Shown: positions 1 to 64,000 of the stretch, one piece after another
How positions within the stretch are numbered: the first letter of the stretch is position 1
Layout of the letters: each line of letters opens with the position of its first letter
NCBI RefSeq assembly: GCF_001096185.1
Contig: NZ_CRPU01000003.1
Coordinates: forward strand, 1-64,000
Direction: 5' to 3'
Length of the DNA: 64,000 nucleotides
Source: Streptococcus pneumoniae
GTDB taxonomy: Bacteria; Bacillota; Bacilli; Lactobacillales; Streptococcaceae
Program-made: the position numbers and the translations under genes
Notes under the pieces: model-generated
Told to the model about the DNA's origin: nothing
The model's input: only the letters and a program-made list of their open reading frames with translations
Databases searched by the model: none

Positions 1-1
1 T

Positions 2-337
2 TTAGTTGTAGGTTTCAAAAGTGAAGTGCCTTTAATATTACAAGCAATTCTTCATAATTCATTACTAATTAAACCAGTTAGAAAACTTTTGAAAGAAAAT
101 ATAGATTTTTTTAATAGCCTATCCACTTTGGAAGAAGTCTATGATTTCGGTCTAAATATTGTACCATCTGACATACCTGATATTCCGTATTTGAAAGAGA
201 TTATTAAACATACTGATTCAAATACAAAATTTTATGTCAACGACTATTATCTTACTGAGCAAAATAAGAACGACATACAGAACAACCTAAAAAATTGGGG
301 ATATAATGGTGTGGTTCAATTTATTAATATGATGTAA
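2..337 (+). CDS. C-terminal part of an unknown protein, cut by the window edge
   Basis: The reading frame is open from the first bases and ends with TAA at 335-337, giving about 111 residues. A GTG at 26 could be a start but has no ribosome binding site, and the frame continues upstream of it, so this is probably the 3' end of a longer gene. The protein is AT-rich, soluble-looking and ends in a charged and aromatic stretch (VNDYYLTEQNKNDIQNNL). I do not recognise the family. It converges on the ATP-grasp gene, with a hairpin between them. Confidence 0.5.
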   Translation, partial: LVVGFKSEVPLILQAILHNSLLIKPVRKLLKENIDFFNSLSTLEEVYDFGLNIVPSDIPDIPYLKEIIKHTDSNTKFYVNDYYLTEQNKNDIQNNLKNWGYNGVVQFINMM

Positions 338-456
338 AATTTAAGACTCTAAAGGCAAAAAATATCGATTGTTTCCATACTTCCTGCTTTCCTAATCAAC
401 TTTCAAATATATAGCGTTTTCATTATTTTCTTAATCTATTATATCATTATTCAAAA

Positions 457-483
457 CAAAAAACTGCAACTTACTCGTTGCAG
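457..483 (-). terminator. Intrinsic terminator after the ATP-grasp gene
   Basis: A 7-bp perfect stem (CTGCAAC / GTTGCAG) with a 6-nt loop is followed on the minus strand by a run of Ts. It lies 26 bases past the stop of the ATP-grasp gene and separates it from the convergent partial gene. Confidence 0.8.
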
Positions 484-508
484 ATACACAGATTTAATTC
501 TGTTCTTT

Positions 509-1273
509 TTAGAAACTTATATTTTCATTTTCAGGCATAGTAAAGACATCGTTTTTTTCAAAATAAGGTTTTACCATTTCTTTCCATCTAGCTTTATGAA
601 AGTTGATTGAGTTTAAAGGAGATAGGCCATAATTTCCCAATGCATAACCATCATTTACTTCAACAACAAGTGTTCTGCCATCACTAGTAACACCAATATC
701 TAGTCCATAAGCTATTGGCGCATCTTTCCAACATGATATGGCTTTATCAATTACACTAGGATCAAATTGTGCATGATAATCACCTGTATAGGGTCGAACA
801 TCTAATACGCTACCATCTAAAACAAAACAACGCCATTCTGCTATGAATTCTGCAACCTCACTAATCCATATAGGATAGTCAAAAGGTAGACCAATACCTA
901 TCAAATCACGGGTTCCGTTAACAACTCTTCCAGTAAAGACTTTTGAACCAGCTTTAGGCTTAATAAATTTTCCCCAATTATCAGGTATATTTACAATCTC
1001 TCCTAAAACACCTTCATAAATCTTTCGACCATAAAAGTCTTTAAGCTCAATAGGATAGTCATAAACCGGAACATTTAACCCCATCATTTTTAGCAATGCT
1101 CTAGTCTCCATTATATAATCTACAACTATATCTTCACTTGTTAACTGTTCTATTTCAGAAAAAGATTGATATAAAATAATTTCTTCTCCTTGTAAGTAGG
1201 CACCTACTTGAGCATTGTATTTATTAATTGAAACTTCACTTGGTAGTTTGCTTTGTCTAATATAAACAACCAT
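509..1273 (-). CDS. ATP-grasp domain protein, R2K-like
   Basis: The product has 254 residues. Visible ATP-grasp elements are FIKPKAGSKVFTG (about 103-115, nucleotide-binding lysine strand), EWRCFVLDG (146-154), RPYTGDY (160-166) and VVEVNDGYALGNYGL (203-217, the metal-binding Glu/Asn strand). This pattern fits the R2K clade of ATP-grasp enzymes (formerly DUF4343), which are predicted to ligate a carboxylate to an amine; some members occur with peptide or phage genes. The substrate here is unknown. The start is supported by AGGAG 8 bases upstream. It lies downstream of the ribbon-helix-helix gene but is separated from it by a hairpin terminator, so it is probably expressed by read-through or from its own weak promoter. 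Family assignment is fairly sure; biological role is not. Confidence 0.8.
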   Translation of the reverse strand: MVVYIRQSKLPSEVSINKYNAQVGAYLQGEEIILYQSFSEIEQLTSEDIVVDYIMETRALLKMMGLNVPVYDYPIELKDFYGRKIYEGVLGEIVNIPDNWGKFIKPKAGSKVFTGRVVNGTRDLIGIGLPFDYPIWISEVAEFIAEWRCFVLDGSVLDVRPYTGDYHAQFDPSVIDKAISCWKDAPIAYGLDIGVTSDGRTLVVEVNDGYALGNYGLSPLNSINFHKARWKEMVKPYFEKNDVFTMPENENISF

Positions 1274-1294
1274 TTCATCACTCCTGATTCACTA

Positions 1295-1303
1295 GTGTTG
1301 CAC
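1295..1303. promoter_or_regulatory. Operator-like 9-mer before the ATP-grasp gene
   Basis: GTGTTGCAC differs by one base from the dyad GTGTAACAC in the promoter of the neighbouring ribbon-helix-helix gene. It lies between that gene's terminator and the ATP-grasp start codon. I infer a possible binding site for that repressor. Confidence 0.4.
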
Positions 1304-1310
1304 CTGTTTG

Positions 1311-1340
1311 TAAAAAAATAATAGCATTTTTGCTGTTATT
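1311..1340 (-). terminator. Terminator overlapping the end of the RHH gene
   Basis: A 10-bp stem with one mismatch (1317-1326 against 1331-1340) is followed by a run of Ts on the minus strand. The gene's stop codon sits inside the stem, so the regulator gene is terminated almost at its last codon. Confidence 0.65.
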
Positions 1341-1524
1341 TTTTTGAGTAAATAGCTCCCATAATATCATCGAAATAATCAACAGTATTTAGGAGTAATT
1401 CTATAACCTGGGACTTTGTTAGTCGCATTCCTCTTCTATCTCTAGCATCTTCTACTAAATTTTCAAGTTTCTCTAGATTTTTATCATCCAAGCTAATCAT
1501 TATTCTATTTTTATCGGTTGCCAT
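1336..1524 (-). CDS. Small ribbon-helix-helix (CopG-type) regulator
   Basis: The product has 62 residues. The start ATG at 1524 is chosen because GAGGTG lies just upstream; a GTG three codons earlier overlaps that ribosome binding site. An N-terminal basic strand with RIMISLDD is followed by two helices containing LTKSQVIELLLNTVDYF, the usual ribbon-helix-helix layout of CopG/Arc-type DNA-binding proteins and antitoxins. Its own promoter carries a GTGT-A-ACAC dyad in the spacer, so it is probably autoregulated. It precedes the ATP-grasp gene and is likely its regulator. An antitoxin role is possible, but no toxin-like partner is visible. Confidence 0.75.
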   Translation of the reverse strand: MATDKNRIMISLDDKNLEKLENLVEDARDRRGMRLTKSQVIELLLNTVDYFDDIMGAIYSKK

Positions 1525-1542
1525 TTTCTTCACCTCTAGTTA

Positions 1543-1572
1543 ATTCTATCATAGGTGTAACACTTGTGTCAA
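1543..1572 (-). promoter_or_regulatory. Promoter with dyad operator for the RHH gene
   Basis: On the minus strand TTGACA (1567-1572) and an extended -10 TGATAGAAT (hexamer 1543-1548) are spaced by 18 bases. The spacer contains the 9-base dyad GTGTTACAC (1555-1563), a natural repressor site. Confidence 0.7.
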
Positions 1573-1845
1573 CTGGCTTTTATAATACATTAGTTTAAAA
1601 GTGGAGAGAATTTTTAACACAGTAACTTTAAATCTTTAGTATTAAAAAATTTTCACAGTATTTATAGAAATAAAATCTATCTCAAATAAGTTATCAAATC
1701 TAGTATAAATTATGAGCGGCTACTCTAATACTTTCCCTCTAAACAAGAAGAAGGCTTACACTCAAGGGTTTTCTTACCCCCCTTCGTTACAACGTTTTGA
1801 CGCTTTTACTAGCAAAGGTACATACTCACAAGGAACTTTGCTTGA
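1573..1845. other. AT-rich intergenic stretch
   Basis: I see no open frame with a ribosome binding site, no RNA gene and no clear terminator here. It is simply AT-rich spacer between the RHH gene promoter and the orphan 188-codon gene. Confidence 0.5.
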
Positions 1846-2412
1846 CTATTGAATCTCTCCCACCTCTTCTTTAACATATCCTTCTACATCTTCAATCTCT
1901 ACAAACATTGAGTCTAAATGTGATGAGAAATGCCAATCTTCGGCACCTTTTTTTCTGTAGAGAATCGCTTCGCCGTCTTCACTTCCAAAAAAGCTTCTGT
2001 CGATTTCATATCCACGGCTTTCTAAGAAGTCTTTTGCTTTACGATAGTTCGTTTCTCTTGTTTCGACATAGGCTTTAACTTCATGGTTGTTAACGACATA
2101 TGCATCGATTTTTGAATATCCTTCGATTACTCTATCGTTTTTGAGGGATAAATTTGAAATCTCTTTCCAAATAATGTCTACATTTTCCTCAGGATCGAAC
2201 ATAAATTTAGATAAAGGAACAATATTTCCGTTAAAAATAATTTCCATATAATCCGGTATGTTTTTAGGATTAAAATACTCCACTTCAAAATCATCTTCTG
2301 TTTCCAGAGTGTATCCCGGAATTTGAGCTACAAAGACTTTCCCATCTTTTATGGAATCAAATGCGACTAAATCTTTAGAATAATTATTTTGATATAACTC
2401 TAATATAATCAT
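1846..2412 (-). CDS. Uncharacterised 188-residue protein
   Basis: The frame starts at ATG 2412 with GAGG seven bases upstream. The protein is acidic, has no signal peptide or membrane segment, and reads like an alpha/beta cytosolic protein (EVEYFNPKNIPDYMEIIF in the first third, ETNYRKAKDFLESRGYEID near the end). I do not recognise a family. Size, acidity and position beside decayed DNA resemble orphan immunity genes of toxin cassettes, but this is only a guess. A short frame of 39 codons overlaps its start. Confidence 0.6.
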   Translation of the reverse strand: MIILELYQNNYSKDLVAFDSIKDGKVFVAQIPGYTLETEDDFEVEYFNPKNIPDYMEIIFNGNIVPLSKFMFDPEENVDIIWKEISNLSLKNDRVIEGYSKIDAYVVNNHEVKAYVETRETNYRKAKDFLESRGYEIDRSFFGSEDGEAILYRKKGAEDWHFSSHLDSMFVEIEDVEGYVKEEVGEIQ

Positions 2413-2503
2413 TTATAGCCTCATCTAAATTATCCGTAGATTGATTTTTCAGAATATAATACTGATTAGTTACCCTTAGGATATAGCAAATTCTTTTTTC
2501 CAC
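2384..2503 (-). other. Short overlapping frame, probably a gene fragment
   Basis: A frame of 39 codons from GTG 2503 reads EKRICYILRVTNQYYILKN then NLDEAINDYIRVI and overlaps the start of the 188-codon gene by 29 bases. The composition looks protein-like rather than random. It may be the tail of a lost upstream gene or a small partner gene. Confidence 0.3.
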
Positions 2504-2616
2504 CTTCTTAAAACATCATTTCAAAACTACAACTCAGCGGTTCGGACTTACCGTATCATTTCATCGGTACCTTTCCTCATTCTACGAGTCCTCCCCCATG
2601 GGCGGAGAATCTACTT

Positions 2617-2679
2617 CTACTTCGCTGATGACTCAGCTCGTACAAGCAATCCTACACACTCCACGTGATGCGTCTGTGG
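2617..2679 (-). pseudogene. Fossil 3' end of a second rlmCD-like gene
   Basis: In one minus-strand frame the sequence reads [12 protein letters not shown] followed by VRAESSAK and a stop. The first part repeats the last conserved motif of the intact upstream methyltransferase ([16 protein letters not shown]) and includes its catalytic Glu motif. Nothing of the rest of such a gene remains. It looks like the old 3' end left behind when the current end was recombined in, or a remnant of a duplication. Confidence 0.65.
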
Positions 2680-2682
2680 AAC

Positions 2683-2709
2683 TCAAAAGGTTCGGGGAAC
2701 CTTTTGAGA
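2683..2709 (-). terminator. Strong hairpin after rlmCD
   Basis: A perfect 12-bp inverted repeat (CTCAAAAGGTTC and its complement, 3-base loop) starts a few bases after the methyltransferase stop codon. There is no T-run, so it may act as a stabilising or weakly terminating hairpin. It separates the two versions of the gene's 3' end. Confidence 0.55.
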
Positions 2710-2710
2710 A

Positions 2711-4081
<1,371 letters not shown>

Positions 4082-4092
4082 CTATTGGCCGA

Positions 4093-4120
4093 CAAAAAAG
4101 ACGGCAACGTTACGGTTACC
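4093..4120 (-). terminator. Hairpin with T-run between the DUF1002 gene and rlmCD
   Basis: A 6-bp stem (GGTAAC / GTTGCC, one G-U pair) is followed by GTC and six Ts on the minus strand. A TATAAT box (4125-4130) lies just before it, so the rlmCD transcript would have to pass this hairpin. It may terminate the DUF1002 operon and attenuate rlmCD. Confidence 0.45.
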
Positions 4121-4141
4121 ATCTATTATACCATGTTTTTC

Positions 4142-5116
4142 TTAAGAACCAAAACTCTTGAAGAAGTTGACAATGGCTTGCCAGAGGGAACTTAAGAAAT
4201 TACCGCCGTCCTCTAGCGCCTTATCAGCATCAAAGTTAAGGTTGATATTTTTAAAACTGTCGCCAGCTTGTGAAACAATACTTTGTTTAAGGTCATTCAA
4301 GGTTTTAGTGAAGTCTGCATTGCTGAGGATATCACTCTTTGAGAGATTCAAAGCAAAATTGATGATGATATTGATCTGGTTTCCTGTTATGACCTGATCG
4401 AGTTTGTAATTTTTCAAGGTATCTTCAACAATTTTACGGACATCTTCCTCTGTCAGATTTCCCTTACTTTCTTTAGCTTTGGCGAGTCCTGACTTGATAT
4501 CGGCTAGGGCAACGTTCAATTTATTAGCATCATAGCCAGTTTTGTCCTTGTTTTCAGCATTGATATCGGATAAAGCCTTCAACTCTTCTTGAGCCAAATC
4601 TTTGTTGGCTTGTGGCACCTTGGCTCCATTAGCTTCCAGCGAATAGTAAATCCCGGCTAAGGCACTCTCACCTGTAACTGGAATGGGTGCTGCTACAGTG
4701 ATTTTGGCGTGTTCCACACCCAAAGTTACGGCTGCATTTCGGTACATATCCTGCGTCACCTTAGTGATGTTTTCTGGTGTTTCAATCTTGACATCAAGTG
4801 GCGACTTGTCACCTAGCTTTTGAATCTTGGCTGATGAATACAACTGTAAACTAGAGTCATTTGCCACATTCATAATCTTAGAATAGACATCAGGCGTCAT
4901 GGTCTTGAGTTCTTTGGTGTCTGTTGAGGCATTGTAGCCTAGTTTTTTAAGGGTTTGATTTTTTTGATCTTCAGACAATGATGAACCTAGGACATATTCA
5001 GGTTGGACATAGGTTTCGTCGATAACTTTTTGAACATCTGTTGCTGCATGGACGCTATTCATAGCTGTTACCGCCCACAAGACCGCAGCACTGGTCAGAA
5101 AGAGTTTCTTTCTCAT
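4142..5116 (-). CDS. Secreted DUF1002 protein
   Basis: The product has 324 residues with a signal peptide (MRKKLFLTSAAVLWAVTAMN, likely cleavage after VHA near 24). The mature part is helical and matches the streptococcal and clostridial DUF1002 family, which has no assigned activity. The motif ITVAAPIPVTGESALAGIYY (about 138-158) is typical. The C-terminus ends in an amphipathic hydrophobic segment (SSLWQAIVNFFKSF). It lies downstream of the pmp23 hydrolase gene, so an envelope role is plausible but unproven. Confidence 0.8.
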   Translation of the reverse strand: MRKKLFLTSAAVLWAVTAMNSVHAATDVQKVIDETYVQPEYVLGSSLSEDQKNQTLKKLGYNASTDTKELKTMTPDVYSKIMNVANDSSLQLYSSAKIQKLGDKSPLDVKIETPENITKVTQDMYRNAAVTLGVEHAKITVAAPIPVTGESALAGIYYSLEANGAKVPQANKDLAQEELKALSDINAENKDKTGYDANKLNVALADIKSGLAKAKESKGNLTEEDVRKIVEDTLKNYKLDQVITGNQINIIINFALNLSKSDILSNADFTKTLNDLKQSIVSQAGDSFKNINLNFDADKALEDGGNFLSSLWQAIVNFFKSFGS

Positions 5117-5189
5117 AGGGAATTCCCTCCTTTACCTTTCTAGAGTAATATATCTATCTTAAAGAAAACTTATAACAAAAACACCTGGG

Positions 5190-5804
5190 CTAGCCAGATG
5201 TCGAAAAGAGAGTGAAACATTTGATGATGTAAAGGTTGAGTTGCACCTGTCTAGAATAGTAATAGTTTCCTCCATTTACATAGAGTTCGGCACCGTGAAA
5301 AATGGAAATGGGATGAATATAACTATAAGTCTTTCCAGTGGTATTGCCAAGTAAGGGAGCAACAGTCTCACGAGAGTACTGTTTAGCCAGTGCAAGGGTA
5401 TTTTCTTTGCCATTTTGTGCGATAAAATCGATATAGGCAGGTCCAAAATTATAGGCTTGAACAGCCGTCCAGACATCAACACCCTGCTTCTGAGCTAGAT
5501 AGAGATTATCTGTCAGAGTTTGAACGCCTTGCCGAATACTGGAGGCATTATCATTGATGGTATTGGTGGAACCACTGGCAGACTCACTAGACTGCATAAC
5601 ATCGCCTTCTTTTCCTTTTGTTTCAGTATAAATCATAGCGAGCACAAGCTCTTCGTTTGCTGGAGTGTCTTTTTCACTCAAGATTTCTCGCACCATGGGT
5701 TGATAGGTCATGACTTGCTTGACATCTTGGTGAACGCGGTAAGCTTTATATCCAGTAAAAAGGAAGACTGCTAGTACAAGCACTCTTCGAATTCGTTTAA
5801 ACAT
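5190..5804 (-). CDS. pmp23: Membrane-anchored peptidoglycan hydrolase with lysozyme-like (PECACE) domain
   Basis: The product has 204 residues (about 23 kDa): a short basic N-terminus, one membrane anchor ([15 protein letters not shown]) and a lysozyme-like domain. The catalytic Glu is probably in [19 protein letters not shown] (Glu-61); the fold is supported by [14 protein letters not shown] and the [17 protein letters not shown] tail. Size and motifs match pneumococcal Pmp23, reported to affect division-ring assembly. The start overlaps the stop of the preceding nucleoid-protein gene by one base (TAATG), so translation is probably coupled. Gene name is from memory of the family, hence moderate certainty. 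Confidence 0.75.
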
Positions 5805-6778
5805 TATTTACTTTGAATATCCTCGATATTTTTGATTAAGATAGAGTAGGTTCCATTGTCGTTTTGGATAAACTCAACAGACTCAGCATCTTGATAGACG
5901 TTATTGGGAACGATGAGCTCAATTCCATTTGACAAGGAGAGTTTTTGGTTTTCAAATTTCTTGAGCTGGCGACTGGCATCAATTTCATCAAATTGAACAG
6001 GCTCTGGTACGGCTTCTTTGACTTGATCAATAAAGCTCAAACGAGCCGTCAGATTGTTGTCAAAAAGGTCGTTAGCCAGTTTCTCAGGTGACAATTCATT
6101 GCTTTCTTCTAGGTTGTTGAAAATCGCTGATTTGACCTTGGATTGAAATTGAAAATCATCTGTATTAAAAGTTTCAGCAATTCTCTGAGCTGTTTTTTCC
6201 AGTTCTTTGATAGATTTCTTGGGTGAAATCTTGGGGGCGACGGCAAGAAGATTTTCTGAAAAATAGTTCAAGAAAGCTCCGTTGTACTTGATTCGTTTTT
6301 CAATCAGATGGTACTTGCGACTCTGAAGATTGACCACCAAGGCTTCGTCAGCACCCGTTCCAAATCCAGGCAGGTTATTCTGAGTCAGCTTGATTGGATT
6401 ATCAACTTCTCTACCGAGGTGGGTCAATGTCTCTCGTAGTGCAATTCGCAAGAAAGCGAAATGTTCTACACCTTCTTTAGAAAATTGCATAAAAATCAAG
6501 TCATTGGTCTTGAGATTTTCAGAAATACTGAACTCTTCTTTCCAGAGATTAGCTAGTGTTACTGATGTCTCCAACAAATCATCTGTGATGTGATTGAAGA
6601 AGGGATTTTCTTCTTCGAAAATCCCAGTCTTGGCTTCATCTGAATACACACGTTCAATTTTTCTACGCAGGTATTCTTCGATTTTTGGAGTGATATTGAG
6701 AAACTTATCCGCTAGAAACAGCTCGGTATCATCCGGACTGAACTGGTGAATAATGGCTTTCTTAATATAAATGTTCAT
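5804..6778 (-). CDS. Nucleoid-associated protein, NdpA/YejK family
   Basis: The product has 324 residues from ATG 6778 ([13 protein letters not shown]); an upstream extension lacks a ribosome binding site and runs into glyA. Features of the 37-kDa nucleoid-associated protein family are the N-terminal [14 protein letters not shown] strand-turn and the central [15 protein letters not shown] segment. Members bind the nucleoid in Gram-negatives; in streptococci the function is not established. It begins 7 bases after glyA and overlaps pmp23 by one base, making a glyA-ndpA-pmp23 unit. Confidence 0.8.
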
Positions 6779-6785
6779 AAAAGTT

Positions 6786-8042
6786 TTATTCCTCGTATAA
6801 TGGGAAGGCATCTGTCAGCGCTTTGACTTCGCTTCTCACTTCTTCTAAGACAGCTTCATTTTCTGCATTTTTAAGGGTTTTAATGATGAGTTCAGCCACT
6901 TTACGGCTTTCTTCTTCACCAAATCCACGCGCAGTGATGGCTGCTGCTCCGATACGAATACCACTTGTCTTGAATGGTGATAAGGTTTCGTAAGGAATTG
7001 AGTTTTTATTTAGGGTAATATTGACTTCATCCAGCAAGTTTTGAGCAACTTTTCCGTTTTCTACAACCTTAGTCACATCCACTAGGAAGAGATGGTTTTC
7101 AGTCCCGCCAGAAATGATACGGAAATCAGGGTCTTGTAAGAAGACATCTGCCATAGCCTTGCTGTTCTTAATGACATTGGTAGCATATTCCTTGAAAGCT
7201 GGATCTAAGACTTCTTTGAAAGAAACAGCTTTAGCTGCCACAACATGCTCCAAAGGACCGCCCTGAATACCTGGGAAAATAGCTGAATTGATTTTCTTAG
7301 CTAAGTCTTCATCATTGGTCAAAATCAAACCACCACGAGGGCCACGAAGGGTTTTGTGGGTTGTGGTTGTCGTGATATGAGCGTATGGAACTGGACTTGG
7401 ATGTAAACCAGCAGCCACCAAACCAGCGATATGAGCCATATCTACCATGAGCTTAGCACCAACGGCGTCCGCAATTTCACGGAATTTTGAAAAGTCAATA
7501 ATTTGAGAATAGGCTGAAGCACCTGCTACAATCAATTTTGGTTTTACTTCTTGGGCTTGTTTCAAGATAGCATCAAAGTCCAAGAGTTCTGTTTCAGGAT
7601 CCACACTATAAGAAACAAAGTTGTAGGTTTGACCAGAGAAGCTAACAGGAGCTCCATGGGTCAAGTGTCCACCTGCTGCCAAATCCATCCCCATAACGGT
7701 ATCACCTGGCTCAATCAAGGCCATGTAAGCCGCACAGTTGGCTTGGCTTCCTGAGTGAGGTTGGACATTAGCGAATTTAGCACCGAAAATTTCTTTTGCG
7801 CGTTCAATAGCAAGAGTCTCTACCACGTCTACCACATCCGTTCCACCATAATAACGGCGTCCTGGGTAACCCTCGGCATATTTGTTTGTCAAGATAGACC
7901 CTTGAGCTGCCATAACAGCCTTGGAAACTACGTTTTCCGAAGCAATCAACTCGATATTATTCTGTTGGCGTTCTTCTTCTTTGGCAATAGCATTCCAGAG
8001 ATCAGCATCGTATGCTTTAAAATCATCTTTATCAAAAATCAT
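6786..8042 (-). CDS. glyA: Serine hydroxymethyltransferase
   Basis: The product has 418 residues, normal for bacterial SHMT. It converts serine and tetrahydrofolate to glycine and methylene-tetrahydrofolate with PLP. The PLP lysine lies in [14 protein letters not shown] (about 222-235), and the N-terminal [11 protein letters not shown] and [13 protein letters not shown] motifs are intact. It supplies one-carbon units for purines and thymidylate, which fits the nearby tdk. It leads a unit with the nucleoid-protein gene and pmp23. Confidence 0.97.
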
Positions 8043-8091
8043 AGGTCTTCTCCTTTATTGTGTGACTAGTCCATTAGTTTAAGCAAATAAA

Positions 8092-8523
8092 CTAAAAGAT
8101 GCGAATAAACCGTTTCTGCATTTTATCACAAGTATAACCAACTTTTTCATAAAATGCATGAGCTCCCAGACGATGATCGGCAGAGTTTAAGCGGATAAAC
8201 TCATAACCACGTCTTTTGGCTTCTTCTTCCAACCCTTGTAATAAGCTTTTACCAATACCTTGACCTTGCGCTTGAGGTGAAACTGCTAAAGCTAAGATAT
8301 TAAATCCTGCTTTGGAATAGAGTGATTCGTAAACTTCAGCGTGGACATATCCAAGTAGGAAATGAGTGGCTGCATCCTCATAACCAAGTAGGAAATGATG
8401 GGAATCCTGAGATAGTCTAGCTAGTTGACTAGCCGTTTCATCTGGACTAAAAGAATAACCCAAAGCCTCTTGGTTGATGTCACATATAGCTTTCACATCT
8501 GTTTCTTGCAAATCTCTTAGCAT
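8092..8523 (-). CDS. GNAT-family N-acetyltransferase
   Basis: The product has 143 residues from ATG 8523 (MLRDLQETDVKAICDIN). The acetyl-CoA loop ALAVSPQAQGQGIGKSLLQG (about 92-111) and the following IRLNSADHRLGAHAFYEKVGY are the classic GNAT motifs. The substrate cannot be read from sequence; RimI-type protein acetylation is one option because of linkage with prfA/prmC. Its ATG follows the sua5 stop by one base, so translation is probably coupled. A longer N-terminus overlapping sua5 is unlikely. Confidence 0.85.
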   Translation of the reverse strand: MLRDLQETDVKAICDINQEALGYSFSPDETASQLARLSQDSHHFLLGYEDAATHFLLGYVHAEVYESLYSKAGFNILALAVSPQAQGQGIGKSLLQGLEEEAKRRGYEFIRLNSADHRLGAHAFYEKVGYTCDKMQKRFIRIF

Positions 8524-8524
8524 T

Positions 8525-9127
8525 TCATGCCTCCTCAAAAGAAATCTCTGGCAACCGAGCAAGAATATCTTCTCGCTTAATGGCCCCTTGGCGTAAGATT
8601 TTTACCTTGTCTCCAGACAAGTCCAAAATAGTCGAATCATGTCCGGTTAGAAAAGAATCGTCTTCCAGACCCAGAACCTCTTGGTCAAAATCCTCTAGAA
8701 TTTGATTAAAGGTCACTCCACTTGCCTGACCTGAGATATTAGCAGACGGCCCAATCAAGGGACCTGTCTCTCCAATCAAATCAAGCGTGATGGGATGACT
8801 TGGCATCCGAAATCCAACAGTCGCGAGACCAGAATTGACCCAATAGGGGACTCTGTCATTGGCTTCGAGAATAATGGTCAATGGACCTGGTAAAAAGGTC
8901 TCTACAAGTTTTTGAAGATAAGTTGGCTGATTCTTTGAAAAGTGCAAGATGTCCTCGAGAGAGGCGATATTGAGATTGAGTGCCTTATCTCTAGGACGAC
9001 GTTTGAGCTGGTAAACATGGTCAACTGCTTTTTCGTCTAGCGCCTTGGCAAAAAGACCATAAACCGTCTCTGTAGGTAGAACGACAGCTCCACCCTTTTC
9101 CAACCCTTGTCTAATCCTGTCCATCAT
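8525..9127 (-). CDS. tsaC: L-threonylcarbamoyladenylate synthase
   Basis: The product has about 200 residues (Sua5/YciO/YrdC family) and makes threonylcarbamoyl-AMP for the t6A37 modification of ANN-decoding tRNAs. The motifs GGAVVLPTETVYGLFAKA, KRRPRDKALNLNI and GPLIGPSANISGQ are intact. It is the short form without the C-terminal Sua5 domain. The start is at one of two adjacent ATGs (9127 or 9124), inside the last codons of prmC. It sits in the tdk-prfA-prmC-tsaC-GNAT translation-related operon. Confidence 0.92.
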   Translation of the reverse strand: MMDRIRQGLEKGGAVVLPTETVYGLFAKALDEKAVDHVYQLKRRPRDKALNLNIASLEDILHFSKNQPTYLQKLVETFLPGPLTIILEANDRVPYWVNSGLATVGFRMPSHPITLDLIGETGPLIGPSANISGQASGVTFNQILEDFDQEVLGLEDDSFLTGHDSTILDLSGDKVKILRQGAIKREDILARLPEISFEEA

Positions 9128-9947
9128 CAACCACGACCATCCTATCTTGACCAAATTGATCCTTGAGTGTTCTTACACGTTTTTCAGGAAGATGCTTCCT
9201 AAAAAGTTCAGGAACACTTCGACCTTGCTTGTATCCAATTTCAAGGTAAATCTTACCACCGTCTTTGAGATAGTCTTTTGCATCTTCCGCAATTCTACGG
9301 TAAATAGCTAGGCCATCCTCATCTGCAAAGAGAGCTAGATGAGGCTCCGAATGCAAAACATTCAAGCCGACCTCTGACGCATCTTCACGAGAGATATAGG
9401 GTGGATTGGAAACAATTATATCATATTTTTCAGAAATTTCTGTAAAACAGTCAGATTTTTTTAAAAATATTTGAAGATTTTGATTTTTAGCATTTTCGCT
9501 AGCTACATCTAAAGCATCTTGGGAAATATCTGCTGCTGTCACTGACCAATCTGGTCTATTTTTTGCTAGAGCGAGAGCAATAGCTCCACTTCCTGTTCCA
9601 ATATCAAGAACCGAAAGATTTTCTTCATGATTTTCAGCCAGGATAAGCTCCACCAACTCCTCTGTCTCTGGACGAGGAATCAAAACCCGCTCATCAACTT
9701 TTAACTGCATTCCATAAAAATCTGCCTGTCCAATGATGTACTGTGCCGGTTTATGAGCTGCTAACTGTTGGAAAATTCCTTTTACAAATACTTCTTCCTC
9801 TGTTGTCACCTCCTGCTGGAGGGCAAAAATAAAGTCTGTAAAAGATAGATTTTTCAGACTACGATAGACAAAAGAGAGGCTTTCAGCTTCCTCTCCTTGT
9901 CTTATCAATTCTTCTTCAAAATCTGAAAATAATTGAGCTAATTTCAT
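9111..9947 (-). CDS. prmC: Peptide chain release factor N5-glutamine methyltransferase
   Basis: The product has 278 residues. It methylates the Gln of the GGQ motif in release factors. The SAM motif VLDIGTGSGAIALALAK (about 116) and the catalytic NPPY motif (IVSNPPYISRED, about 182) are present. It follows prfA with a one-base overlap (TAATG), so enzyme and substrate are translated in tandem, the usual arrangement in Firmicutes. Confidence 0.96.
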   Translation of the reverse strand: MKLAQLFSDFEEELIRQGEEAESLSFVYRSLKNLSFTDFIFALQQEVTTEEEVFVKGIFQQLAAHKPAQYIIGQADFYGMQLKVDERVLIPRPETEELVELILAENHEENLSVLDIGTGSGAIALALAKNRPDWSVTAADISQDALDVASENAKNQNLQIFLKKSDCFTEISEKYDIIVSNPPYISREDASEVGLNVLHSEPHLALFADEDGLAIYRRIAEDAKDYLKDGGKIYLEIGYKQGRSVPELFRKHLPEKRVRTLKDQFGQDRMVVVDDGQD

Positions 9948-11026
9948 TATTTATTTAATTCTTCTAATTTTTGTGTTTGGTCATAAAGCACCAAGGCATC
10001 TACAACTTCGTCCAATTTACCAGATAAAATCGTATCTAGTTTTTGGAGGGTCAAGCCGATACGGTGATCTGTGACACGGTTTTGTGGGAAGTTATAAGTA
10101 CGAATTCGTTCTGAACGGTCACCAGTACCGATTGTTGACTTACGCTCAGCGTCTTGTTCATCCTGAGCAATCTGAGCAAAGTGGTCAGCAACACGCGCAC
10201 GGATGATTTTCATTGCCTTCTCACGGTTTTTCTGCTGGGTACGTTCTTCCTGCATCTCAACCTTGATATTGGTTGGCAAGTGAACGATACGAACGGCAGT
10301 TGCAACCTTATTGACGTTCTGTCCACCAGCACCTGATGCGTGGTAGATGTCAACACGAAGGTCTTTTGGATCAATATCGTATTCAACCTCTTCAACTTCA
10401 GGCATAACAAGAACTGTCGCTGTTGAAGTATGAACACGGCCTTGGCTTTCTGTCACAGGAACACGTTGCACACGGTGGGCACCTGATTCGTACTTAAGCT
10501 TAGAGTATACAGACTGACCTGAAACCATAGCAACCACTTCTTTAAAACCACCGACACCGTTCATAGAAGCTTCCATAACTTCAAAGCGCCAGCCTTGGGC
10601 TTCCGCATACTTTTGATACATAGTTAGAAGGTCTCCAGCGAAAAGTGCCGCTTCGTCTCCACCAGCTGCTCCACGGATTTCTAAGATAATATTCTTGTCA
10701 TCGTTTGGATCCTTTGGAAGGAGCAAGATTTTTAGTTTTTCTTCGTACTCTTCTTTTTCAGCCTTGGCATCTTTGAGCTCTTGCTTGGCCATTTCTTCCA
10801 AGTCCGCATCTCCACCTGATTCTTTAATCATTTCCTCTGCGTCAACGATGTTTTGAAGGACTTGTTTGTATTCACGGTAGGCTGTTACCGTATCACGAGT
10901 TGAAGCTTCTTCTTTTGATAGCTCCATGAAACGCTTGGTGTCCGAAACCACATCTGGGTCACTGAGCAACTCTCCTAATTCTTCATAACGGTCTTCTACA
11001 GCTTGTAGTTGATCATAGATGTTCAT
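9947..11026 (-). CDS. prfA: Peptide chain release factor 1
   Basis: The product has 359 residues. It recognises UAA/UAG and triggers peptide release; the GGQ loop is in [17 protein letters not shown] (about 230-246), and the [16 protein letters not shown] region carries the codon-recognition neighbourhood. It overlaps tdk by four bases (ATGA) and prmC by one, so the operon is very compact. Full length with no anomaly. Confidence 0.97.
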
Positions 11027-11613
11027 TTTTCTTCATTCTCCTTGTTGATTTCAGGCGCAAAATAATGTTTACGGCAAACCGAGATATAGGTTTCATTACC
11101 ACCAATCTGAATCTGTTCTCCATCGTAAACGGGCAGTCCATTCTGTGTTCGCAAGACCATAGTCGCCTTTTTCTTACAATACTGGCAAATGGTCTTGATT
11201 TCGTCAATCTTGTCTGCTAAGAGCAAGAGATACTTGGAACCTTCGAACAGTTCATTGCGAAAGTCATTTTTCAAGCCAAAAGCCATGACAGGTATGTCTA
11301 ACTCATCAACAACACGAGCTAGATCGTAAACATGATGACGTTTGAGAAACTGGGCTTCATCGACCAACACACAGTAAGGTGTTTCTGGTAAATCACGGAT
11401 ATAGCCGAATATATCAGTTGTTTCCTCAATAGCAATGGCAGGGCGTTTCATGCCAATTCGACTCGATACATAGCCAACACCGTCACGAGTATCCAGAGCT
11501 GAAGTCATAATGACAACACCTTTTCCTTGCTCCTCATAGTTATAGGCCACTTTGAGAATCTCAATCGTTTTACCAGAGTTCATGGTCCCATAACGATAAT
11601 ACAACTGTGCCAT
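11023..11613 (-). CDS. tdk: Thymidine kinase
   Basis: The product has 196 residues, type II thymidine kinase. The P-loop GTMNSGKT (about 9-16), the DEAQF motif (about 85) and the zinc-binding CQYC...CRKH cysteines (about 143-181) are visible. It phosphorylates thymidine for dTTP salvage in the cytosol. It is the first gene of the minus-strand operon continuing into prfA and is divergent from the tautomerase gene. Confidence 0.96.
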
Positions 11614-11736
11614 GTTTCTTGCTTCACGTCCATTTCTAAATTTTTGCTACATTCTAGTATATCATAATTTTCTTAAGCTTTAAACGGCAAAATGTGGTAA
11701 AATAGAAGAAATCAAAAACTAGTGGAGGAAGCTATT

Positions 11737-11919
11737 ATGCCATTTGTACGCATCGATTTATTTGAAGGACGCACGCTCGAGCAAAAGAAAGCTCTTGCTA
11801 AGGAAGTAACGGAAGCGGTTGTCCGCAACACTGGAGCTCCTCAATCTGCTGTCCATGTCATCATCAACGACATGCCAGAAGGAACTTATTTCCCACAAGG
11901 GGAAATGCGCACCAAATAA
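11737..11919 (+). CDS. 4-oxalocrotonate tautomerase-family enzyme
   Basis: The product has 60 residues. The ATG at 11737 (with GGAGGA upstream) is chosen because after Met removal it exposes the catalytic Pro-1 (PFVRIDLFEGRT), essential in this superfamily. The length and the VHVIINDMPEGTYFPQGE tail match the DmpI/YwhB-like tautomerases. The natural substrate in streptococci is unknown. It stands alone between tdk and mnmE and has its own terminator. Confidence 0.9.
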   Translation: MPFVRIDLFEGRTLEQKKALAKEVTEAVVRNTGAPQSAVHVIINDMPEGTYFPQGEMRTK

Positions 11920-11921
11920 GC

Positions 11922-11955
11922 TAGCTTAAGCAGAATTGCTTAGGCTTTTTCAATC
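11922..11955 (+). terminator. Terminator after the tautomerase gene
   Basis: An imperfect 10-bp stem (AGCTTAAGCA against TGCTTAGGCT) with a GAAT loop is followed by Ts. Confidence 0.7.
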
Positions 11956-12056
11956 TCCAAGTAGCATTCATTGAAGAAATAGTTCAAATTTGTTACAATT
12001 TGAAAAGAGACTTGGAAAAATTTCCAAGAAAAGAGCCATTTATTAAAGGAAACATT

Positions 12057-13430
12057 ATGATTACACGTGAATTTGATACCATCGCTGCTATCTCTACTCC
12101 ACTAGGTGAAGGGGCTATTGGTATTGTCCGCCTGAGCGGAACAGACAGTTTTGCTATTGCGCAAAAGATTTTTAAAGGGAAAGACTTAAGCAGGGTTGCC
12201 AGCCATACCCTTAACTACGGTCACATCGTTGATCCTCAGACAGGGAAGGTCATGGACGAGGTTATGGTTGGGGCTATGAAGTCTCCAAAGACCTTCACTC
12301 GTGAGGATATTATCGAGATTAACACCCACGGTGGGATTGCGGTGACCAATGAGATTCTCCAGCTAGCTATCCGTGAAGGAGCTCGGTTAGCAGAACCTGG
12401 TGAATTTACCAAACGTGCCTTTTTAAACGGTCGTGTAGACTTGACACAGGCCGAGGCGGTCATGGATATCATCCGCGCCAAGACAGACAAGGCCATGAAC
12501 ATTGCGGTCAAACAACTTGATGGTTCCCTTTCTGATCTTATCAATAATACCCGCCAAGAAATCCTCAACACACTTGCCCAAGTTGAGGTTAATATCGACT
12601 ATCCTGAGTATGACGATGTTGAAGAAGCGACTACTGCAGTTGTCCGCGAGAAGACAATGGAGTTTGAACAATTACTAACCAATCTCCTTAGGACAGCCCG
12701 TCGTGGCAAAATCCTTCGCGAAGGAATTTCTACAGCAATCATAGGCCGTCCCAATGTTGGGAAATCTAGCCTCCTCAACAACCTCTTGCGTGAGGACAAG
12801 GCTATCGTTACAGATATTGCTGGGACTACTCGAGATGTCATTGAAGAATACGTCAACATCAACGGCGTTCCTCTAAAATTGATTGACACAGCTGGTATCC
12901 GCGAAACGGATGACATCGTGGAACAAATCGGAGTTGAGCGTTCGAAAAAAGCCCTCAAGGAAGCTGACTTGGTTCTACTGGTGCTAAATGCCAGTGAACC
13001 ACTAACCGCCCAAGACCGCCAACTCCTAGAAATCAGTCAGGAGACTAATCGCATTATTCTTCTTAACAAAACTGACCTGCCAGAAGTTATTGAAACCTCT
13101 GAACTTCCAGAAGATGTCATCCGCATTTCAGTCCTTAAAAACCAAAACATCGATAAGATTGAAGAGAGAATCAACAACCTCTTCTTTGAAAATGCTGGTT
13201 TGGTTGAGCAAGATGCCACTTACTTGTCAAATGCCCGTCATATTTCCTTGATTGAAAAAGCAGTTGAAAGTCTTCAAGCTGTTAATGAAGGTCTTGAACT
13301 GGGAATGCCAGTTGACTTGCTTCAAGTTGACTTGACCCGTACTTGGGAAATTCTCGGAGAAATCACTGGAGATGCTGCTCCAGATGAACTCATTACCCAA
13401 CTCTTTAGCCAATTCTGTTTAGGAAAATAA
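12057..13430 (+). CDS. mnmE: tRNA modification GTPase MnmE
   Basis: The product has 457 residues from ATG 12057 ([20 protein letters not shown]), preceded by AAAGGAAAC. An N-terminal folate-binding dimerisation domain is followed by a GTPase inserted in a helical domain, with G1 GRPNVGKSS (about 231) and G3 DTAGIRET (about 276). The C-terminal FCLGK provides the catalytic Cys of the CxGK motif. With MnmG it makes (c)mnm5 at wobble uridine 34. Monocistronic here. Confidence 0.97.
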
Positions 13431-13432
13431 GA

Positions 13433-13466
13433 AAAATCCATGATCCTGCATTCGGTCATGGATTTT
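13433..13466. terminator. Bidirectional terminator between mnmE and dapA
   Basis: A perfect 11-bp stem (AAAATCCATGA / TCATGGATTTT) gives U-rich 3' ends on both strands and serves the two convergent genes. Confidence 0.85.
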
Positions 13467-13476
13467 ATTGTCTTCA

Positions 13477-14412
13477 TTAATAATCTGGTCTTAAAACCCC
13501 TGTTACAGTTGCCTTAGTCGCTTCGTAGTCGCCATCTACGACAACTTTGATAATGCGTTTGGCATCTTCTTCTGGTGCTGGAACAAGAGGTAGACGAGTT
13601 GGGCCAGCTGCAAATCCCATATAGTTGAGAACTGCCTTAACTGGAGCAGGACTTGGATAAGAGAAGAGGGCATTGACCTTAGGAATGAATTTACGTTGAA
13701 TAGCTGCAGCTTTCTTCATATCGCTTTCTGCAATGGCAGTAAACATCTCATGCATTTCATCCCCATTTGTATGAGAGGCAACAGAAATAACCCCATCCGC
13801 ACCAAGGTTCATGGCATGGAAAGCATCTCCATCCTCACCAGTATAGACCAAGAACTCTTCTGGTTTGTGCTCAATCAAGTAAGCCATATTAGCCAAGCTA
13901 GTACATTCTTTGACACCAATAATATTTGGATGATCAGCCAAGCGAAGCATAGTTTCTGGAGTTAATTCGACAACTACACGCCCTGGAATGTTATAGATAA
14001 TAATTGGTAGGTCAGAAGCGTCTGCAATTGCTTTAAAGTGCTGGTACATCCCTTCTTGAGAAGGTTTGTTGTAGTAAGGAACAATAGCAAGCCCAGCATC
14101 AAAACCGCCAAATTCCGCTACTTCTTTGACAAACTCGATCGAGTCACGCGTATCATTGGTACCTACACCCGCAATCAAAGGAACACGTCCATTGACAATC
14201 TTTTGTACAGCCGCAAAGAGTTCCAACTCCTCATCGTGGGTCAAAGTTGGACTCTCAGCAGTGGTCCCTGCGAGAAGAATTCCATCTGTATGATGGTCCA
14301 ATAAATGCTCAATCAAGGCTGGAATAGCATCAAAGTTGATGGAACCATCCTCGTGGAAGGGAGTAATAAAGGCTGTGATGATTTTACACTCTTTTAAATC
14401 TTGATAAGACAT
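13477..14412 (-). CDS. dapA: 4-hydroxy-tetrahydrodipicolinate synthase
   Basis: The product has 311 residues. It condenses aspartate semialdehyde with pyruvate, first step of lysine/DAP synthesis; lysine is also the stem-peptide crosslinking residue in pneumococcal wall. The Schiff-base lysine is in IIGVKECTS (Lys-168), the catalytic Tyr in IIIYNIPGR (Tyr-140) and the Thr pair in [10 protein letters not shown] (50-51). It lies 55 bases downstream of asd, which makes its substrate. Confidence 0.97.
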
Positions 14413-14436
14413 GAAAACACCTCTCTATTTCAAAGA

Positions 14437-14456
14437 AGGAGTTCATCTGAACTCCT
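14437..14456 (-). repeat. 20-base palindrome between asd and dapA
   Basis: AGGAGTTCA and its exact complement with a two-base centre form a hairpin in the asd-dapA spacer, followed by TTCTTTG on the minus strand. It may reduce read-through from asd into dapA or protect the upstream mRNA. Confidence 0.55.
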
Positions 14457-14467
14457 AAACGATATAA

Positions 14468-15544
14468 CTATTTTAATTCAAATTTCAATTCGGCAGTTGG
14501 ACGAACCAATCCACGTTCATGAAGAGTTTCAGCAATCTGAACTGAGTTCCAAGCAGCACCTTTGAGCAGGTTATCTGAAACAACCCACATGTGGATTCCT
14601 TTTTCAGCATCCAAGTCTTTACGGATACGACCAACAAAGGTATCACGTGAACCCACTGCATTGATGGCTTGCGGATAAATTTGATGAGCTACATCATCTT
14701 CGAGAACAGCACCTGGGAAGGCTGCGATAGCTGCTTTTACTTCTTCGATTGGAGCCACTTCTTTTGTTTCGATATAAACAGACTCAGAGTGAGCTGACAA
14801 GACTGGAATACGCACACATGTTGCAGATACTGCAATGCTATCATCTTCCATAATTTTCTTAGTTTCCTTAGTCATCTTCATCTCTTCGTAAGTGTAATCA
14901 TTGTCAGTGAAGACATCGATTTGTGGAAGAGCATTAAAAGCGATAGGATAATGTTTCTTATCACCACCTGAAGGCAAGATTTCCGCATGCAAATCACGTG
15001 GGTTTACACCATCATTCAAGACTTCACGAAGTTCACGTTGTGTTTCAAGAATTGCTCCCATACCAGCACCTGAAACTGCTTGGTAAGTTGAAACAATGAT
15101 ACGATCCAAGCCCCATTTTTGACGAACTGGCTCAAGAGCTACCATCATTTGGATTGTTGAACAGTTAGGGCAGGCAATAATACCGTTGTGAGCATCAAGT
15201 GCGTGAGCATTGACCTCTGGAACAACCAAAGGAACATCTGGATTTTGACGGAAGTAAGATGTATTATCTACTACTACCGCTCCAGCTTTAACTGCGTATG
15301 GTGCATATTTAGCTGATGTAGAACCACCTGCTGAAAAGAGAGCAATGTCAACTCCTTCAAAAGCTGTTTCAGTCGTTTCTTCAATTGTAATATCTTGATC
15401 TTTAAATTTCAAAGTCTTGCCTGCTGAACGTGCAGAAGCAAGTAAACGAATTTTATCGATTGGAAGTGTTGATTCTTCCAACATTTTTATCATCTGAGCT
15501 CCGACAGCACCTGTTGCGCCGACTACAGCAACTGTATATCCCAT
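14468..15544 (-). CDS. asd: Aspartate-semialdehyde dehydrogenase
   Basis: The product has 358 residues. NADPH-dependent reduction of aspartyl phosphate, feeding lysine, threonine and methionine synthesis. The Rossmann motif [13 protein letters not shown] (about 6-18), the catalytic Cys in [11 protein letters not shown] (about 128) and the [14 protein letters not shown] stretch are present. Its own promoter lies just upstream (TATAAT at about 15,588-15,593), downstream of an independently terminated small RNA. Confidence 0.97.
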
Positions 15545-15640
15545 AAATAACCTCTTTCGGAATTTTCTAAAAATTTCTATAATAGATGTATTATACTACT
15601 TTTTTCATGAATTGCAAAGCTTTTTCATCATTTTTTGAAA

Positions 15641-15670
15641 AATAAAAATCCCCAGTCGCTAGACTAGGGA
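15641..15670 (-). terminator. Terminator of the asd-motif RNA
   Basis: A 9-bp stem with one mismatch (15649-15657 with 15662-15670) is followed on the minus strand by TTTTTATTTTT. Confidence 0.85.
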
Positions 15671-15785
15671 CTAAGAGGCATCTCCATGTGATGAGCAGGT
15701 TCACACAACTCATCAAGGTCCGCTCCTGCGTTATGACCTCCTTATGCTCAATAGTAGTCCGAAGACTACCTATCGACTCATCGCA
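15641..15785 (-). ncRNA. asd-motif small RNA
   Basis: The minus strand between a strong promoter and a terminator encodes an RNA of about 135-145 nt with no usable open frame. It is structured: a hairpin around GTAGTCTTCGGACTAC and a terminal hairpin. Position upstream of asd in a streptococcus fits the known asd RNA motif, which is reported to be transcribed on its own. The terminator and the separate asd promoter here support a free small RNA rather than a riboswitch. The match to the motif is from memory, not a covariance search. Confidence 0.7.
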
Positions 15786-15791
15786 TCTACT

Positions 15792-15820
15792 ATTCTACTA
15801 GATAGAGTCACTTTTGTCAA
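15792..15820 (-). promoter_or_regulatory. Promoter of the asd-motif RNA
   Basis: On the minus strand a perfect TTGACA (15815-15820), a 17-base spacer and TAGAAT (15792-15797) predict a start near 15785. Confidence 0.8.
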
Positions 15821-15892
15821 CAGACGAAACTCTTTAGTTTCATTTACACAGATGAATAGAAATATCTTTGAAACATTTGATGCAGACATAAC

Positions 15893-15918
15893 AAAAACCC
15901 TTGTAAATCAAGGGTTTT
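15893..15918 (-). terminator. Terminator after tRNA-Thr
   Basis: Stem AAAACCCTTG / CAAGGGTTTT with a 6-base loop; the minus-strand 3' side is U-rich. Confidence 0.8.
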
Positions 15919-15931
15919 GCTGTCTATATCA

Positions 15932-16004
15932 TGCTAATTGCCGGGATTGAACCGGCGACCTCATCCTTACCATGGATGCGCTCTGCCAACTGAGCTAAAT
16001 CAGC
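15932..16004 (-). tRNA. tRNA-Thr (GGT)
   Basis: A full 73-nt cloverleaf can be folded on the minus strand: acceptor GCTGATT/AATTAGC with one G-U pair, D arm with AGTTGG, anticodon stem CATCC/GGATG with loop ATGGTAA (anticodon GGT, threonine), and a T arm with GGTTCAATCC. CCA is not encoded. It has its own promoter and terminator, so it is a single-tRNA transcription unit. Confidence 0.95.
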
Positions 16005-16014
16005 TTACTTAAAA

Positions 16015-16043
16015 AGTATACTATAATCAGAAAAACTTGTCAA
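16015..16043 (-). promoter_or_regulatory. Promoter of tRNA-Thr
   Basis: Minus strand TTGACA (16038-16043), 17-base spacer, TATACT (16015-16020); predicted start about 5 bases before the mature tRNA. Confidence 0.8.
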
Positions 16044-16067
16044 GTTTCCTTAGAAATTTTCTATAAG

Positions 16068-16095
16068 AAAAAGCCAGGTAAAGGCTACCTAGCTT
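16068..16095 (-). terminator. Terminator of queT
   Basis: Stem AAGCTAGGTA / TACCTGGCTT-like with a short loop, then TTTTTC on the minus strand, just past the queT stop. Confidence 0.75.
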
Positions 16096-16103
16096 GTCCT
16101 GTT

Positions 16104-16613
16104 CTATTTGCTTAAATCGATTCGACGACCAATTTTACCAATAATAATCGCTCCAATAATCAATGAAGCAAATTCACCGATCCCTGTTGTAAACCAAGTA
16201 AGGAAGAATGGTAATTCTGCTACAATATTTAACTCTGCAGCGATAGTAAACATAGAAATTGAAAAGAGGATTGAAAAGAAGAAATGATCTTTTCGAATCA
16301 ATCCGTTAAAGAGGTAATCCTTACTATATTTTGCAAAAAGCCAAACACCTAGACTAAGGAATACTAGGGTTGATCCGCCACCAACAAAGACATCTAGTAG
16401 TCCGAAGCTAAAGAAATTAGCAATCATACAACCGATGGTAACTCCGATGATGTACTTGGGATTGTAAAAAGCCATAAAGTTCATCATTTCTGAAATACGA
16501 AACTGATAAGCACCATAGCTAATGGCATTTAGGGGCGGTGTGACAGTCAAAACGACATAGATAGCAGCGACGATTGCAATATCTGCAACATCACGAATAG
16601 TTAATTTTTTCAT
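16104..16613 (-). CDS. queT: Queuosine precursor transporter QueT
   Basis: The product has 169 residues with about five membrane segments (for example IAIVAAIYVVLTVTPPLNAI near the start and IIGAIIIGKIGRR near the end). It matches the QueT/COG4708 (DUF988) S-components of ECF transporters, thought to import a queuosine precursor such as preQ1. The preQ1-II riboswitch immediately upstream strongly supports this. Transported substrate is inferred from regulation, not measured. Confidence 0.93.
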   Translation of the reverse strand: MKKLTIRDVADIAIVAAIYVVLTVTPPLNAISYGAYQFRISEMMNFMAFYNPKYIIGVTIGCMIANFFSFGLLDVFVGGGSTLVFLSLGVWLFAKYSKDYLFNGLIRKDHFFFSILFSISMFTIAAELNIVAELPFFLTWFTTGIGEFASLIIGAIIIGKIGRRIDLSK

Positions 16614-16615
16614 CT

Positions 16616-16675
16616 TTTCTCCTTTGGCGGGTTGTCCGCGTAAAATATGCTTGGTGAAAGAAGCTAAGCACCAAG
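16616..16675 (-). promoter_or_regulatory. preQ1-II riboswitch
   Basis: On the minus strand CTTGGTGCTTAGC, a UC-rich loop, CACCAAGCATA, an A-rich linker, GCGGACAACCCGCC and AAAGGAGAA fit the streptococcal preQ1-II (COG4708) aptamer, including the H-type pseudoknot with its embedded Shine-Dalgarno. Ligand binding would hide AAGGAG and repress queT translation. This is close to the structurally studied pneumococcal aptamer as I remember it. Confidence 0.93.
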
Positions 16676-16697
16676 GGTTGCTTTATTCAACCTTACT

Positions 16698-16730
16698 AGT
16701 ATAGCACAATAGCCTGCTTTATGCTATACT
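16698..16730. promoter_or_regulatory. Divergent mirrored promoters of queT and the GtrA gene
   Basis: A perfect inverted repeat, AGTATAGCA (16698-16706) and TGCTATACT (16722-16730), contains an extended -10 (TGCTATACT) for each strand. One reads into the riboswitch and queT, the other into the GtrA-family gene. The symmetry could also be a regulator site. Confidence 0.6.
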
Positions 16731-16736
16731 TAAAAC

Positions 16737-17168
16737 ATGAAAATTCCTATTCAAAAATTTTTTAACAATGAAATCTTAGCCTATCTCTTTTTTGGCCTTG
16801 CGACAACTCTAGTTTCGATTCTCTCACGACTAGTCATTTATCAACTAAGTCATCAGGAACTCCTTGCTACTGCCCTAGCAAATAGTATCGGTATCCTCTT
16901 TGCCTTTATCACAAATGATACGATTGTGTTTAAGCAAGCAAGGAAGAATCGACTTATCCGTTTAGTGAAATTTTCTCTTGCTCGCCTTTCTACTTTTCTG
17001 TTAGACTTGTTTTTAACTTTTCTCTTTGTAACTCATTTTCCTCACATCATAGGGCAATTTGTAAATGAAAATCTTGATAAGGTAAATGCAATTGAAACGA
17101 TAATTGCACAAATACTCATTATTATCATCAATTATATCTTGAGCAAGGTCTATATTTTTAGAAAATAA
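16737..17168 (+). CDS. GtrA-family membrane protein, probably leaderless
   Basis: The product has 143 residues with four predicted membrane segments, matching the GtrA/DPMS flippase-like family implicated in moving lipid-linked sugars across the membrane. The ATG at 16737 has no ribosome binding site, and the -10 TATACT ends at 16730, so transcription should start at or very near the A of ATG. This suggests a leaderless mRNA. The N-terminus KFFNNEILAYLFFGLATTLVS is the normal family start, so a later start is unlikely. Confidence 0.85.
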   Translation: MKIPIQKFFNNEILAYLFFGLATTLVSILSRLVIYQLSHQELLATALANSIGILFAFITNDTIVFKQARKNRLIRLVKFSLARLSTFLLDLFLTFLFVTHFPHIIGQFVNENLDKVNAIETIIAQILIIIINYILSKVYIFRK

Positions 17169-17249
17169 TGCTCCATTTATGAGCCTTTTAATTGCCTTCT
17201 ATAATGATTTAGGATACAATGAAACACGAAACATTGAAAGGAAAACAGT

Positions 17250-17627
17250 ATGTTAAAAAATCTAAAATCATTCTTGCTTCGAGGAAATGTTATTGACCTT
17301 GCTGTCGGTGTTGTCATTGCCTCTGCTTTTGGTGCTATCGTTACTTCACTTGTAAACGACATTATCACTCCTCTTATTTTAAATCCCGCTTTGAAAGCTG
17401 CTAAAGTCGAACGTATCGCTCAACTTTCTTGGCATGGAGTCGGCTATGGTAACTTTTTAAGTGCTATTATCAATTTTATCTTTGTCGGTACCGCCCTCTT
17501 CTTTATTATCAAGGGTATTGAAAAAGCACAGAAACTGACTGGCATAAAGGAAGAAAAAACTGACGAAAAAAAACCAACCGAATTGGAAGTCCTTCAAGAA
17601 ATAAAAGCGCTTCTTGAGAAAAAATAA
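17250..17627 (+). CDS. mscL: Large-conductance mechanosensitive channel
   Basis: The product has 125 residues. Homopentameric channel that opens under membrane tension in hypo-osmotic shock. The N-terminal amphipathic helix and first pore helix (FLLRGNVIDLAVGVVIASAF) and the second segment (GNFLSAIINFIFVGTALFFI) are intact, with a charged C-terminal helix (LQEIKALLEKK). GAAAGGAAAACAGT precedes the start. Monocistronic. Confidence 0.97.
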   Translation: MLKNLKSFLLRGNVIDLAVGVVIASAFGAIVTSLVNDIITPLILNPALKAAKVERIAQLSWHGVGYGNFLSAIINFIFVGTALFFIIKGIEKAQKLTGIKEEKTDEKKPTELEVLQEIKALLEKK

Positions 17628-17632
17628 TCGAT

Positions 17633-17665
17633 TAAAAGGATCTAGCGCAAAGCTAAATCCTTTTT
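17633..17665. terminator. Bidirectional terminator mscL/hemH
   Basis: A 12-bp stem with one mismatch (AAAGGATCTAGC / GCTAAATCCTTT) and a short loop, with A/T runs on both sides, serves the convergent genes. Confidence 0.8.
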
Positions 17666-17667
17666 CT

Positions 17668-18762
17668 TTACTCTTTGGGTAACTTACCTGCTTTCTCAAG
17701 CATTTTCTTGATCAAATAAGGCATCTTAACATTTTCACGACCTTTTTTCTCAATCAATTTTTTCACAAATTCTGGCATTTGTAAATCTTGAGATTCAGCC
17801 AAAATGTTTTTAGTCTCATCTGAAGGAACTAACTCATCAAAGGTTTCTTCTTCTGGGAGAAATTCCTTAAACTCTTTGTCCTCATTAGCTCTGACTGTAT
17901 TAACCAAGGCATCAATCAAACGAGAATCTGTATTTGGCATTGGTGGACGATGGTAGTTTACCCCAAATTCCTGACATAAGTCATAACATTCCACATCATT
18001 GTCAAACAAGACTTCAATATGCTCGCTAATGAAGCTGATAGGAACAAAAATATAATGGTCTGGATGTTCTTTCTGTTCTCTGAGATATTCTAATACATCT
18101 GGTTTAATCCATGGAATCCCAATATCACTCTCACTTTGCCAGGTATTTGTATATTGATCGGAACTCAAACCTAGTTTTTCAGCAACTAGCTTGCTATTTT
18201 CGAAAATTTGGTCAATATATGGGTCACCAAAATCCAAGGCAAAAATAGGCACACTATGGGCTGAAAAGATGACTTTAAAGCTATCCTGCTTTACTTCTTC
18301 TTTTAAAATCTTAGCAATTTCATCTGCCCAATAGTTTAAGAGTGCTTCTTCCTGATACCAGTCCTTAATGACCAAAAATTGAATTTGCTTGCTTTCTAAA
18401 AATTTCTCATAACCCATGACAGAGTAAAAAGAATAATGAGGCTCCAAAATCAGGCAAATACACTGCTCAATGCCGTCTGCTTCCATCTGACCAATTACAT
18501 CTGGAATAAAGGGACTGGAAAACTTATTGGCAAAATAGACACTATATTCATTTCCTAGCCTAGCTTCTACCAAGGCAACCTCTTCACGAGTAATTCTTTG
18601 CAGAGGCGTGCCTCCAATACGTACATAATTATCATAGAGAGTTTGAATCTCGTGGTCTTGAGGTCTCACTCCACGACGAATATTTGTGAAAAAATCAGCC
18701 ACACCTTCAAAGGTAATCTCTTCTGGCGAACCGAAGGTCATCATTAAAATTGCTTTTTTCAT
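17668..18762 (-). CDS. hemH: Ferrochelatase-family protein
   Basis: The product has 364 residues. The family inserts iron into (copro)porphyrin; the catalytic His is in [16 protein letters not shown] (about 169), and the N-terminal [19 protein letters not shown] and Gly-Thr-Pro motif ([10 protein letters not shown]) are conserved. Streptococci of this group do not make haem themselves, so this is an orphan of the pathway. It could act on imported porphyrin or have another metal-related role. No other haem gene lies in the window. Confidence 0.88.
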
Positions 18763-18914
18763 AACTGCTTCCTTGTGATGTTTTTATCAAATTTATTTTA
18801 TCATGAATCCACTGATAAGTAAACGCTAACATAGCAGATTGCCCTAACTTCTGTCTTTTGTTTTTCTCTTATTTCTATGATACAATGGAAAAAATGAATT
18901 CAAAAGGAGTTTTT

Positions 18915-20138
18915 ATGACTTACCCAAATCTCTTGGACCGCTTCTTAACTTACGTTAAGGTCAACACACGCTCTGATGAACACTCTACTACTACTCCAAG
19001 TACGCAGAGTCAGGTTGACTTTGCAACCAATGTCCTTATTCCAGAAATGAAACGTGTTGGTCTGCAAAATGTCTACTACCTTCCTAATGGTTTTGCGATT
19101 GGTACCTTGCCAGCCAATGATCCATCTTTAACACGTAAAATTGGCTTCATCTCCCACATGGATACTGCTGATTTTAATGCCGAAGGAATCAATCCTCAGG
19201 TGATTGAAAACTACGATGGTGGTGTGATTGAACTAGGGAATTCTGGTTTTAAACTGGATCCAGCTGACTTTAAGAGTCTGGAGAAATATCCAGGACAAAC
19301 GCTCATCACAACCGACGGAACAACCTTGCTGGGGGCTGATGACAAGTCAGGGATTGCTGAGATTATGACAGCCATTGAATATCTGACTGCTCATCCTGAA
19401 ATCAAGCACTGTGAAATTCGTGTTGGTTTTGGTCCAGATGAAGAAATCGGTGTTGGTGCCAATAAATTTGATGCAGATGATTTTGATGTGGACTTTGCCT
19501 ACACAGTTGATGGTGGCCCACTAGGTGAACTTCAGTACGAGACCTTTTCAGCAGCGGGTGCTGAATTGCATTTCCAAGGACGCAATGTCCACCCTGGTAC
19601 TGCCAAAGGCCAAATGGTCAATGCCCTTCAGCTAGCAATTGATTTTCACAATCAACTTCCAGAGAATGACAGACCTGAGTTAACAGAAGGTTACCAAGGC
19701 TTCTACCATCTAATGGATGTGACAGGTAGTGTTGAGGAGGCGCGTGCAAGCTACATCATTCGTGATTTTGAAAAAGATGCCTTTGAAGCGCGTAAAGCAT
19801 CCATGCAGTCTATCGCTGATAAGATGAATCAAGAACTTGGGAGCGACCGTGTCACCCTAAACTTGACAGATCAGTATTACAATATGAAAGAAGTCATTGA
19901 AAAAGATATGACTCCAATTACCATTGCTAAAGCCGTTATGGAAGATCTAGGTATCACGCCTATTATCGAACCAATTCGTGGAGGGACAGACGGCTCTAAG
20001 ATTTCCTTTATGGGAATCCCAACCCCTAATATCTTTGCTGGCGGCGAGAATATGCACGGTCGTTTCGAGTACGTGAGTCTCCAAACCATGGAGCGTGCTG
20101 TTGATACCATCATTGGTATTGTTGCTTATAAAGACTAA
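18915..20138 (+). CDS. pepT: Tripeptide aminopeptidase (peptidase T)
   Basis: The product has 407 residues from ATG 18915 ([10 protein letters not shown]), with AAAGGAG upstream. M20 di-zinc peptidase removing N-terminal residues from tripeptides in the cytosol. Metal ligands are visible in [11 protein letters not shown] (His and Asp), [12 protein letters not shown] (bridging Asp) and [12 protein letters not shown] (Glu). The dimerisation domain sits in the middle. Part of casein/peptide nutrition in streptococci. Confidence 0.96.
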
Positions 20139-20175
20139 AAAGGACGAGGTAGCTTTGCTACTTCGCCTTTCTTTT
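20138..20175. terminator. Bidirectional terminator pepT/phtE
   Basis: A 13-bp stem with mismatches around GTAGC-TTT-GCTAC, flanked by AAAAAGG and CCTTTCTTTTT, between convergent pepT and phtE. Confidence 0.75.
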
Positions 20176-23100
20176 TATTCTACTGGTTTTTCTTGATTTT
20201 CAGTACTTGTTGTAGATTCTGTTGTTTCCTTTTCTGAAACTGGTTCAGCAGGTTTAGAATCTCTTGCGTTGCTTGGTTTGTTTTCGTCGCTAGCAGTTTC
20301 ACTGTTAGATTCTGTAGTTGCGTTTGGTTGGTTCTCAGCACTGGTGTTAGCACCGTTTGCCTCGGCATTTCTTGCTGGACTTGTTTCTTCACTTGCGCTA
20401 GCTTTTGACTGGATTTGATGATTCAAAACTAGAATAGCTTTTGTCAATTCAAGTAAAGCAGCCTTATCTTTACTCTTAGCAGAAAGTTGATCTAGTAATG
20501 CATCCACTTTATCAAAGTCCTCATCAGAACCATTATTACTTTCTAAATAAGAGTGAAGCGATATGAGAATATCGTAGAGTTTTTGATAGAGTACAAGTGT
20601 CTGAGGATCTTGTTCAGCATTTTCCTTTTCTTGTTGAAGTGCGCTAGCGATACGAGTCAAGACATCTTTTACCTGGCTGTTTACTTCATCCAAGTCTGCA
20701 TCAGCCTTGTTTGTGGCAGCTTTGAGATTTTCTACTTCTTCTGCCAAGGATTGTCTGATTCCTTCTTCTTGGATTTGCTCCAAGAGTTGAGTTGCCTTGC
20801 TCAAGAGACTTTCTACTTCTTCCTTGCTAACATGATTGACATGTTCTTCTTTTTTAAGATCAGGATAAAGATCTTTCAAAAATTCATAAATCGCCTGCTT
20901 AGCAGATTGGTTATCAACTTTTTCTTTATCTAAAACTGTTTCATTTACTTTTGTAGAAGCTGGCTGATTTTTCAAAGCCTCTTCTACTTCTTGTTTTGTT
21001 TGGTAAATGCTTGGGAATAGTTTATTCAAGTCCACAGCCTTACGGAAGGATTGGGATTGATATAAAGTAAAAGTCAAATTAGCTACTTTATTACGAAGAT
21101 CCTCATTTAAACGACTATCATTTACATTCTCATAGAAGTACTTGATGTATTCCACTGTTGTATCACCAGTACGATCATTAAAGTCTTGAAGAGCTTGAAG
21201 TTGTGATTCAACCGCTGCTAAAGCAGCCTCATCTTTAGCCAATTTAGCTTCTTGGAGTCGAACGAGAAGGTCTTTCTTTGGAAGTCCATAAGAATCTGTA
21301 TCCAAGGTATTGATTTTATCAATCAAGGATTGGTATTTTTTATCTAAAGCACTTGTTTCAGTAGGCTTGACACTTTCATCAATATGGATATATTGCTTAT
21401 CAAAGAGTTCTAGTGTCGCAAGATAACCTGCTGTAGAGTTAGTTGCCAGTTTCTTCATATTTTCAGTAAACTGACCTAAGGCTAACTCAATCTGTCTTTG
21501 TTCGATAGGCTTGTCTTTGTAGATACTTCTGCTATCAGCTAGAAGTTGATCTACTTTTTCCAAGACTGCCTTCTCATCAAAAGTTCCAGGTTGATAGTTG
21601 GATTGTAGGGCTGGAATCTTGTTTTTCAAGGCTACTTCATAGCCCTTAGTTTGAACCTTGATGTAGTGATTGTGGTCTCCATGAGGGATCACAAAACTAC
21701 CATTTTCTACCTGCAAACTATAAGGAGACACACCATCACGTAAGGCAGTCGTATAGAGTTCATTTAGGAAATCAAGTTCTGGATTTCCAGTTTGGAGTGG
21801 AAGTCGAACGTGTTCCTTACGAACAGCATATGGGTGGATATGAGTCGGATCGTAGGCTTGGTCCGGATTTCCAAAGACAAAGAATCCGTTTGAAATTCTA
21901 ATAGCTTCAAGTGGAACACCATAGGTCTTAGAAATGTAAGCAATCTTTTCTTCATCACTAGCATCTATTGAGAAAGACTCTACCGTTTTAGCAAGAGGTT
22001 TTACAGGCTCTGCATCATGATGTGCTTTCAGATGATCCTGTGCGGCCTTAATTTGCTCTGCTGTCAAATCTTTCTTGAAGAAGTAATGATTGTGGTCTCC
22101 GTGACTCATGACAAAGCCTTGATCATCTTCACTAATGACACGATCGGCATCAAAACCGTGATCGTGATCTTCACCATGATGGTGGTCATGTTCATCGCCA
22201 TCGTGATCGTCATCATGAGCTGGATTTGGTGTAGCTGTATTTGCCCCTTTCAAGTGGTCTTGCGCTGCCTTAATTTGGTCTGCTGTCAAATCCTTCTTGA
22301 AGAAATAATGATTGTGGTTACCATGAGTCATGATAAATCCTGCTTCATCTTCTCTGATAATTCGATTGACATCAAAATCATGACCATCTTCTTCATGTTC
22401 CTCATGTGAAACACTAGGATTGATTGGAAGAGATGGCGAAGGTGTTGTTAGACTATTATTTGGAAGAGTCGGTTGTCCAATTTGATTCGACTTAGGAATG
22501 TAATGGAAATGATCACCATGTCTTACAATATAAGCTGTAGCAGTTTCTTCGACAATATCTTTAGGATTAAAGATATAGCCATCAGATGTTGAAGAGATAG
22601 GCTTATTTGTAAGTAATGAGGCATGATTCAAAGTAGATGGACTACTTGAAAGACTTCCTAGACTAGACGCTACTTCATGAGGTTTTTCATTTGTAGAGAC
22701 CGTAGAACCAGTTCCGCCTATAGGCACCATTCTGGCAATCTTTTCTTCTAAAGGAGAGAGTTTGCTGTAAGGAATAAAGTGATAATGATCACCATGCGGA
22801 ATCGCAACTCCATTTGGCGTACGGCTGATAATCTTAGCAGGGTCAAAAACCAGACCGTCTGATTCACTGTAACGTTGGTCACTAGGTAAATCGTAGAGTT
22901 CTTTCAAAAGACTTTGAAGATTTTCAGCTTTATTTGCTGGCCTGCTAGTTGAACCTTGTGCTACAGATTGACTATTATTGTCACTAGCAGCTGAAGAATA
23001 GCTTAACTGACTCGGTTGCGTATTTTTACCAGCTAGATGAGCTTTTGCTGCTGCTAATTCACTAGCAGACAAATCACTTTTGGGAATGTAGTGATAGTGA

Positions 23101-23720
23101 CCTCCGTGGGGAACGATATAAGCATCACCCGTATCTTCGATAATATCAGCTGGATTAAAGACATAACCATCATCTGTCGTATAACGTCCCTGAGACCTTG
23201 CTACAGCAACATTAGAGTTGACCTTCTCATTATCTTTGGCATGTTCTTGTTTTTGACGATTGATTTCATCCTTGGTTCGAACATTATCAGCATGAGCTGC
23301 ATCTTTCAGGTATACATAGTATTTTCCATCGACCTTGATGATATAACCACCCTTGACCTCATTGACAATATCTCCATCCTTAAGTTGGTAGTTTGGATCC
23401 TTCATCAAAAGTTCTTCACTAAAGAGGGCATCATAAGGAACTTTCCCATTATAGTAATGATAGTGGTCACCGTGTGACGTTACATAGCCCTGATCTGTAA
23501 TTTTGATGACAATTTGCTCAGCCTGAATTCCTTCTTTTTGGCTGACCTGGTCTGGTGTCAGGTTTTCACTTTTCTGACTTGACTGACTACCATCCACATA
23601 AGAGACACGATTGTTGTCCTTATTTTCCTGCGAGCGATGCTGGTTCAATGCATAGGCGCAAAGACTCAAGGATACGATAACAGCTGATCCAGCTGCTATA
23701 TATTTTTTACTGAATTTCAT
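20175..23720 (-). CDS. phtE: Pneumococcal histidine triad protein E, long form
   Basis: The product has 1,181 residues; the form I know is about 1,040. A signal segment (YIAAGSAVIVSLSLCAYAL) is followed by seven HxxHxH motifs at about residues 83, 205, 309, 401, 466, 540 and 680. Those at 466 and 540 sit in two near-identical modules ending HNHYFFKKDLTA, joined by a His/Asp-rich linker (about 500-525), which looks like an added copy. The C-terminal half is coiled and helical, ending in an Asn/Glu/Thr-rich tail. Pht proteins are surface zinc-binding proteins that help AdcAII capture zinc and bind complement factors. AdcR-type site upstream. Confidence 0.93.
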   Translation of the reverse strand: MKFSKKYIAAGSAVIVSLSLCAYALNQHRSQENKDNNRVSYVDGSQSSQKSENLTPDQVSQKEGIQAEQIVIKITDQGYVTSHGDHYHYYNGKVPYDALFSEELLMKDPNYQLKDGDIVNEVKGGYIIKVDGKYYVYLKDAAHADNVRTKDEINRQKQEHAKDNEKVNSNVAVARSQGRYTTDDGYVFNPADIIEDTGDAYIVPHGGHYHYIPKSDLSASELAAAKAHLAGKNTQPSQLSYSSAASDNNSQSVAQGSTSRPANKAENLQSLLKELYDLPSDQRYSESDGLVFDPAKIISRTPNGVAIPHGDHYHFIPYSKLSPLEEKIARMVPIGGTGSTVSTNEKPHEVASSLGSLSSSPSTLNHASLLTNKPISSTSDGYIFNPKDIVEETATAYIVRHGDHFHYIPKSNQIGQPTLPNNSLTTPSPSLPINPSVSHEEHEEDGHDFDVNRIIREDEAGFIMTHGNHNHYFFKKDLTADQIKAAQDHLKGANTATPNPAHDDDHDGDEHDHHHGEDHDHGFDADRVISEDDQGFVMSHGDHNHYFFKKDLTAEQIKAAQDHLKAHHDAEPVKPLAKTVESFSIDASDEEKIAYISKTYGVPLEAIRISNGFFVFGNPDQAYDPTHIHPYAVRKEHVRLPLQTGNPELDFLNELYTTALRDGVSPYSLQVENGSFVIPHGDHNHYIKVQTKGYEVALKNKIPALQSNYQPGTFDEKAVLEKVDQLLADSRSIYKDKPIEQRQIELALGQFTENMKKLATNSTAGYLATLELFDKQYIHIDESVKPTETSALDKKYQSLIDKINTLDTDSYGLPKKDLLVRLQEAKLAKDEAALAAVESQLQALQDFNDRTGDTTVEYIKYFYENVNDSRLNEDLRNKVANLTFTLYQSQSFRKAVDLNKLFPSIYQTKQEVEEALKNQPASTKVNETVLDKEKVDNQSAKQAIYEFLKDLYPDLKKEEHVNHVSKEEVESLLSKATQLLEQIQEEGIRQSLAEEVENLKAATNKADADLDEVNSQVKDVLTRIASALQQEKENAEQDPQTLVLYQKLYDILISLHSYLESNNGSDEDFDKVDALLDQLSAKSKDKAALLELTKAILVLNHQIQSKASASEETSPARNAEANGANTSAENQPNATTESNSETASDENKPSNARDSKPAEPVSEKETTESTTSTENQEKPVE

Positions 23721-23811
23721 AAATCCCTCATTTCAATAAATGATGAAGCTTTTTCTTAACTTCTTTTTCTCGGTTAAACAATTTTTCTAAACTGGTTATT
23801 TAACCATTTAA

Positions 23812-23823
23812 TTAACCAGTAAA
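23812..23823 (-). promoter_or_regulatory. AdcR-type zinc box upstream of phtE
   Basis: TTTACTGGTTAA on the minus strand matches the streptococcal AdcR consensus TTAACYRGTTAA with one mismatch. A second half-related sequence (AATGGTTAAATAACC) lies beside it. Zinc-bound AdcR would repress phtE. Confidence 0.7.
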
Positions 23824-23869
23824 TAGTTTACCTTTTTTAAGTTTATCTGTCAAGATTTTTATATCATTT

Positions 23870-23900
23870 AAAAAAATAAAAGCCAGTATTACTACTGACT
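23870..23900 (-). terminator. Terminator of phtD
   Basis: Stem CAGTA-(4-base loop)-TACTG extended by AG/CT pairs, followed on the minus strand by TTTATTTTTT. Confidence 0.7.
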
Positions 23901-23930
23901 CTTACATCATCTTGATTTAATAGGATAAAC

Positions 23931-26900
23931 TTATGCTTCTGGTTTCGTCGTAACTGACTCACTACCTTTTAACAAAGCAAGTAATTTTTCTGCTTCTGCC
24001 ATGATTCCATTATTATCCATGGTTTGCAGGCTCAAGTTACCTCGTAAACTAGCCAGGGTTTCAGTCGCAGTAGCTTTCAAACTAGCATCGGTTACTGTAT
24101 CAAGTAGAGCTTCTACTTCTTTGAGTTTGGCTTCCACTTTTTCAGTCTCTACTTGATGGACTTCTGGCTCTTCTGTAGTATCTTCAGCTTCTTCCTCTGT
24201 CTCGTCTTCATCAGTGCTCGGTTTATAAAGATTATCTGCTGAAGGATTTAAAGCTGCGTGATTCTCTTCTTCATCAGATTCAGGGCGAGTTGGCTCACTT
24301 ACTTCATCATGTTCCTTATTTTCATCAGGTTTACCGTCTTGGTCTGCCTTATTTTTACGAACATGGTCACTAGCATTACCCCAACCATTATCTGAATGAG
24401 GACGTTGGTCCGGATGTTCAACGTAGTATTTTACAGTCGCAAATAAATCTTCTAAGGTATAACCCTCAGGTGCCTTATAGAGTCCTTCGTCAAACCATGC
24501 AAACTTAAGATTATGATAGTGATCAAAGTGAGGAATGATAAAGTAACCATTCTGTACAGCTACAGTATACTGTAAATGATTTGGTATTTTTTCTAATGGT
24601 ACCTTGTTCTCAGCTTTTACACGGTTATAGATAGCTTCTGTCCCTGTTGCCTCTGGTTTTGCTTCAGTAGAATTTGGAGCTTGTAAGCCTTTTTCTTTAG
24701 CATAAGCCTGAGCTGCTGCCCTTTCAGCTTCAGATAAGCTGTCTTTTTTAATCCAGTGGCTATGGTTCAAGTGTGGAGTGACGTAGGCATTTCCTGCATC
24801 ACTTTCAATATCATGTTCGTCAAAAATGTAGCCATCTGAGGTTGTATATTTACCTGCTAATTTCGCTAATTTAATTTCATCGTCTGTATAGGCAATTTGA
24901 GCATTTGGTTTGCCAAGGCGTTCTGGGTGGGTAATTGGTGCTAGAAATGCCAATAAATCATCTACCAATTTTACTTTATTATTAGAAGATTCATTATTCA
25001 AGCGTTCTGCTAATTTGTCTAAGGCTTGGAAATCAACAGCACGCCCCTTATTTTCAGACAAGGCTTTATGAGCCTGGGTTAACAGATTATAAGCTTTATC
25101 ATAAAATTCTTTGTCACGAGAAGAGACGTTTTCTTTCTTCGCAACTAGAGCATGTGTCTCTTGAGTTTTCTTAGACAAGAGATTTTCAATAGCATCAATC
25201 TTATCCTTAGCCAAGTCTTTAGCAAAAACATAGTGACTGACACCAGCAATTTCCACAACATATCCTTTTCCAACTTTTCTAACAACCTGTTCTACTGCAA
25301 AATTAGTTTGTTTTTTCTCAGTTGACGGTTGAGCTTGCGGTTTTGGTGCTGGTTTCAAATAATGCATTCCTGGCACGACTGCACCATTTTGCCCTTTTAC
25401 CAGAATCATTCTTGCAATCTTCTGCTCTAAATCAGACATTTGTGAATAAGGGATAAAGTGATAATGATTTCCGTGAGGCACAGCAACACCATTTGCTGTA
25501 CGATCTGTTATTTGTGCTGGGTCGAATACCAAGCCATCCGATTCCACATGTCGTTCTGACAAAGGTTTGGCATACAATTCACGTAAAAGGCTTGAAATAT
25601 CTTCCCCTTGATTCTGATGATAAGTTGGAGTGACAGTTAGATTGTGGTTCTCTGACAAGCTTGGTTGAGCTGGATTTGCATTATGACTAAAACTTGAAGA
25701 AGGACGAGACCCCTGCTTCCCATTCCAATAGGCTTGGGCTGCAGCTAATTCCCCTGCAGACAAAGCGCCTTTTGGTATATAGTGGAAATGATTGCCATGC
25801 GGTACAATAAAAGCGTCTCCTGTATCTTCAATCACATCTGACGGACTAAAGACATACCCATCATCCGTTGTATAGGCGCCTCCAGTTGATCTATTCGGTG
25901 CCGGCGTATTGAGATTAAAGTTTGGTGTAATGGTTGAACTTGGTTTCGCAGGACTACTTGGTTTCGTATTGTCAGAATGACTTTGAACTGGCTGACCTCC
26001 AATTGGTAGATTTCGAGCCAATTTTTCTTCCAAAGCAGACATTTGTGAATAAGGAATGAAATGGAAATGATCCCCATGAGGAACTGCCACACCATTTGCA
26101 GTACGTTTTATAATCTGTGCTGGGTCAAATACTAATCCATCAGACTCCACATGACGTTGGCTAAGTGGCAAAGCGTACAATTCTTGAAGGAGACTAGCTA
26201 AATCCTCACTTTGACTTTCAGAATCTGTTGCAGGATTTTGAGGTGTCTCAGATGGACTCGTTCTCACACTAGATCTTGTTTCTCCCCTGCTAGAACGATA
26301 TGCAACCGTACTTAATTGACCGCCTTTTCCAGATAAGAAGGCTTGGGCAGCAGCTAATTCACTGGCAGACAAGTCACTCTTAGGAATATAGTGGAAGTGA
26401 TTGCCATGAGGAACAATATAAGCATCACCCGTATCTTCTATAATATCAGAGGCATTAAAGATATAACCATCATCCGTTGTATAGCGTCCTTGGACTCTGG
26501 CTACAGCAACAGCATTATCTGTACTTGAATTATGATTATGACTGTGTTCCTGCTTCTGACGTTTAATCTCTTCTTTTGTCCGAATATTGTCCGCATGAGC
26601 CGCATCTTTAAGGTAAACATAGTATTTCCCGTTTACCTTAATGACATAACCACCCTTGATTTCATTGACAATGTCTGCATCCTTCAACTGATAATTCGGA
26701 TCTTTCATCAGCAATTCTTCACTGATGATGGCATCATAAGGAACCTTACCATTATAGTAATGATAATGGTCTCCATGAGAGGTCACATAACCTTGATCCG
26801 TAATCTTGATAACAATTTGTTCGGCGTTGATTCCCTCTCTCTTACTGACTTCATCTGATGTCAAGTTCTCTGCCTTTTGACCAGCCTGATCACCGTCTAT

Positions 26901-27023
26901 ATAAGCAACTCGATTAGACTCTTTCTTAGCCTGACCAGCTTGATACCGACCAAGTTCATAGGAACAAACACTTAGGGCAAGAACTGCCACTGAACCTGCT
27001 ACATATTTTTTATTGATTTTCAT
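23931..27023 (-). CDS. phtD: Pneumococcal histidine triad protein D, expanded
   Basis: The product has 1,030 residues; typical PhtD is about 840-850. The N-terminus (MKINKKYVAGSVAVLALSVC) and the C-terminal half with HLNHSHWIKKDSLSEAERAA and HFDHYHNLKFAWFDEGLY are PhtD-like. Seven HxxHxH motifs are seen (about 83, 206, 316, 409, 517, 751, 832) instead of the usual five. The block 181-340 (two triads) is repeated at about 384-541, so the size gain comes from internal duplication. It follows adcAII by 7 bases in one operon. Surface zinc scavenging with AdcAII is the accepted role. Confidence 0.92.
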   Translation of the reverse strand: MKINKKYVAGSVAVLALSVCSYELGRYQAGQAKKESNRVAYIDGDQAGQKAENLTSDEVSKREGINAEQIVIKITDQGYVTSHGDHYHYYNGKVPYDAIISEELLMKDPNYQLKDADIVNEIKGGYVIKVNGKYYVYLKDAAHADNIRTKEEIKRQKQEHSHNHNSSTDNAVAVARVQGRYTTDDGYIFNASDIIEDTGDAYIVPHGNHFHYIPKSDLSASELAAAQAFLSGKGGQLSTVAYRSSRGETRSSVRTSPSETPQNPATDSESQSEDLASLLQELYALPLSQRHVESDGLVFDPAQIIKRTANGVAVPHGDHFHFIPYSQMSALEEKLARNLPIGGQPVQSHSDNTKPSSPAKPSSTITPNFNLNTPAPNRSTGGAYTTDDGYVFSPSDVIEDTGDAFIVPHGNHFHYIPKGALSAGELAAAQAYWNGKQGSRPSSSFSHNANPAQPSLSENHNLTVTPTYHQNQGEDISSLLRELYAKPLSERHVESDGLVFDPAQITDRTANGVAVPHGNHYHFIPYSQMSDLEQKIARMILVKGQNGAVVPGMHYLKPAPKPQAQPSTEKKQTNFAVEQVVRKVGKGYVVEIAGVSHYVFAKDLAKDKIDAIENLLSKKTQETHALVAKKENVSSRDKEFYDKAYNLLTQAHKALSENKGRAVDFQALDKLAERLNNESSNNKVKLVDDLLAFLAPITHPERLGKPNAQIAYTDDEIKLAKLAGKYTTSDGYIFDEHDIESDAGNAYVTPHLNHSHWIKKDSLSEAERAAAQAYAKEKGLQAPNSTEAKPEATGTEAIYNRVKAENKVPLEKIPNHLQYTVAVQNGYFIIPHFDHYHNLKFAWFDEGLYKAPEGYTLEDLFATVKYYVEHPDQRPHSDNGWGNASDHVRKNKADQDGKPDENKEHDEVSEPTRPESDEEENHAALNPSADNLYKPSTDEDETEEEAEDTTEEPEVHQVETEKVEAKLKEVEALLDTVTDASLKATATETLASLRGNLSLQTMDNNGIMAEAEKLLALLKGSESVTTKPEA

Positions 27024-27030
27024 TCTTTCC

Positions 27031-27948
27031 TCACTTTAATTCTTCTGCTAAAACACTTATATTTTCTTCAAGATTTTCTAAATAAGTCTTATCATTTTGT
27101 GGGTCTGCCTCTAAAGGATTCAGAGTTTTAAGACCCACACCTGTTGATTTGACAAGAGTTTCAGCTACTTTTGAAGAAGCATTACTTTCTGTAAAAATCG
27201 TTTTAACCTTATAGGTCTTAACAAATTCCTGAATTTCTGTTAGTTGTCTTGGACTTGGTTCTTGTTCAGGAGAGATGCCTGCAATACCAAGTTGATTAAG
27301 TCCAAATCTCTTCGCTAGATAAGAAAAGGCTGTATGTTGTGTTACAAATGTTTTCTGAGTCGCTTTTTCAAATTTAGGCTGGAATTTCTTAGTCAATTCT
27401 TGAGCTTTTTTGATAAAGGCTTGCGCATTTTTCTGGTAAGTTTCTTTATGCTCACTATCCACCTCTGAAAGTTTATCAGCGATAATTTGCGCTTCTTCAC
27501 CAGCTTTTTCAGGATCTAGCCAAGTGTGAGGGTCATAGAGCGTTTTTTCATCAACTCCATCCCCTGCTTCCACATCTTCTAGCCCTGGGACGCGGTCTAA
27601 GGTCATTCCCTCAGAAGCCTCTAAAACCTTCACTTTGGATTTTTTTAGATTTGGATCCAGACTTCCTGCCCAAGATTCGAGCGTATGCGAATGGTAAACA
27701 AAGACATCTGCATCATAGATGGCCGCGATGTCATTTGCTGAAGGTTCAAAGGAGTGAATCCCACTACTTGACTGAATCATCCGAACATCATTCAAGTCAC
27801 CAGATACTTCCTTAACCATAGCGTAGATAGGATAAAAACTGGTCACAATTTTCATCGCCTTTCCTGTCTGGCTTTCCTTTTGTCCACAGGCTCCTAGCAA
27901 TAAAAGAAAAACACTTAACAAGACTAAAAATAAATTTTGTTTCTTCAT
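27031..27948 (-). CDS. adcAII: Zinc-binding lipoprotein AdcAII (Lmb family)
   Basis: The product has 305 residues from ATG 27948, with AAGGAGTT in front. The lipobox LLLLGACGQ makes it a lipoprotein with Cys-20. Zinc ligands are His in SSGIHSFEPSA, His in LYDPHTWLDPEKA, His in FVTQHTAFSYLAKRFG and Glu in IFTESNASSKVAE. It feeds zinc to the AdcCB transporter encoded elsewhere and partners with Pht proteins; phtD is the next gene. Confidence 0.96.
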   Translation of the reverse strand: MKKQNLFLVLLSVFLLLLGACGQKESQTGKAMKIVTSFYPIYAMVKEVSGDLNDVRMIQSSSGIHSFEPSANDIAAIYDADVFVYHSHTLESWAGSLDPNLKKSKVKVLEASEGMTLDRVPGLEDVEAGDGVDEKTLYDPHTWLDPEKAGEEAQIIADKLSEVDSEHKETYQKNAQAFIKKAQELTKKFQPKFEKATQKTFVTQHTAFSYLAKRFGLNQLGIAGISPEQEPSPRQLTEIQEFVKTYKVKTIFTESNASSKVAETLVKSTGVGLKTLNPLEADPQNDKTYLENLEENISVLAEELK

Positions 27949-27970
27949 GAGTAACTCCTTAACCATTTAA

Positions 27971-27982
27971 TTAACTAGTAAA
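27971..27982 (-). promoter_or_regulatory. AdcR-type zinc box upstream of adcAII-phtD
   Basis: TTTACTAGTTAA on the minus strand, one mismatch from TTAACYRGTTAA, placed about 23-35 bases before the adcAII start codon. Same arrangement as the phtE box. Confidence 0.75.
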
Positions 27983-28094
27983 CATTCTACTCCTAAAAAT
28001 TTAATCTGTCAAGATATTTTTAGAAAAAATTTGAAATTTCTTTCACATATAAAAATCTGCTGAGTTTCAACAACTCAACAGACTTTCACTTTAT

Positions 28095-28335
28095 ATACTC
28101 AATGAAAATCAAAGAGCAAATTAGGAAGCTAGCCGTAGGTTGCTCAAAACACTGTTTTGAGGTTGTAGATAAGACTGACGAAGTCAGCTCAAAACATGTT
28201 TTTGAGGTTGTAGATGAAACTGACGAAGTCAGCTCAAAACATGTTTTTGAGGTTGTAGATGAAACTGACGAAGTCAGTAACCATACATACGGCAAGGCGA
28301 AGCTGACGTGGTTTGAAGAGATTTTCGAAGAGTAT
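28095..28335 (+). repeat. BOX element, boxA-(boxB)x3-boxC
   Basis: It starts ATACTCAATGAAAATCAAAG and ends GATTTTCGAAGAGTAT, the standard BOX ends. Three 45-bp boxB units are present, the last two identical. Its final base is also the first base of the permease stop codon complement, so the element abuts the end of that gene. Confidence 0.95.
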
Positions 28336-29726
28336 TATTCTTCTATGGTAGAATGCTTATAACCATAAGTGAAGTAAATAATACTTCCTACTAACAACGC
28401 AACTAGGAAAGCAATCCAAGTTTCCACATTATATTGCAACATGAAGGATAAACAAATGATGATCGATAAAATTGGTAACAGAGGTACCAATGGTGTTTTA
28501 AATTCTCCAGCTTTGGGCATCCCTTTTTCTTTCCGTAAGCGAATCAGACCGTAAGCAAGCATGACCAAGTAGGCTAAGGTACAAATATTTAAGAAGGCTG
28601 CGATACTAGCAAGAGGGAACATTCCTGCTGCTACTGCTGAAGCTAGACCGGTCAAGATAGTAGCATTTTTGGGTACCTTGCTTGTTTTGGTCAGTTCCTT
28701 AAAGGCAGCAGGCATCAATCCGTCACGCGCTAAACTGTAAATCATACGCGATAGGGCATAGGTCATCGAAATACAAACTGTAATCAAGGTCAAGATAGCC
28801 ACTAATGACACATAGTTGGCTGCCCAACTAATCCCAATGCTACGAAGTGCAAAGGCAACGGCGTCATCGACATTTAAATGACTATAGTGAACCACACCAG
28901 TCAAAACAAGGGTCACCAAGGCATAGAGAATAGTTACGATAGAAAGCGATAAGACAATCCCTCTAGGAATATTTTTTTGAGGAGTCTTGACTTCATCTAC
29001 AGCCATAGAGATGGATTCAAAGCCCAAAAATCCAAAGAACATCAAGGACGCACCAGCCATAATACCAGTACTAGCGCCATAGATTTGTCCAAAACCATAA
29101 GGAGCAAAATTGCTCCAATTATCAAGTTTAATATTCCAAATTCCTACTAAAATAAAGAGAGATAAAGCCGAGAATTTCAGAATGACCAAAATTGAATTAA
29201 AGCGTAAAGCTGCTTTAGCATTTAGTAAAACAAGCGAAGTCACCAAGACCAAGACAAGAATAGGCAATAAATCAACAAATGTCCCTGCTTGAGGATTAAA
29301 GGTACCATTTAAAGCCTGAGGAAGGGCTATCCCGTATTGAGAGAGCAAGCCTTTAAAATAAGCTGCCCAACCCGAAGCCACACCAGATATGGCTGTCATG
29401 AACTCCATCATGGTTAACCAGCCAGCCAACCAAGCTGGGAATTCTCCTAAAATAACATAGAGATAGCTGTAGGCACCACCTGTAGCGGGTACTCGTGAAG
29501 CAAATTCTGCAAAAAAGAGAGCTGATAATCCCACACACAAGGCAGAAATGACGATTGAAATCACTAGGGCTGGACCCGCTAGAGTTGCGGCTGCAGTACC
29601 TGTTATTGTAAATACACCTGTCCCTACCATGGCTCCGATACCCAGCAAAATCAAATCCCATAACTTCAAATGCCTGTGCATCTCCGTTTTATCTAAACTA
29701 ACATTTTTTGTTCTAAATATATTCAT
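28335..29726 (-). CDS. APC-family amino acid permease
   Basis: The product has 463 residues from ATG 29726 (MNIFRTKNVSLDK), with TTGGAG upstream; a TTG four codons earlier would overlap that site. Twelve membrane segments are expected; the first carries the APC signature LILLGIGAMVGTGVFTITG. The family imports cationic or neutral amino acids; closest type is YfnA/CAT, but the substrate cannot be told. Its last codons (STIEE, stop) lie exactly at the BOX boundary, so the C-terminus may have been set by that insertion. Confidence 0.88.
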   Translation of the reverse strand: MNIFRTKNVSLDKTEMHRHLKLWDLILLGIGAMVGTGVFTITGTAAATLAGPALVISIVISALCVGLSALFFAEFASRVPATGGAYSYLYVILGEFPAWLAGWLTMMEFMTAISGVASGWAAYFKGLLSQYGIALPQALNGTFNPQAGTFVDLLPILVLVLVTSLVLLNAKAALRFNSILVILKFSALSLFILVGIWNIKLDNWSNFAPYGFGQIYGASTGIMAGASLMFFGFLGFESISMAVDEVKTPQKNIPRGIVLSLSIVTILYALVTLVLTGVVHYSHLNVDDAVAFALRSIGISWAANYVSLVAILTLITVCISMTYALSRMIYSLARDGLMPAAFKELTKTSKVPKNATILTGLASAVAAGMFPLASIAAFLNICTLAYLVMLAYGLIRLRKEKGMPKAGEFKTPLVPLLPILSIIICLSFMLQYNVETWIAFLVALLVGSIIYFTYGYKHSTIEE

Positions 29727-29805
29727 CTTTGACTCCAAAATAAAATGATGATTCTATTTTACCATAAATATAGGACATTTGTGAATATTTATAAAATAAT
29801 TTTCT

Positions 29806-29842
29806 AAAAAAATCTGACTACTCTCTTGTAATCAGATTTTTA
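29806..29842 (-). terminator. Terminator after etrx2
   Basis: Stem AAATCTGA / TCAGATTT extended on both sides by A/T runs, between etrx2 and the permease. Confidence 0.75.
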
Positions 29843-29848
29843 TCTATT

Positions 29849-30406
29849 CTAGTTCATTTCTTTAAAAGCTGCTTCTGCATCCGCATTGCTGATAGCACCA
29901 AATTGAATCTTTCCAATCTTTCCTTGGCTATCAATTAAATATTCTGTAGGAATACTTCGAATTTGATAAGCTTGGAAGGTCGTTGCTTTGGTATCATAAA
30001 GAACAGGGATATCCTTATAACCTTGATCTTGGAACCATTGTGGGAATTGCTCGACAGTTTTTTCACCTTGAATTCCTGGTGCAATGACACTAAGAATTTC
30101 AAAATCACGATCTGGTTTCGCCGCTAATTCCATCAACTCAGGCATACTTTTCTTACATGGACCACACCAGGAAGCCCAAAACTTCAAATAGACTTTTTTC
30201 CCCTTATAATCAGATAACTTAACTTCTTTGCCATCCATGGATTGCAATGTGAAGTCTGGAGCATCTTTTCCAACAGCAATTTGTTGTACAGTCGTTTGTT
30301 GCTTTGGCTGTTGTGCTGCTTGAGTCTTTTTAGTTTCTTCCTCACCACAGGCTATCAATACAACTAATGACAAGAGGCTTAAGCCAGCAAACATTACTTT
30401 TTTCAT
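29849..30406 (-). CDS. etrx2: Surface thioredoxin-fold lipoprotein
   Basis: The product has 185 residues. The lipobox VVLIACGEE anchors it at Cys-20; a Lys/Gln-rich linker leads to a TlpA-like thioredoxin domain with the active site FWASWCGPCKKSM (about 92-104) and the cis-Pro loop RSIPTEYLI. It matches pneumococcal Etrx2, which with the membrane protein CcdA2 keeps surface methionine sulfoxide reductase active. The ccdA gene directly upstream supports this. Confidence 0.92.
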   Translation of the reverse strand: MKKVMFAGLSLLSLVVLIACGEEETKKTQAAQQPKQQTTVQQIAVGKDAPDFTLQSMDGKEVKLSDYKGKKVYLKFWASWCGPCKKSMPELMELAAKPDRDFEILSVIAPGIQGEKTVEQFPQWFQDQGYKDIPVLYDTKATTFQAYQIRSIPTEYLIDSQGKIGKIQFGAISNADAEAAFKEMN

Positions 30407-30417
30407 CTTTTTCTCCT

Positions 30418-31125
30418 TTATTCAAAAATTCCAGCTAGGACATTTACTTGTCCTAATAGTAACAAAATTCCCATTAAAATAATGAGGAAGCCACCAATTT
30501 TCTTCAGTAGCATCATATGACGTTTAATTTTACTAAAATAAGGCACTACTACACCTGAAGCTAGAGCCAAAATCAAGAAAGGAATGGCCATCCCTAAAGT
30601 GTAAATCAAGGTATAGATAGCACCTTGCCAAGCGCCATTGCCTCCAGAAGCCGCAAGCGCTAAAACAGAACTCAAAACTGGACCGATACATGGCGTCCAA
30701 CCGAAGCTAAAGGTAATACCGAGTAAAAAGGCCGACCAATAACGATTGGCTTCTGATTTCTTAAAAGTAAAACTTTTTTGAACCTCTAATTTTTTAAAAT
30801 GAAAAATTTCCATCTGGTGAAGGCCCAAAATGATAATAATAGCTCCCATGACATATCGAAACCAATTTGCATAGAGAATATGACCAAAGTAACCTGCACC
30901 AAAGCCTAGAATAAAGAAAATGAGAGAGATACCTGCGATAAAGCAAAATGTTCGAATCAAACCTGACCAAAGAACCTTTCTCCCAAACAAGGAAAAACTT
31001 TTTGCGCTTTCCTGATCATCCAATAAAATCCCAGCATAGACTGGCAGAAGTGGAAAAATACAAGGAGAAAAGAAGGACAAGACCCCTGCTAAAAAAACGG
31101 AGATTGAAAATACTAGCGTTTCCAA
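30418..31125 (-). CDS. ccdA2: Cytochrome c biogenesis-type thiol-disulfide carrier CcdA
   Basis: The product has 235 residues with six membrane segments. The paired redox cysteines are in FFSPCIFPLLPVYAG (about 22) and FGWTPCIGPVLSS (about 142). It passes electrons from cytosolic thioredoxin across the membrane to Etrx2, whose gene starts 11 bases downstream. Streptococci have no c-type cytochromes, so it serves protein repair instead. Confidence 0.92.
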   Translation of the reverse strand: METLVFSISVFLAGVLSFFSPCIFPLLPVYAGILLDDQESAKSFSLFGRKVLWSGLIRTFCFIAGISLIFFILGFGAGYFGHILYANWFRYVMGAIIIILGLHQMEIFHFKKLEVQKSFTFKKSEANRYWSAFLLGITFSFGWTPCIGPVLSSVLALAASGGNGAWQGAIYTLIYTLGMAIPFLILALASGVVVPYFSKIKRHMMLLKKIGGFLIILMGILLLLGQVNVLAGIFE

Positions 31126-31271
31126 TAAAGAACCAACTTTCTTAAGATTTCTAATCCTATTTTACTATATTCAATTTAATTTGTATGCTTTCTGCTACGC
31201 AAAATCGTATCGGGAACTATTGGACTAATCTTTTCTTTTGCTAGTCAAGGTGGATTTTATCCCCCAAAATA

Positions 31272-31312
31272 GCCAAAAAGCAACGACAAGGGTTACTCGT
31301 CGCTGCTTTTGT
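31272..31312 (-). terminator. Terminator of the YSIRK surface protein gene
   Basis: Stem AAAAGCA-CGAC with its complement GTCG-TGCTTTT around a loop, followed on the minus strand by TTTTTGG. Confidence 0.65.
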
Positions 31313-31355
31313 GAACGGAAACGTCTTTTAGAGTTGACATTTCATAAATCATGTT

Positions 31356-34300
31356 TTACTTGAGTTTGGCAAGGATTGCTTTAAGCTCCTCTACTAGTTT
31401 AGCTTCTGTCTCTGCTGAGCCATTTTCCTCTTTCACGAAATCAAGGGTTTCTTGGAGAAGGTTTTGGGCTTTGGCAAGGACTTTTTTATCCGCTTTTTCT
31501 ACATCTAGCTGTCCAAGAACTTTTGTCAATTCCGTGCTTAATTGCTGGATTTCTGACTCTTTCTTACGTCGAACCAACCAGAAGGCAATCACACCTAGAA
31601 GAGCAAGTAGACCGACTACAATCACTCCTGCTGGAACTGAGTTTGTTTCAGTCATCTTATCTGAATCCTTACTATCTTCCGTTCCTTGTTTGGCATCCTT
31701 CTTGTCCTGTGTAGGCTTGCTGTCGCTAGCATTTGCTTTCACATCTTTGAGAGAGTCCAAGGCAGCCTTCACAGACTCTACTGCAGTACGCAGACCTTGC
31801 TCTGTCAAGGCACTATCTTCCAGAGCTTTTTGAGCATCTAGGAGGACAGTTTTGGCTGCATCGATTTTCGCATCAGATACTGTTGCCAAAGCTTTCAATC
31901 GTTGGTCTAACTCTTGAGTCAAGGCACGAAGTTCAGACTTGTCAACTTGCTCTTGAGCTGGAGCTTGCGTGCTCGTTGAGCTAGCTGAAAGATTTGCTGC
32001 CGCTCTAGGAGCTTGAGTCGGAGCTGAACTTGGAGCTGGGACAGGACCTGCAGGTTGACTCGGAGCTGTTGGTTGAGACGGTTGTGGAGCTGGCTCAGAT
32101 GGAGCTGTTGGAGTCTCTGTAGCTCCTTGGTCTGGCTGAGTAGGAGTAGAAGGTTGAGGTTGAGGCGTAGGAAGCGGACGTGGAGATGGTTGTGGATTGA
32201 TGTTCTTGATAGCATCGATTCCTGCCACTTTTGCCTGTTCTACATCCTTATTTGTTAAGCCCTTGTCCACCGCAATCTTAGCATTCTTAGCTTCTTGATC
32301 CACCTGTTGCAATGCTCTTGACTTGTCCTCAGTTGTCAAATCAAAACGATTCGAAATTTCTGTTTTCTTAGCAAATGCAGCAGCTTCAATTGCCTTAATC
32401 GCTTTTGATTTTTCTGTCTCTGTTGGAATTGCTACAGCGTTAATAGCGTTAATACCTTGTTCTTTATTAGTAAGTACCTTATCAGCATCTTCTGATTTAT
32501 TTATTCTATTCTTAGCAGCATCCGCCACGTTTTTATACTGATTCTTGACATTCGCTTTTTCTTCTGTAGTTAAATCGTTATTTGAATCTACATTAGCATT
32601 TTTTAGATGTAAGAGATCTAAGATTTCTGCTATCGCAACCTTCTTAACTTCAGCTAAGTTCCCTTGAGTGTGAACTGCACCTATGTTGTTTACACCAGTC
32701 GTTTTAGCTGTTTCTACTTTATCTGCATCGCTTGCACTTGTAATAGCTGTTTCAGCGTCACTTTTCGCTGTCTCAACTAATTTAATCTTCTCAGTTTTCT
32801 GAGTGTTCGTTAAACTGTTATCGTTGTTGATTTCACCAGTCTCTTGCGTTGCGGCTGTAGCTATAGCTTCTTTTGCCTGACGTTTCACTTCATCTAGGTT
32901 TCCTTGAGTGTGAACTGCACCTATGTTGTTTACACCAGTCGTTTTAGCTGTTTCTACTTTATCTGCATCGCTTGCACTTGTAATAGCTGTTTCAGCGTCA
33001 CTTTTCGCTGTCTCAACTAATTTAATCTTCTCAGTTTTCTGAGTGTTCGTTAAACTGTTATCGTTGTTGATTTCACCAGTCTCTTGCGTTGCGGCTGTAG
33101 CTATAGCTTCTTTTGCCTTAGTTTTCAATTCCTCCAAATTAACTTTCGGCGCTACTGTCACTGCATCACTATAACTTGAAGCTCTTATTCCGGGATTTCC
33201 ATTTGTTTTATCGTCAATTTCAATAACTGTCAATGCAAGAAGTTTTCCTCCTGAAAGAGGTTTTAGATAATCACTTTCTCTAATAGTTACAGTAGTTTTC
33301 TTCGTTACTGGATCAACTGTTCCTGTTGAAACATCAACTTTTGCTGTCAATCTTGTTGGTCTTGGATTACCATTCGTTGCAAATTCATCACCATCATATA
33401 CCGTTTTATCACGATCATTATCAGCAACTAAATATACTTTCATTTTTGCATATGATGGAAGACTTGGAACAGAAGGGACTTCTACATCAATTGTTGGTTT
33501 AGTACCATCCTTACCTTTTAAATACGCATCTACAGTAGGTTCCGTTTGACCTGTCGGAACTTTAATAGTTGGCTTACTAAGAGAACGAAAAGCACCAATT
33601 TGGACTGTTTTGTCTCCTCCTACAGTTTTTACAGTGAAAGTTAAAACAGCATCGTTTTTACCATTAACATCTGTTGTTGCCCTCGCAAAATATGTCGTTG
33701 CATTATTTGGAAAGTTAGACATTTTTTCTACAGTGACTGAGCGTCCTGTGTTGCTTGTTACAGTTACACCTTTAATCTCTCCAGTTTTAGATACAAATTT
33801 AACTATAGTTCTAACTTGATTCGAAAGTATTTCATAAAAATATTTATCAATACTACTGTAATTTCCGTCTGTCCTATTATTCGATATCCCAAACTCTATA
33901 CCAGACGTTTCTTCTGGCGTCGCTCTAAACCCACTACCTTCTGTAAAAGTAGTTCCATTTAAGCTGTGATTATGCCCTGCGATATTGGTACTGTTTGGTT
34001 CTGTATTTTCTGCCTTTAGACCGACAGTTGCTTTTCCATTTGTTGTATCAAGTTTAGGAGCCTTAGGTTCTACATCCTTCTTAACACGTCTTAAGCCAGT
34101 ATTTTTATAACTTACTAATGTTCTAAAGGCTGCATCTACTTCTGTTTGATTTTGCGCCGTTGCAAGGACTTGTCTCGCTTCTTCAGCTTTTGCTTTTAAG
34201 GCTGCTACTGATTCTTCTGTGTAGTTTTCTGTTTTTATGGCATCAATTTCACTTAATAGCGTTTCTAAGTTCTGAGTATTTAGTTGTCTACTAAGTTCAA

Positions 34301-34697
34301 TATCTGTTTTTGGTTGATCTTGTTTTTCTGCTATCTCTTTATTTGATTCTAATTTAGAATTGCTTTCAGTACTCGTTTCCTCAACCTTAGCTTTTCCTTC
34401 ACCATCTTTAGCTTGGCTGTCTTGCTCTTTTCTCTCTGTCGCTTGAGTGTTTGGTTTAGCTCCTTCTTGTTCTACGTTAAGATTTTGATTGCTTGTATCT
34501 GATGGCGGTAAGACAGATGGATTCCCAGTGTTGCCATTTCCATCCTGAGCGACTACTTCTGTACTTGTTTCTGCCGCCTGCACTTCTGTCGCTGGATTAG
34601 CCACAAAAAAGACAGACCCTAGCAAGACTGAGGCTGCTCCAATTGAAAACTTGCGTATAGAAAAGCGTTGGCGCTCATTCATTTTAAACTGTTTCAT
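31356..34697 (-). CDS. YSIRK-type surface protein with 80-residue repeats and a cytoplasmic tail
   Basis: The product has 1,113 residues. A YSIRK-type signal (FSIRKFSIGAASVLLGSVFF) directs septal secretion. About 215-520 look like beta-rich adhesin domains. Residues 527-686 hold two 80-residue helical repeats (SLTNTQKTEKIKLVETAKSD) followed by related DUF1542-like repeats, a Pro-rich spacer (NPQPSPRPLPTPQPQPS), helical segments, and a transmembrane helix (AGVIVVGLLALLGVIAFWLV). No LPXTG is present; about 75 helical residues follow the helix inside the cell. It is therefore a membrane-anchored rather than sortase-anchored protein. No function assigned. Confidence 0.82.
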   Translation of the reverse strand: MKQFKMNERQRFSIRKFSIGAASVLLGSVFFVANPATEVQAAETSTEVVAQDGNGNTGNPSVLPPSDTSNQNLNVEQEGAKPNTQATERKEQDSQAKDGEGKAKVEETSTESNSKLESNKEIAEKQDQPKTDIELSRQLNTQNLETLLSEIDAIKTENYTEESVAALKAKAEEARQVLATAQNQTEVDAAFRTLVSYKNTGLRRVKKDVEPKAPKLDTTNGKATVGLKAENTEPNSTNIAGHNHSLNGTTFTEGSGFRATPEETSGIEFGISNNRTDGNYSSIDKYFYEILSNQVRTIVKFVSKTGEIKGVTVTSNTGRSVTVEKMSNFPNNATTYFARATTDVNGKNDAVLTFTVKTVGGDKTVQIGAFRSLSKPTIKVPTGQTEPTVDAYLKGKDGTKPTIDVEVPSVPSLPSYAKMKVYLVADNDRDKTVYDGDEFATNGNPRPTRLTAKVDVSTGTVDPVTKKTTVTIRESDYLKPLSGGKLLALTVIEIDDKTNGNPGIRASSYSDAVTVAPKVNLEELKTKAKEAIATAATQETGEINNDNSLTNTQKTEKIKLVETAKSDAETAITSASDADKVETAKTTGVNNIGAVHTQGNLDEVKRQAKEAIATAATQETGEINNDNSLTNTQKTEKIKLVETAKSDAETAITSASDADKVETAKTTGVNNIGAVHTQGNLAEVKKVAIAEILDLLHLKNANVDSNNDLTTEEKANVKNQYKNVADAAKNRINKSEDADKVLTNKEQGINAINAVAIPTETEKSKAIKAIEAAAFAKKTEISNRFDLTTEDKSRALQQVDQEAKNAKIAVDKGLTNKDVEQAKVAGIDAIKNINPQPSPRPLPTPQPQPSTPTQPDQGATETPTAPSEPAPQPSQPTAPSQPAGPVPAPSSAPTQAPRAAANLSASSTSTQAPAQEQVDKSELRALTQELDQRLKALATVSDAKIDAAKTVLLDAQKALEDSALTEQGLRTAVESVKAALDSLKDVKANASDSKPTQDKKDAKQGTEDSKDSDKMTETNSVPAGVIVVGLLALLGVIAFWLVRRKKESEIQQLSTELTKVLGQLDVEKADKKVLAKAQNLLQETLDFVKEENGSAETEAKLVEELKAILAKLK
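32662..33118. repeat. Exact 217-bp tandem duplication, 240-bp period
   Basis: Bases 32662-32878 are identical to 32902-33118. This encodes the two copies of the 80-residue unit in the surface protein and indicates recent duplication or gene conversion. Confidence 0.95.
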
Positions 34698-35126
34698 AGT
34701 TTTTCCTTTCTTTCTACCCTGTCTTTGCTCCTCTAGCCATGTTCATGCAGGCATCAACTCGCAATAAAACCAGGAAAACATGACCTTTTCTCATCTTGCA
34801 AAAATGACAAAAAGCCCAGTGTTTACTAACACTTCATTATATCAACTTAGTTCCCTTCCTTCAACCTCACTTTGTTTTAGAAAATCGATGATTATATATA
34901 TATATATGCACATTGCTTATTTTAAAGGATTTAGAGGCTCCTTATTTGTAAATTTAGTATATTTTTTATTATTTTCAGAAATTTTAAATTTATATGACAT
35001 TCGAACAAAGCTGTTTGTCTTGCTATCTATCGCCAGAAAGACCTATCCTAGACTCAGCAAGTAAAAAAAGGCTCTCCGAAAAATCAGAAATCCTGAGATA
35101 TTATTTGATATAACTCCTTAACCAAA
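34698..35126. other. Upstream region of the surface protein gene
   Basis: AT-rich stretch with a TATATATATATATAT run near 34,894 and a small hairpin AGTGTTTACTAACACT near 34,818. A frame of 94 codons on the plus strand has no ribosome binding site and I do not believe it. I see no other gene. Confidence 0.5.
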
Positions 35127-35364
35127 TCACTTGATGTAGGCTCTCCCAGCTTTGTCGAGTAGCAGAGGTAGACTAACCATGACAAAAATCAGCCATAGCC
35201 TGACTCGTAAAAGCCCAGATAAATATAGGAAAGAAGCAAAGAGAAAGGCCGATAGCAAAATCATACCCAAAGTCTCTCCAAAATTCCTGCAAATAAATAG
35301 AAGCCAAAGGAGAGATAAAGGATAAAGGATAAAGAGACTAAAGCAAAAACGCTTGCCTGTCTTT
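35127..35364 (-). pseudogene. C-terminal remnant of a membrane protein
   Basis: One minus-strand frame ends at 35127 and reads SLFILYPLSLLWLLFIC, RNFGETLGMILLSAFLFAS, FLYLSGLLRVRLWLIFVMVS then LPLLLDKAGRAYIK. These are two to three hydrophobic helices with a basic tail. There is no start codon or upstream half; the frame runs out of a fragment of the Rpn-type gene, so it is a truncated relic of an unknown membrane protein. Confidence 0.5.
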
Positions 35365-35411
35365 TTAGTTCCAAGAACCCTATCTTGACCAGATGATTTT
35401 CCTGATCGTTA
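35365..35411 (-). pseudogene. Internal fragment of an Rpn-family gene
   Basis: Bases here match the stretch near 36,310-36,365 of the intact gene, coding NGQENHLVKMAFLELKK, with several changes. It lies right after the stop of the next fragment. Confidence 0.6.
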
Positions 35412-35420
35412 GTGCTGATT

Positions 35421-35858
35421 TTACAACAATGTCTCAAACTCAGTGACAGTCATTTCCAATTGCTGACTGGCAACCTCAGAAGTCAGAAGACCTTGACGAA
35501 CCATATCCAGGAAGGCAAAGAGTTTTCCTTCTTCCCTTCCTTCAACTTTCCCACGCTCCAGTCCCTGTTCAAGACCCTCTGCACGACCACGTTCAAGTCC
35601 ACGCTCTAAACCTTTTTCCTCAGCTTGTTCCAAAGCATAGTCCTGCGCTAACAATGCTTGTTCTTCTCGCATACGTAGTTGACTAAACATCTTCCTGTCC
35701 TCCTCGGACCAGCTCTTGTAGTCCAGCAGTTGGTCTGCCTGGCTGATGGCTCGCTCAGGTTGCTGGGTAAAGGGGTTTATTCCCGAAAAACTCCAACCAC
35801 GGCTTACGAACCTCGTCTTTGCTGGTTTCTCTGTATTTTTTTAATTCCAAGAACGCCA
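35421..35858 (-). pseudogene. Frameshifted 3' part of an Rpn-family gene
   Basis: Bases 35421-35690 encode the C-terminus (FSQLRMREEQALLAQDYAL, then GLERG/AEGLEQG repeats and TVTEFETLL), nearly identical to the intact neighbour. Upstream homology continues to about 35858, but the GGGG at about 35,771 has one extra base compared with the intact copy, breaking the frame. The 5' half is missing. A clear degraded duplicate. Confidence 0.8.
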
Positions 35859-35879
35859 TCTTAACCGTTATTGCTAGTC

Positions 35880-36851
35880 TTACAACAAGGCCTCAAACTC
35901 AGCCACGGTCATTCCTAACTGCCGGCTGGCAACCTCAGGTGTTAGAAGACCTTGACGTACTAGATTTACTAAACCTACTTTTAATCCCTGTTCGATGCCT
36001 TCAGCTCGTCCACGTTCAAGTCCTTGTGCTAAACCTTTTTCGATGCCTTGTTCAATCCCCTCTGCACGACCACGTTCAAGACCACGTTCTAAGCCCTTTT
36101 CCTCAGCTTGTTCCAAGGCATAGTCCTGCGCTAACAAGGCTTGTTCTTCTCGCATACGTAGTTGACTAAACATTTTCCTGTCCTCCTCGGACCAGCTCTT
36201 ATAGTCCAGCAGTTGGTCTGCTTGGCTGATGGCTCGCTCGGGGTGTTGGGTAAAGGGCTTGTTGCCGAAAAACTCCAACCAGGGTTTGCGAACCTTGTCT
36301 TTGCTGGTTTCTCTGTATTTTTTTAATTCCAAGAATGCCATCTTGACCAGATGGTTTTCTTGACCGTTATTGGTGATAGTTAAGACTTCACCCGTCGTGT
36401 CCTCGCGCATACTAAAGCTATGAAAAGCTAAGTCATCTGAAAAGTAATTGCTGTCCACGATTGCGATAGCGTATACTGGTGCGATGTGTTTGTAACTCTG
36501 GTGTGTATCACCTTCTCGTTGGCGAATTTTTTCTAGATTTTGATTAACCTGACTACACAGATAAGCCCACAGGCGATTGATGAAAAAATTCTGATGATGA
36601 ACCTGAATCTCAATGATAACTTGCGTTCCATTATCCAACTCCGCCAAGACGTCTATACTGGTATAGAAGTCCTGAGCCGAGTAGGGTAGAGAAGGCAAGA
36701 CATGAATATTACTTCCCTCCAAAATCGTCACATTTTTTGCTGGTAAATCCAGCATATCGCGGATAAATTGACAAGTGATTTCTGGATTGCTAAAGATTTT
36801 CTTAGCTACCAAGTCATTAGTCGGGCTGATGCCCGGATGACGTACAGTCAT
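35880..36851 (-). CDS. Rpn-family PD-(D/E)XK nuclease / putative transposase
   Basis: The product has 323 residues from ATG 36851 (MTVRHPGISPTNDLVAKKIF), with AAAGGAG upstream. The PD-(D/E)XK core is visible as DFYTSIDVLAELDNGTQVIIEIQVHHQ (about 70-97; Asp, Glu and Gln of the active site). The C-terminus carries a tandem repeat of GLERG/RAEGIEQG units, typical of the recombination-promoting nuclease group, which can differ in copy number. Role may be DNA cleavage during recombination or defence. Only intact copy here; two broken copies follow. Confidence 0.85.
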   Translation of the reverse strand: MTVRHPGISPTNDLVAKKIFSNPEITCQFIRDMLDLPAKNVTILEGSNIHVLPSLPYSAQDFYTSIDVLAELDNGTQVIIEIQVHHQNFFINRLWAYLCSQVNQNLEKIRQREGDTHQSYKHIAPVYAIAIVDSNYFSDDLAFHSFSMREDTTGEVLTITNNGQENHLVKMAFLELKKYRETSKDKVRKPWLEFFGNKPFTQHPERAISQADQLLDYKSWSEEDRKMFSQLRMREEQALLAQDYALEQAEEKGLERGLERGRAEGIEQGIEKGLAQGLERGRAEGIEQGLKVGLVNLVRQGLLTPEVASRQLGMTVAEFEALL

Positions 36852-36878
36852 ATTTCTTCTCCTTTCATTATAGCACAT

Positions 36879-37147
36879 TTTTTAATCTAATTTACTAGAT
36901 TCGATGCTTCTATCTATTTATTCGGAAAAGAAATTAAAAGTCTCCTAATTTTTAATCAATTCTTTCTAATGGATATAGAGAATAAAGGAAACTTTCCAAT
37001 TTCTAGTACTATTTTAGAAGTTATAGTGTAGCATTCCAACTTCAAAGCACCATAAAATCAATTGAAACAAGAACAATGCAAACAATTCTCGTAAACGGAT
37101 TGCAACTACAAAAAAGCAAGCATTCACAAGAATACTTACCTATCATG
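36879..37147. other. Intergenic region that may carry a small RNA
   Basis: No convincing gene. A plus-strand frame from 37076 has no ribosome binding site and runs antisense into the GDPD gene. A plus-strand terminator follows at 37148, which needs an upstream transcript. Confidence 0.4.
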
Positions 37148-37173
37148 GGAGGAACAACCGTTCCTCTTTTTTT
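37148..37173 (+). terminator. Orphan plus-strand terminator
   Basis: GAGGAAC-AACC-GTTCCTC followed by seven Ts. All neighbouring genes run on the minus strand, and on that strand there is no T-run, so this ends an unannotated plus-strand transcript. Confidence 0.75.
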
Positions 37174-37177
37174 ACTA

Positions 37178-38941
37178 CTAAAATTCAAAGAATTCCAGAG
37201 CTTTTTTCAAGAGCAAATCCGTATATTCTGGATCTTCTTGGGCTACTTCTATTTCCCACTGAACTTTTTCCAAATCATCTGTAATCACTCCATCTACTCC
37301 TAAGTGAAGAGATTTGCTGATAGCTTCTGAATCATTGACAGTCCAGACATAAAGTTTCTGGTCCGTTGTCCATAGTTTGCTTACAAAATATTCATCCAAG
37401 GTCGAGTACTCCATAGTATATCCTGTCGCCTTTGTTTTAGGAAAGACAGAATTGTAGGGCATGATGAAATAAACTGGCAGTTCGGTATCATACTGTCTTA
37501 CTTTTTCGACAACATGGTAGTCTAAAGACTGGATTTGATGTCCATAAATCTTGAGCTTTGCAGCATAACGGGCTAAAAAGCGGTCCATCATGTCTGGACT
37601 ATCTTTTTTACTGGTTTTGATTTCAATTAGTAATTTTTGACCAAGTTCGTTGGCTCGACTGAGATAATCTTCAAAGCTTGAAATTTTAGCCTGGTAGCCA
37701 TTTTCAAAAATATCAATCCCTTTAAGCTCCTCCAAGTTTAAGTCTTGAGGACTTTTATTGATACCTGCTAGATTTTTCAAGTTAGCATCATGCATCATGA
37801 CAAACTGCCCATCTTTTGTTTCCTGCACGTCCGTCTCCACCAAGTCTGGTTTGAGTTGTGCTGTAGTTTCTAAGGATTCTACTGTATTTTGAATCCCATT
37901 TGCATTGGAAACCCCTCGGTGAGAAATAAGCTGAGGTAGATGAACCATGGGAGTCTCCAGATAAATATAACCTTCTAAGGCAAAGAAAAGACTGGCACAA
38001 ATCATGACTCCCCATCGCATGATGTGATCTTTTTCTCTCCTAGGAAGCATATCCAGCTCCTTTCCTGTCAAAAATGAAACAAATTTAACCAAAAAGTAAG
38101 TCAGAGCCATATAATAAAGATTTTTAATCACAACAAAATTCAAAATACCAAGAATCAGAGACTCTCTCTGAGTGATGTCATCTACCAAAGTTTGAGCCAA
38201 TAACAAAGGAATCAAAGGAAGATAAAATAATAAATTTGCCTTTAGCAAGATATAAAATAAATTCCAAGCATAAAAAGCAACTCTTTTCTTGGTTTTCTCC
38301 AAGCTAAACATCACTGCTTCTCGAACAGTCAGCTGATCATATACAATCTTCGGAAGGGCAAACATCAATCTGACAGAGATATAGAGAAAAATAAGAGATA
38401 GAAGTAGGATGCTCAGCCACCACATCCAATATTTATCTTCTAAATAATCTTGGATAAACTCTGGAATGACGATTTTATTGAGATAATAAATCTTCAGCAT
38501 TTTCCGTATAAAAGGAAAAAGCATAGCTATATAGAAAAAGATAAACAAGGCTTTAGCGCAAGTTAGCTTTTTCATAAATCCAAAACTTTCATGGAAAACC
38601 TTGCGGATATACTCAATTAGCCTTCGCTTTTCATGATAGAGGAGATGACGAGCACCAATAAAGAGGAGTCCTATTTGAAAATAAGCAACCAGAAGGTTAA
38701 TGATAATCAAGGCTAAAAAAGCTAGACTAATCAATGGAGAATGAGTGAGGATGGCTAAGACATTGTTATAGGAAATAAAAAGATAACCTGTCTGATCTAA
38801 TAAGAAACTAGCCAACCATGAATTGAATGGTACCCACAAATACTCCACTATCATAAAAATCAAGAAAAATAGAAAGAGGATTTTATCAAGATTGAGGTAA
38901 ATCTGTTTAAAACCCAATTTTTTAGGTTTTTCAGGTTTCAT
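37178..38941 (-). CDS. Membrane-bound glycerophosphodiester phosphodiesterase
   Basis: The product has 587 residues from ATG 38941, preceded by AGGAG. The N-terminal half (about 1-335) has some eight membrane segments (GPDPase membrane domain). The C-terminal GDPD domain starts at LISHRGVSNANGIQNTVES (about 346), with ETDVQETKDGQFVMMHD carrying the metal ligands and LLIEIKTSKKD the catalytic Glu/Lys strand. Likely acts on lipid or teichoic-acid-derived glycerophosphodiesters at the membrane. It starts 8 bases after the exonuclease gene, so the two are co-transcribed. Confidence 0.9.
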   Translation of the reverse strand: MKPEKPKKLGFKQIYLNLDKILFLFFLIFMIVEYLWVPFNSWLASFLLDQTGYLFISYNNVLAILTHSPLISLAFLALIIINLLVAYFQIGLLFIGARHLLYHEKRRLIEYIRKVFHESFGFMKKLTCAKALFIFFYIAMLFPFIRKMLKIYYLNKIVIPEFIQDYLEDKYWMWWLSILLLSLIFLYISVRLMFALPKIVYDQLTVREAVMFSLEKTKKRVAFYAWNLFYILLKANLLFYLPLIPLLLAQTLVDDITQRESLILGILNFVVIKNLYYMALTYFLVKFVSFLTGKELDMLPRREKDHIMRWGVMICASLFFALEGYIYLETPMVHLPQLISHRGVSNANGIQNTVESLETTAQLKPDLVETDVQETKDGQFVMMHDANLKNLAGINKSPQDLNLEELKGIDIFENGYQAKISSFEDYLSRANELGQKLLIEIKTSKKDSPDMMDRFLARYAAKLKIYGHQIQSLDYHVVEKVRQYDTELPVYFIMPYNSVFPKTKATGYTMEYSTLDEYFVSKLWTTDQKLYVWTVNDSEAISKSLHLGVDGVITDDLEKVQWEIEVAQEDPEYTDLLLKKALEFFEF

Positions 38942-38949
38942 AGGCACTC

Positions 38950-39540
38950 CTAGTCAAATAATTGAGACAAGTCCAAGCCACCAAAAGGATTGTTTGATAA
39001 GCTACTTTCTGTTTCTAACAATTCTCTAGCTTGATCTGACTCTAAGAAGGACTCGTAGACACGCGCCGTCATACGAGCATCCTCTAAACTATTATGGGAC
39101 TGACCTTGAAATCCAAGAAATGAGGCAACAGTTTGCAACTTGAGATTGGCAATACCATGTAAATCCGAACTGCGACGTTCAAATGCTTCATCATACAGAT
39201 CTACCTTGTACTGCTGGCTGTAGTCTAAACCATGCTCTGCTAGAATAGGCAAATCACTTTTAACAGCATTGTAGCCTATCATCGGCAAAGAACCCACAAA
39301 CTCTTGAAATTCTTTGATAACTTCCTCCACTGGAGGAGCATCTTTTAAGGTCTCAGCTGTAATCCCTGTCAAACCATTGATAAAGCTTTTTAGAGGCACA
39401 CTAGTATGGACATAGGAATCATAGGCAGCGATTTCCTGACCATCTCTAAAACGCACTGCCGATACTTGAATCAAGTGTGTTTGTCCTTCGTACTGATTAA
39501 ATTCTAAGTCAAAAGCAATGTAATCTTCTAATCGTTCCAT
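38950..39540 (-). CDS. DnaQ-like 3'-5' exonuclease (DEDDh)
   Basis: The product has 196 residues. The DEDDh motifs are IAFDLEFNQYEG (Exo I, Asp-Glu), IGYNAVKSDLPIL (Exo II) and HNSLEDARMTARV (Exo III). A stand-alone proofreading or RNase-type nuclease; the substrate is unknown. The C-terminal NPFGGLDLSQLFD tail is acidic and hydrophobic and may be a protein-binding peptide. Confidence 0.88.
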   Translation of the reverse strand: MERLEDYIAFDLEFNQYEGQTHLIQVSAVRFRDGQEIAAYDSYVHTSVPLKSFINGLTGITAETLKDAPPVEEVIKEFQEFVGSLPMIGYNAVKSDLPILAEHGLDYSQQYKVDLYDEAFERRSSDLHGIANLKLQTVASFLGFQGQSHNSLEDARMTARVYESFLESDQARELLETESSLSNNPFGGLDLSQLFD

Positions 39541-39567
39541 TTTCTACCTCTCCTATACTGTTATTTT

Positions 39568-39719
39568 ATACTCTTCGAAAATCTCTTCAAACCGCGTCAG
39601 CGTCGCCTTACCGTAGATATATGTAACTGACTTCGTCAGTCTTATCTACAACCTCAAAGCAGCGCTTTGATCAGCCTGCGGCTCGCTTCCTAGTTTGCTC
39701 TTTGATTTTCATTGAGTAT
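39568..39719 (-). repeat. BOX element with one boxB
   Basis: Ends ATACTCTTCGAAAATCTCTT and GATTTTCATTGAGTAT; 152 bp, inverted relative to the copy at 28095. Lies between rocS and the exonuclease gene. Confidence 0.93.
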
Positions 39720-39791
39720 TACTTGAGCAACTATACTATTCACAAACAAAAGAAGCCATCAGGTTAGCACATAACCTAAACAGCTCCTTGA

Positions 39792-40283
39792 TTATCCTCC
39801 AAATAAACGAGCAAAAAAGCCTTTCTTAGTTGATTGGACTTCTTCTTTTGCTTGGTCCAGCTCTAGCTTAAGATTTTCTTGATCCTTCATGGCTTGAAGA
39901 GTCAATTGTTGCTGCTGATCAAGTTGTTTGTCTTTCTCAGCAATCTGACGGTCTTTGATGCGCATCTGCTCGTCTTTTTCTGATAACTGACGATCCTTGG
40001 CTTTTAATTGTTCATAAAGACGAAGAATTTCTGCATTCTTCTCATCAACCAGAATCTCCATCAGTTCACGTTGCTTGACATCTTCACTGACAGGCTCATC
40101 TTCAAAAATCGTTTTTTTATAGATTTCTTCTAGCTTAATCAAGCCACTTCTGGTAACGACTGTTACCCCTTTGTCATTTTTATCTGTGTCTTCTTCTGGT
40201 AATTCTTTGACACGGTTATTGATTGCTTGGCGAGATAATCCTAAGACCTCTGCAATCTCACTGACGGTCATTTCAATACTCAT
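39792..40283 (-). CDS. rocS: Chromosome segregation regulator RocS
   Basis: The product has 163 residues: an N-terminal helix-turn-helix (TVSEIAEVLGLSRQAINNRV, about 6-25), a long coiled coil (about 70-150, with heptads such as LSEKDEQMRIKDRQIAEKD), and a short C-terminal amphipathic helix KKGFFARLFGG that can bind membrane. This three-part layout matches pneumococcal RocS, which links the nucleoid and ParB to the capsule kinase system and division. Neighbours mtnN and macP agree with the known order. Own promoter upstream. Confidence 0.88.
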   Translation of the reverse strand: MSIEMTVSEIAEVLGLSRQAINNRVKELPEEDTDKNDKGVTVVTRSGLIKLEEIYKKTIFEDEPVSEDVKQRELMEILVDEKNAEILRLYEQLKAKDRQLSEKDEQMRIKDRQIAEKDKQLDQQQQLTLQAMKDQENLKLELDQAKEEVQSTKKGFFARLFGG

Positions 40284-40322
40284 AATATCCTCTGAAACGT
40301 TTTCTAGCTTTTCTTTACTTAA

Positions 40323-40351
40323 ATCTTATCATAAGCTAGAAAAACTGTCAA
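40323..40351 (-). promoter_or_regulatory. Promoter of rocS
   Basis: Minus strand TTGACA (40346-40351), 17-base spacer, TAAGAT (40323-40328). It starts inside the end of mtnN's 3' flank, making rocS independent of the upstream operon. Confidence 0.7.
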
Positions 40352-40359
40352 ATTTCCGC

Positions 40360-41052
40360 TTAATCTAAAACCTTCAAAAAGGCTAATAAGACTTGGGCAG
40401 AGCGACGTCCAGCTTCGATAATAAACTCATCAAAAGAGATGTTTGCTTCATGGTTGGCATTATCACTCATAGCTCGGATGACTAAAACTGGAAGATTAAG
40501 GGAATGCGCTGCCTGAGCAATCGCTGCTCCTTCCATCTCAACAGCTAAAACTTCTGGGAAATGGGACTTAATCGCTTCTATCTTGTCATTTCCTGCAACA
40601 AAACTATCTCCTGTAGCAATCAATCCAAGATGCCATTTTTGGTCCAATTGAGATAAACTCTCTTGAATTTTAGCAACAAAGGTTTTATCCGATTCGAAAT
40701 AAAGTGGTTGTTGCGCCATTTGTCCATAAGCATAGCCAAAAGCTGTAACATCCACATCATGATAAGCCAATTTATCAGCAATCACAACATCCCCAACAGC
40801 AATACCCTCTGCTACTGCACCAGCAGATCCCGTGTTAATCAAAGCATCCACTTGGAAATGATCAGCCAAAATCGCCACACTCATAGCAGACATGACCTTA
40901 CCAATTCCACTTTCTACAAGAACGACTTCATGAGAAGCAATAGTTCCTGTGTGATAGGTATTGCCTAAAACAACTTGCTCCTGGGCATTGTCTAAATGCT
41001 GGACCAGATACGCCAGTTCTTCAGGCATAGCCGCAATAATTCCTATTTTCAT
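40360..41052 (-). CDS. mtnN: 5'-methylthioadenosine/S-adenosylhomocysteine nucleosidase
   Basis: The product has 230 residues. Cleaves adenine from MTA, SAH and 5'-deoxyadenosine, recycling SAM by-products and giving the precursor of AI-2. The catalytic residues are in IIAAMPEEL (Glu-12), AVEMEGAAIAQ (Glu-173 region) and AMSDNAN (Asp-197 region). Last gene of the glmU-nudix-macP-mtnN unit, 17 bases after macP. Confidence 0.96.
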   Translation of the reverse strand: MKIGIIAAMPEELAYLVQHLDNAQEQVVLGNTYHTGTIASHEVVLVESGIGKVMSAMSVAILADHFQVDALINTGSAGAVAEGIAVGDVVIADKLAYHDVDVTAFGYAYGQMAQQPLYFESDKTFVAKIQESLSQLDQKWHLGLIATGDSFVAGNDKIEAIKSHFPEVLAVEMEGAAIAQAAHSLNLPVLVIRAMSDNANHEANISFDEFIIEAGRRSAQVLLAFLKVLD

Positions 41053-41068
41053 TTCAATTCCTTTTCTA

Positions 41069-41380
41069 TTACAAAAGTTTCATTGCTAAGACAAGCAAAA
41101 TTAAGAGAAAGATGACTGCAAATAAGATTTTATTTAACTTAGAATTGAAAACATTTCTCTTGGTATTTTCAATGCGACGGCTTTTATGGATAGACGGTTC
41201 GACCTGAATCTTCAAGGTTTCCTGGCTAAAGCCATGATCCTTAGGATTGGCATAACCAAAACGGGAAGAAGAGGTTGGTAAAATCTTAGTCTCCTCATCA
41301 TCTAGCAAAGGGGGACCTGAAATTTTTTCGCCTCTATTAGCTCTTTCAATCATTTCATCCGTTAATAAAGGTTTACCCAT
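41069..41380 (-). CDS. macP: PBP2a cofactor MacP
   Basis: The product has 103 residues from ATG 41380 ([20 protein letters not shown]); an upstream start would overlap the Nudix gene. A cytosolic N-terminus contains [12 protein letters not shown], where Thr-31 fits the known StkP phosphorylation site, and the C-terminus is a single membrane helix ([19 protein letters not shown]). MacP activates PBP2a for septal/peripheral peptidoglycan synthesis. Gene order next to glmU and rocS supports the name. Confidence 0.85.
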
Positions 41381-41391
41381 ACTGACCTCCT

Positions 41392-41937
41392 CTATTTTTT
41401 GTGCAATTCCCAATACTGTACAGCCATAATTGTCTTGGCATCACAAATATGACCTGATTGGATCAATTCCTTAGCTTCTTCTAAGCTCACTTCAAGGACT
41501 TCTAAGGTTTCATCCTCATCCTGCGGACGTGGATTTTCCACCTTTGTCAAATCGCTTGCTAGGTATAGTTTTAATTTCTCATTACAAAAGCCAATGGCTG
41601 AGTAAAAATCATACAAGAGTTCTAATTTCCCTGTATAGGCTGTTTCTTCCTCTAATTCACGAAGGGCTGCTGCTATAGGGTCTGTGTTTTCTCCTACTTC
41701 CAATTTTCCTGCTGGAATTTCGTAAGAGACTGCCTCAATGGCTTTGCGGTACTGCTTGACCAAGATGAGTTTTTGCTCATCGGTTACGGCTAAAACACAG
41801 ACAGCTCCATTGTGGAAAATCAAATCCCGTTGGGCAGTTCCCTTGCCTTCTGGTAATTCAACCTGATCTTGAACCAGTTTAAAAATTGGTCCTTGATAGA
41901 TTTCTTTTCGGCTAAGCGTTTTTTCTTCAAATTCCAT
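41392..41937 (-). CDS. Nudix hydrolase, ADP-ribose pyrophosphatase type
   Basis: The product has 181 residues. The Nudix box [25 protein letters not shown] (key residues Gly, Glu, Arg-Glu, Glu-Glu) lies near 79-103. The [17 protein letters not shown] stretch in front is typical of ADP-ribose pyrophosphatases. It begins 10 bases after glmU. Confidence 0.9.
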
Positions 41938-41946
41938 GATAGGCTC

Positions 41947-43341
<1,395 letters not shown>

Positions 43342-43470
43342 CTAGAAATTCCCTTTTATTATACCATATTTCAAATCATTCCGCGCCCTTGAATGAAAAA
43401 ATGCTCCAAAGTCCTTTCCTTAACCCATTTTTTTTGATTTTTTTTCATTTTTAGGGTAGAATTATGAGAT

Positions 43471-44271
43471 ATGAGAAAACAAATTCATCCACTTATTTTA
43501 TTTAGTTTTTTTGGGATTATAATTTTCATTTTAATCATCAATCGCCCACTTAATGACAACCAATCGTTTAAAACAAAATCCAATATAGCACAGATTGAAG
43601 CACAGGCTTTGAAACACTTAGACAAACCGATTATTGACCTCTCTGGCTGGCAGCGTCCTGAGGAAATCAACTACGATGCCCTCTCACAAAATATTTCAGG
43701 CGCTATTGTTCGTGTTCACAGTGGTGCTCAAACGACAAAAGAAAATGATGCTTCCTTTATCAATGGAATAGACAAGGCCTATAAGAGTCATATCACTGAA
43801 CTTCAAAAGCGGAATGTCCCAGTTGGGGTCTACGCTTATGTAGCTGGAAAAAGTGTCCAAGAAATGGAAAAGGCTGCCGAAGTTTTCTACAATGCTGCCT
43901 CTCCTTACAGCCCTAGTTACTATTGGCTAGACGTAGAAGACAAAACCATGTCCAATATGAACGAGGGGGTTGAAGCCTTTCGAGCAAAATTAGCATCACT
44001 AGGTGCTAAAAACATCGGCATCTACATTGGTGTCTACTTCATGGAAGAACATAGTATTGATACAGGCAAGTTTACCTCTGTTTGGATTCCGTCCTACGGC
44101 TCAAACTCAGGATTTTTGGAGAGCAGTCCTAAAACTGATTTAGATTATGACATCCACCAATACACATCTAAAGGAAAAATTGCCGGCTTTGACCACGATT
44201 TGGATATCAACGTCATCTCTCCCTTAAAAAACAAAGAAGAAACCTTTAGAAAACTCTTTTTAAAACCTTAA
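43471..44271 (+). CDS. Membrane-anchored GH25 muramidase-like protein
   Basis: The product has 266 residues: a basic N-terminus, one membrane helix (LILFSFFGIIIFILIINRP) and a GH25 fold from about 50. The catalytic pair would be Asp in KPIIDLSGWQ and Asp/Glu in YYWLDVEDKTM. It would cleave the glycan MurNAc-GlcNAc bond outside the membrane. The ATG lies only about 8 bases after a TAGAAT -10 box with no ribosome binding site, so the mRNA may be nearly leaderless. Divergent from glmU. Confidence 0.82.
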   Translation: MRKQIHPLILFSFFGIIIFILIINRPLNDNQSFKTKSNIAQIEAQALKHLDKPIIDLSGWQRPEEINYDALSQNISGAIVRVHSGAQTTKENDASFINGIDKAYKSHITELQKRNVPVGVYAYVAGKSVQEMEKAAEVFYNAASPYSPSYYWLDVEDKTMSNMNEGVEAFRAKLASLGAKNIGIYIGVYFMEEHSIDTGKFTSVWIPSYGSNSGFLESSPKTDLDYDIHQYTSKGKIAGFDHDLDINVISPLKNKEETFRKLFLKP

Positions 44272-44365
44272 AAGCATTTGTTTAGCATTTGCTTTTTCTT
44301 TTTGTGTTTGATTGTGATACAATATAGTAAGGATTTTTTGAAATAGAAATAGTTGGAGGAAATAT

Positions 44366-45208
44366 ATGCTCTCATGGTTAGCACGCCTTATTAAAGGGAT
44401 TGTGATTGCTCTTGGATTTATTCTACCGGGAATTTCCGGAGGAGTTCTAGCAGCAATCTTAGGCATTTACGAACGAATGATTGGCTTTCTGGCCCATCCC
44501 TTTAAAGACTTTAAAGAAAATGTTTTGTACTTTATTCCAGTTGCCATCGGTATGCTTCTGGGAATCGGCTTATTTTCCTACCCGATTGAATACCTGCTTG
44601 AAAATTATCAGGTCTTTGTCTTATGGAGCTTTGCGGGTGCCATCATTGGTACGGTTCCTAGCCTCCTCAAAGAATCAACTCGAGAATCTGATCGAGACAA
44701 GATTGATTTAGTTTGGTTCTGGACAACCTTTATCATTTCTGGACTAGGTCTCTATGCCTTAAATTTTGTCGTTGGAACCTTAAGTGCTAGCTTTCTTAAT
44801 TTGGTCCTAGCAGGTTCACTGCTGGCTCTTGGCGTATTGGTGCCTGGCCTCAGTCCATCAAATCTACTTTTGATTTTGGGGCTCTATGCTCCTATGTTGA
44901 CTGGTTTTAAAACCTTTGACCTCTTGGGAACCTTCTTCCCGATTGGAATTGGTGCAGGTGCAACTCTCATTATTTTTTCAAAATTGATGGATTATGCCTT
45001 AAATAACTACCACTCACGTGTCTATCATTTCATCATCGGTATCGTCCTATCAAGTACCCTTTTAATCTTGATTCCAAATGCAGGAAACGCTGAAAGTATC
45101 CAATACACCGGCCTCTCACTTGTTGGCTATGTCATCATCGCCTTCTTCTTTGCACTGGGAATCTGGCTTGGTATTTGGATGAGCCAATTGGAGGATAAGT
45201 ATAAATAA
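44366..45208 (+). CDS. popT: DUF368 polyprenyl-phosphate transporter (PopT type)
   Basis: The product has 280 residues with about eight membrane segments. The DUF368 hallmark is the repeated Pro-Gly motif: ALGFILPGISGGVLAAILG (about 13-31) and LGVLVPGLSPSNLLLILGLY (about 152-171), an inverted repeat. DUF368 proteins were shown in other Firmicutes to recycle undecaprenyl phosphate across the membrane. TGGAGGAAATAT precedes the start. Next gene overlaps by one base (TAATG). Confidence 0.87.
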   Translation: MLSWLARLIKGIVIALGFILPGISGGVLAAILGIYERMIGFLAHPFKDFKENVLYFIPVAIGMLLGIGLFSYPIEYLLENYQVFVLWSFAGAIIGTVPSLLKESTRESDRDKIDLVWFWTTFIISGLGLYALNFVVGTLSASFLNLVLAGSLLALGVLVPGLSPSNLLLILGLYAPMLTGFKTFDLLGTFFPIGIGAGATLIIFSKLMDYALNNYHSRVYHFIIGIVLSSTLLILIPNAGNAESIQYTGLSLVGYVIIAFFFALGIWLGIWMSQLEDKYK

Positions 45209-45690
45209 TGGCAAAAAAAGTTAAAATCAAAAAAACATTGGTGGAACAAATCCTATCTAAAGCAGATATCCCACATCAGGGGATTCAAATCAATGCCCTG
45301 GAAGGAGAACTTCCGCAAGGTTATGAACGAGATCAGATTTTCAAAACCTTAGCTCTTTTGGGAGATAAAACAGGACCGATTATCGGAATTGTGCCTATCA
45401 CTAAACACTTGTCGGAAAAGAAACTCGCCAAAATTTCTGGCAATAAAAAAGTGAGCATGATTCCACAAAAGGACTTGGAAAAAACAACTGGCTACATTCA
45501 TGGAGCCAATAATCCTGTCGGTATTCGTCAGAAACACAATTATCCCATTTTTATCGATAAAATTGCTCTCGACTTGGATCAAATGATTGTCTCTGCTGGC
45601 GAAGTTGGTCACAGCATTATCGTTGCTCCCCAAGACTTGGCTAGCTTTGTAAAGGCAGACTTTGTAGATATTTTGGAGGACAGCAAGTAA
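45208..45690 (+). CDS. ybaK: YbaK/EbsC-family Cys-tRNA(Pro) deacylase
   Basis: The product has 160 residues. It edits mischarged Cys-tRNA(Pro) (or Ala/other) in trans. YIHGANNPVGIRQKHNYPIFID and the final ISAGEVGHSIIVAPQDLA-like segment (VSAGEVGHSIIVAPQDL) are family signatures, with the conserved Lys/Gly region at ALLGDKTGP. Part of a three-gene overlapping unit with popT and the phosphatase. Confidence 0.9.
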   Translation: MAKKVKIKKTLVEQILSKADIPHQGIQINALEGELPQGYERDQIFKTLALLGDKTGPIIGIVPITKHLSEKKLAKISGNKKVSMIPQKDLEKTTGYIHGANNPVGIRQKHNYPIFIDKIALDLDQMIVSAGEVGHSIIVAPQDLASFVKADFVDILEDSK

Positions 45691-46310
45691 TGAAACTCTA
45701 CTTTGTCCGCCACGGTCGTACTGTCTGGAACCAAGAAGGTCGTTTTCAAGGCGCTAGTGGAGATTCTCCCCTTCTTCCTGAATCCATTGAAACCCTAAAA
45801 CGACTAGGCCAGTATCTCAAGGATGTTCCTTTTAATCAGATTTATTCAAGTGATTTACCTCGAGCGGTCAAATCTGCTGAGATTATCCAAAGTCAACTCC
45901 AGACCCCCTGTCCTTTAGAAAGTGTCCCTAATCTCCGTGAATGGCAACTTGGGAAGTTAGAAGGTTTGAAAATCGCAACCTTGGAAGCTATTTACCCGCA
46001 ACAAATCCAGGCTTTCCGTACTAATCTTGCTCAATTTGACACTCAAATGTTTGGAGCCGAATCCCTCTATAGCACAACACAACGAACTATCCAATTTATC
46101 AAATCATTAAAAGATAGTCCAGCTGAGCGTATTCTAATTGTCGGACACGGCGCCAATCTTACTGCCAGCCTTCGTACTCTCCTAGGCTATAAAGAACCAC
46201 TTCTTCGTAAAGATGGCGGTCTAGCAAATGCCAGTCTGACCATTCTAGAAACCCATGATTTTGAAACATTCACTCTCGATACTTGGAATGATACTTCTTA
46301 TCAATCATAA
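45690..46310 (+). CDS. gpmB: Histidine phosphatase-family protein
   Basis: The product has 206 residues. The phosphohistidine motif LYFVRHGRTVWN is at 3-14; the second catalytic His is in ILIVGHGANLTASLRTLLG (about 150). Often annotated gpmB; most such proteins are phosphatases rather than mutases, and the substrate is unknown. Overlaps the deacylase stop by one base. Confidence 0.88.
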   Translation: MKLYFVRHGRTVWNQEGRFQGASGDSPLLPESIETLKRLGQYLKDVPFNQIYSSDLPRAVKSAEIIQSQLQTPCPLESVPNLREWQLGKLEGLKIATLEAIYPQQIQAFRTNLAQFDTQMFGAESLYSTTQRTIQFIKSLKDSPAERILIVGHGANLTASLRTLLGYKEPLLRKDGGLANASLTILETHDFETFTLDTWNDTSYQS

Positions 46311-46386
46311 TTATAGCCTAGCCTTCTGAACTAGAACCATAGGAGATATAGTCAGTTGAAACAAAAATAAGACAAAAGAGCCTCGT

Positions 46387-46554
46387 AAAAAGAGTCTGGG
46401 ACAAAAGTCTAGCCTTAAATATAAAAAGCGAACAAAACGAGTTATCTGACACTCAGAATTCTGTCTTGTTCGCTTTTTTGTCTAATCTATCGATTTGTAA
46501 AATTTATAATAAAGAATTCCTAAAATCAAAATCTTTGTGTCCCAGACTCTTTTT
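46387..46554. mobile_element. Small inverted-repeat element (RUP/MITE-like)
   Basis: A perfect 17-bp terminal inverted repeat, AAAAAGAGTCTGGGACA at 46387-46403 and its complement at 46538-46554, bounds 168 bp. Inside is a second inverted repeat (AAAAAGCGAACAA ... TTGTTCGCTTTTT). No coding. The end sequence is common in streptococcal short repeats; RUP is a possible name but its usual length is about 107 bp. Confidence 0.7.
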
Positions 46555-46695
46555 GATATGAACACGTGTCTTCTCAACAGGATTGTAGAGCAAAATGAAA
46601 TAGTAACTGAATAATGTGATTTGAGAATTTAAATCAATTTATAAGAATGTTTTAGAAGCAGTGATGTACTAGTTCAGATTCACTTTTCTATACTA

Positions 46696-46890
46696 ATACT
46701 CTTCGAAAATCTCTTCAAACCGCGTCAACGTCGCCTTGCCGTATATATGTTACTGACTTCGTCAGTTCTATCTGCAACCTCAAAACAGTGTTTTGAGCTG
46801 ACTTCGTCAGTTCTATCTACAACCTCAAAGCAGTGCTTTGAGCAACCTGCGGCTAGTTTCCTAGTTTGCTCTTTGATTTTCATTGAGTAT
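46696..46890 (-). repeat. BOX element with two boxB units
   Basis: Standard ends ATACTCTTCGAAAATC and TTTTCATTGAGTAT, 195 bp. Confidence 0.93.
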
Positions 46891-47000
46891 AAGATGAGTA
46901 GGGAGGAAGAGGTAAAAGTTTATGCCCAAACTCTTCACATAAGAACTCTAGCTTACCCATTCTATGGAATCTTGCATTATCCATTAAAACTTCCAGACTC

Positions 47001-47145
47001 ATACTCTTCTAAAATCTATTCAAACCACGTCAACTTCACATTATATATGTTGGTGACCTCATAAGTTTTGTCTGCAACCTCAAAGATGTTCTTTGAGCAG
47101 CCTACAGCTAGCTTCCTAGTTTAATCTTTGCTTTTCACTGAGTAG
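47001..47145 (-). repeat. Degenerate BOX element
   Basis: Recognisable BOX layout with one boxB but many substitutions (for example GTTGGTGACCTCATAAG for the usual GTAACTGACTTCGTCAG). Older than its neighbour at 46696. Confidence 0.75.
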
Positions 47146-47179
47146 CAAGTTAAAAAAATGAGGCTGGTCAAAAAGTCTT

Positions 47180-47240
47180 TAAAATCAAAAAACGCATAAT
47201 ATCAGGTATTGAAACCTTGTACTATGCGTTTTATTGTGGG
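47180..47240 (-). terminator. Hairpin downstream of prsA
   Basis: AAAACGCATAATA ... TACTATGCGTTTT form a long stem with a loop of about 16 bases, followed by TTTTTTG on the minus strand. It resembles a short repeat found in many streptococcal intergenic regions. Confidence 0.55.
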
Positions 47241-47297
47241 AAAATTTACTTTATTTTTTCCTGAAGTCGAGTTTTTTCCCTGACTCATTGATTTGGA

Positions 47298-48239
47298 CTA
47301 TTCGTTTGATGTACTACTGCTTGAGCTTGAATCTCCACCACCGATATATTGGGTAAAGATATTTTGGAAGGCTTGGTCCTTAACCTTGATATTGGCTGCT
47401 TGCAATTCTTTTCCGATAATGCTTTGAACAAATGTTGAATCATTTTGTTTTTGAGTCAAGATAACAGTTTTTAATTTTTCTTTGTAGTCATCAATATTAG
47501 ATGATTTTTCTGTTTTCTTAATGAGTTTTACAATGTAATATTGGCTACTGTAGGCTTGTGTGCCAGTTGCTGTAATCACATCAGAAATGCCATTTACATC
47601 TAAAGCGAAAGCGGCTTTCTTGACTTGCTCAGGTACTTCCGTTGAAGCAGAATCAAAGGTGATTTCTCCACCATTCGCTTTAGTTTTCTCATCAGTTGAG
47701 TTATCTTTGGCTAATTGGGCAAAGTCAGCACCTTCTGCCTTGGCTTTTTCGAGAACTTCTTTGGCCTTGTCTTCATTGTCCAAGCGAATGATTTGAGCCG
47801 TTACATCTGGAGTGTACTCGTCAAAGGCCTTCTTATAGGCATCATCTGTCAATTCAGCTTCCGCTGCCTTCTTAACTGCCAACTCAACCAATTTACTTGT
47901 ACGAATTTGAGCTTTACGTGTTTCAAGAGTCATACCTGCTTGTGACAATACACGTTGGTAGTTCTCACCATATTGTTTTTCTTCTTCGGCGATAGTATCA
48001 TCAACCTCTTTATCATCAAGCTCTGAGCCATATTGTTTTTCAAAAACTTTTTGGATGGTCATATTTAACAAGACTTGTTGGGCTGAAGGGTTGCTTTTCA
48101 CTTGCTCATAAAATTGATGTTCTGTGATGACATCCCCTTTCATGCTGATAAGGTCTGCCCCTTCTGAACCTTTCGAACAAGCTGCTAAAGTTGCTACTGA
48201 TAATAGTGTAATGGCACCTGCCAATAGTTTTTTCTTCAT
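47298..48239 (-). CDS. prsA: Foldase lipoprotein PrsA (PpmA)
   Basis: The product has 313 residues. The lipobox SVATLAACSKGS places the lipid on Cys-21. An N-terminal chaperone region is followed by a parvulin-type PPIase domain (about 145-240, TAQIIRLDNEDKAKEVLEKA through ITFDSASTEVPEQVKKAAF) and a Ser-rich tail. It folds secreted proteins outside the membrane; in pneumococcus this paralogue was named PpmA. Confidence 0.93.
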   Translation of the reverse strand: MKKKLLAGAITLLSVATLAACSKGSEGADLISMKGDVITEHQFYEQVKSNPSAQQVLLNMTIQKVFEKQYGSELDDKEVDDTIAEEEKQYGENYQRVLSQAGMTLETRKAQIRTSKLVELAVKKAAEAELTDDAYKKAFDEYTPDVTAQIIRLDNEDKAKEVLEKAKAEGADFAQLAKDNSTDEKTKANGGEITFDSASTEVPEQVKKAAFALDVNGISDVITATGTQAYSSQYYIVKLIKKTEKSSNIDDYKEKLKTVILTQKQNDSTFVQSIIGKELQAANIKVKDQAFQNIFTQYIGGGDSSSSSSTSNE

Positions 48240-48305
48240 GTCTACTCCTTTAAGATAAGTGTTACTCTATCTATTTTACTATATTTTCTTAAATTTTTCT
48301 GAAAA

Positions 48306-49019
48306 TCATTCGCTGTCAGGCAATTGAACATCTGCTACATTTTTACGAAGCATGAGAATGCCGTCTCCCAGAGGTACTAATGTTGCGGTGAGTCCTGGAT
48401 TGTCTAAGGTTGCATCAAATAGTCTTTGAAGTCCTCGATAAATGGTTCGCTGGCCACGCCGAACTTCCATAATGTCCTTGGCAACATCACCACCTTGAAA
48501 AATATCATCCAAGACAACCACACCTCCAACTTCCAAATGTTTGAGGATTTCTGGCAGAAAAACGATGTATTTAGACTTGGCAGAGTCCATAAAGACGAAA
48601 TCATAAGACTCTGTCAGTGTAGATAAGACATCCACCGCATCTCCCTCTAGGAGAGTGATTTGCTTACGACTGTCAAACTGGGCAAAATTTTCCTTGGCAA
48701 AACCAATCATTTCTGGATTACGGTCAATGGTTGTAATCTTAGCATTTGGCGCATGCTCTGCCATCAAGAGAGCTGAAAAACCGATAGCCGTCCCAATTTC
48801 CAGAATGTTTTTAGGTTGCATGGTTTCCATGAGAAACCTGAAATAAACAACCGTTTCATGGGGAATAATGGGAATATTTTCCTTGCGGGCAAAGTCTTCC
48901 AATTCTTTCAAGGAACCTGTGACTTGCTTTTGACGCTGGCGCATCAAGTCCACAATTTCTTCTTTGACAACAGGACGACGCATGTTATGGTTGGCATTCT
49001 TACTATACGATTCAACCAT
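48306..49019 (-). CDS. SAM-dependent O-methyltransferase
   Basis: The product has 237 residues from ATG 49019 (MVESYSKNANHNMRRPVVKE), one base after the pepF stop. SAM motif ILEIGTAIGFSALLMAEHAP (about 62-81), acidic motif TIDRNPEM, and metal-binding region FVFMDSAKSKY with VVLDDIFQGGDV match the caffeoyl-CoA O-methyltransferase-like family; bacterial TrmR (5-methoxyuridine in tRNA) belongs here and is a likely role. Confidence 0.87.
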   Translation of the reverse strand: MVESYSKNANHNMRRPVVKEEIVDLMRQRQKQVTGSLKELEDFARKENIPIIPHETVVYFRFLMETMQPKNILEIGTAIGFSALLMAEHAPNAKITTIDRNPEMIGFAKENFAQFDSRKQITLLEGDAVDVLSTLTESYDFVFMDSAKSKYIVFLPEILKHLEVGGVVVLDDIFQGGDVAKDIMEVRRGQRTIYRGLQRLFDATLDNPGLTATLVPLGDGILMLRKNVADVQLPDSE

Positions 49020-49020
49020 C

Positions 49021-50823
49021 TTATGCCAATCCCAATTTTTCAACAAGTGCTTCAAACTCATTTAAACGACGTTCAAAGACTGCAAAGGCATCGTTGAGAT
49101 AGTCTTCCTTCTCCATATCAACACCAGCTTTTCTCATGACATTAAGTGGATAGTCAGACTTACCTGCCTTGAGGTAGTCGATATAGCGGTCACGATCTTC
49201 TTGACTACCATGGACAATTTTTTCAGCCAAAGCTGAGGCTGCCGCAAAACCTGTTGAATATTGATATACATAGTAGTTATAGTAGAAGTGTGGAATGCGA
49301 GCCCACTCGTATTGGATTTCAGGATTGTCTTCCTTACTCAAACCATAATATTCTTGGTTCAAATCTGCGTAGAGTTTATTTAAGAAATCGCTTGTCAAAA
49401 CTTCACCATTTTGATCCGCTTGGTGAATGGCGTGTTCAAACTCAGCAAATTGAGTTTGGCGGAAAACTGTTCCACGGAAACCGTCTAGGAAGTTATTGAG
49501 AATAGCAAAGCGCGTTGCGTCGTCTTCCACTTCTTCCAATAATTTCTCCGTCAAGATATTCTCATTGGTCGTTGAGGCAATCTCAGCCAAGAAGATAGAA
49601 TAATCTCCGTAAACATAAGGCTGTGTTTCACGAGTATAGCTTGAATGCATACTATGACCTGTTTCATGAACAAGAGTAAAGAGATTGTCCAGATTGTCCT
49701 GCCAGTTAAGAAGCATGAAGGCATTTGTATCGTAAGAACCACCAGAATAGGCCCCTGAACGCTTGCCTTGATTTTCGTAAACGTCAATCCAACGCTCGCT
49801 AAAGGCACGTTTGACACGGCTCAAGTAATCCTCTCCCAATACTGCCAAGGCTTCTTCTGCTTTTTTCAAGGCTTCTTCATAAGTAAAACTGTATTCAACA
49901 GATGAAAGCGGTGTGTAGACATCGTACATCTTAAGGTCTGAAATCCCCAAGATTTTTGAACGAAGTTCAAGGTAACGATGCAAGAGTGGCAAATGCTTGC
50001 GAACTACTGCTACCAAATTGTCATAAACACTCTCTGGAACAAAATTGGCTGCTAGGGCTGCATGACGAGCGCTCTTGTAGTTGCGAACTTTAGCACGGTA
50101 GTTTTGCACCTTAACATTGGTTTGCAAGGTTTTAGCATAGGTGTGTTGGAATTGTTGATAAGTCGCATAAAGAGCTTGATAAGCACCACGACGCACCTCA
50201 CGATTTTTAGACTCCATCAAACGTGTGTAAGTCCCATGAGATAGCTGAACTTCCTTACCATCATCGTCAAGAACATAAGGGAAAACAATATCCGCATTGT
50301 CCAAGATAGCGAAGGTTTCACTTGCCGAACCAAAGATTTCTCCAGCGCCAGCCAATAATTCTTCTTCACGTTGTGAAAGAACGTGTTCCTTGCCTTGCAA
50401 AAGCTTATCAAAATAGTGTTGATAAACCTGCAATTTTGGCTGAGCTTCTAAAAAGTCAGCATACTGCTTTTCACTGATTTCCATAAATTCAGGTTCATAG
50501 AATGAAAAGGCTTGGTCTAGCTGGCTATAGAGAGTCATGGCCTTGGCGTAGTACTCTTGGTACTTAGCTTCACGTGTGTCCTGGTCATTTTTCATATGAG
50601 CATAAACGTAAAGCTTCTCCATTTGGCGTTCCATCTCAAGAGAAAATTCAGTAATTTCGAGTAGGCTATCCGCACTATCCAAGAGATGATCTTCATACTG
50701 GGCTACTGTCTCCAGTTGTTTTGTTAAATCTTTTAAGGCTTCTTCCCAAGCCTGGTCAGTTGGGTAAATCGTTGATAGATCCCATGTATCTTTTTCATTT
50801 ATTTCATGTCTTTGTAATACCAT
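49021..50823 (-). CDS. pepF: Oligoendopeptidase F
   Basis: The product has 600 residues. M3 metallopeptidase cutting peptides of about 7-17 residues in the cytosol. The zinc motif [15 protein letters not shown] lies near 387; the third ligand Glu is in [14 protein letters not shown]. Full length. Co-transcribed with the methyltransferase. Confidence 0.95.
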
Positions 50824-50841
50824 TAGATTCCTCCATCCTTT

Positions 50842-51795
50842 CTATTCTACCATATTTTTCAAGAAATATTGCTGATAAAAGGCTGGTGGATAAAGCTTTT
50901 GCCAATCATTTTGAGGATTTTTTTGGTAATAGGTTTGAAAATACTGATAATAGCTAGCCAAATCTTTCTCAATTTGGCAAAACTCGCCTACTAGTGGTCT
51001 AATTTGTGGATACCATTCTTTTAGCCCATAAGTCAGGAGATTTTCTCCCTTTTGATAGGCTTCTGCTTGTTCTTTCATCCAAAAGGGATTTTGATAGTAC
51101 AGTTGTTGCCGGATATAACGACAGATGTCCTTGTCCTCAGAAACTGTAAAATGAGATAGTTTTTGTTTCTTATAGGGAAAACGTAATATCTCCAGTAGAC
51201 TATCTTGTCCATAGGGAAATTCCTTGATTTGATAATGGAGTTTGCCTCGAAGATCCTGATGTATGAGATATTTAAGCCTTAAAAGCTGTTTTTCCTTATC
51301 TACTTCCCAAACATAAAAGCCCATATTTTGACTGAAATAAAGAAAACCTTCTTGCAGACGAGTCAAACGATCCTTGATCCAAAGTTTTTCTCCAAGCAAC
51401 CACAGTACTTGGTAACCCTCACTACGATAACCCTCACTACGCTCTTTAAGAACTTTTTGTGGCAAGGGACTACATTGAACCTCTAAAGCTAGATTGCCAT
51501 TTACAAATACATCCGCAATCTGTTTAAGCTCTGGAAGGGGGTATTCTAATTGAACCTCTGCCTCTTTTTTCAACCAGTGATAGAGGACTTCCTTATTTGC
51601 CAAGTGTTCTGGACTTTCATTTTCAAAGGAGTAATCACAGTCTTTTAAGGATTTATGGGCAAAATGGGTTCGGACACTTGATCCTTGACGCAAACGGAGC
51701 TGACCTCCACAAGCTGGGCAGGTGTAGGCTTGCTTCTCAAGCTTATCCTCTAACACATTTACCAATTTGCCCCTAGCATCTCTCGCAACAAACAT
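50842..51795 (-). CDS. coiA: Competence protein CoiA
   Basis: The product has 317 residues. Late competence protein promoting recombination of incoming DNA. The N-terminal Cys pair YTCPACGGQLRLRQG (about 28-42), RTHFAHKSLKDCDY and the nuclease-like VFVNGNLALEVQCSPLP (about 110-126, PD-(D/E)XK-type Glu and Gln) are clear. AAAGGAGGAAAATC precedes the ATG, and a cin-box lies about 22 bases upstream. The box has one mismatch; a perfect copy lies at 52641. Confidence 0.95.
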   Translation of the reverse strand: MFVARDARGKLVNVLEDKLEKQAYTCPACGGQLRLRQGSSVRTHFAHKSLKDCDYSFENESPEHLANKEVLYHWLKKEAEVQLEYPLPELKQIADVFVNGNLALEVQCSPLPQKVLKERSEGYRSEGYQVLWLLGEKLWIKDRLTRLQEGFLYFSQNMGFYVWEVDKEKQLLRLKYLIHQDLRGKLHYQIKEFPYGQDSLLEILRFPYKKQKLSHFTVSEDKDICRYIRQQLYYQNPFWMKEQAEAYQKGENLLTYGLKEWYPQIRPLVGEFCQIEKDLASYYQYFQTYYQKNPQNDWQKLYPPAFYQQYFLKNMVE

Positions 51796-51816
51796 GATTT
51801 TCCTCCTTTTCTATAT

Positions 51817-51824
51817 TATTCGAA
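51817..51824 (-). promoter_or_regulatory. cin-box (ComX site) of coiA
   Basis: TTCGAATA on the minus strand, one mismatch to the pneumococcal late-competence consensus TACGAATA, correctly placed for coiA. Confidence 0.8.
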
Positions 51825-51856
51825 AAAAAGAAAAAAGATCAGGAAATTTCCTAATC
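51823..51856 (-). terminator. Terminator after hicB
   Basis: Ten-base arms GATTAGGAAA / TTTCCTGATC with one G-U pair, then TTTTTTCTTTTTTT on the minus strand. Confidence 0.85.
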
Positions 51857-51873
51857 TTCATCACTCTATAATT

Positions 51874-52251
51874 TTAGAGTTGCAAGCGACTTTCAAGAGC
51901 TTGTGTCAACACTTCAGAATAGTTCACTTTCTCACGATCTGCAAGTCTGACTAGCCACTCTGGAACCGTAACATTTTTTCGAATCGCTTTATTATTCTTT
52001 ACGAAAGGCAAGGGATTGACCTGAATCAAAGTCACAAATCCATCAGGAGCTTTCAACTCAGCAATGTCACTAGGAGTAGGCAGAGCCAGTCCTTCATCAA
52101 TATAAGAAGCTAAAACACTCTCAAGCATTTCCCGAGCATTTTTCATTGCAAGTTCAATCGTTGCTCCCTCTGTCCCACCTCCAAACTCCGGAAATTCAAT
52201 CCAGTATCCAGTACCTTCTTTATGAAAAATAGCAGGATAAGATTTTAGCAT
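51874..52251 (-). CDS. hicB: HicB-family antitoxin
   Basis: The product has 125 residues from ATG 52251 (MLKSYPAIFHKEGTGYWIEF), preceded by GGAGGTG. The N-terminal half is the partial RNase H-like HicB fold (IEFPEFGGGTEGATIELAMK); the C-terminal half is a DNA-binding segment (IRKNVTVPEWLVRLADREK, then NYSEVLTQALESRL). It normally neutralises HicA and autoregulates. Here hicA is broken, so the antitoxin is an orphan. Frame intact. Confidence 0.92.
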   Translation of the reverse strand: MLKSYPAIFHKEGTGYWIEFPEFGGGTEGATIELAMKNAREMLESVLASYIDEGLALPTPSDIAELKAPDGFVTLIQVNPLPFVKNNKAIRKNVTVPEWLVRLADREKVNYSEVLTQALESRLQL

Positions 52252-52278
52252 AATACACCTCCACAATTTCCAAATCAA

Positions 52279-52573
52279 CTACAATCCCAAATCTTTTAAT
52301 ATTTTTCTCTCTAAACCTTTTCCTAGATCATCATTACCGTGAACTGGAATAGTGACAAGATAGGGAACCCCTTCTTTCTTAAAATGATGATGACTTCCTC
52401 TCTTACGTACTTCAATCCATCCATTTGCAAGAGCTAATACTCTTCGAAAATCAAATTCAAACCACGTCAGCTTCTCCTTGCCGTACTCAAGTACAGCCTG
52501 CGGCCAGCTTCCTAGTTTGCTCTTTGATTTTCATTGAGTATAATTTTACCATTTCCTTACCTGTGATTGGCAT
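52279..52573 (-). pseudogene. hicA: hicA mRNA-interferase toxin split by a BOX element
   Basis: The N-terminus MPITGKEMVKL starts at ATG 52573; the frame then enters the BOX element and stops within it. Beyond the element the same gene resumes with ALANGWIEVRKRGSHHHF (conserved catalytic His in GSHHHF) and ends PVHGNDDLGKGLERKIL, then KDLGL and TAG. Removing the BOX and one copy of TAA restores a continuous frame of about 62 residues. The toxin is therefore inactive, only 27 bases before hicB. Confidence 0.93.
52437..52542 (-). repeat. BOX element (boxA-boxC) inside hicA
   Basis: 106 bp with standard ends TACTCTTCGAAAATC and GATTTTCATTGAGTA, no boxB. It is flanked by TAA on both sides, a probable target duplication, and interrupts hicA. 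Confidence 0.93.
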
Positions 52574-52640
52574 GTATGGTCACCTTTCTAGCTAAAATTA
52601 TACTTATAATGCGTATTTTTGTCAATTCTTCTATCTTATC

Positions 52641-52648
52641 TATTCGTA
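52641..52648 (-). promoter_or_regulatory. Perfect cin-box upstream of the hicAB remnant
   Basis: TACGAATA on the minus strand, exact ComX consensus, about 68 bases before the hicA ATG. Confidence 0.65.
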
Positions 52649-52680
52649 AAAAAGAAAAAAGATCAGGAAATTTCCTAATC
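52647..52680 (-). terminator. Terminator after tehB
   Basis: Same hairpin as at 51823, with T-run, a few bases past the tehB stop. Confidence 0.85.
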
Positions 52681-52691
52681 TTCATTCTTAT

Positions 52692-53552
52692 TTACTTTAT
52701 TTTCTTAGCTAGCATGGTCGCAAAGCGTAGTTGAATGCGATTGCCATTCTCATCGCGACGGTGCAAATGGCCTGGATTTTCATTGTACTTGACCAACTCC
52801 CAGTCCTTGTAATAGTCTGCCAATTCCCCTTCTTTAAAGGTAAATGGGAAGTTCACTGAGCAAGGATAATCCTCCGTGTCCATGGCACAGACGATAAGAT
52901 TATAGCCACCAGCACTGGTTTTCTCCTGCATATTTTTGATAATTTCAGGAATGCGGTCTGCTTGTAGAAACATGAGAACAACAGTTGATACGATAAAATC
53001 ATATTCTTGCCCAATGCTAGCTGAATTGATATCGTAAAGACCAACAGGCATGTCCAAATCTTCCTGCTCGACAATGCTTTGCAAGATTTCAAGGGCTAGT
53101 TCATTTTGATCTACAGCCGTCACATCAAAACCTTGCAGGGCTAAAAAGAGAGAATTACGGCCTTGACCACAGCCCAAATCCAAGGCTTTTCCTGGTTTTA
53201 CTGTCTGCATAGCCTCTAAGACCTCTGAATGAACCGGATTGGTATTATATTTTTTAGGGAAATAATCCTCAGGTTTACAATAAAATTCCAAATACCATTC
53301 CACATCGTCTGTGGTAGCTTCCACTCGGTGCCAAGCTTGAGGTTGTACCATGGGATTGTCAGCTCCTGCTTCAAAGAGGTGCTCAGCTAAAACCTCACCA
53401 TCCTCTGTCAATTCAATAAACTTGAGAGTTCCTTTTAAAACAGTAATCTTGCCCCAAGTTCCAACCTTGGTATTGTGTTTCTGCTGAACAGCCTCTGGCA
53501 TGGTTTCTTTAGTCCACAAAGGCATACGTTTATAGGCAACTAATTTTTCCAT
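52692..53552 (-). CDS. tehB: TehB-like SAM-dependent methyltransferase
   Basis: The product has 286 residues from ATG 53552, with AGAGGA upstream. An N-terminal cupin-like domain (about 1-85, VEWYLEFYCKPEDYFPKKY at its end) precedes a class I methyltransferase with ALDLGCGQGRNSLFLALQG (about 118-136) and FIVSTVVLMFL. TehB proteins methylate tellurite or other chalcogen compounds; the physiological substrate in streptococci is unknown. Confidence 0.9.
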   Translation of the reverse strand: MEKLVAYKRMPLWTKETMPEAVQQKHNTKVGTWGKITVLKGTLKFIELTEDGEVLAEHLFEAGADNPMVQPQAWHRVEATTDDVEWYLEFYCKPEDYFPKKYNTNPVHSEVLEAMQTVKPGKALDLGCGQGRNSLFLALQGFDVTAVDQNELALEILQSIVEQEDLDMPVGLYDINSASIGQEYDFIVSTVVLMFLQADRIPEIIKNMQEKTSAGGYNLIVCAMDTEDYPCSVNFPFTFKEGELADYYKDWELVKYNENPGHLHRRDENGNRIQLRFATMLAKKIK

Positions 53553-53567
53553 TTTCAATTCCTCTTT

Positions 53568-54035
53568 TTATCGCTGGTTGACTGCTTTCATCACGCGCGC
53601 AATGTCGCGGTTTTGCTCACGACGTTTGATTGACTCCCGTTTATCATAGTCATGCTTCCCTTTAGCTAAACCTAAAAGAAGCTTGGCATAACCATCTTTG
53701 ATATAGACTTTAAGGGGAACCAGGGTCATTCCTGTCCCTTTAGTCTCTTGTTCTAATTTTTGGATTTGTTTCTTATGGAGCAGGAGTTTGCGACGACGTT
53801 CTGGTTCCTGGTTCCAGATATTGCCCTCTTCGTAAGGAGCGATATGAACATTGCTCAACCAAACTTCCCCATTTTTTACTTGGGCAAAGCCATCCTTGAG
53901 ATTGATTCGAGCAGCTCGCACACTCTTGATTTCAGTTCCAGTCAGGACCATTCCTGCCTCTAGCGTATCTACGATTGTATAGTCGTGGCGCGCCTTTTTA
54001 TTTTGCGCGACGACCTTTCCCTCGCCCTTTGCCAT
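53568..54035 (-). CDS. smpB: SsrA-binding protein SmpB
   Basis: The product has 155 residues. It binds tmRNA for trans-translation. The motifs [38 protein letters not shown] and the C-terminal basic tail [19 protein letters not shown] are intact. It starts 38 bases inside the end of rnr, a common pair since RNase R degrades tmRNA-rescued messages. Confidence 0.97.
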
Positions 54036-56337
54036 GCTTGGCTCCTTTCTTAGCTACTTCCTTGTAAAAAGGTTTCTTGTCTTTTTGTGAATGCTTGCGC
54101 TTATCATTTGAGCGTCCTAATTTTCTCTTGTCTTCCTTCTTATCTGAACGACGACTTGAACCACGCCCTCTGTCACTACGACTAGACTGTTTCAAGCCCT
54201 TCTCAATCACATCAAACTCACTTGGGATGTAAGAGAAGTCAATTTCACCCGTCATCTTGTCGGCTCTTTCAACTCGGATACGGATTTGCTGACCCACACG
54301 GAAGGTTGTTCCTGATTTCTCCCCACGAAGAGTCAAATCCCGCTCATTGAAATGATAAAATTCAGGTAGATTAGTGATGTGAATCAAGCCTTCAACTGTG
54401 TTTGGCAATTCAACAAAGAGACCGAATTTGACAATACTTGATACAACTGCATCATACTCTTCGCCCACGTATTCTTCCATGTACTCAGCCTTTTTCATGG
54501 CTTCGACTTCACGTTCAGCCTCAATGGCACGACGTTCACGGTTGGAAGACTGGGTCGCAATCTCTGGAATCACTTGCTCAAAATGCTCTGCTATTTCCTT
54601 AGAACGGCCGTAGTCCCGAATCATACGGTGAACAAGGAGGTCTGGATAACGACGAATCGGACTAGTAAAGTGAGTATAATAATCAGCCGCTAGTCCATAG
54701 TGGCCGTGATTGTGCTCCGAATAGCGAGCCTGCTGCATGGAGCGAAGAAGCATCATGGACAAGACATCCGCATAAGGTTCTCCCTCAACAGTACGCATGA
54801 TGTCTTGGAGGGCCTCTTGGCTAATCTCACTGGCGGTCCCATAAATACGCAAGCCAAAGCTTGAAGCATAATCAATAAACTTCTGAACCTTTTCAGCCTT
54901 TGGCTCCTCGTGAATTCGATAAATAAAAGGCAAATCCAGCTTGCTAAAATGCTCAGCAACTGTTTCATTGGCCATCAACATAAAGGACTCAATCATGCGC
55001 TCGGCAACACCACGCTGACGAAAAACGATATCAACAGGCTTGCCTTGTTTATCAACTAAAATCTTAGCTTCATTGGTATCAAAATTGAGGGCTCCACGTT
55101 TCACACGCATGTTTTCTAAAGTTTCATGAAGCTTGGCCATGAGTTCGATACTTGGTACAATTTTATGATACTCTTGTCTCTTTTCCTTGTCTCCAGCTAG
55201 GATATCATTGACATCGCTATAGGTCATACGAAAACTGGTCTTGATAACTGTTTGTGTGATAGTGTAGTTGACCACACGACCATGTTTATCAATCTCCATG
55301 ATGGCTGACTGGGTCAGGCGGTCAACTTGAGGATTGAGGGAGCAGATACCATTTGACAGTCGTTCTGGAAGCATTGGGACCACACGGTCTGTCACATAGA
55401 CAGAAGTCGCGCGATTAAGGGCTTCCTTATCAAGAGCCGAACCCTCGGTCACATAGTAGGAAACATCTGCGATGTGAACTCCAAGCTCCAAATTCCCATT
55501 TTTTAAAGCCTTGATATGCACCGCATCATCCAAGTCCTTAGCATCAGCACCGTCAATGGTAAAGGTAATTTCATCTCTCAAATCCAGACGGCCTTCCATA
55601 TCCTTTTGAGACGGAGCATCCGGTACTTTTTCTGCTTCCTTGACAACAGCTTCTGGAAACTCAGATACAATGTCCATAGACTCCAAAACCTCAAGGACAT
55701 CAATTCCGACATCCGTCGAGTGCCCAACCACATCGAGGACACTCGCGACAAAGAAATCATGTTTCTTGCTTGGGTATTTATCGATAAAGACCTTGAGAAC
55801 CTCTGTTCCCTCTAGTTTTAGGGCTGGTTTCTTAACATAAATCGGTTGGCTGATTTTCTGGTTTTTCGAACGGATGTAGCCAGCATACTTAGGTTTTTCC
55901 TGATCTAGAACGATTTGCCCAACAACGGTTGTCAAACTGTGTTCTAGGATATCAATAATTTTGGCTTCTGCCGCTGTTCCCTTATTGCGGTCAGCGACTT
56001 TTTTGATGACAACCTCAACGGTATCACCATCAATAGCATAGTTGACATCATTTTTCCCTACAAAAAGGTCATCCTCCTCGCCTTCCAGACTGACAAAGCC
56101 AAAGCCATTTTTATGGGCATGAAAAATCCCCTTGAGGGTAATCTCATGTTTTTTCTTGGCTTCCAAGGTCAGACTGCCATCTTCTTCAAAGCGAATCTGG
56201 TGCTTTCTTTCCATTAAGGACAAGGTTTTAATCAACTCACGAAAATCCTTGGAACCGTCTTTTCCCAAAGCCTGAGCCAAGTCATTGACAGTCATCTTTC
56301 CCTTGTCTTGTAAATATTCTTTTATTCTATCTTTCAT
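53998..56337 (-). CDS. rnr: Ribonuclease R
   Basis: The product has 779 residues: N-terminal winged helix, two cold-shock domains, an RNB domain with [14 protein letters not shown] (metal Asp cluster, about 266-279), an S1 domain (about 620-700), and a Lys/Arg-rich tail. Processive 3'-5' exoribonuclease for structured RNA. It overlaps smpB by 38 bases. Confidence 0.96.
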
Positions 56338-56437
56338 AGTTTCTTTCTAGATTTTTTCTTTTCTTTTACTGTAAAACCTTCTCAAATATCCTTTAAAAAT
56401 AAAAAGAGGCAAAGACCTAGTCCTGCCCATTATTTTC

Positions 56438-56671
56438 TTATCTACTTGATAATACCGTCAATGCTAAGGCAATGGCTAGCCAGAAAAAGACTAAAATCCC
56501 TGTCAAACGCTGCATTACAGCTTCGAAACCGCGCGCTTTACTGCGTTCAAACAAATCACCTGAGCTGGCATCAAATACATTGCTGGATTGGTTTTTAGTT
56601 GGTTGCATGAAAATCGCAATCACAATCACAACAGATAATACTAATAAAATGGTTAATAATAGGTTATACAT
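56438..56671 (-). CDS. secG: Preprotein translocase subunit SecG
   Basis: The product has 77 residues with two membrane helices (LLLTILLVLSVVIVIAIFM and LTGILVFFWLAIALALTVL) joined by NQSSNVFDASSGDLFERSK. Normal for SecG, part of SecYEG. It sits between rpmG and rnr, a conserved order. Confidence 0.93.
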   Translation of the reverse strand: MYNLLLTILLVLSVVIVIAIFMQPTKNQSSNVFDASSGDLFERSKARGFEAVMQRLTGILVFFWLAIALALTVLSSR

Positions 56672-56710
56672 ATCAAACTCCTTAAAATCCCTATTATTTT
56701 ACCATAAAAT

Positions 56711-56860
56711 CTACTTAGATTCAAGATGTAGGGTTACTTTTCTTTCCTTGGGACAATACTTTAAAACCTCAATCTTGTCTGGATGGGTTTTTGAATTTTT
56801 ACTGGTTAGGTAATTGATACTGCCACAAGAGGAGCATTTGAGATTAATTTTTACTCGCAC
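56711..56860 (-). CDS. rpmG: 50S ribosomal protein L33
   Basis: The product has 49 residues, starting at GTG 56860: [20 protein letters not shown], then [19 protein letters not shown]. The Cys pair CSSC with a lone later Cys (KYCPKE) suggests a partial zinc-ribbon; the usual second CxxC is reduced. The GTG overlaps the last base of the pmrA stop (TAGTG), so translation is coupled. Streptococci often hold two L33 paralogues for zinc-dependent switching. Confidence 0.92.
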
Positions 56861-58059
56861 TAGATTTCCTTTACTTTTAATAATGTTCGAAATTGAAGCA
56901 GGTTAAAGAGACAACTAAAGGCAACACAAAGGCTTGTCGCATAAAAAACTGCATGGTAGCCAAATTGACCTGCTACTGCAGAACCTGCCATGGGACCAAC
57001 GACTCCTCCCAGATAAAAGAATACCTGATTGAAGGCAAAGACCCTCGAAATACCAGCTTTGGGCGTCATCTTGCTGAGAAGGGCATTGACCCCAGGTATC
57101 AGCGCACCAGTTCCCAAGCCAAAGAGGAAACGATAGAGTCCTAGTTGGAGGGGGTTAGAGGCATTAGCACAGAGGAGATAGATGATAACTGAATAAAACT
57201 GGGCTACAACCAAGAGGCGATGGTTGCCCACCTTGTCACCTAGCTTTCCCATGACTCCTGCACTCATCATACTGGAAAAGCCCATACTGGATACAATCAA
57301 ACCAGATACAAAAAGAAGATTCTCTGTCTGGCCTAAATCACGTACATACAGAGCTAAGATAGGGCCGATTGATTGGGCAGAAAATTGGATGACAAAACTG
57401 GTCAGAAAGAGGTTGACCAAAAGATAGGGATATTTAACTGATGTAAATAATTCCTTTGTTGGGATGGCCTTTTCCTTGGCTACTGGTTGAAAATCTTCCT
57501 TGATAAAGCAAATAGTCAAAACAGCAGCTAAAAACAGAAAACTACCAACCAGTAGGAAAACTGTACGAATGCCAAATAATTCTGCAATAAAGCCCCCGAT
57601 AAAGGGACCAGTTAGAGTGCCTGCAACTACACCTGTAGACAAAGTGCCTAAGGCAGAGCCTGATTTTTCCTTGGGAACCTGACTGGCTATCAAGGCAGTT
57701 GCATTAGGAACAAATCCTGCAAATACACCGTTTAATAAACGAAGAAAGATTAACCAATAAATATTTGGAACAAAGGCCAAGCCTCCCATAGTAATAGTCA
57801 TGGCCATGCCAGCCCGAATCATCATGGGTTTTCGTCCGTATTTGTCAGCAAGGATGCCCCAGATAGGAGAGAAAAGTGCCGCAGAAATGGCAGAGACAGA
57901 AATAGCTAAACCTGCATAAAAAGCAACTTGCTCACTCCCTACACCTAGATTTTCCACAAAGATGGGCATAAAAGGCACAACTAAGGAAATACTGGCTCCT
58001 GTCAGAAAATTACCAAACCAGGCAATGCGCAGATTATCCTTCCAGTTAATCTCTGACAT
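56860..58059 (-). CDS. pmrA: MFS multidrug efflux pump PmrA
   Basis: The product has 399 residues from ATG 58059 ([18 protein letters not shown]). Twelve membrane segments; MFS motif [18 protein letters not shown] (about 69-85) and antiporter motif [20 protein letters not shown] (about 141-159). PmrA exports fluoroquinolones and dyes in pneumococcus. It overlaps coaE by 14 bases and rpmG by one. Confidence 0.93.
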
Positions 58060-58651
58060 CTTGCTTACCTCTCTCAAGCAAGGAGACCACCTGAGTTAGA
58101 AGCTGGTCCTGATTGCCATTATTATCAAGAACCTGGCTGGCCAAATCTTTCTTTTTCTCTAAAGGCCACTGGGCTGCCAGACGAGACTCAGCTTCATCTT
58201 TGGACAACTGGTCCCTTTTCATTAAGCGATCCACTTGGATCTCTCGGTCCACATAGACCAACCAGGTCTCATCAAACCAAGAGACGTAGTCCTGCTCAAA
58301 AAGTAAGGGAATATCCATGAAGAAAATCTCTTCTGTCTGAGCCAATTGGTCTCTTAATGTAGCTAGTTCCTCACGGATAATCTCTCCTTGAGTTACCCTA
58401 GACCATTCCCGTTCCTCAGGTTTTGAAAAGATAAGACTAGCTAGGAGAGGGCGATTGAGTTCCCCCTTTTCTAGAATTATTTCTTGACCAAAGTGCTGGA
58501 CTAGAGCCTCAAACAAACGACCACCAGGTTTCTGTAGTTGGTGGACGACTGCGTCGGCATCCACTACTTGAAAACCTTGCTTTCTTAGAAAATTTGTCAC
58601 AGTTGACTTACCAGAGGCAATTCCCCCAGTGATTCCAATGATTTTTCCCAT
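58046..58651 (-). CDS. coaE: Dephospho-CoA kinase
   Basis: The product has 201 residues from ATG 58651 (MGKIIGITGGIASGKSTVTNF, P-loop GGIASGKS). Last step of CoA synthesis. The start overlaps the fpg stop (TGATG), and the gene overlaps pmrA by 14 bases, so fpg-coaE-pmrA-rpmG is a coupled unit. Confidence 0.95.
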   Translation of the reverse strand: MGKIIGITGGIASGKSTVTNFLRKQGFQVVDADAVVHQLQKPGGRLFEALVQHFGQEIILEKGELNRPLLASLIFSKPEEREWSRVTQGEIIREELATLRDQLAQTEEIFFMDIPLLFEQDYVSWFDETWLVYVDREIQVDRLMKRDQLSKDEAESRLAAQWPLEKKKDLASQVLDNNGNQDQLLTQVVSLLERGKQDVRD

Positions 58652-59475
58652 CAATTCCTCCTTTGGCACTGAGGACAAAAATGGGTGCCTCGTCCACCTA
58701 GTTGGATTTTCTCAATCACAGTGCCACAACGTGAACATTCTTGACCAGCCTTATCATAGACCTGATGAAAATCTTGCATGGTCCCATCTTCCCCAAAGGC
58801 ATTGGTATAGGTCCGAATGGTGGAGCCACCTTTTTCAACAGCCTGTCCCAAAACAGCAATGGTCTGGTCATGAATAGCTGTCACTTCTTCTGCTGTCAAA
58901 GTCTGGGAAGGTCTAGCCGGATGAACCTGAGCTCGCCAGAGAACCTCATCCACATAGATATTGCCAAGTCCAGCTACCAAGGTTTGGTCTAGGAGATGGG
59001 ATTTGATAGGCTTTTTAGACTTAGCTAGGGCAGCTTGAAAGACCTGCACATCAAAGTCTTGTTCGCTTGGTTCAGGACCTAATTTTTTAGAAATAAAGTA
59101 GGCGTCTAAAAGGTCAGGAGCCAAGAATTCCATAGTACCAAACTTGCGTACATCCTCATAAACAAGCGTGCCGCCATCTTCAAACTGAAAGAAAACATGG
59201 GCATGCTTGCGTTCAGGTACTTGGTCTGGATAGTAAAAATACTTGCCCTCCATCCGCAGATGGGAAATCAAGACCTTGTCTGTCAGGTAGAAAATCAAAT
59301 ATTTACCACGACGTCCCATTGACTCAACAATCTGACCAGGCACTTCCTTTTGAAACTCGTCCAAATCTATCTTAATCATCTTGGGATAGCGAATTTCTAT
59401 ACTCGAAATCTTCTTTCCCAAAATCAATTTTTCTAAGCCACGACGAACGGTTTCAACCTCAGGTAATTCAGGCAT
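58651..59475 (-). CDS. mutM: Formamidopyrimidine-DNA glycosylase
   Basis: The product has 274 residues from ATG 59475, so Pro-2 and Glu-3 (PELPEVETVRRGL) are the catalytic N-terminus. The helix-two-turn-helix GLGNIYVDEVLW and the C-terminal zinc finger CSRCGTVIEK ... CPQCQR are present. Removes 8-oxoguanine from DNA. Followed by coaE. Confidence 0.96.
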   Translation of the reverse strand: MPELPEVETVRRGLEKLILGKKISSIEIRYPKMIKIDLDEFQKEVPGQIVESMGRRGKYLIFYLTDKVLISHLRMEGKYFYYPDQVPERKHAHVFFQFEDGGTLVYEDVRKFGTMEFLAPDLLDAYFISKKLGPEPSEQDFDVQVFQAALAKSKKPIKSHLLDQTLVAGLGNIYVDEVLWRAQVHPARPSQTLTAEEVTAIHDQTIAVLGQAVEKGGSTIRTYTNAFGEDGTMQDFHQVYDKAGQECSRCGTVIEKIQLGGRGTHFCPQCQRRN

Positions 59476-59523
59476 AAGTCCTCCTTCTGTAAAAACAAGA
59501 AGCAGGCATGAGCCCACCTCTAC

Positions 59524-60423
59524 TTAGTATTCTTTTTCATTATAGCCAAAGTCAGCCAAATCTAGCTTTTTATCGCGCCAGTTTTTCTTGACCTTGACCC
59601 ATGTTTCTAGGAAGACCTTATCTCCTAGCATAAGTTCGATATCACGACGGGCCATGCTACCGATTTTCTTAAGCATAGCGCCACCTTTACCGATGATAAT
59701 CCCTTTTTGGCTATCGCGCTCGACCATGATGGTTGCACGGATGTGAACCTTATCCGTCTCTTCATCTCGCTTCATAGAATCAACCACTACTGCGACAGAA
59801 TGCGGAATCTCTTCACGAGTTAGGTGCAAGACTTTCTCGCGAACCATCTCTGAAACCAAGAAACGTTCTGGATGGTCTGTGATTTGATCAGACGGGAAAT
59901 ACTGGAATCCTTCATCCAGATTTTCACTCAAAATATCCACTAGACGAGACACGTTATTGCCCTGAAGGGCTGAGATTGGAACGATTTCCTTAAAGTCCAT
60001 CTGATTTCGGAAATCATCAATCTGAGACAAAAGTTGGTCTGGATGAACCTTATCAATCTTGTTCACCACCAGAATAACAGGAACATTAGCAGCCTTGAGA
60101 CGCTCGATAATCATATCATCGCCCTTACCACGCGCTTCATCAGCTGGCACCATGAATAGGACAGTATCCACTTCACGCAGAGTACTGTAGGCAGATTCCA
60201 CCATGAAATCTCCAAGGGCCGTTTTAGGCTTGTGAATCCCTGGTGTGTCGATAAAGACGATTTGTTCCTTATCAGTCGTGTAAATTCCCATGATTTTGTT
60301 GCGCGTTGTCTGCGCCTTGTCACTCATGATGGCAATCTTTTGCCCCATGACATGATTTAAAAAAGTTGACTTCCCAACATTGGGACGTCCTAAAATGGCT
60401 ACAAAGCCTGATTTAAAAGTCAT
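59524..60423 (-). CDS. era: GTPase Era
   Basis: The product has 299 residues. The G domain has [12 protein letters not shown] (about 11), DTPGIHKPK and NKID; the KH domain follows with [20 protein letters not shown] (about 228). Binds 16S rRNA 3' end in 30S assembly. Continues the ybeY-dgkA-era cluster. Confidence 0.97.
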
Positions 60424-60439
60424 AATTTCCTCTTACTGT

Positions 60440-60835
60440 TTAAAATATTAAGTCCCAGATTCGTGGGAGAAAAATCAATGCGCCTGTTAAGGCTGCGAAA
60501 AGAGAGACCACTAATACCGCGCCGGCCGCCATATCCTTGGCATTTTTAGCCAGCATGGAAAAGTGATAGTGACTGGCCAAATCCACCACATTTTCAATAG
60601 CAGAATTGATAATTTCAAAAGCTACTACCAAGAAAATGCTCAATAGGAGAAAGAGCCACTCGATTCGTGACACCTGAAAAACAAAACCTGCAAGGATGAC
60701 CACTAAAGCCATCACGGCATGTTTTCGCATATTGCGTTCTTCCTTGATGGCAGTAAAAATTCCTGTGAGGGCAAATTCTAAACTGGATATCAGGTCACGA
60801 TTTTTCCATTTTCGTTTATTTTCTTGTGAGTCCAT
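60440..60835 (-). CDS. dgkA: Undecaprenol kinase (DgkA family)
   Basis: The product has 131 residues with three membrane helices. The catalytic strip [19 protein letters not shown] and the [13 protein letters not shown] segment are typical. In Gram-positives it phosphorylates undecaprenol, replenishing the cell-wall lipid carrier, and links to the PopT transporter in this window. It overlaps ybeY by 20 bases. Confidence 0.94.
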
Positions 60836-61313
60836 AGGCTGTCAAAATTTCTTCTTGTAAACCGAACATCTCCGCTTCTTCTTCCGGAGTGTAGTGATCA
60901 TAGCCGTTGATATGTAAAAAGCCGTGTACTGCCAAGAAGCCCATCTCACGCTCAAAGCTGTGGCCATATTCCTCGGCCTGCTCATGAGCCTTATCGATAG
61001 AGATGAACAGCTCCCCAATATAGGCATCAAACTCAGACATCATCTCTGCCAATTCTGGATTTTCAAGTAAATCCTCTTCATCAAAGGCAATTTCCAACTC
61101 TGGCTTATACTCAAGGCTGATGACATCTGTCGGACGGTCTGTGTCACGGTACTCCAGATTGAGTTCATGACTACGCTCATTGGTCACAAAGGTAACTGCC
61201 ATTTCCTTGTCTTCTTTTCCTAATTTTTGGGCTGCAAATTCCAAAATTTCTTGGGTTTGTTGCAACATTTCTTTTGAAACTTGACCAGTTTCATCTACCA
61301 TTTCAATATACAT
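60816..61313 (-). CDS. ybeY: Endoribonuclease YbeY
   Basis: The product has 165 residues. The zinc motif [17 protein letters not shown] is at about 136-152, with [17 protein letters not shown] earlier. Needed for 16S rRNA 3'-end processing, together with Era downstream. First gene of the ybeY-dgkA-era unit. Confidence 0.96.
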
Positions 61314-61417
61314 GTGCTTCTCGTTTCTCTTTACTTGGCTTTATTATACCACATTTCCATGATTTTATTCTACCTTTTTGATATAATACTATGGAATACA
61401 ATCACAAGGAGAGAACG

Positions 61418-63073
61418 ATGTCATTTGACGGATTTTTTTTACACCACATGGTTGAGGAATTGCGAAGAGAGTTAGTGAATGGGCGCATTCAGAAAATCAA
61501 TCAACCTTTTGAACAAGAGTTGGTCTTGCAAATCCGCAGCAATCGCCAAAGTCATCGCCTGCTCCTTTCTGCCCATCCAGTTTTTGGACGCATTCAGCTG
61601 ACCCAAACGACTTTTGAAAATCCAGCCCAACCTTCTACTCTTATCATGGTTTTGAGAAAATATTTGCAGGGTGCCCTGATTGAGTCGATTGAGCAAGTGG
61701 AAAATGACCGTATTGTGGAAATGACAGTTTCCAATAAAAACGAGATTGGGGACCATATTCAGGCTACCTTGATTATCGAGATTATGGGTAAACACAGTAA
61801 TATTCTACTGGTCGATAAAAGCAGTCATAAAATCCTCGAAGTCATTAAACACGTTGGCTTTTCACAAAATAGCTACCGCACCTTGCTGCCTGGGTCTACC
61901 TATATCGCTCCGCCAAGTACGGAATCTCTCAATCCTTTTACAATCAAGGACGAGAAACTCTTTGAAATCCTGCAGACACAGGAAACGACAGCTAAAAACC
62001 TTCAAAACCTCTTTCAAGGTTTGGGACGCGATACGGCAAATGAATTGGAAAACATTCTGGTTAGTGATAAACTATCTACTTTCCGTAACTTTTTCAATCA
62101 AGAAACCAAGCCCTGCTTGACAGAGACATCCTTCAGTCCAGTTCCTTTTGCAAATCAGGTGGGAGAGCCTTTCACCAGTCTTTCTGATTTGCTGGACACC
62201 TACTATAAGGATAAGGCTGAACGCGACCGTGTCAAACAGCAAGCCAGTGAACTCATTCGTCGTGTTGAAAATGAACTTCAGAAAAACCGCCACAAACTCA
62301 AAAAACAGGAAAAAGAGTTACTGGCGACAGACAATGCTGAAGAATTTCGTCAAAAAGGGGAATTGCTGACAACCTTCCTCCATCAGGTGCCTAATGACCA
62401 AGACCAGGTTATCCTGGACAACTACTACACCAACCAACCTACCACCATTGCGCTGGATAAGGCTCTGACTCCCAACCAGAATGCCCAACGCTATTTCAAA
62501 CGCTATCAGAAATTAAAAGAAGCTGTCAAATACTTGACTGATCTGATTGAAGAAACAAAGACAAGCATTCTCTATCTGGAAAGTGTGGAGACCGTCCTCA
62601 ACCAAGCTGGACTGGAAGAAATCGCTGAAATCCGTGAAGAATTGATTCAAACAGGTTTTATCCGCAGAAGACAACGGGAGAAAATCCAGAAACGTAAAAA
62701 ACCAGAACAGTATCTAGCAAGCGATGGCAAAACCATCATCTATGTCGGCCGCAATAACCTGCAAAATGAAGAGCTAACCTTTAAAATGGCCCGCAAGGAG
62801 GAACTTTGGTTCCATGCCAAGGACATTCCTGGAAGTCACGTTGTCATCTCAGGAAATCTTGACCCATCTGATGAAGTCAAGACAGACGCAGCAGAGCTGG
62901 CTGCCTACTTCTCTCAAGGTCGCCTGTCAAATCTGGTTCAGGTAGATATGATTGAAGTCAAGAAACTCAACAAACCAACTGGTGGAAAACCCGGCTTTGT
63001 CACCTACACAGGACAAAAGACCCTCCGTGTCACACCAGACCCAGAAAAAATCGCATCCATGAAAAAATCCTGA
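61418..63073 (+). CDS. pavA: RqcH-family protein, fibronectin-binding adherence factor PavA
   Basis: The product has 551 residues from ATG 61418 (MSFDGFFLHHMVEELRREL), with AAGGAGAG upstream. NFACT-N domain (about 1-180), HhH and coiled coil (about 270-420), and NFACT-R domain with ELWFHAKDIPGSHVVI (about 470). PavA was named as an adhesin without signal peptide; the family is now known as RqcH, which adds Ala tails to stalled chains on 50S subunits. Both roles are cited for this protein; the sequence supports the RqcH one. Confidence 0.94.
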   Translation: MSFDGFFLHHMVEELRRELVNGRIQKINQPFEQELVLQIRSNRQSHRLLLSAHPVFGRIQLTQTTFENPAQPSTLIMVLRKYLQGALIESIEQVENDRIVEMTVSNKNEIGDHIQATLIIEIMGKHSNILLVDKSSHKILEVIKHVGFSQNSYRTLLPGSTYIAPPSTESLNPFTIKDEKLFEILQTQETTAKNLQNLFQGLGRDTANELENILVSDKLSTFRNFFNQETKPCLTETSFSPVPFANQVGEPFTSLSDLLDTYYKDKAERDRVKQQASELIRRVENELQKNRHKLKKQEKELLATDNAEEFRQKGELLTTFLHQVPNDQDQVILDNYYTNQPTTIALDKALTPNQNAQRYFKRYQKLKEAVKYLTDLIEETKTSILYLESVETVLNQAGLEEIAEIREELIQTGFIRRRQREKIQKRKKPEQYLASDGKTIIYVGRNNLQNEELTFKMARKEELWFHAKDIPGSHVVISGNLDPSDEVKTDAAELAAYFSQGRLSNLVQVDMIEVKKLNKPTGGKPGFVTYTGQKTLRVTPDPEKIASMKKS

Positions 63074-63096
63074 TTTTACTTGAAATCAGGATTTTT
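63065..63096 (+). terminator. Terminator of pavA
   Basis: Stem AAATCCTGATTT / AAATCAGGATTT with a 6-base loop, then T-run; the pavA stop codon is inside the stem. Confidence 0.85.
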
Positions 63097-63123
63097 AACT
63101 TACTATTCACTCAAATCATATTC

Positions 63124-63273
63124 ATACTCAATGAAAATCAAAGAGCAAACTAGGAAGCTAGCCGCAGGCTGCTCAAAGCACTGCTTTGAGGTTGTAAATA
63201 AGACTGACAAAGTCAGTCACATATATAATCCAAGGCGACGTTGACGTGGTTTGAAGAGATTTTTGAAGAGTAT
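63124..63273 (+). repeat. BOX element with one boxB
   Basis: Starts ATACTCAATGAAAATCAAAG and ends GATTTTTGAAGAGTAT, 150 bp, between convergent pavA and lytB. Confidence 0.93.
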
Positions 63274-63306
63274 TACTACTTACTCAAATCATATCCAATA
63301 ATAGGA

Positions 63307-64000
63307 CTAATCTTTGCCACCTAGTTTCTCATTGATTTTCATCATCACACTAGCAATTTTTTCGCCCCAATAAGGGTCTGAGGCATATTCCACATTCATA
63401 CCAGACGCCTTGTTTCCAAGGAAAGTTCTGCCCCTATCGATATAATTTTCCTTGATCCACTTGGTTGCTCCTAAAATACCTTTATCCACATCATCAAATG
63501 TCTTGGCAGAAAGGTAAGGTGTCGTATCATAGGCTGTAATTCCAAAGAAATTATTCTTATCTTTGGCAATCTTACTTCGTCCCCAATCACTTTCTAAAGC
63601 ACTATGGGCAAGGAGATAGAGGGCATTGATATGGTAATGTTCTTCAGCTTCCTTAAAGGTAGCTCCCTTATTTTCCAGGAGGCTATTATTAATATTTAAC
63701 AAACTAAATACCTTATCCAAGTCTTCAGCACTATAGTTTGTAGCATCTGTCAAATCTTTGAAAAGGAAGGGATTTTCAAGGTTAAAACCATCAAAATGCA
63801 GCCCATCTGCCGAATAATATTTCTTGCCTACTTCCATATCAGAAAGATGAGAAGCTACTGGGATACTAGCATTCTGAGCCACATAGTGATAAAAACGATA
63901 CCCATCGCTCTCATAATAAGGGATAAAATCCTTGCTAGAATCTAGTGCTTGTAAATCTTCTGTTTTCATATAGCCTGACAAACCAGAAATAGTAATAGCC
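63307..64000 (-). CDS. lytB: LytB endo-beta-N-acetylglucosaminidase, C-terminal part
   Basis: The frame is open to the window edge, giving the last 230 residues. The catalytic GH73 domain is present: HINALYLLAHSALESDWGRS with the acid Glu, KNNFFGITAYDTTPY and EYASDPYWGEKIASVM. The N-terminal choline-binding repeats lie beyond the edge. LytB is the daughter-cell separation enzyme. Position next to pavA agrees with pneumococcal order. Confidence 0.94.
   Translation of the reverse strand, partial: AITISGLSGYMKTEDLQALDSSKDFIPYYESDGYRFYHYVAQNASIPVASHLSDMEVGKKYYSADGLHFDGFNLENPFLFKDLTDATNYSAEDLDKVFSLLNINNSLLENKGATFKEAEEHYHINALYLLAHSALESDWGRSKIAKDKNNFFGITAYDTTPYLSAKTFDDVDKGILGATKWIKENYIDRGRTFLGNKASGMNVEYASDPYWGEKIASVMMKINEKLGGKD

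What the first reader, a model, noticed from the sequence alone, without database searches (positions are those of the whole stretch)
52279..52573. hicA toxin disrupted by a BOX element, leaving orphan hicB
The hicA gene is split cleanly after codon 11. Removing the BOX plus one TAA restores a full frame, so this is a dated insertion, not general decay. It gives direct evidence of BOX mobility with a TAA (or TA) target duplication, and leaves an intact antitoxin with DNA-binding domain without toxin.
Basis: partly seen in the sequence, partly recalled or inferred. Interest (0 to 1): 0.78.

Follow-up and report, generated by a model that had tools for sequence, protein, structure and literature searches.

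The report
BOX repeat breaks hicA, hicB survives
A short mobile repeat jumped into a bacterial toxin gene of a Streptococcus and broke it while leaving the matching antidote gene whole; close relatives still carry the unbroken gene, and the broken form seems to have been passed between species, which is a clear but fairly ordinary case of a known kind of event.

Summary
The hicA frame (52279-52573, minus strand) is cut after codon 11 by a 103-bp A1C1 BOX element (52438-52540) with TTA (coding strand) on both sides; net gain 106 nt. The duplication is not TA but a 3-bp TNA: flanking triplets are identical in 34 of 38 scorable BOX copies of this genome. All four filled alleles share two BOX variants absent from 22 other copies of this genome, pointing to one insertion. 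Yet no flanking base separates the 4 filled from 7 empty alleles, and the filled ones do not group on (weak) flank trees, so the broken allele most likely moved between species by recombination. 'Dated' is too strong. hicB is intact. BOX mobility, duplications and gene disruption were already in print (PMC3049150), so this is a well-documented member of a known kind. Extras: hicAB sits between duplicated terminator/cin-box-like units beside coiA; a second, distant, intact hicBA pair lies elsewhere in the genome.

The parts
52541..52573 (-). 5' remnant of hicA, codons 1-11 (MPITGKEMVKL); its last codon TTA (52541-52543) is one copy of the duplicated target
52438..52540 (-). A1C1 BOX element, 103 bp, TACTC...GAGTA, boxA end towards the hicA start
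52435..52437 (-). second copy of the TTA target duplication (TAA on + strand)
52279..52434 (-). 3' remnant of hicA, 51 codons plus stop, undamaged; no ATG/GTG/TTG in its frame between the last upstream stop and the junction
   Evidence: PF07927 positions 10-58 of 58
51874..52251 (-). hicB, intact, 125 aa, PF15919
52597..52625 (-). sigma-70-type promoter TTGACA-17-TATAAT (12 of 12), with an imperfect palindrome TACGCATTATAAGTA over the spacer, the likely HicB operator (inferred)
   Evidence: promoters of relatives
52641..52698 (-). upstream copy of a 58-nt direct repeat: terminator-like hairpin (52658-52683) and TACGAATA, a ComX cin-box by recall
51817..51874 (-). downstream copy of the same repeat, between hicB and coiA: terminator-like hairpin (51834-51859) and TTCGAATA
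50842..51795 (-). coiA (competence protein CoiA), downstream neighbour
52692..53558 (-). tehB-like methyltransferase, upstream neighbour

Best explanation
A 103-bp BOX element, which behaves as a non-autonomous transposable element that duplicates a TNA triplet, inserted once into codon 11 of a hicA gene in a mitis-group Streptococcus. The insert shifts the frame (106 nt gained) and brings a stop, so translation ends after 28 codons and the HicA fold cannot be made. The promoter, the predicted operator and hicB are untouched, so the operon should now yield HicB alone, a self-repressing antitoxin without its toxin. The broken allele then moved between species-level lineages by homologous recombination. 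Shown: insertion, empty sites, TNA duplication, intact hicB, shared private BOX variants, filled alleles unclustered by their flanks. Inferred: loss of toxin activity, transcription and self-repression of hicB, recombination as the carrier, the mobilising transposase.
For: Exact junctions and 106-nt net gain against natural intact alleles. Filled 4, empty 9 of 13 scorable genomes; one more breaks at a contig end. Flanking triplets are identical in 34 of 38 BOX copies (hicA's own included); among the 36 with TNA on both sides the middle base agrees in 34, against a mean of 13.3 and a maximum of 25 in 100,000 permutations. One origin: at BOX positions 36 and 66 all four hicA copies carry a base found in 0 of 22 other A1C1 copies of this genome; the four copies differ from each other by 0-3 of 103 bases. 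Recombination: 0 sites in about 2.3 kb of flank are fixed in the 4 filled and absent from 7 empty alleles; one clade of filled alleles is rejected upstream (p-AU 0.006) and borderline downstream (0.066). Five variants are shared by three filled alleles and no empty one; two of them lie within 30 nt of the BOX, one on each side. The window's HicB is 94-99% identical to the seven coiA-linked HicB proteins aligned with it.
Against: Flank trees have no well-supported forks, so the history of spread is read from weak trees; in the coiA tree two filled alleles even pair (78/91). Of the five three-of-four variants, three lie far from the BOX. The private BOX variants were checked against copies of one genome only. 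Not every BOX fits TNA: 4 of 38 copies mismatch, and by my reading of the flanks printed three of the five other BOX elements of the window mismatch. No transposase with BOX-like ends was found in 32 loci. The 3' half of hicA is strongly conserved among filled alleles (pN/pS 0.07), which clonal descent of a dead gene would not give; a young, recombining insertion explains it, but so would residual function. Nothing here measures transcription or toxicity.
Confidence: 0.85

Rival explanations
1. Repeated independent insertion: the same TTA in hicA is a hot spot and BOX entered it separately in several lineages.
For: Filled alleles do not group on flank trees.
Against: Same base, same orientation, and two BOX variants shared by 4 of 4 hicA copies and by 0 of 22 other copies of this genome. 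Two variants within 30 nt of the BOX are each shared by three of the four filled alleles and by 0 of 7 empty ones.
Confidence: 0.07
2. Precise excision: the filled form is old in this group and the empty alleles are restored by loss of the BOX and one triplet.
For: Filled and empty alleles are interleaved.
Against: Five more distant hicA genes (about 75% DNA identity; L192-L196) are also uninterrupted at this place, so empty is probably ancestral; the two variants next to the BOX occur in 0 of 7 empty alleles.
Confidence: 0.05
3. The 3' half is still translated as a BOX-fused HicA with a new N-terminus, so toxin or a toxin-like RNA-binding fragment persists.
For: In the frame of the 3' half the window's BOX is open for the last 31 codons up to the junction; the 3' half has no stop in 4 of 4 filled alleles and low pN/pS; BOX-encoded reading frames are on record (PMC3049150, section 9).
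Against: No ATG, GTG or TTG in that frame in the window (codons read by hand). One filled allele has lost a His of the conserved SHHHF motif (L050). The conservation is equally explained by recombination.
Confidence: 0.05
4. Ordinary decay of a TA locus in which the BOX is incidental.
For: Orphan antitoxins, many of them remnants of degraded systems, are reported (PMC7354431, passages).
Against: Both halves are otherwise undamaged and the insert alone accounts for the break in all 4 filled alleles.
Confidence: 0.03

Closest known systems
BOX elements of Streptococcus pneumoniae (Martin 1992 and Knutsen 2006, known to me only as references; Croucher 2011, PMC3049150, abstract, sections 7 and 9 and passages seen)
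   Same: A/C modular repeat, terminal inverted repeats, tight RNA fold, high copy number, target duplication, gene disruption by BOX (a DNA alkylation repair gene is the printed example)
   Different: Here the empty site is shown in nine relatives, the duplication is resolved as TNA, and the disrupted gene is a TA toxin. Knutsen 2006 is not held and I did not try Martin 1992, so whether TNA is already in print is not known to me
BOX upstream of pneumococcal yefM-yoeB (Chan 2011, as told in passages of PMC4803016 and PMC6162744)
   Same: A BOX element inside a pneumococcal toxin-antitoxin locus
   Different: There the BOX adds a promoter in front of an intact operon; here it breaks the toxin gene
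S. pneumoniae TIGR4 HicBA (PDB 5yrz; Kim 2018, not held)
   Same: HicA/HicB family
   Different: The window's HicB matches 5yrz HicB only weakly (E 2.6e-11). The pair elsewhere in this genome resembles 5yrz by eye and is 39% identical to the window's HicB over residues 1-70 and 25% over 70-121
RUP insertions in pneumococcal genes (PMC3049150, section 8 passage)
   Same: Small non-autonomous repeat splitting a gene, with intact alleles in relatives
   Different: Different repeat family

Membership tests
BOX element (A1C1) | boxA and boxC modules in order, high copy number in the genome | tested here: met
   40 listed matches in the genome; 22 other copies of 102-103 bp with the same ends; five other BOX elements in the window, some with B modules
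BOX element (A1C1) | terminal inverted repeats | tested here: met
   TACTC/GAGTA perfect; 19-nt arms 84% complementary
BOX element (A1C1) | target site duplication on insertion, with an empty site | tested here: met
BOX element (A1C1) | stable stem-loop as RNA with ends paired | tested here: met
HicAB toxin-antitoxin | HicA toxin domain (PF07927) | tested here: met
   intact relative L035 hits PF07927 over all 58 positions; the window's 3' part hits positions 10-58
HicAB toxin-antitoxin | uninterrupted hicA reading frame in this genome | tested here: not met
   broken by the BOX; a former, not a working, hicAB pair
HicAB toxin-antitoxin | HicB antitoxin directly downstream | tested here: met
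   PF15919, 125 aa, 27 nt after hicA
HicAB toxin-antitoxin | DNA-binding C-terminal domain in HicB | tested here: inconclusive
   C-terminal half aligns with HicB chains 5yrz and 9svk; Pfam gave no separate DNA-binding family; no structure could be predicted
HicAB toxin-antitoxin | toxicity of HicA and neutralisation by HicB | not testable with these tools
   needs an experiment
TNA-duplicating insertion sequences (IS5 family, IS1031-like, by recall) as mobilisers | TNA duplication | tested here: met
   34 of 38 copies
TNA-duplicating insertion sequences (IS5 family, IS1031-like, by recall) as mobilisers | a transposase gene between ends like those of BOX | tested here: inconclusive
   none in 32 loci (30 with PF01609, 2 with PF13340): only two ends at 2 or fewer mismatches of 15, in different loci. 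These were 32 of many more matches; multi-copy IS may be missing from the 24-contig draft, and ISSpn2 was not identified

The most novel reading that the evidence does not exclude
The toxin-dead, antitoxin-alive allele is favoured and travels by transformation: HicB kept without HicA protects recipients that take up DNA carrying intact hicAB from related streptococci, and the module, lying beside coiA behind a copy of its cin-box-like motif, may be switched on in competence. The BOX would then have made an anti-addiction allele that crosses species.
Probability: 0.1. Interest if true: 0.62.

Novelty: new member of a known kind. Interest (0 to 1): 0.36.

Why it matters
PMC3049150 left open whether BOX copies shared by S. 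mitis and S. [quoted passage not shown] This locus is a clean marker for that question: one insertion, identifiable by private bases, sits on unclustered flanks in four species-level genomes, with the empty site in nine others. It also resolves the duplication as TNA, which narrows the kind of transposase to look for, and gives a natural set of toxin-dead and toxin-intact alleles of one TA locus beside a competence gene.

Tried and rejected
BOX-encoded restart or fusion of HicA: no ATG, GTG or TTG in frame in the window (with the sequence); kept as a low-probability rival. Mobilising transposase: PF01609 and PF13359 in the own genome, PF01609 and PF13340 in 41 genomes; BOX-like ends were looked for in 32 of the loci. 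At up to 4 mismatches of 15 weak hits are everywhere, some on both sides of a transposase; at 2 or fewer there are two, in different loci (L126, L151). TA duplication: rejected. Excision and repeated insertion: disfavoured. Literature: the hicA disruption was looked for, and the TNA duplication. I saw listings and, for PMC3049150, PMC4803016, PMC11709252, PMC6162744, PMC6722419, PMC2828477, PMC10969869, PMC11594946, PMC6560143, PMC6212727 and PMC7354431, passages (of PMC3049150 also the abstract and sections 7 and 9); none of what I saw reports either. The other listed papers were not opened. Kim 2018, Chan 2012 and Knutsen 2006 are not held.

Sample notes: one search dropped 2 of 40 copies (L075, L076) whose left end was not recognised. 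One search used 22 of the 39 other copies (95-110 bp). One search took 20 BOX copies from other genomes, all matching the query from position 6 or earlier, so the left TTA is selected; the right triplet is not, and it matched in 20 of 20, but several are the same locus in different genomes (five share one flank). One search compared 4 filled with 5 empty alleles and sums over pairs that are not independent. Searches used 5 empty alleles and one search used 7 of the 9; the two left out are the most divergent (L041, L042). One search also printed four columns as fixed in filled alleles: gap columns at the edge of the insert, not flank differences. In one search the pattern left L198 unclassified and did not match L197. 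The 23 coiA loci come from a draw of 197 genomes, whereas searched 284.

Full report
What is there. The minus strand between 52573 and 52279 holds a hicA frame broken in one place. Codons 1-11 read MPITGKEMVKL; then 103 bp of repeat follow, TACTC...GAGTA, + strand 52438-52540; then 51 codons and a stop. TTA on the coding strand stands on both sides of the repeat. Net gain is 106 nt, which shifts the frame; read from the hicA start, a stop comes after 28 codons. hicB, 125 aa, follows 27 nt after hicA and is intact. The intact homologue in L035 is a full PF07927 HicA, and the window's HicB is a PF15919 HicB.

The repeat is a BOX. Forty listed places in the genome match it at 76-100%, and it has the A and C ends of the other BOX copies in the window. 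Its ends pair and its RNA folds with z -6.4. BOX elements as A/B/C modular repeats with terminal inverted repeats, target duplications and occasional gene disruption are described in PMC3049150 (abstract, sections 7 and 9, and passages seen).

The empty site. HicB and hicA-hicB searches in one genome per species of the genus (197 genomes, 284) and in named genomes found hicAB next to coiA in 13 scorable genomes. Four are filled: the window's, L050, L037, L040. Nine are empty at the same base: L033, L034, L035, L038, L039, L041, L042, L180, L181 (coiA linkage). One more, L036, ends at a contig edge. I paired unnamed and named copies of the same genome by contig coordinates. Five more distant hicA genes (L192-L196) are also uninterrupted there, so empty is probably the ancestral state.

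The duplication is TNA. In 38 of 40 copies from this genome both ends could be placed; the triplets outside the element are identical in 34 (16 TTA, 13 TAA, 3 TGA, 2 TCA). In the 36 copies with TNA on both sides the middle base agrees in 34; permutations gave a mean of 13.3 and at most 25. Four- and five-base matches are 0 of 38. Twenty copies from other genomes all have matching TTA, but they were selected for the left TTA and several are the same locus. Against this, by my reading of the flanks printed, only two of the five other BOX elements of the window match (39568, 46696); those at 28095, 47001 and 63124 do not.

One insertion, many flanks. The four hicA BOX copies differ by 0-3 of 103 bases. 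At positions 36 and 66 all four have a base seen in 0 of 22 other A1C1 copies of this genome. So they most likely descend from one insertion. Yet over about 2.3 kb of flank no base is fixed in the four filled and absent from 7 empty alleles; holding the filled alleles as one clade is rejected upstream (p-AU 0.006) and borderline downstream (0.066). Five variants are shared by three filled alleles and no empty one: two within 30 nt of the BOX, one on each side, and three farther away. This is what a single insertion passed around by short-tract recombination could leave. The trees themselves are weakly supported, and in the coiA tree two filled alleles pair weakly.

Selection. Summed over pairs, pN/pS of the hicA 3' half is 0.07 among the 4 filled and 0.14 among 5 empty alleles; for hicB 0.21 and 0.15. 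A dead gene of long clonal standing would not look so constrained; a young and recombining insertion would. The pairs are not independent and the genes are short, so this does not show that hicB is under selection in filled lineages. One filled allele (L050) has SHYHF in place of SHHHF.

How it most likely works. The promoter (TTGACA-17-TATAAT) with its palindrome TACGCATTATAAGTA is upstream of the break, so hicB should still be transcribed through the BOX hairpin. HicB without HicA would be a self-repressing remnant, or at most a shield against incoming hicAB alleles. Shown: the sequence facts above. Inferred: transcription, repression and loss of toxicity.

Surroundings. hicAB lies between two copies of a 58-nt direct repeat (88%) that holds a terminator-like hairpin and TACGAATA or TTCGAATA, which I take from recall for a ComX cin-box. 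Of 23 loci with CoiA about 90% identical or more, in a draw of 197 genomes, 4 carry hicB, 14 have tehB next to coiA with exactly one copy of the unit and no hicB, and 5 have other DNA upstream of coiA. So the module itself looks like an insertion that left, or used, a duplicated unit. By the strict pattern two copies are seen in 4 of 9 hicAB-bearing loci, one in 4 and none in 1; the pattern misses variant copies. coiA is among the ComX-regulated genes of D39V, with values of 8.2 and 7.4 in the table passage seen (PMC6560143); hicB does not occur in that text. A second hicBA pair, like 5yrz by eye, is intact elsewhere in the genome.

Verdict. The dating claim and the TA option do not. The event is a known kind; what is added is the set of empty sites, the TNA duplication, the likely single origin and the sign of exchange between species.

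Noticed in passing
window 51817-51874 and 52641-52698: 58-nt direct repeat (88%) with terminator-like hairpin and cin-box-like motif flanks hicAB; 14 of 23 close coiA loci have one copy and no hicAB, so hicAB looks like an inserted module beside coiA.
   Followed up: partly
L157 516-1208 (G000:C2:75300-77200): An intact second hicA-hicB pair, like 5yrz by eye; its HicB is 39% identical to the window's over residues 1-70 and 25% over 70-121.
   Followed up: partly
G131, G137 and others: BOX matches at E <= 0.001 in 153 of 197 Streptococcus genomes, with 98% identity even in G131 and G137, whose CoiA is only 53-55% identical; wider than the twelve other species surveyed in PMC3049150 suggested.
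   Followed up: no
window 28095-28337, 39568-39727, 46696-46898, 47001-47153, 63124-63275: Five further BOX elements in the window, two of them about 100 bp apart; three of the five lack a matching TNA pair, as if ends had been exchanged or had decayed.
   Followed up: partly
window 32644-33123: Two tandem 240-nt units, 97% identical.
   Followed up: no
window 15644-16708 and 29796-29845: Rfam matches: MarS sRNA (asd), tRNA, preQ1-II riboswitch and SpF36 sRNA.
   Followed up: no
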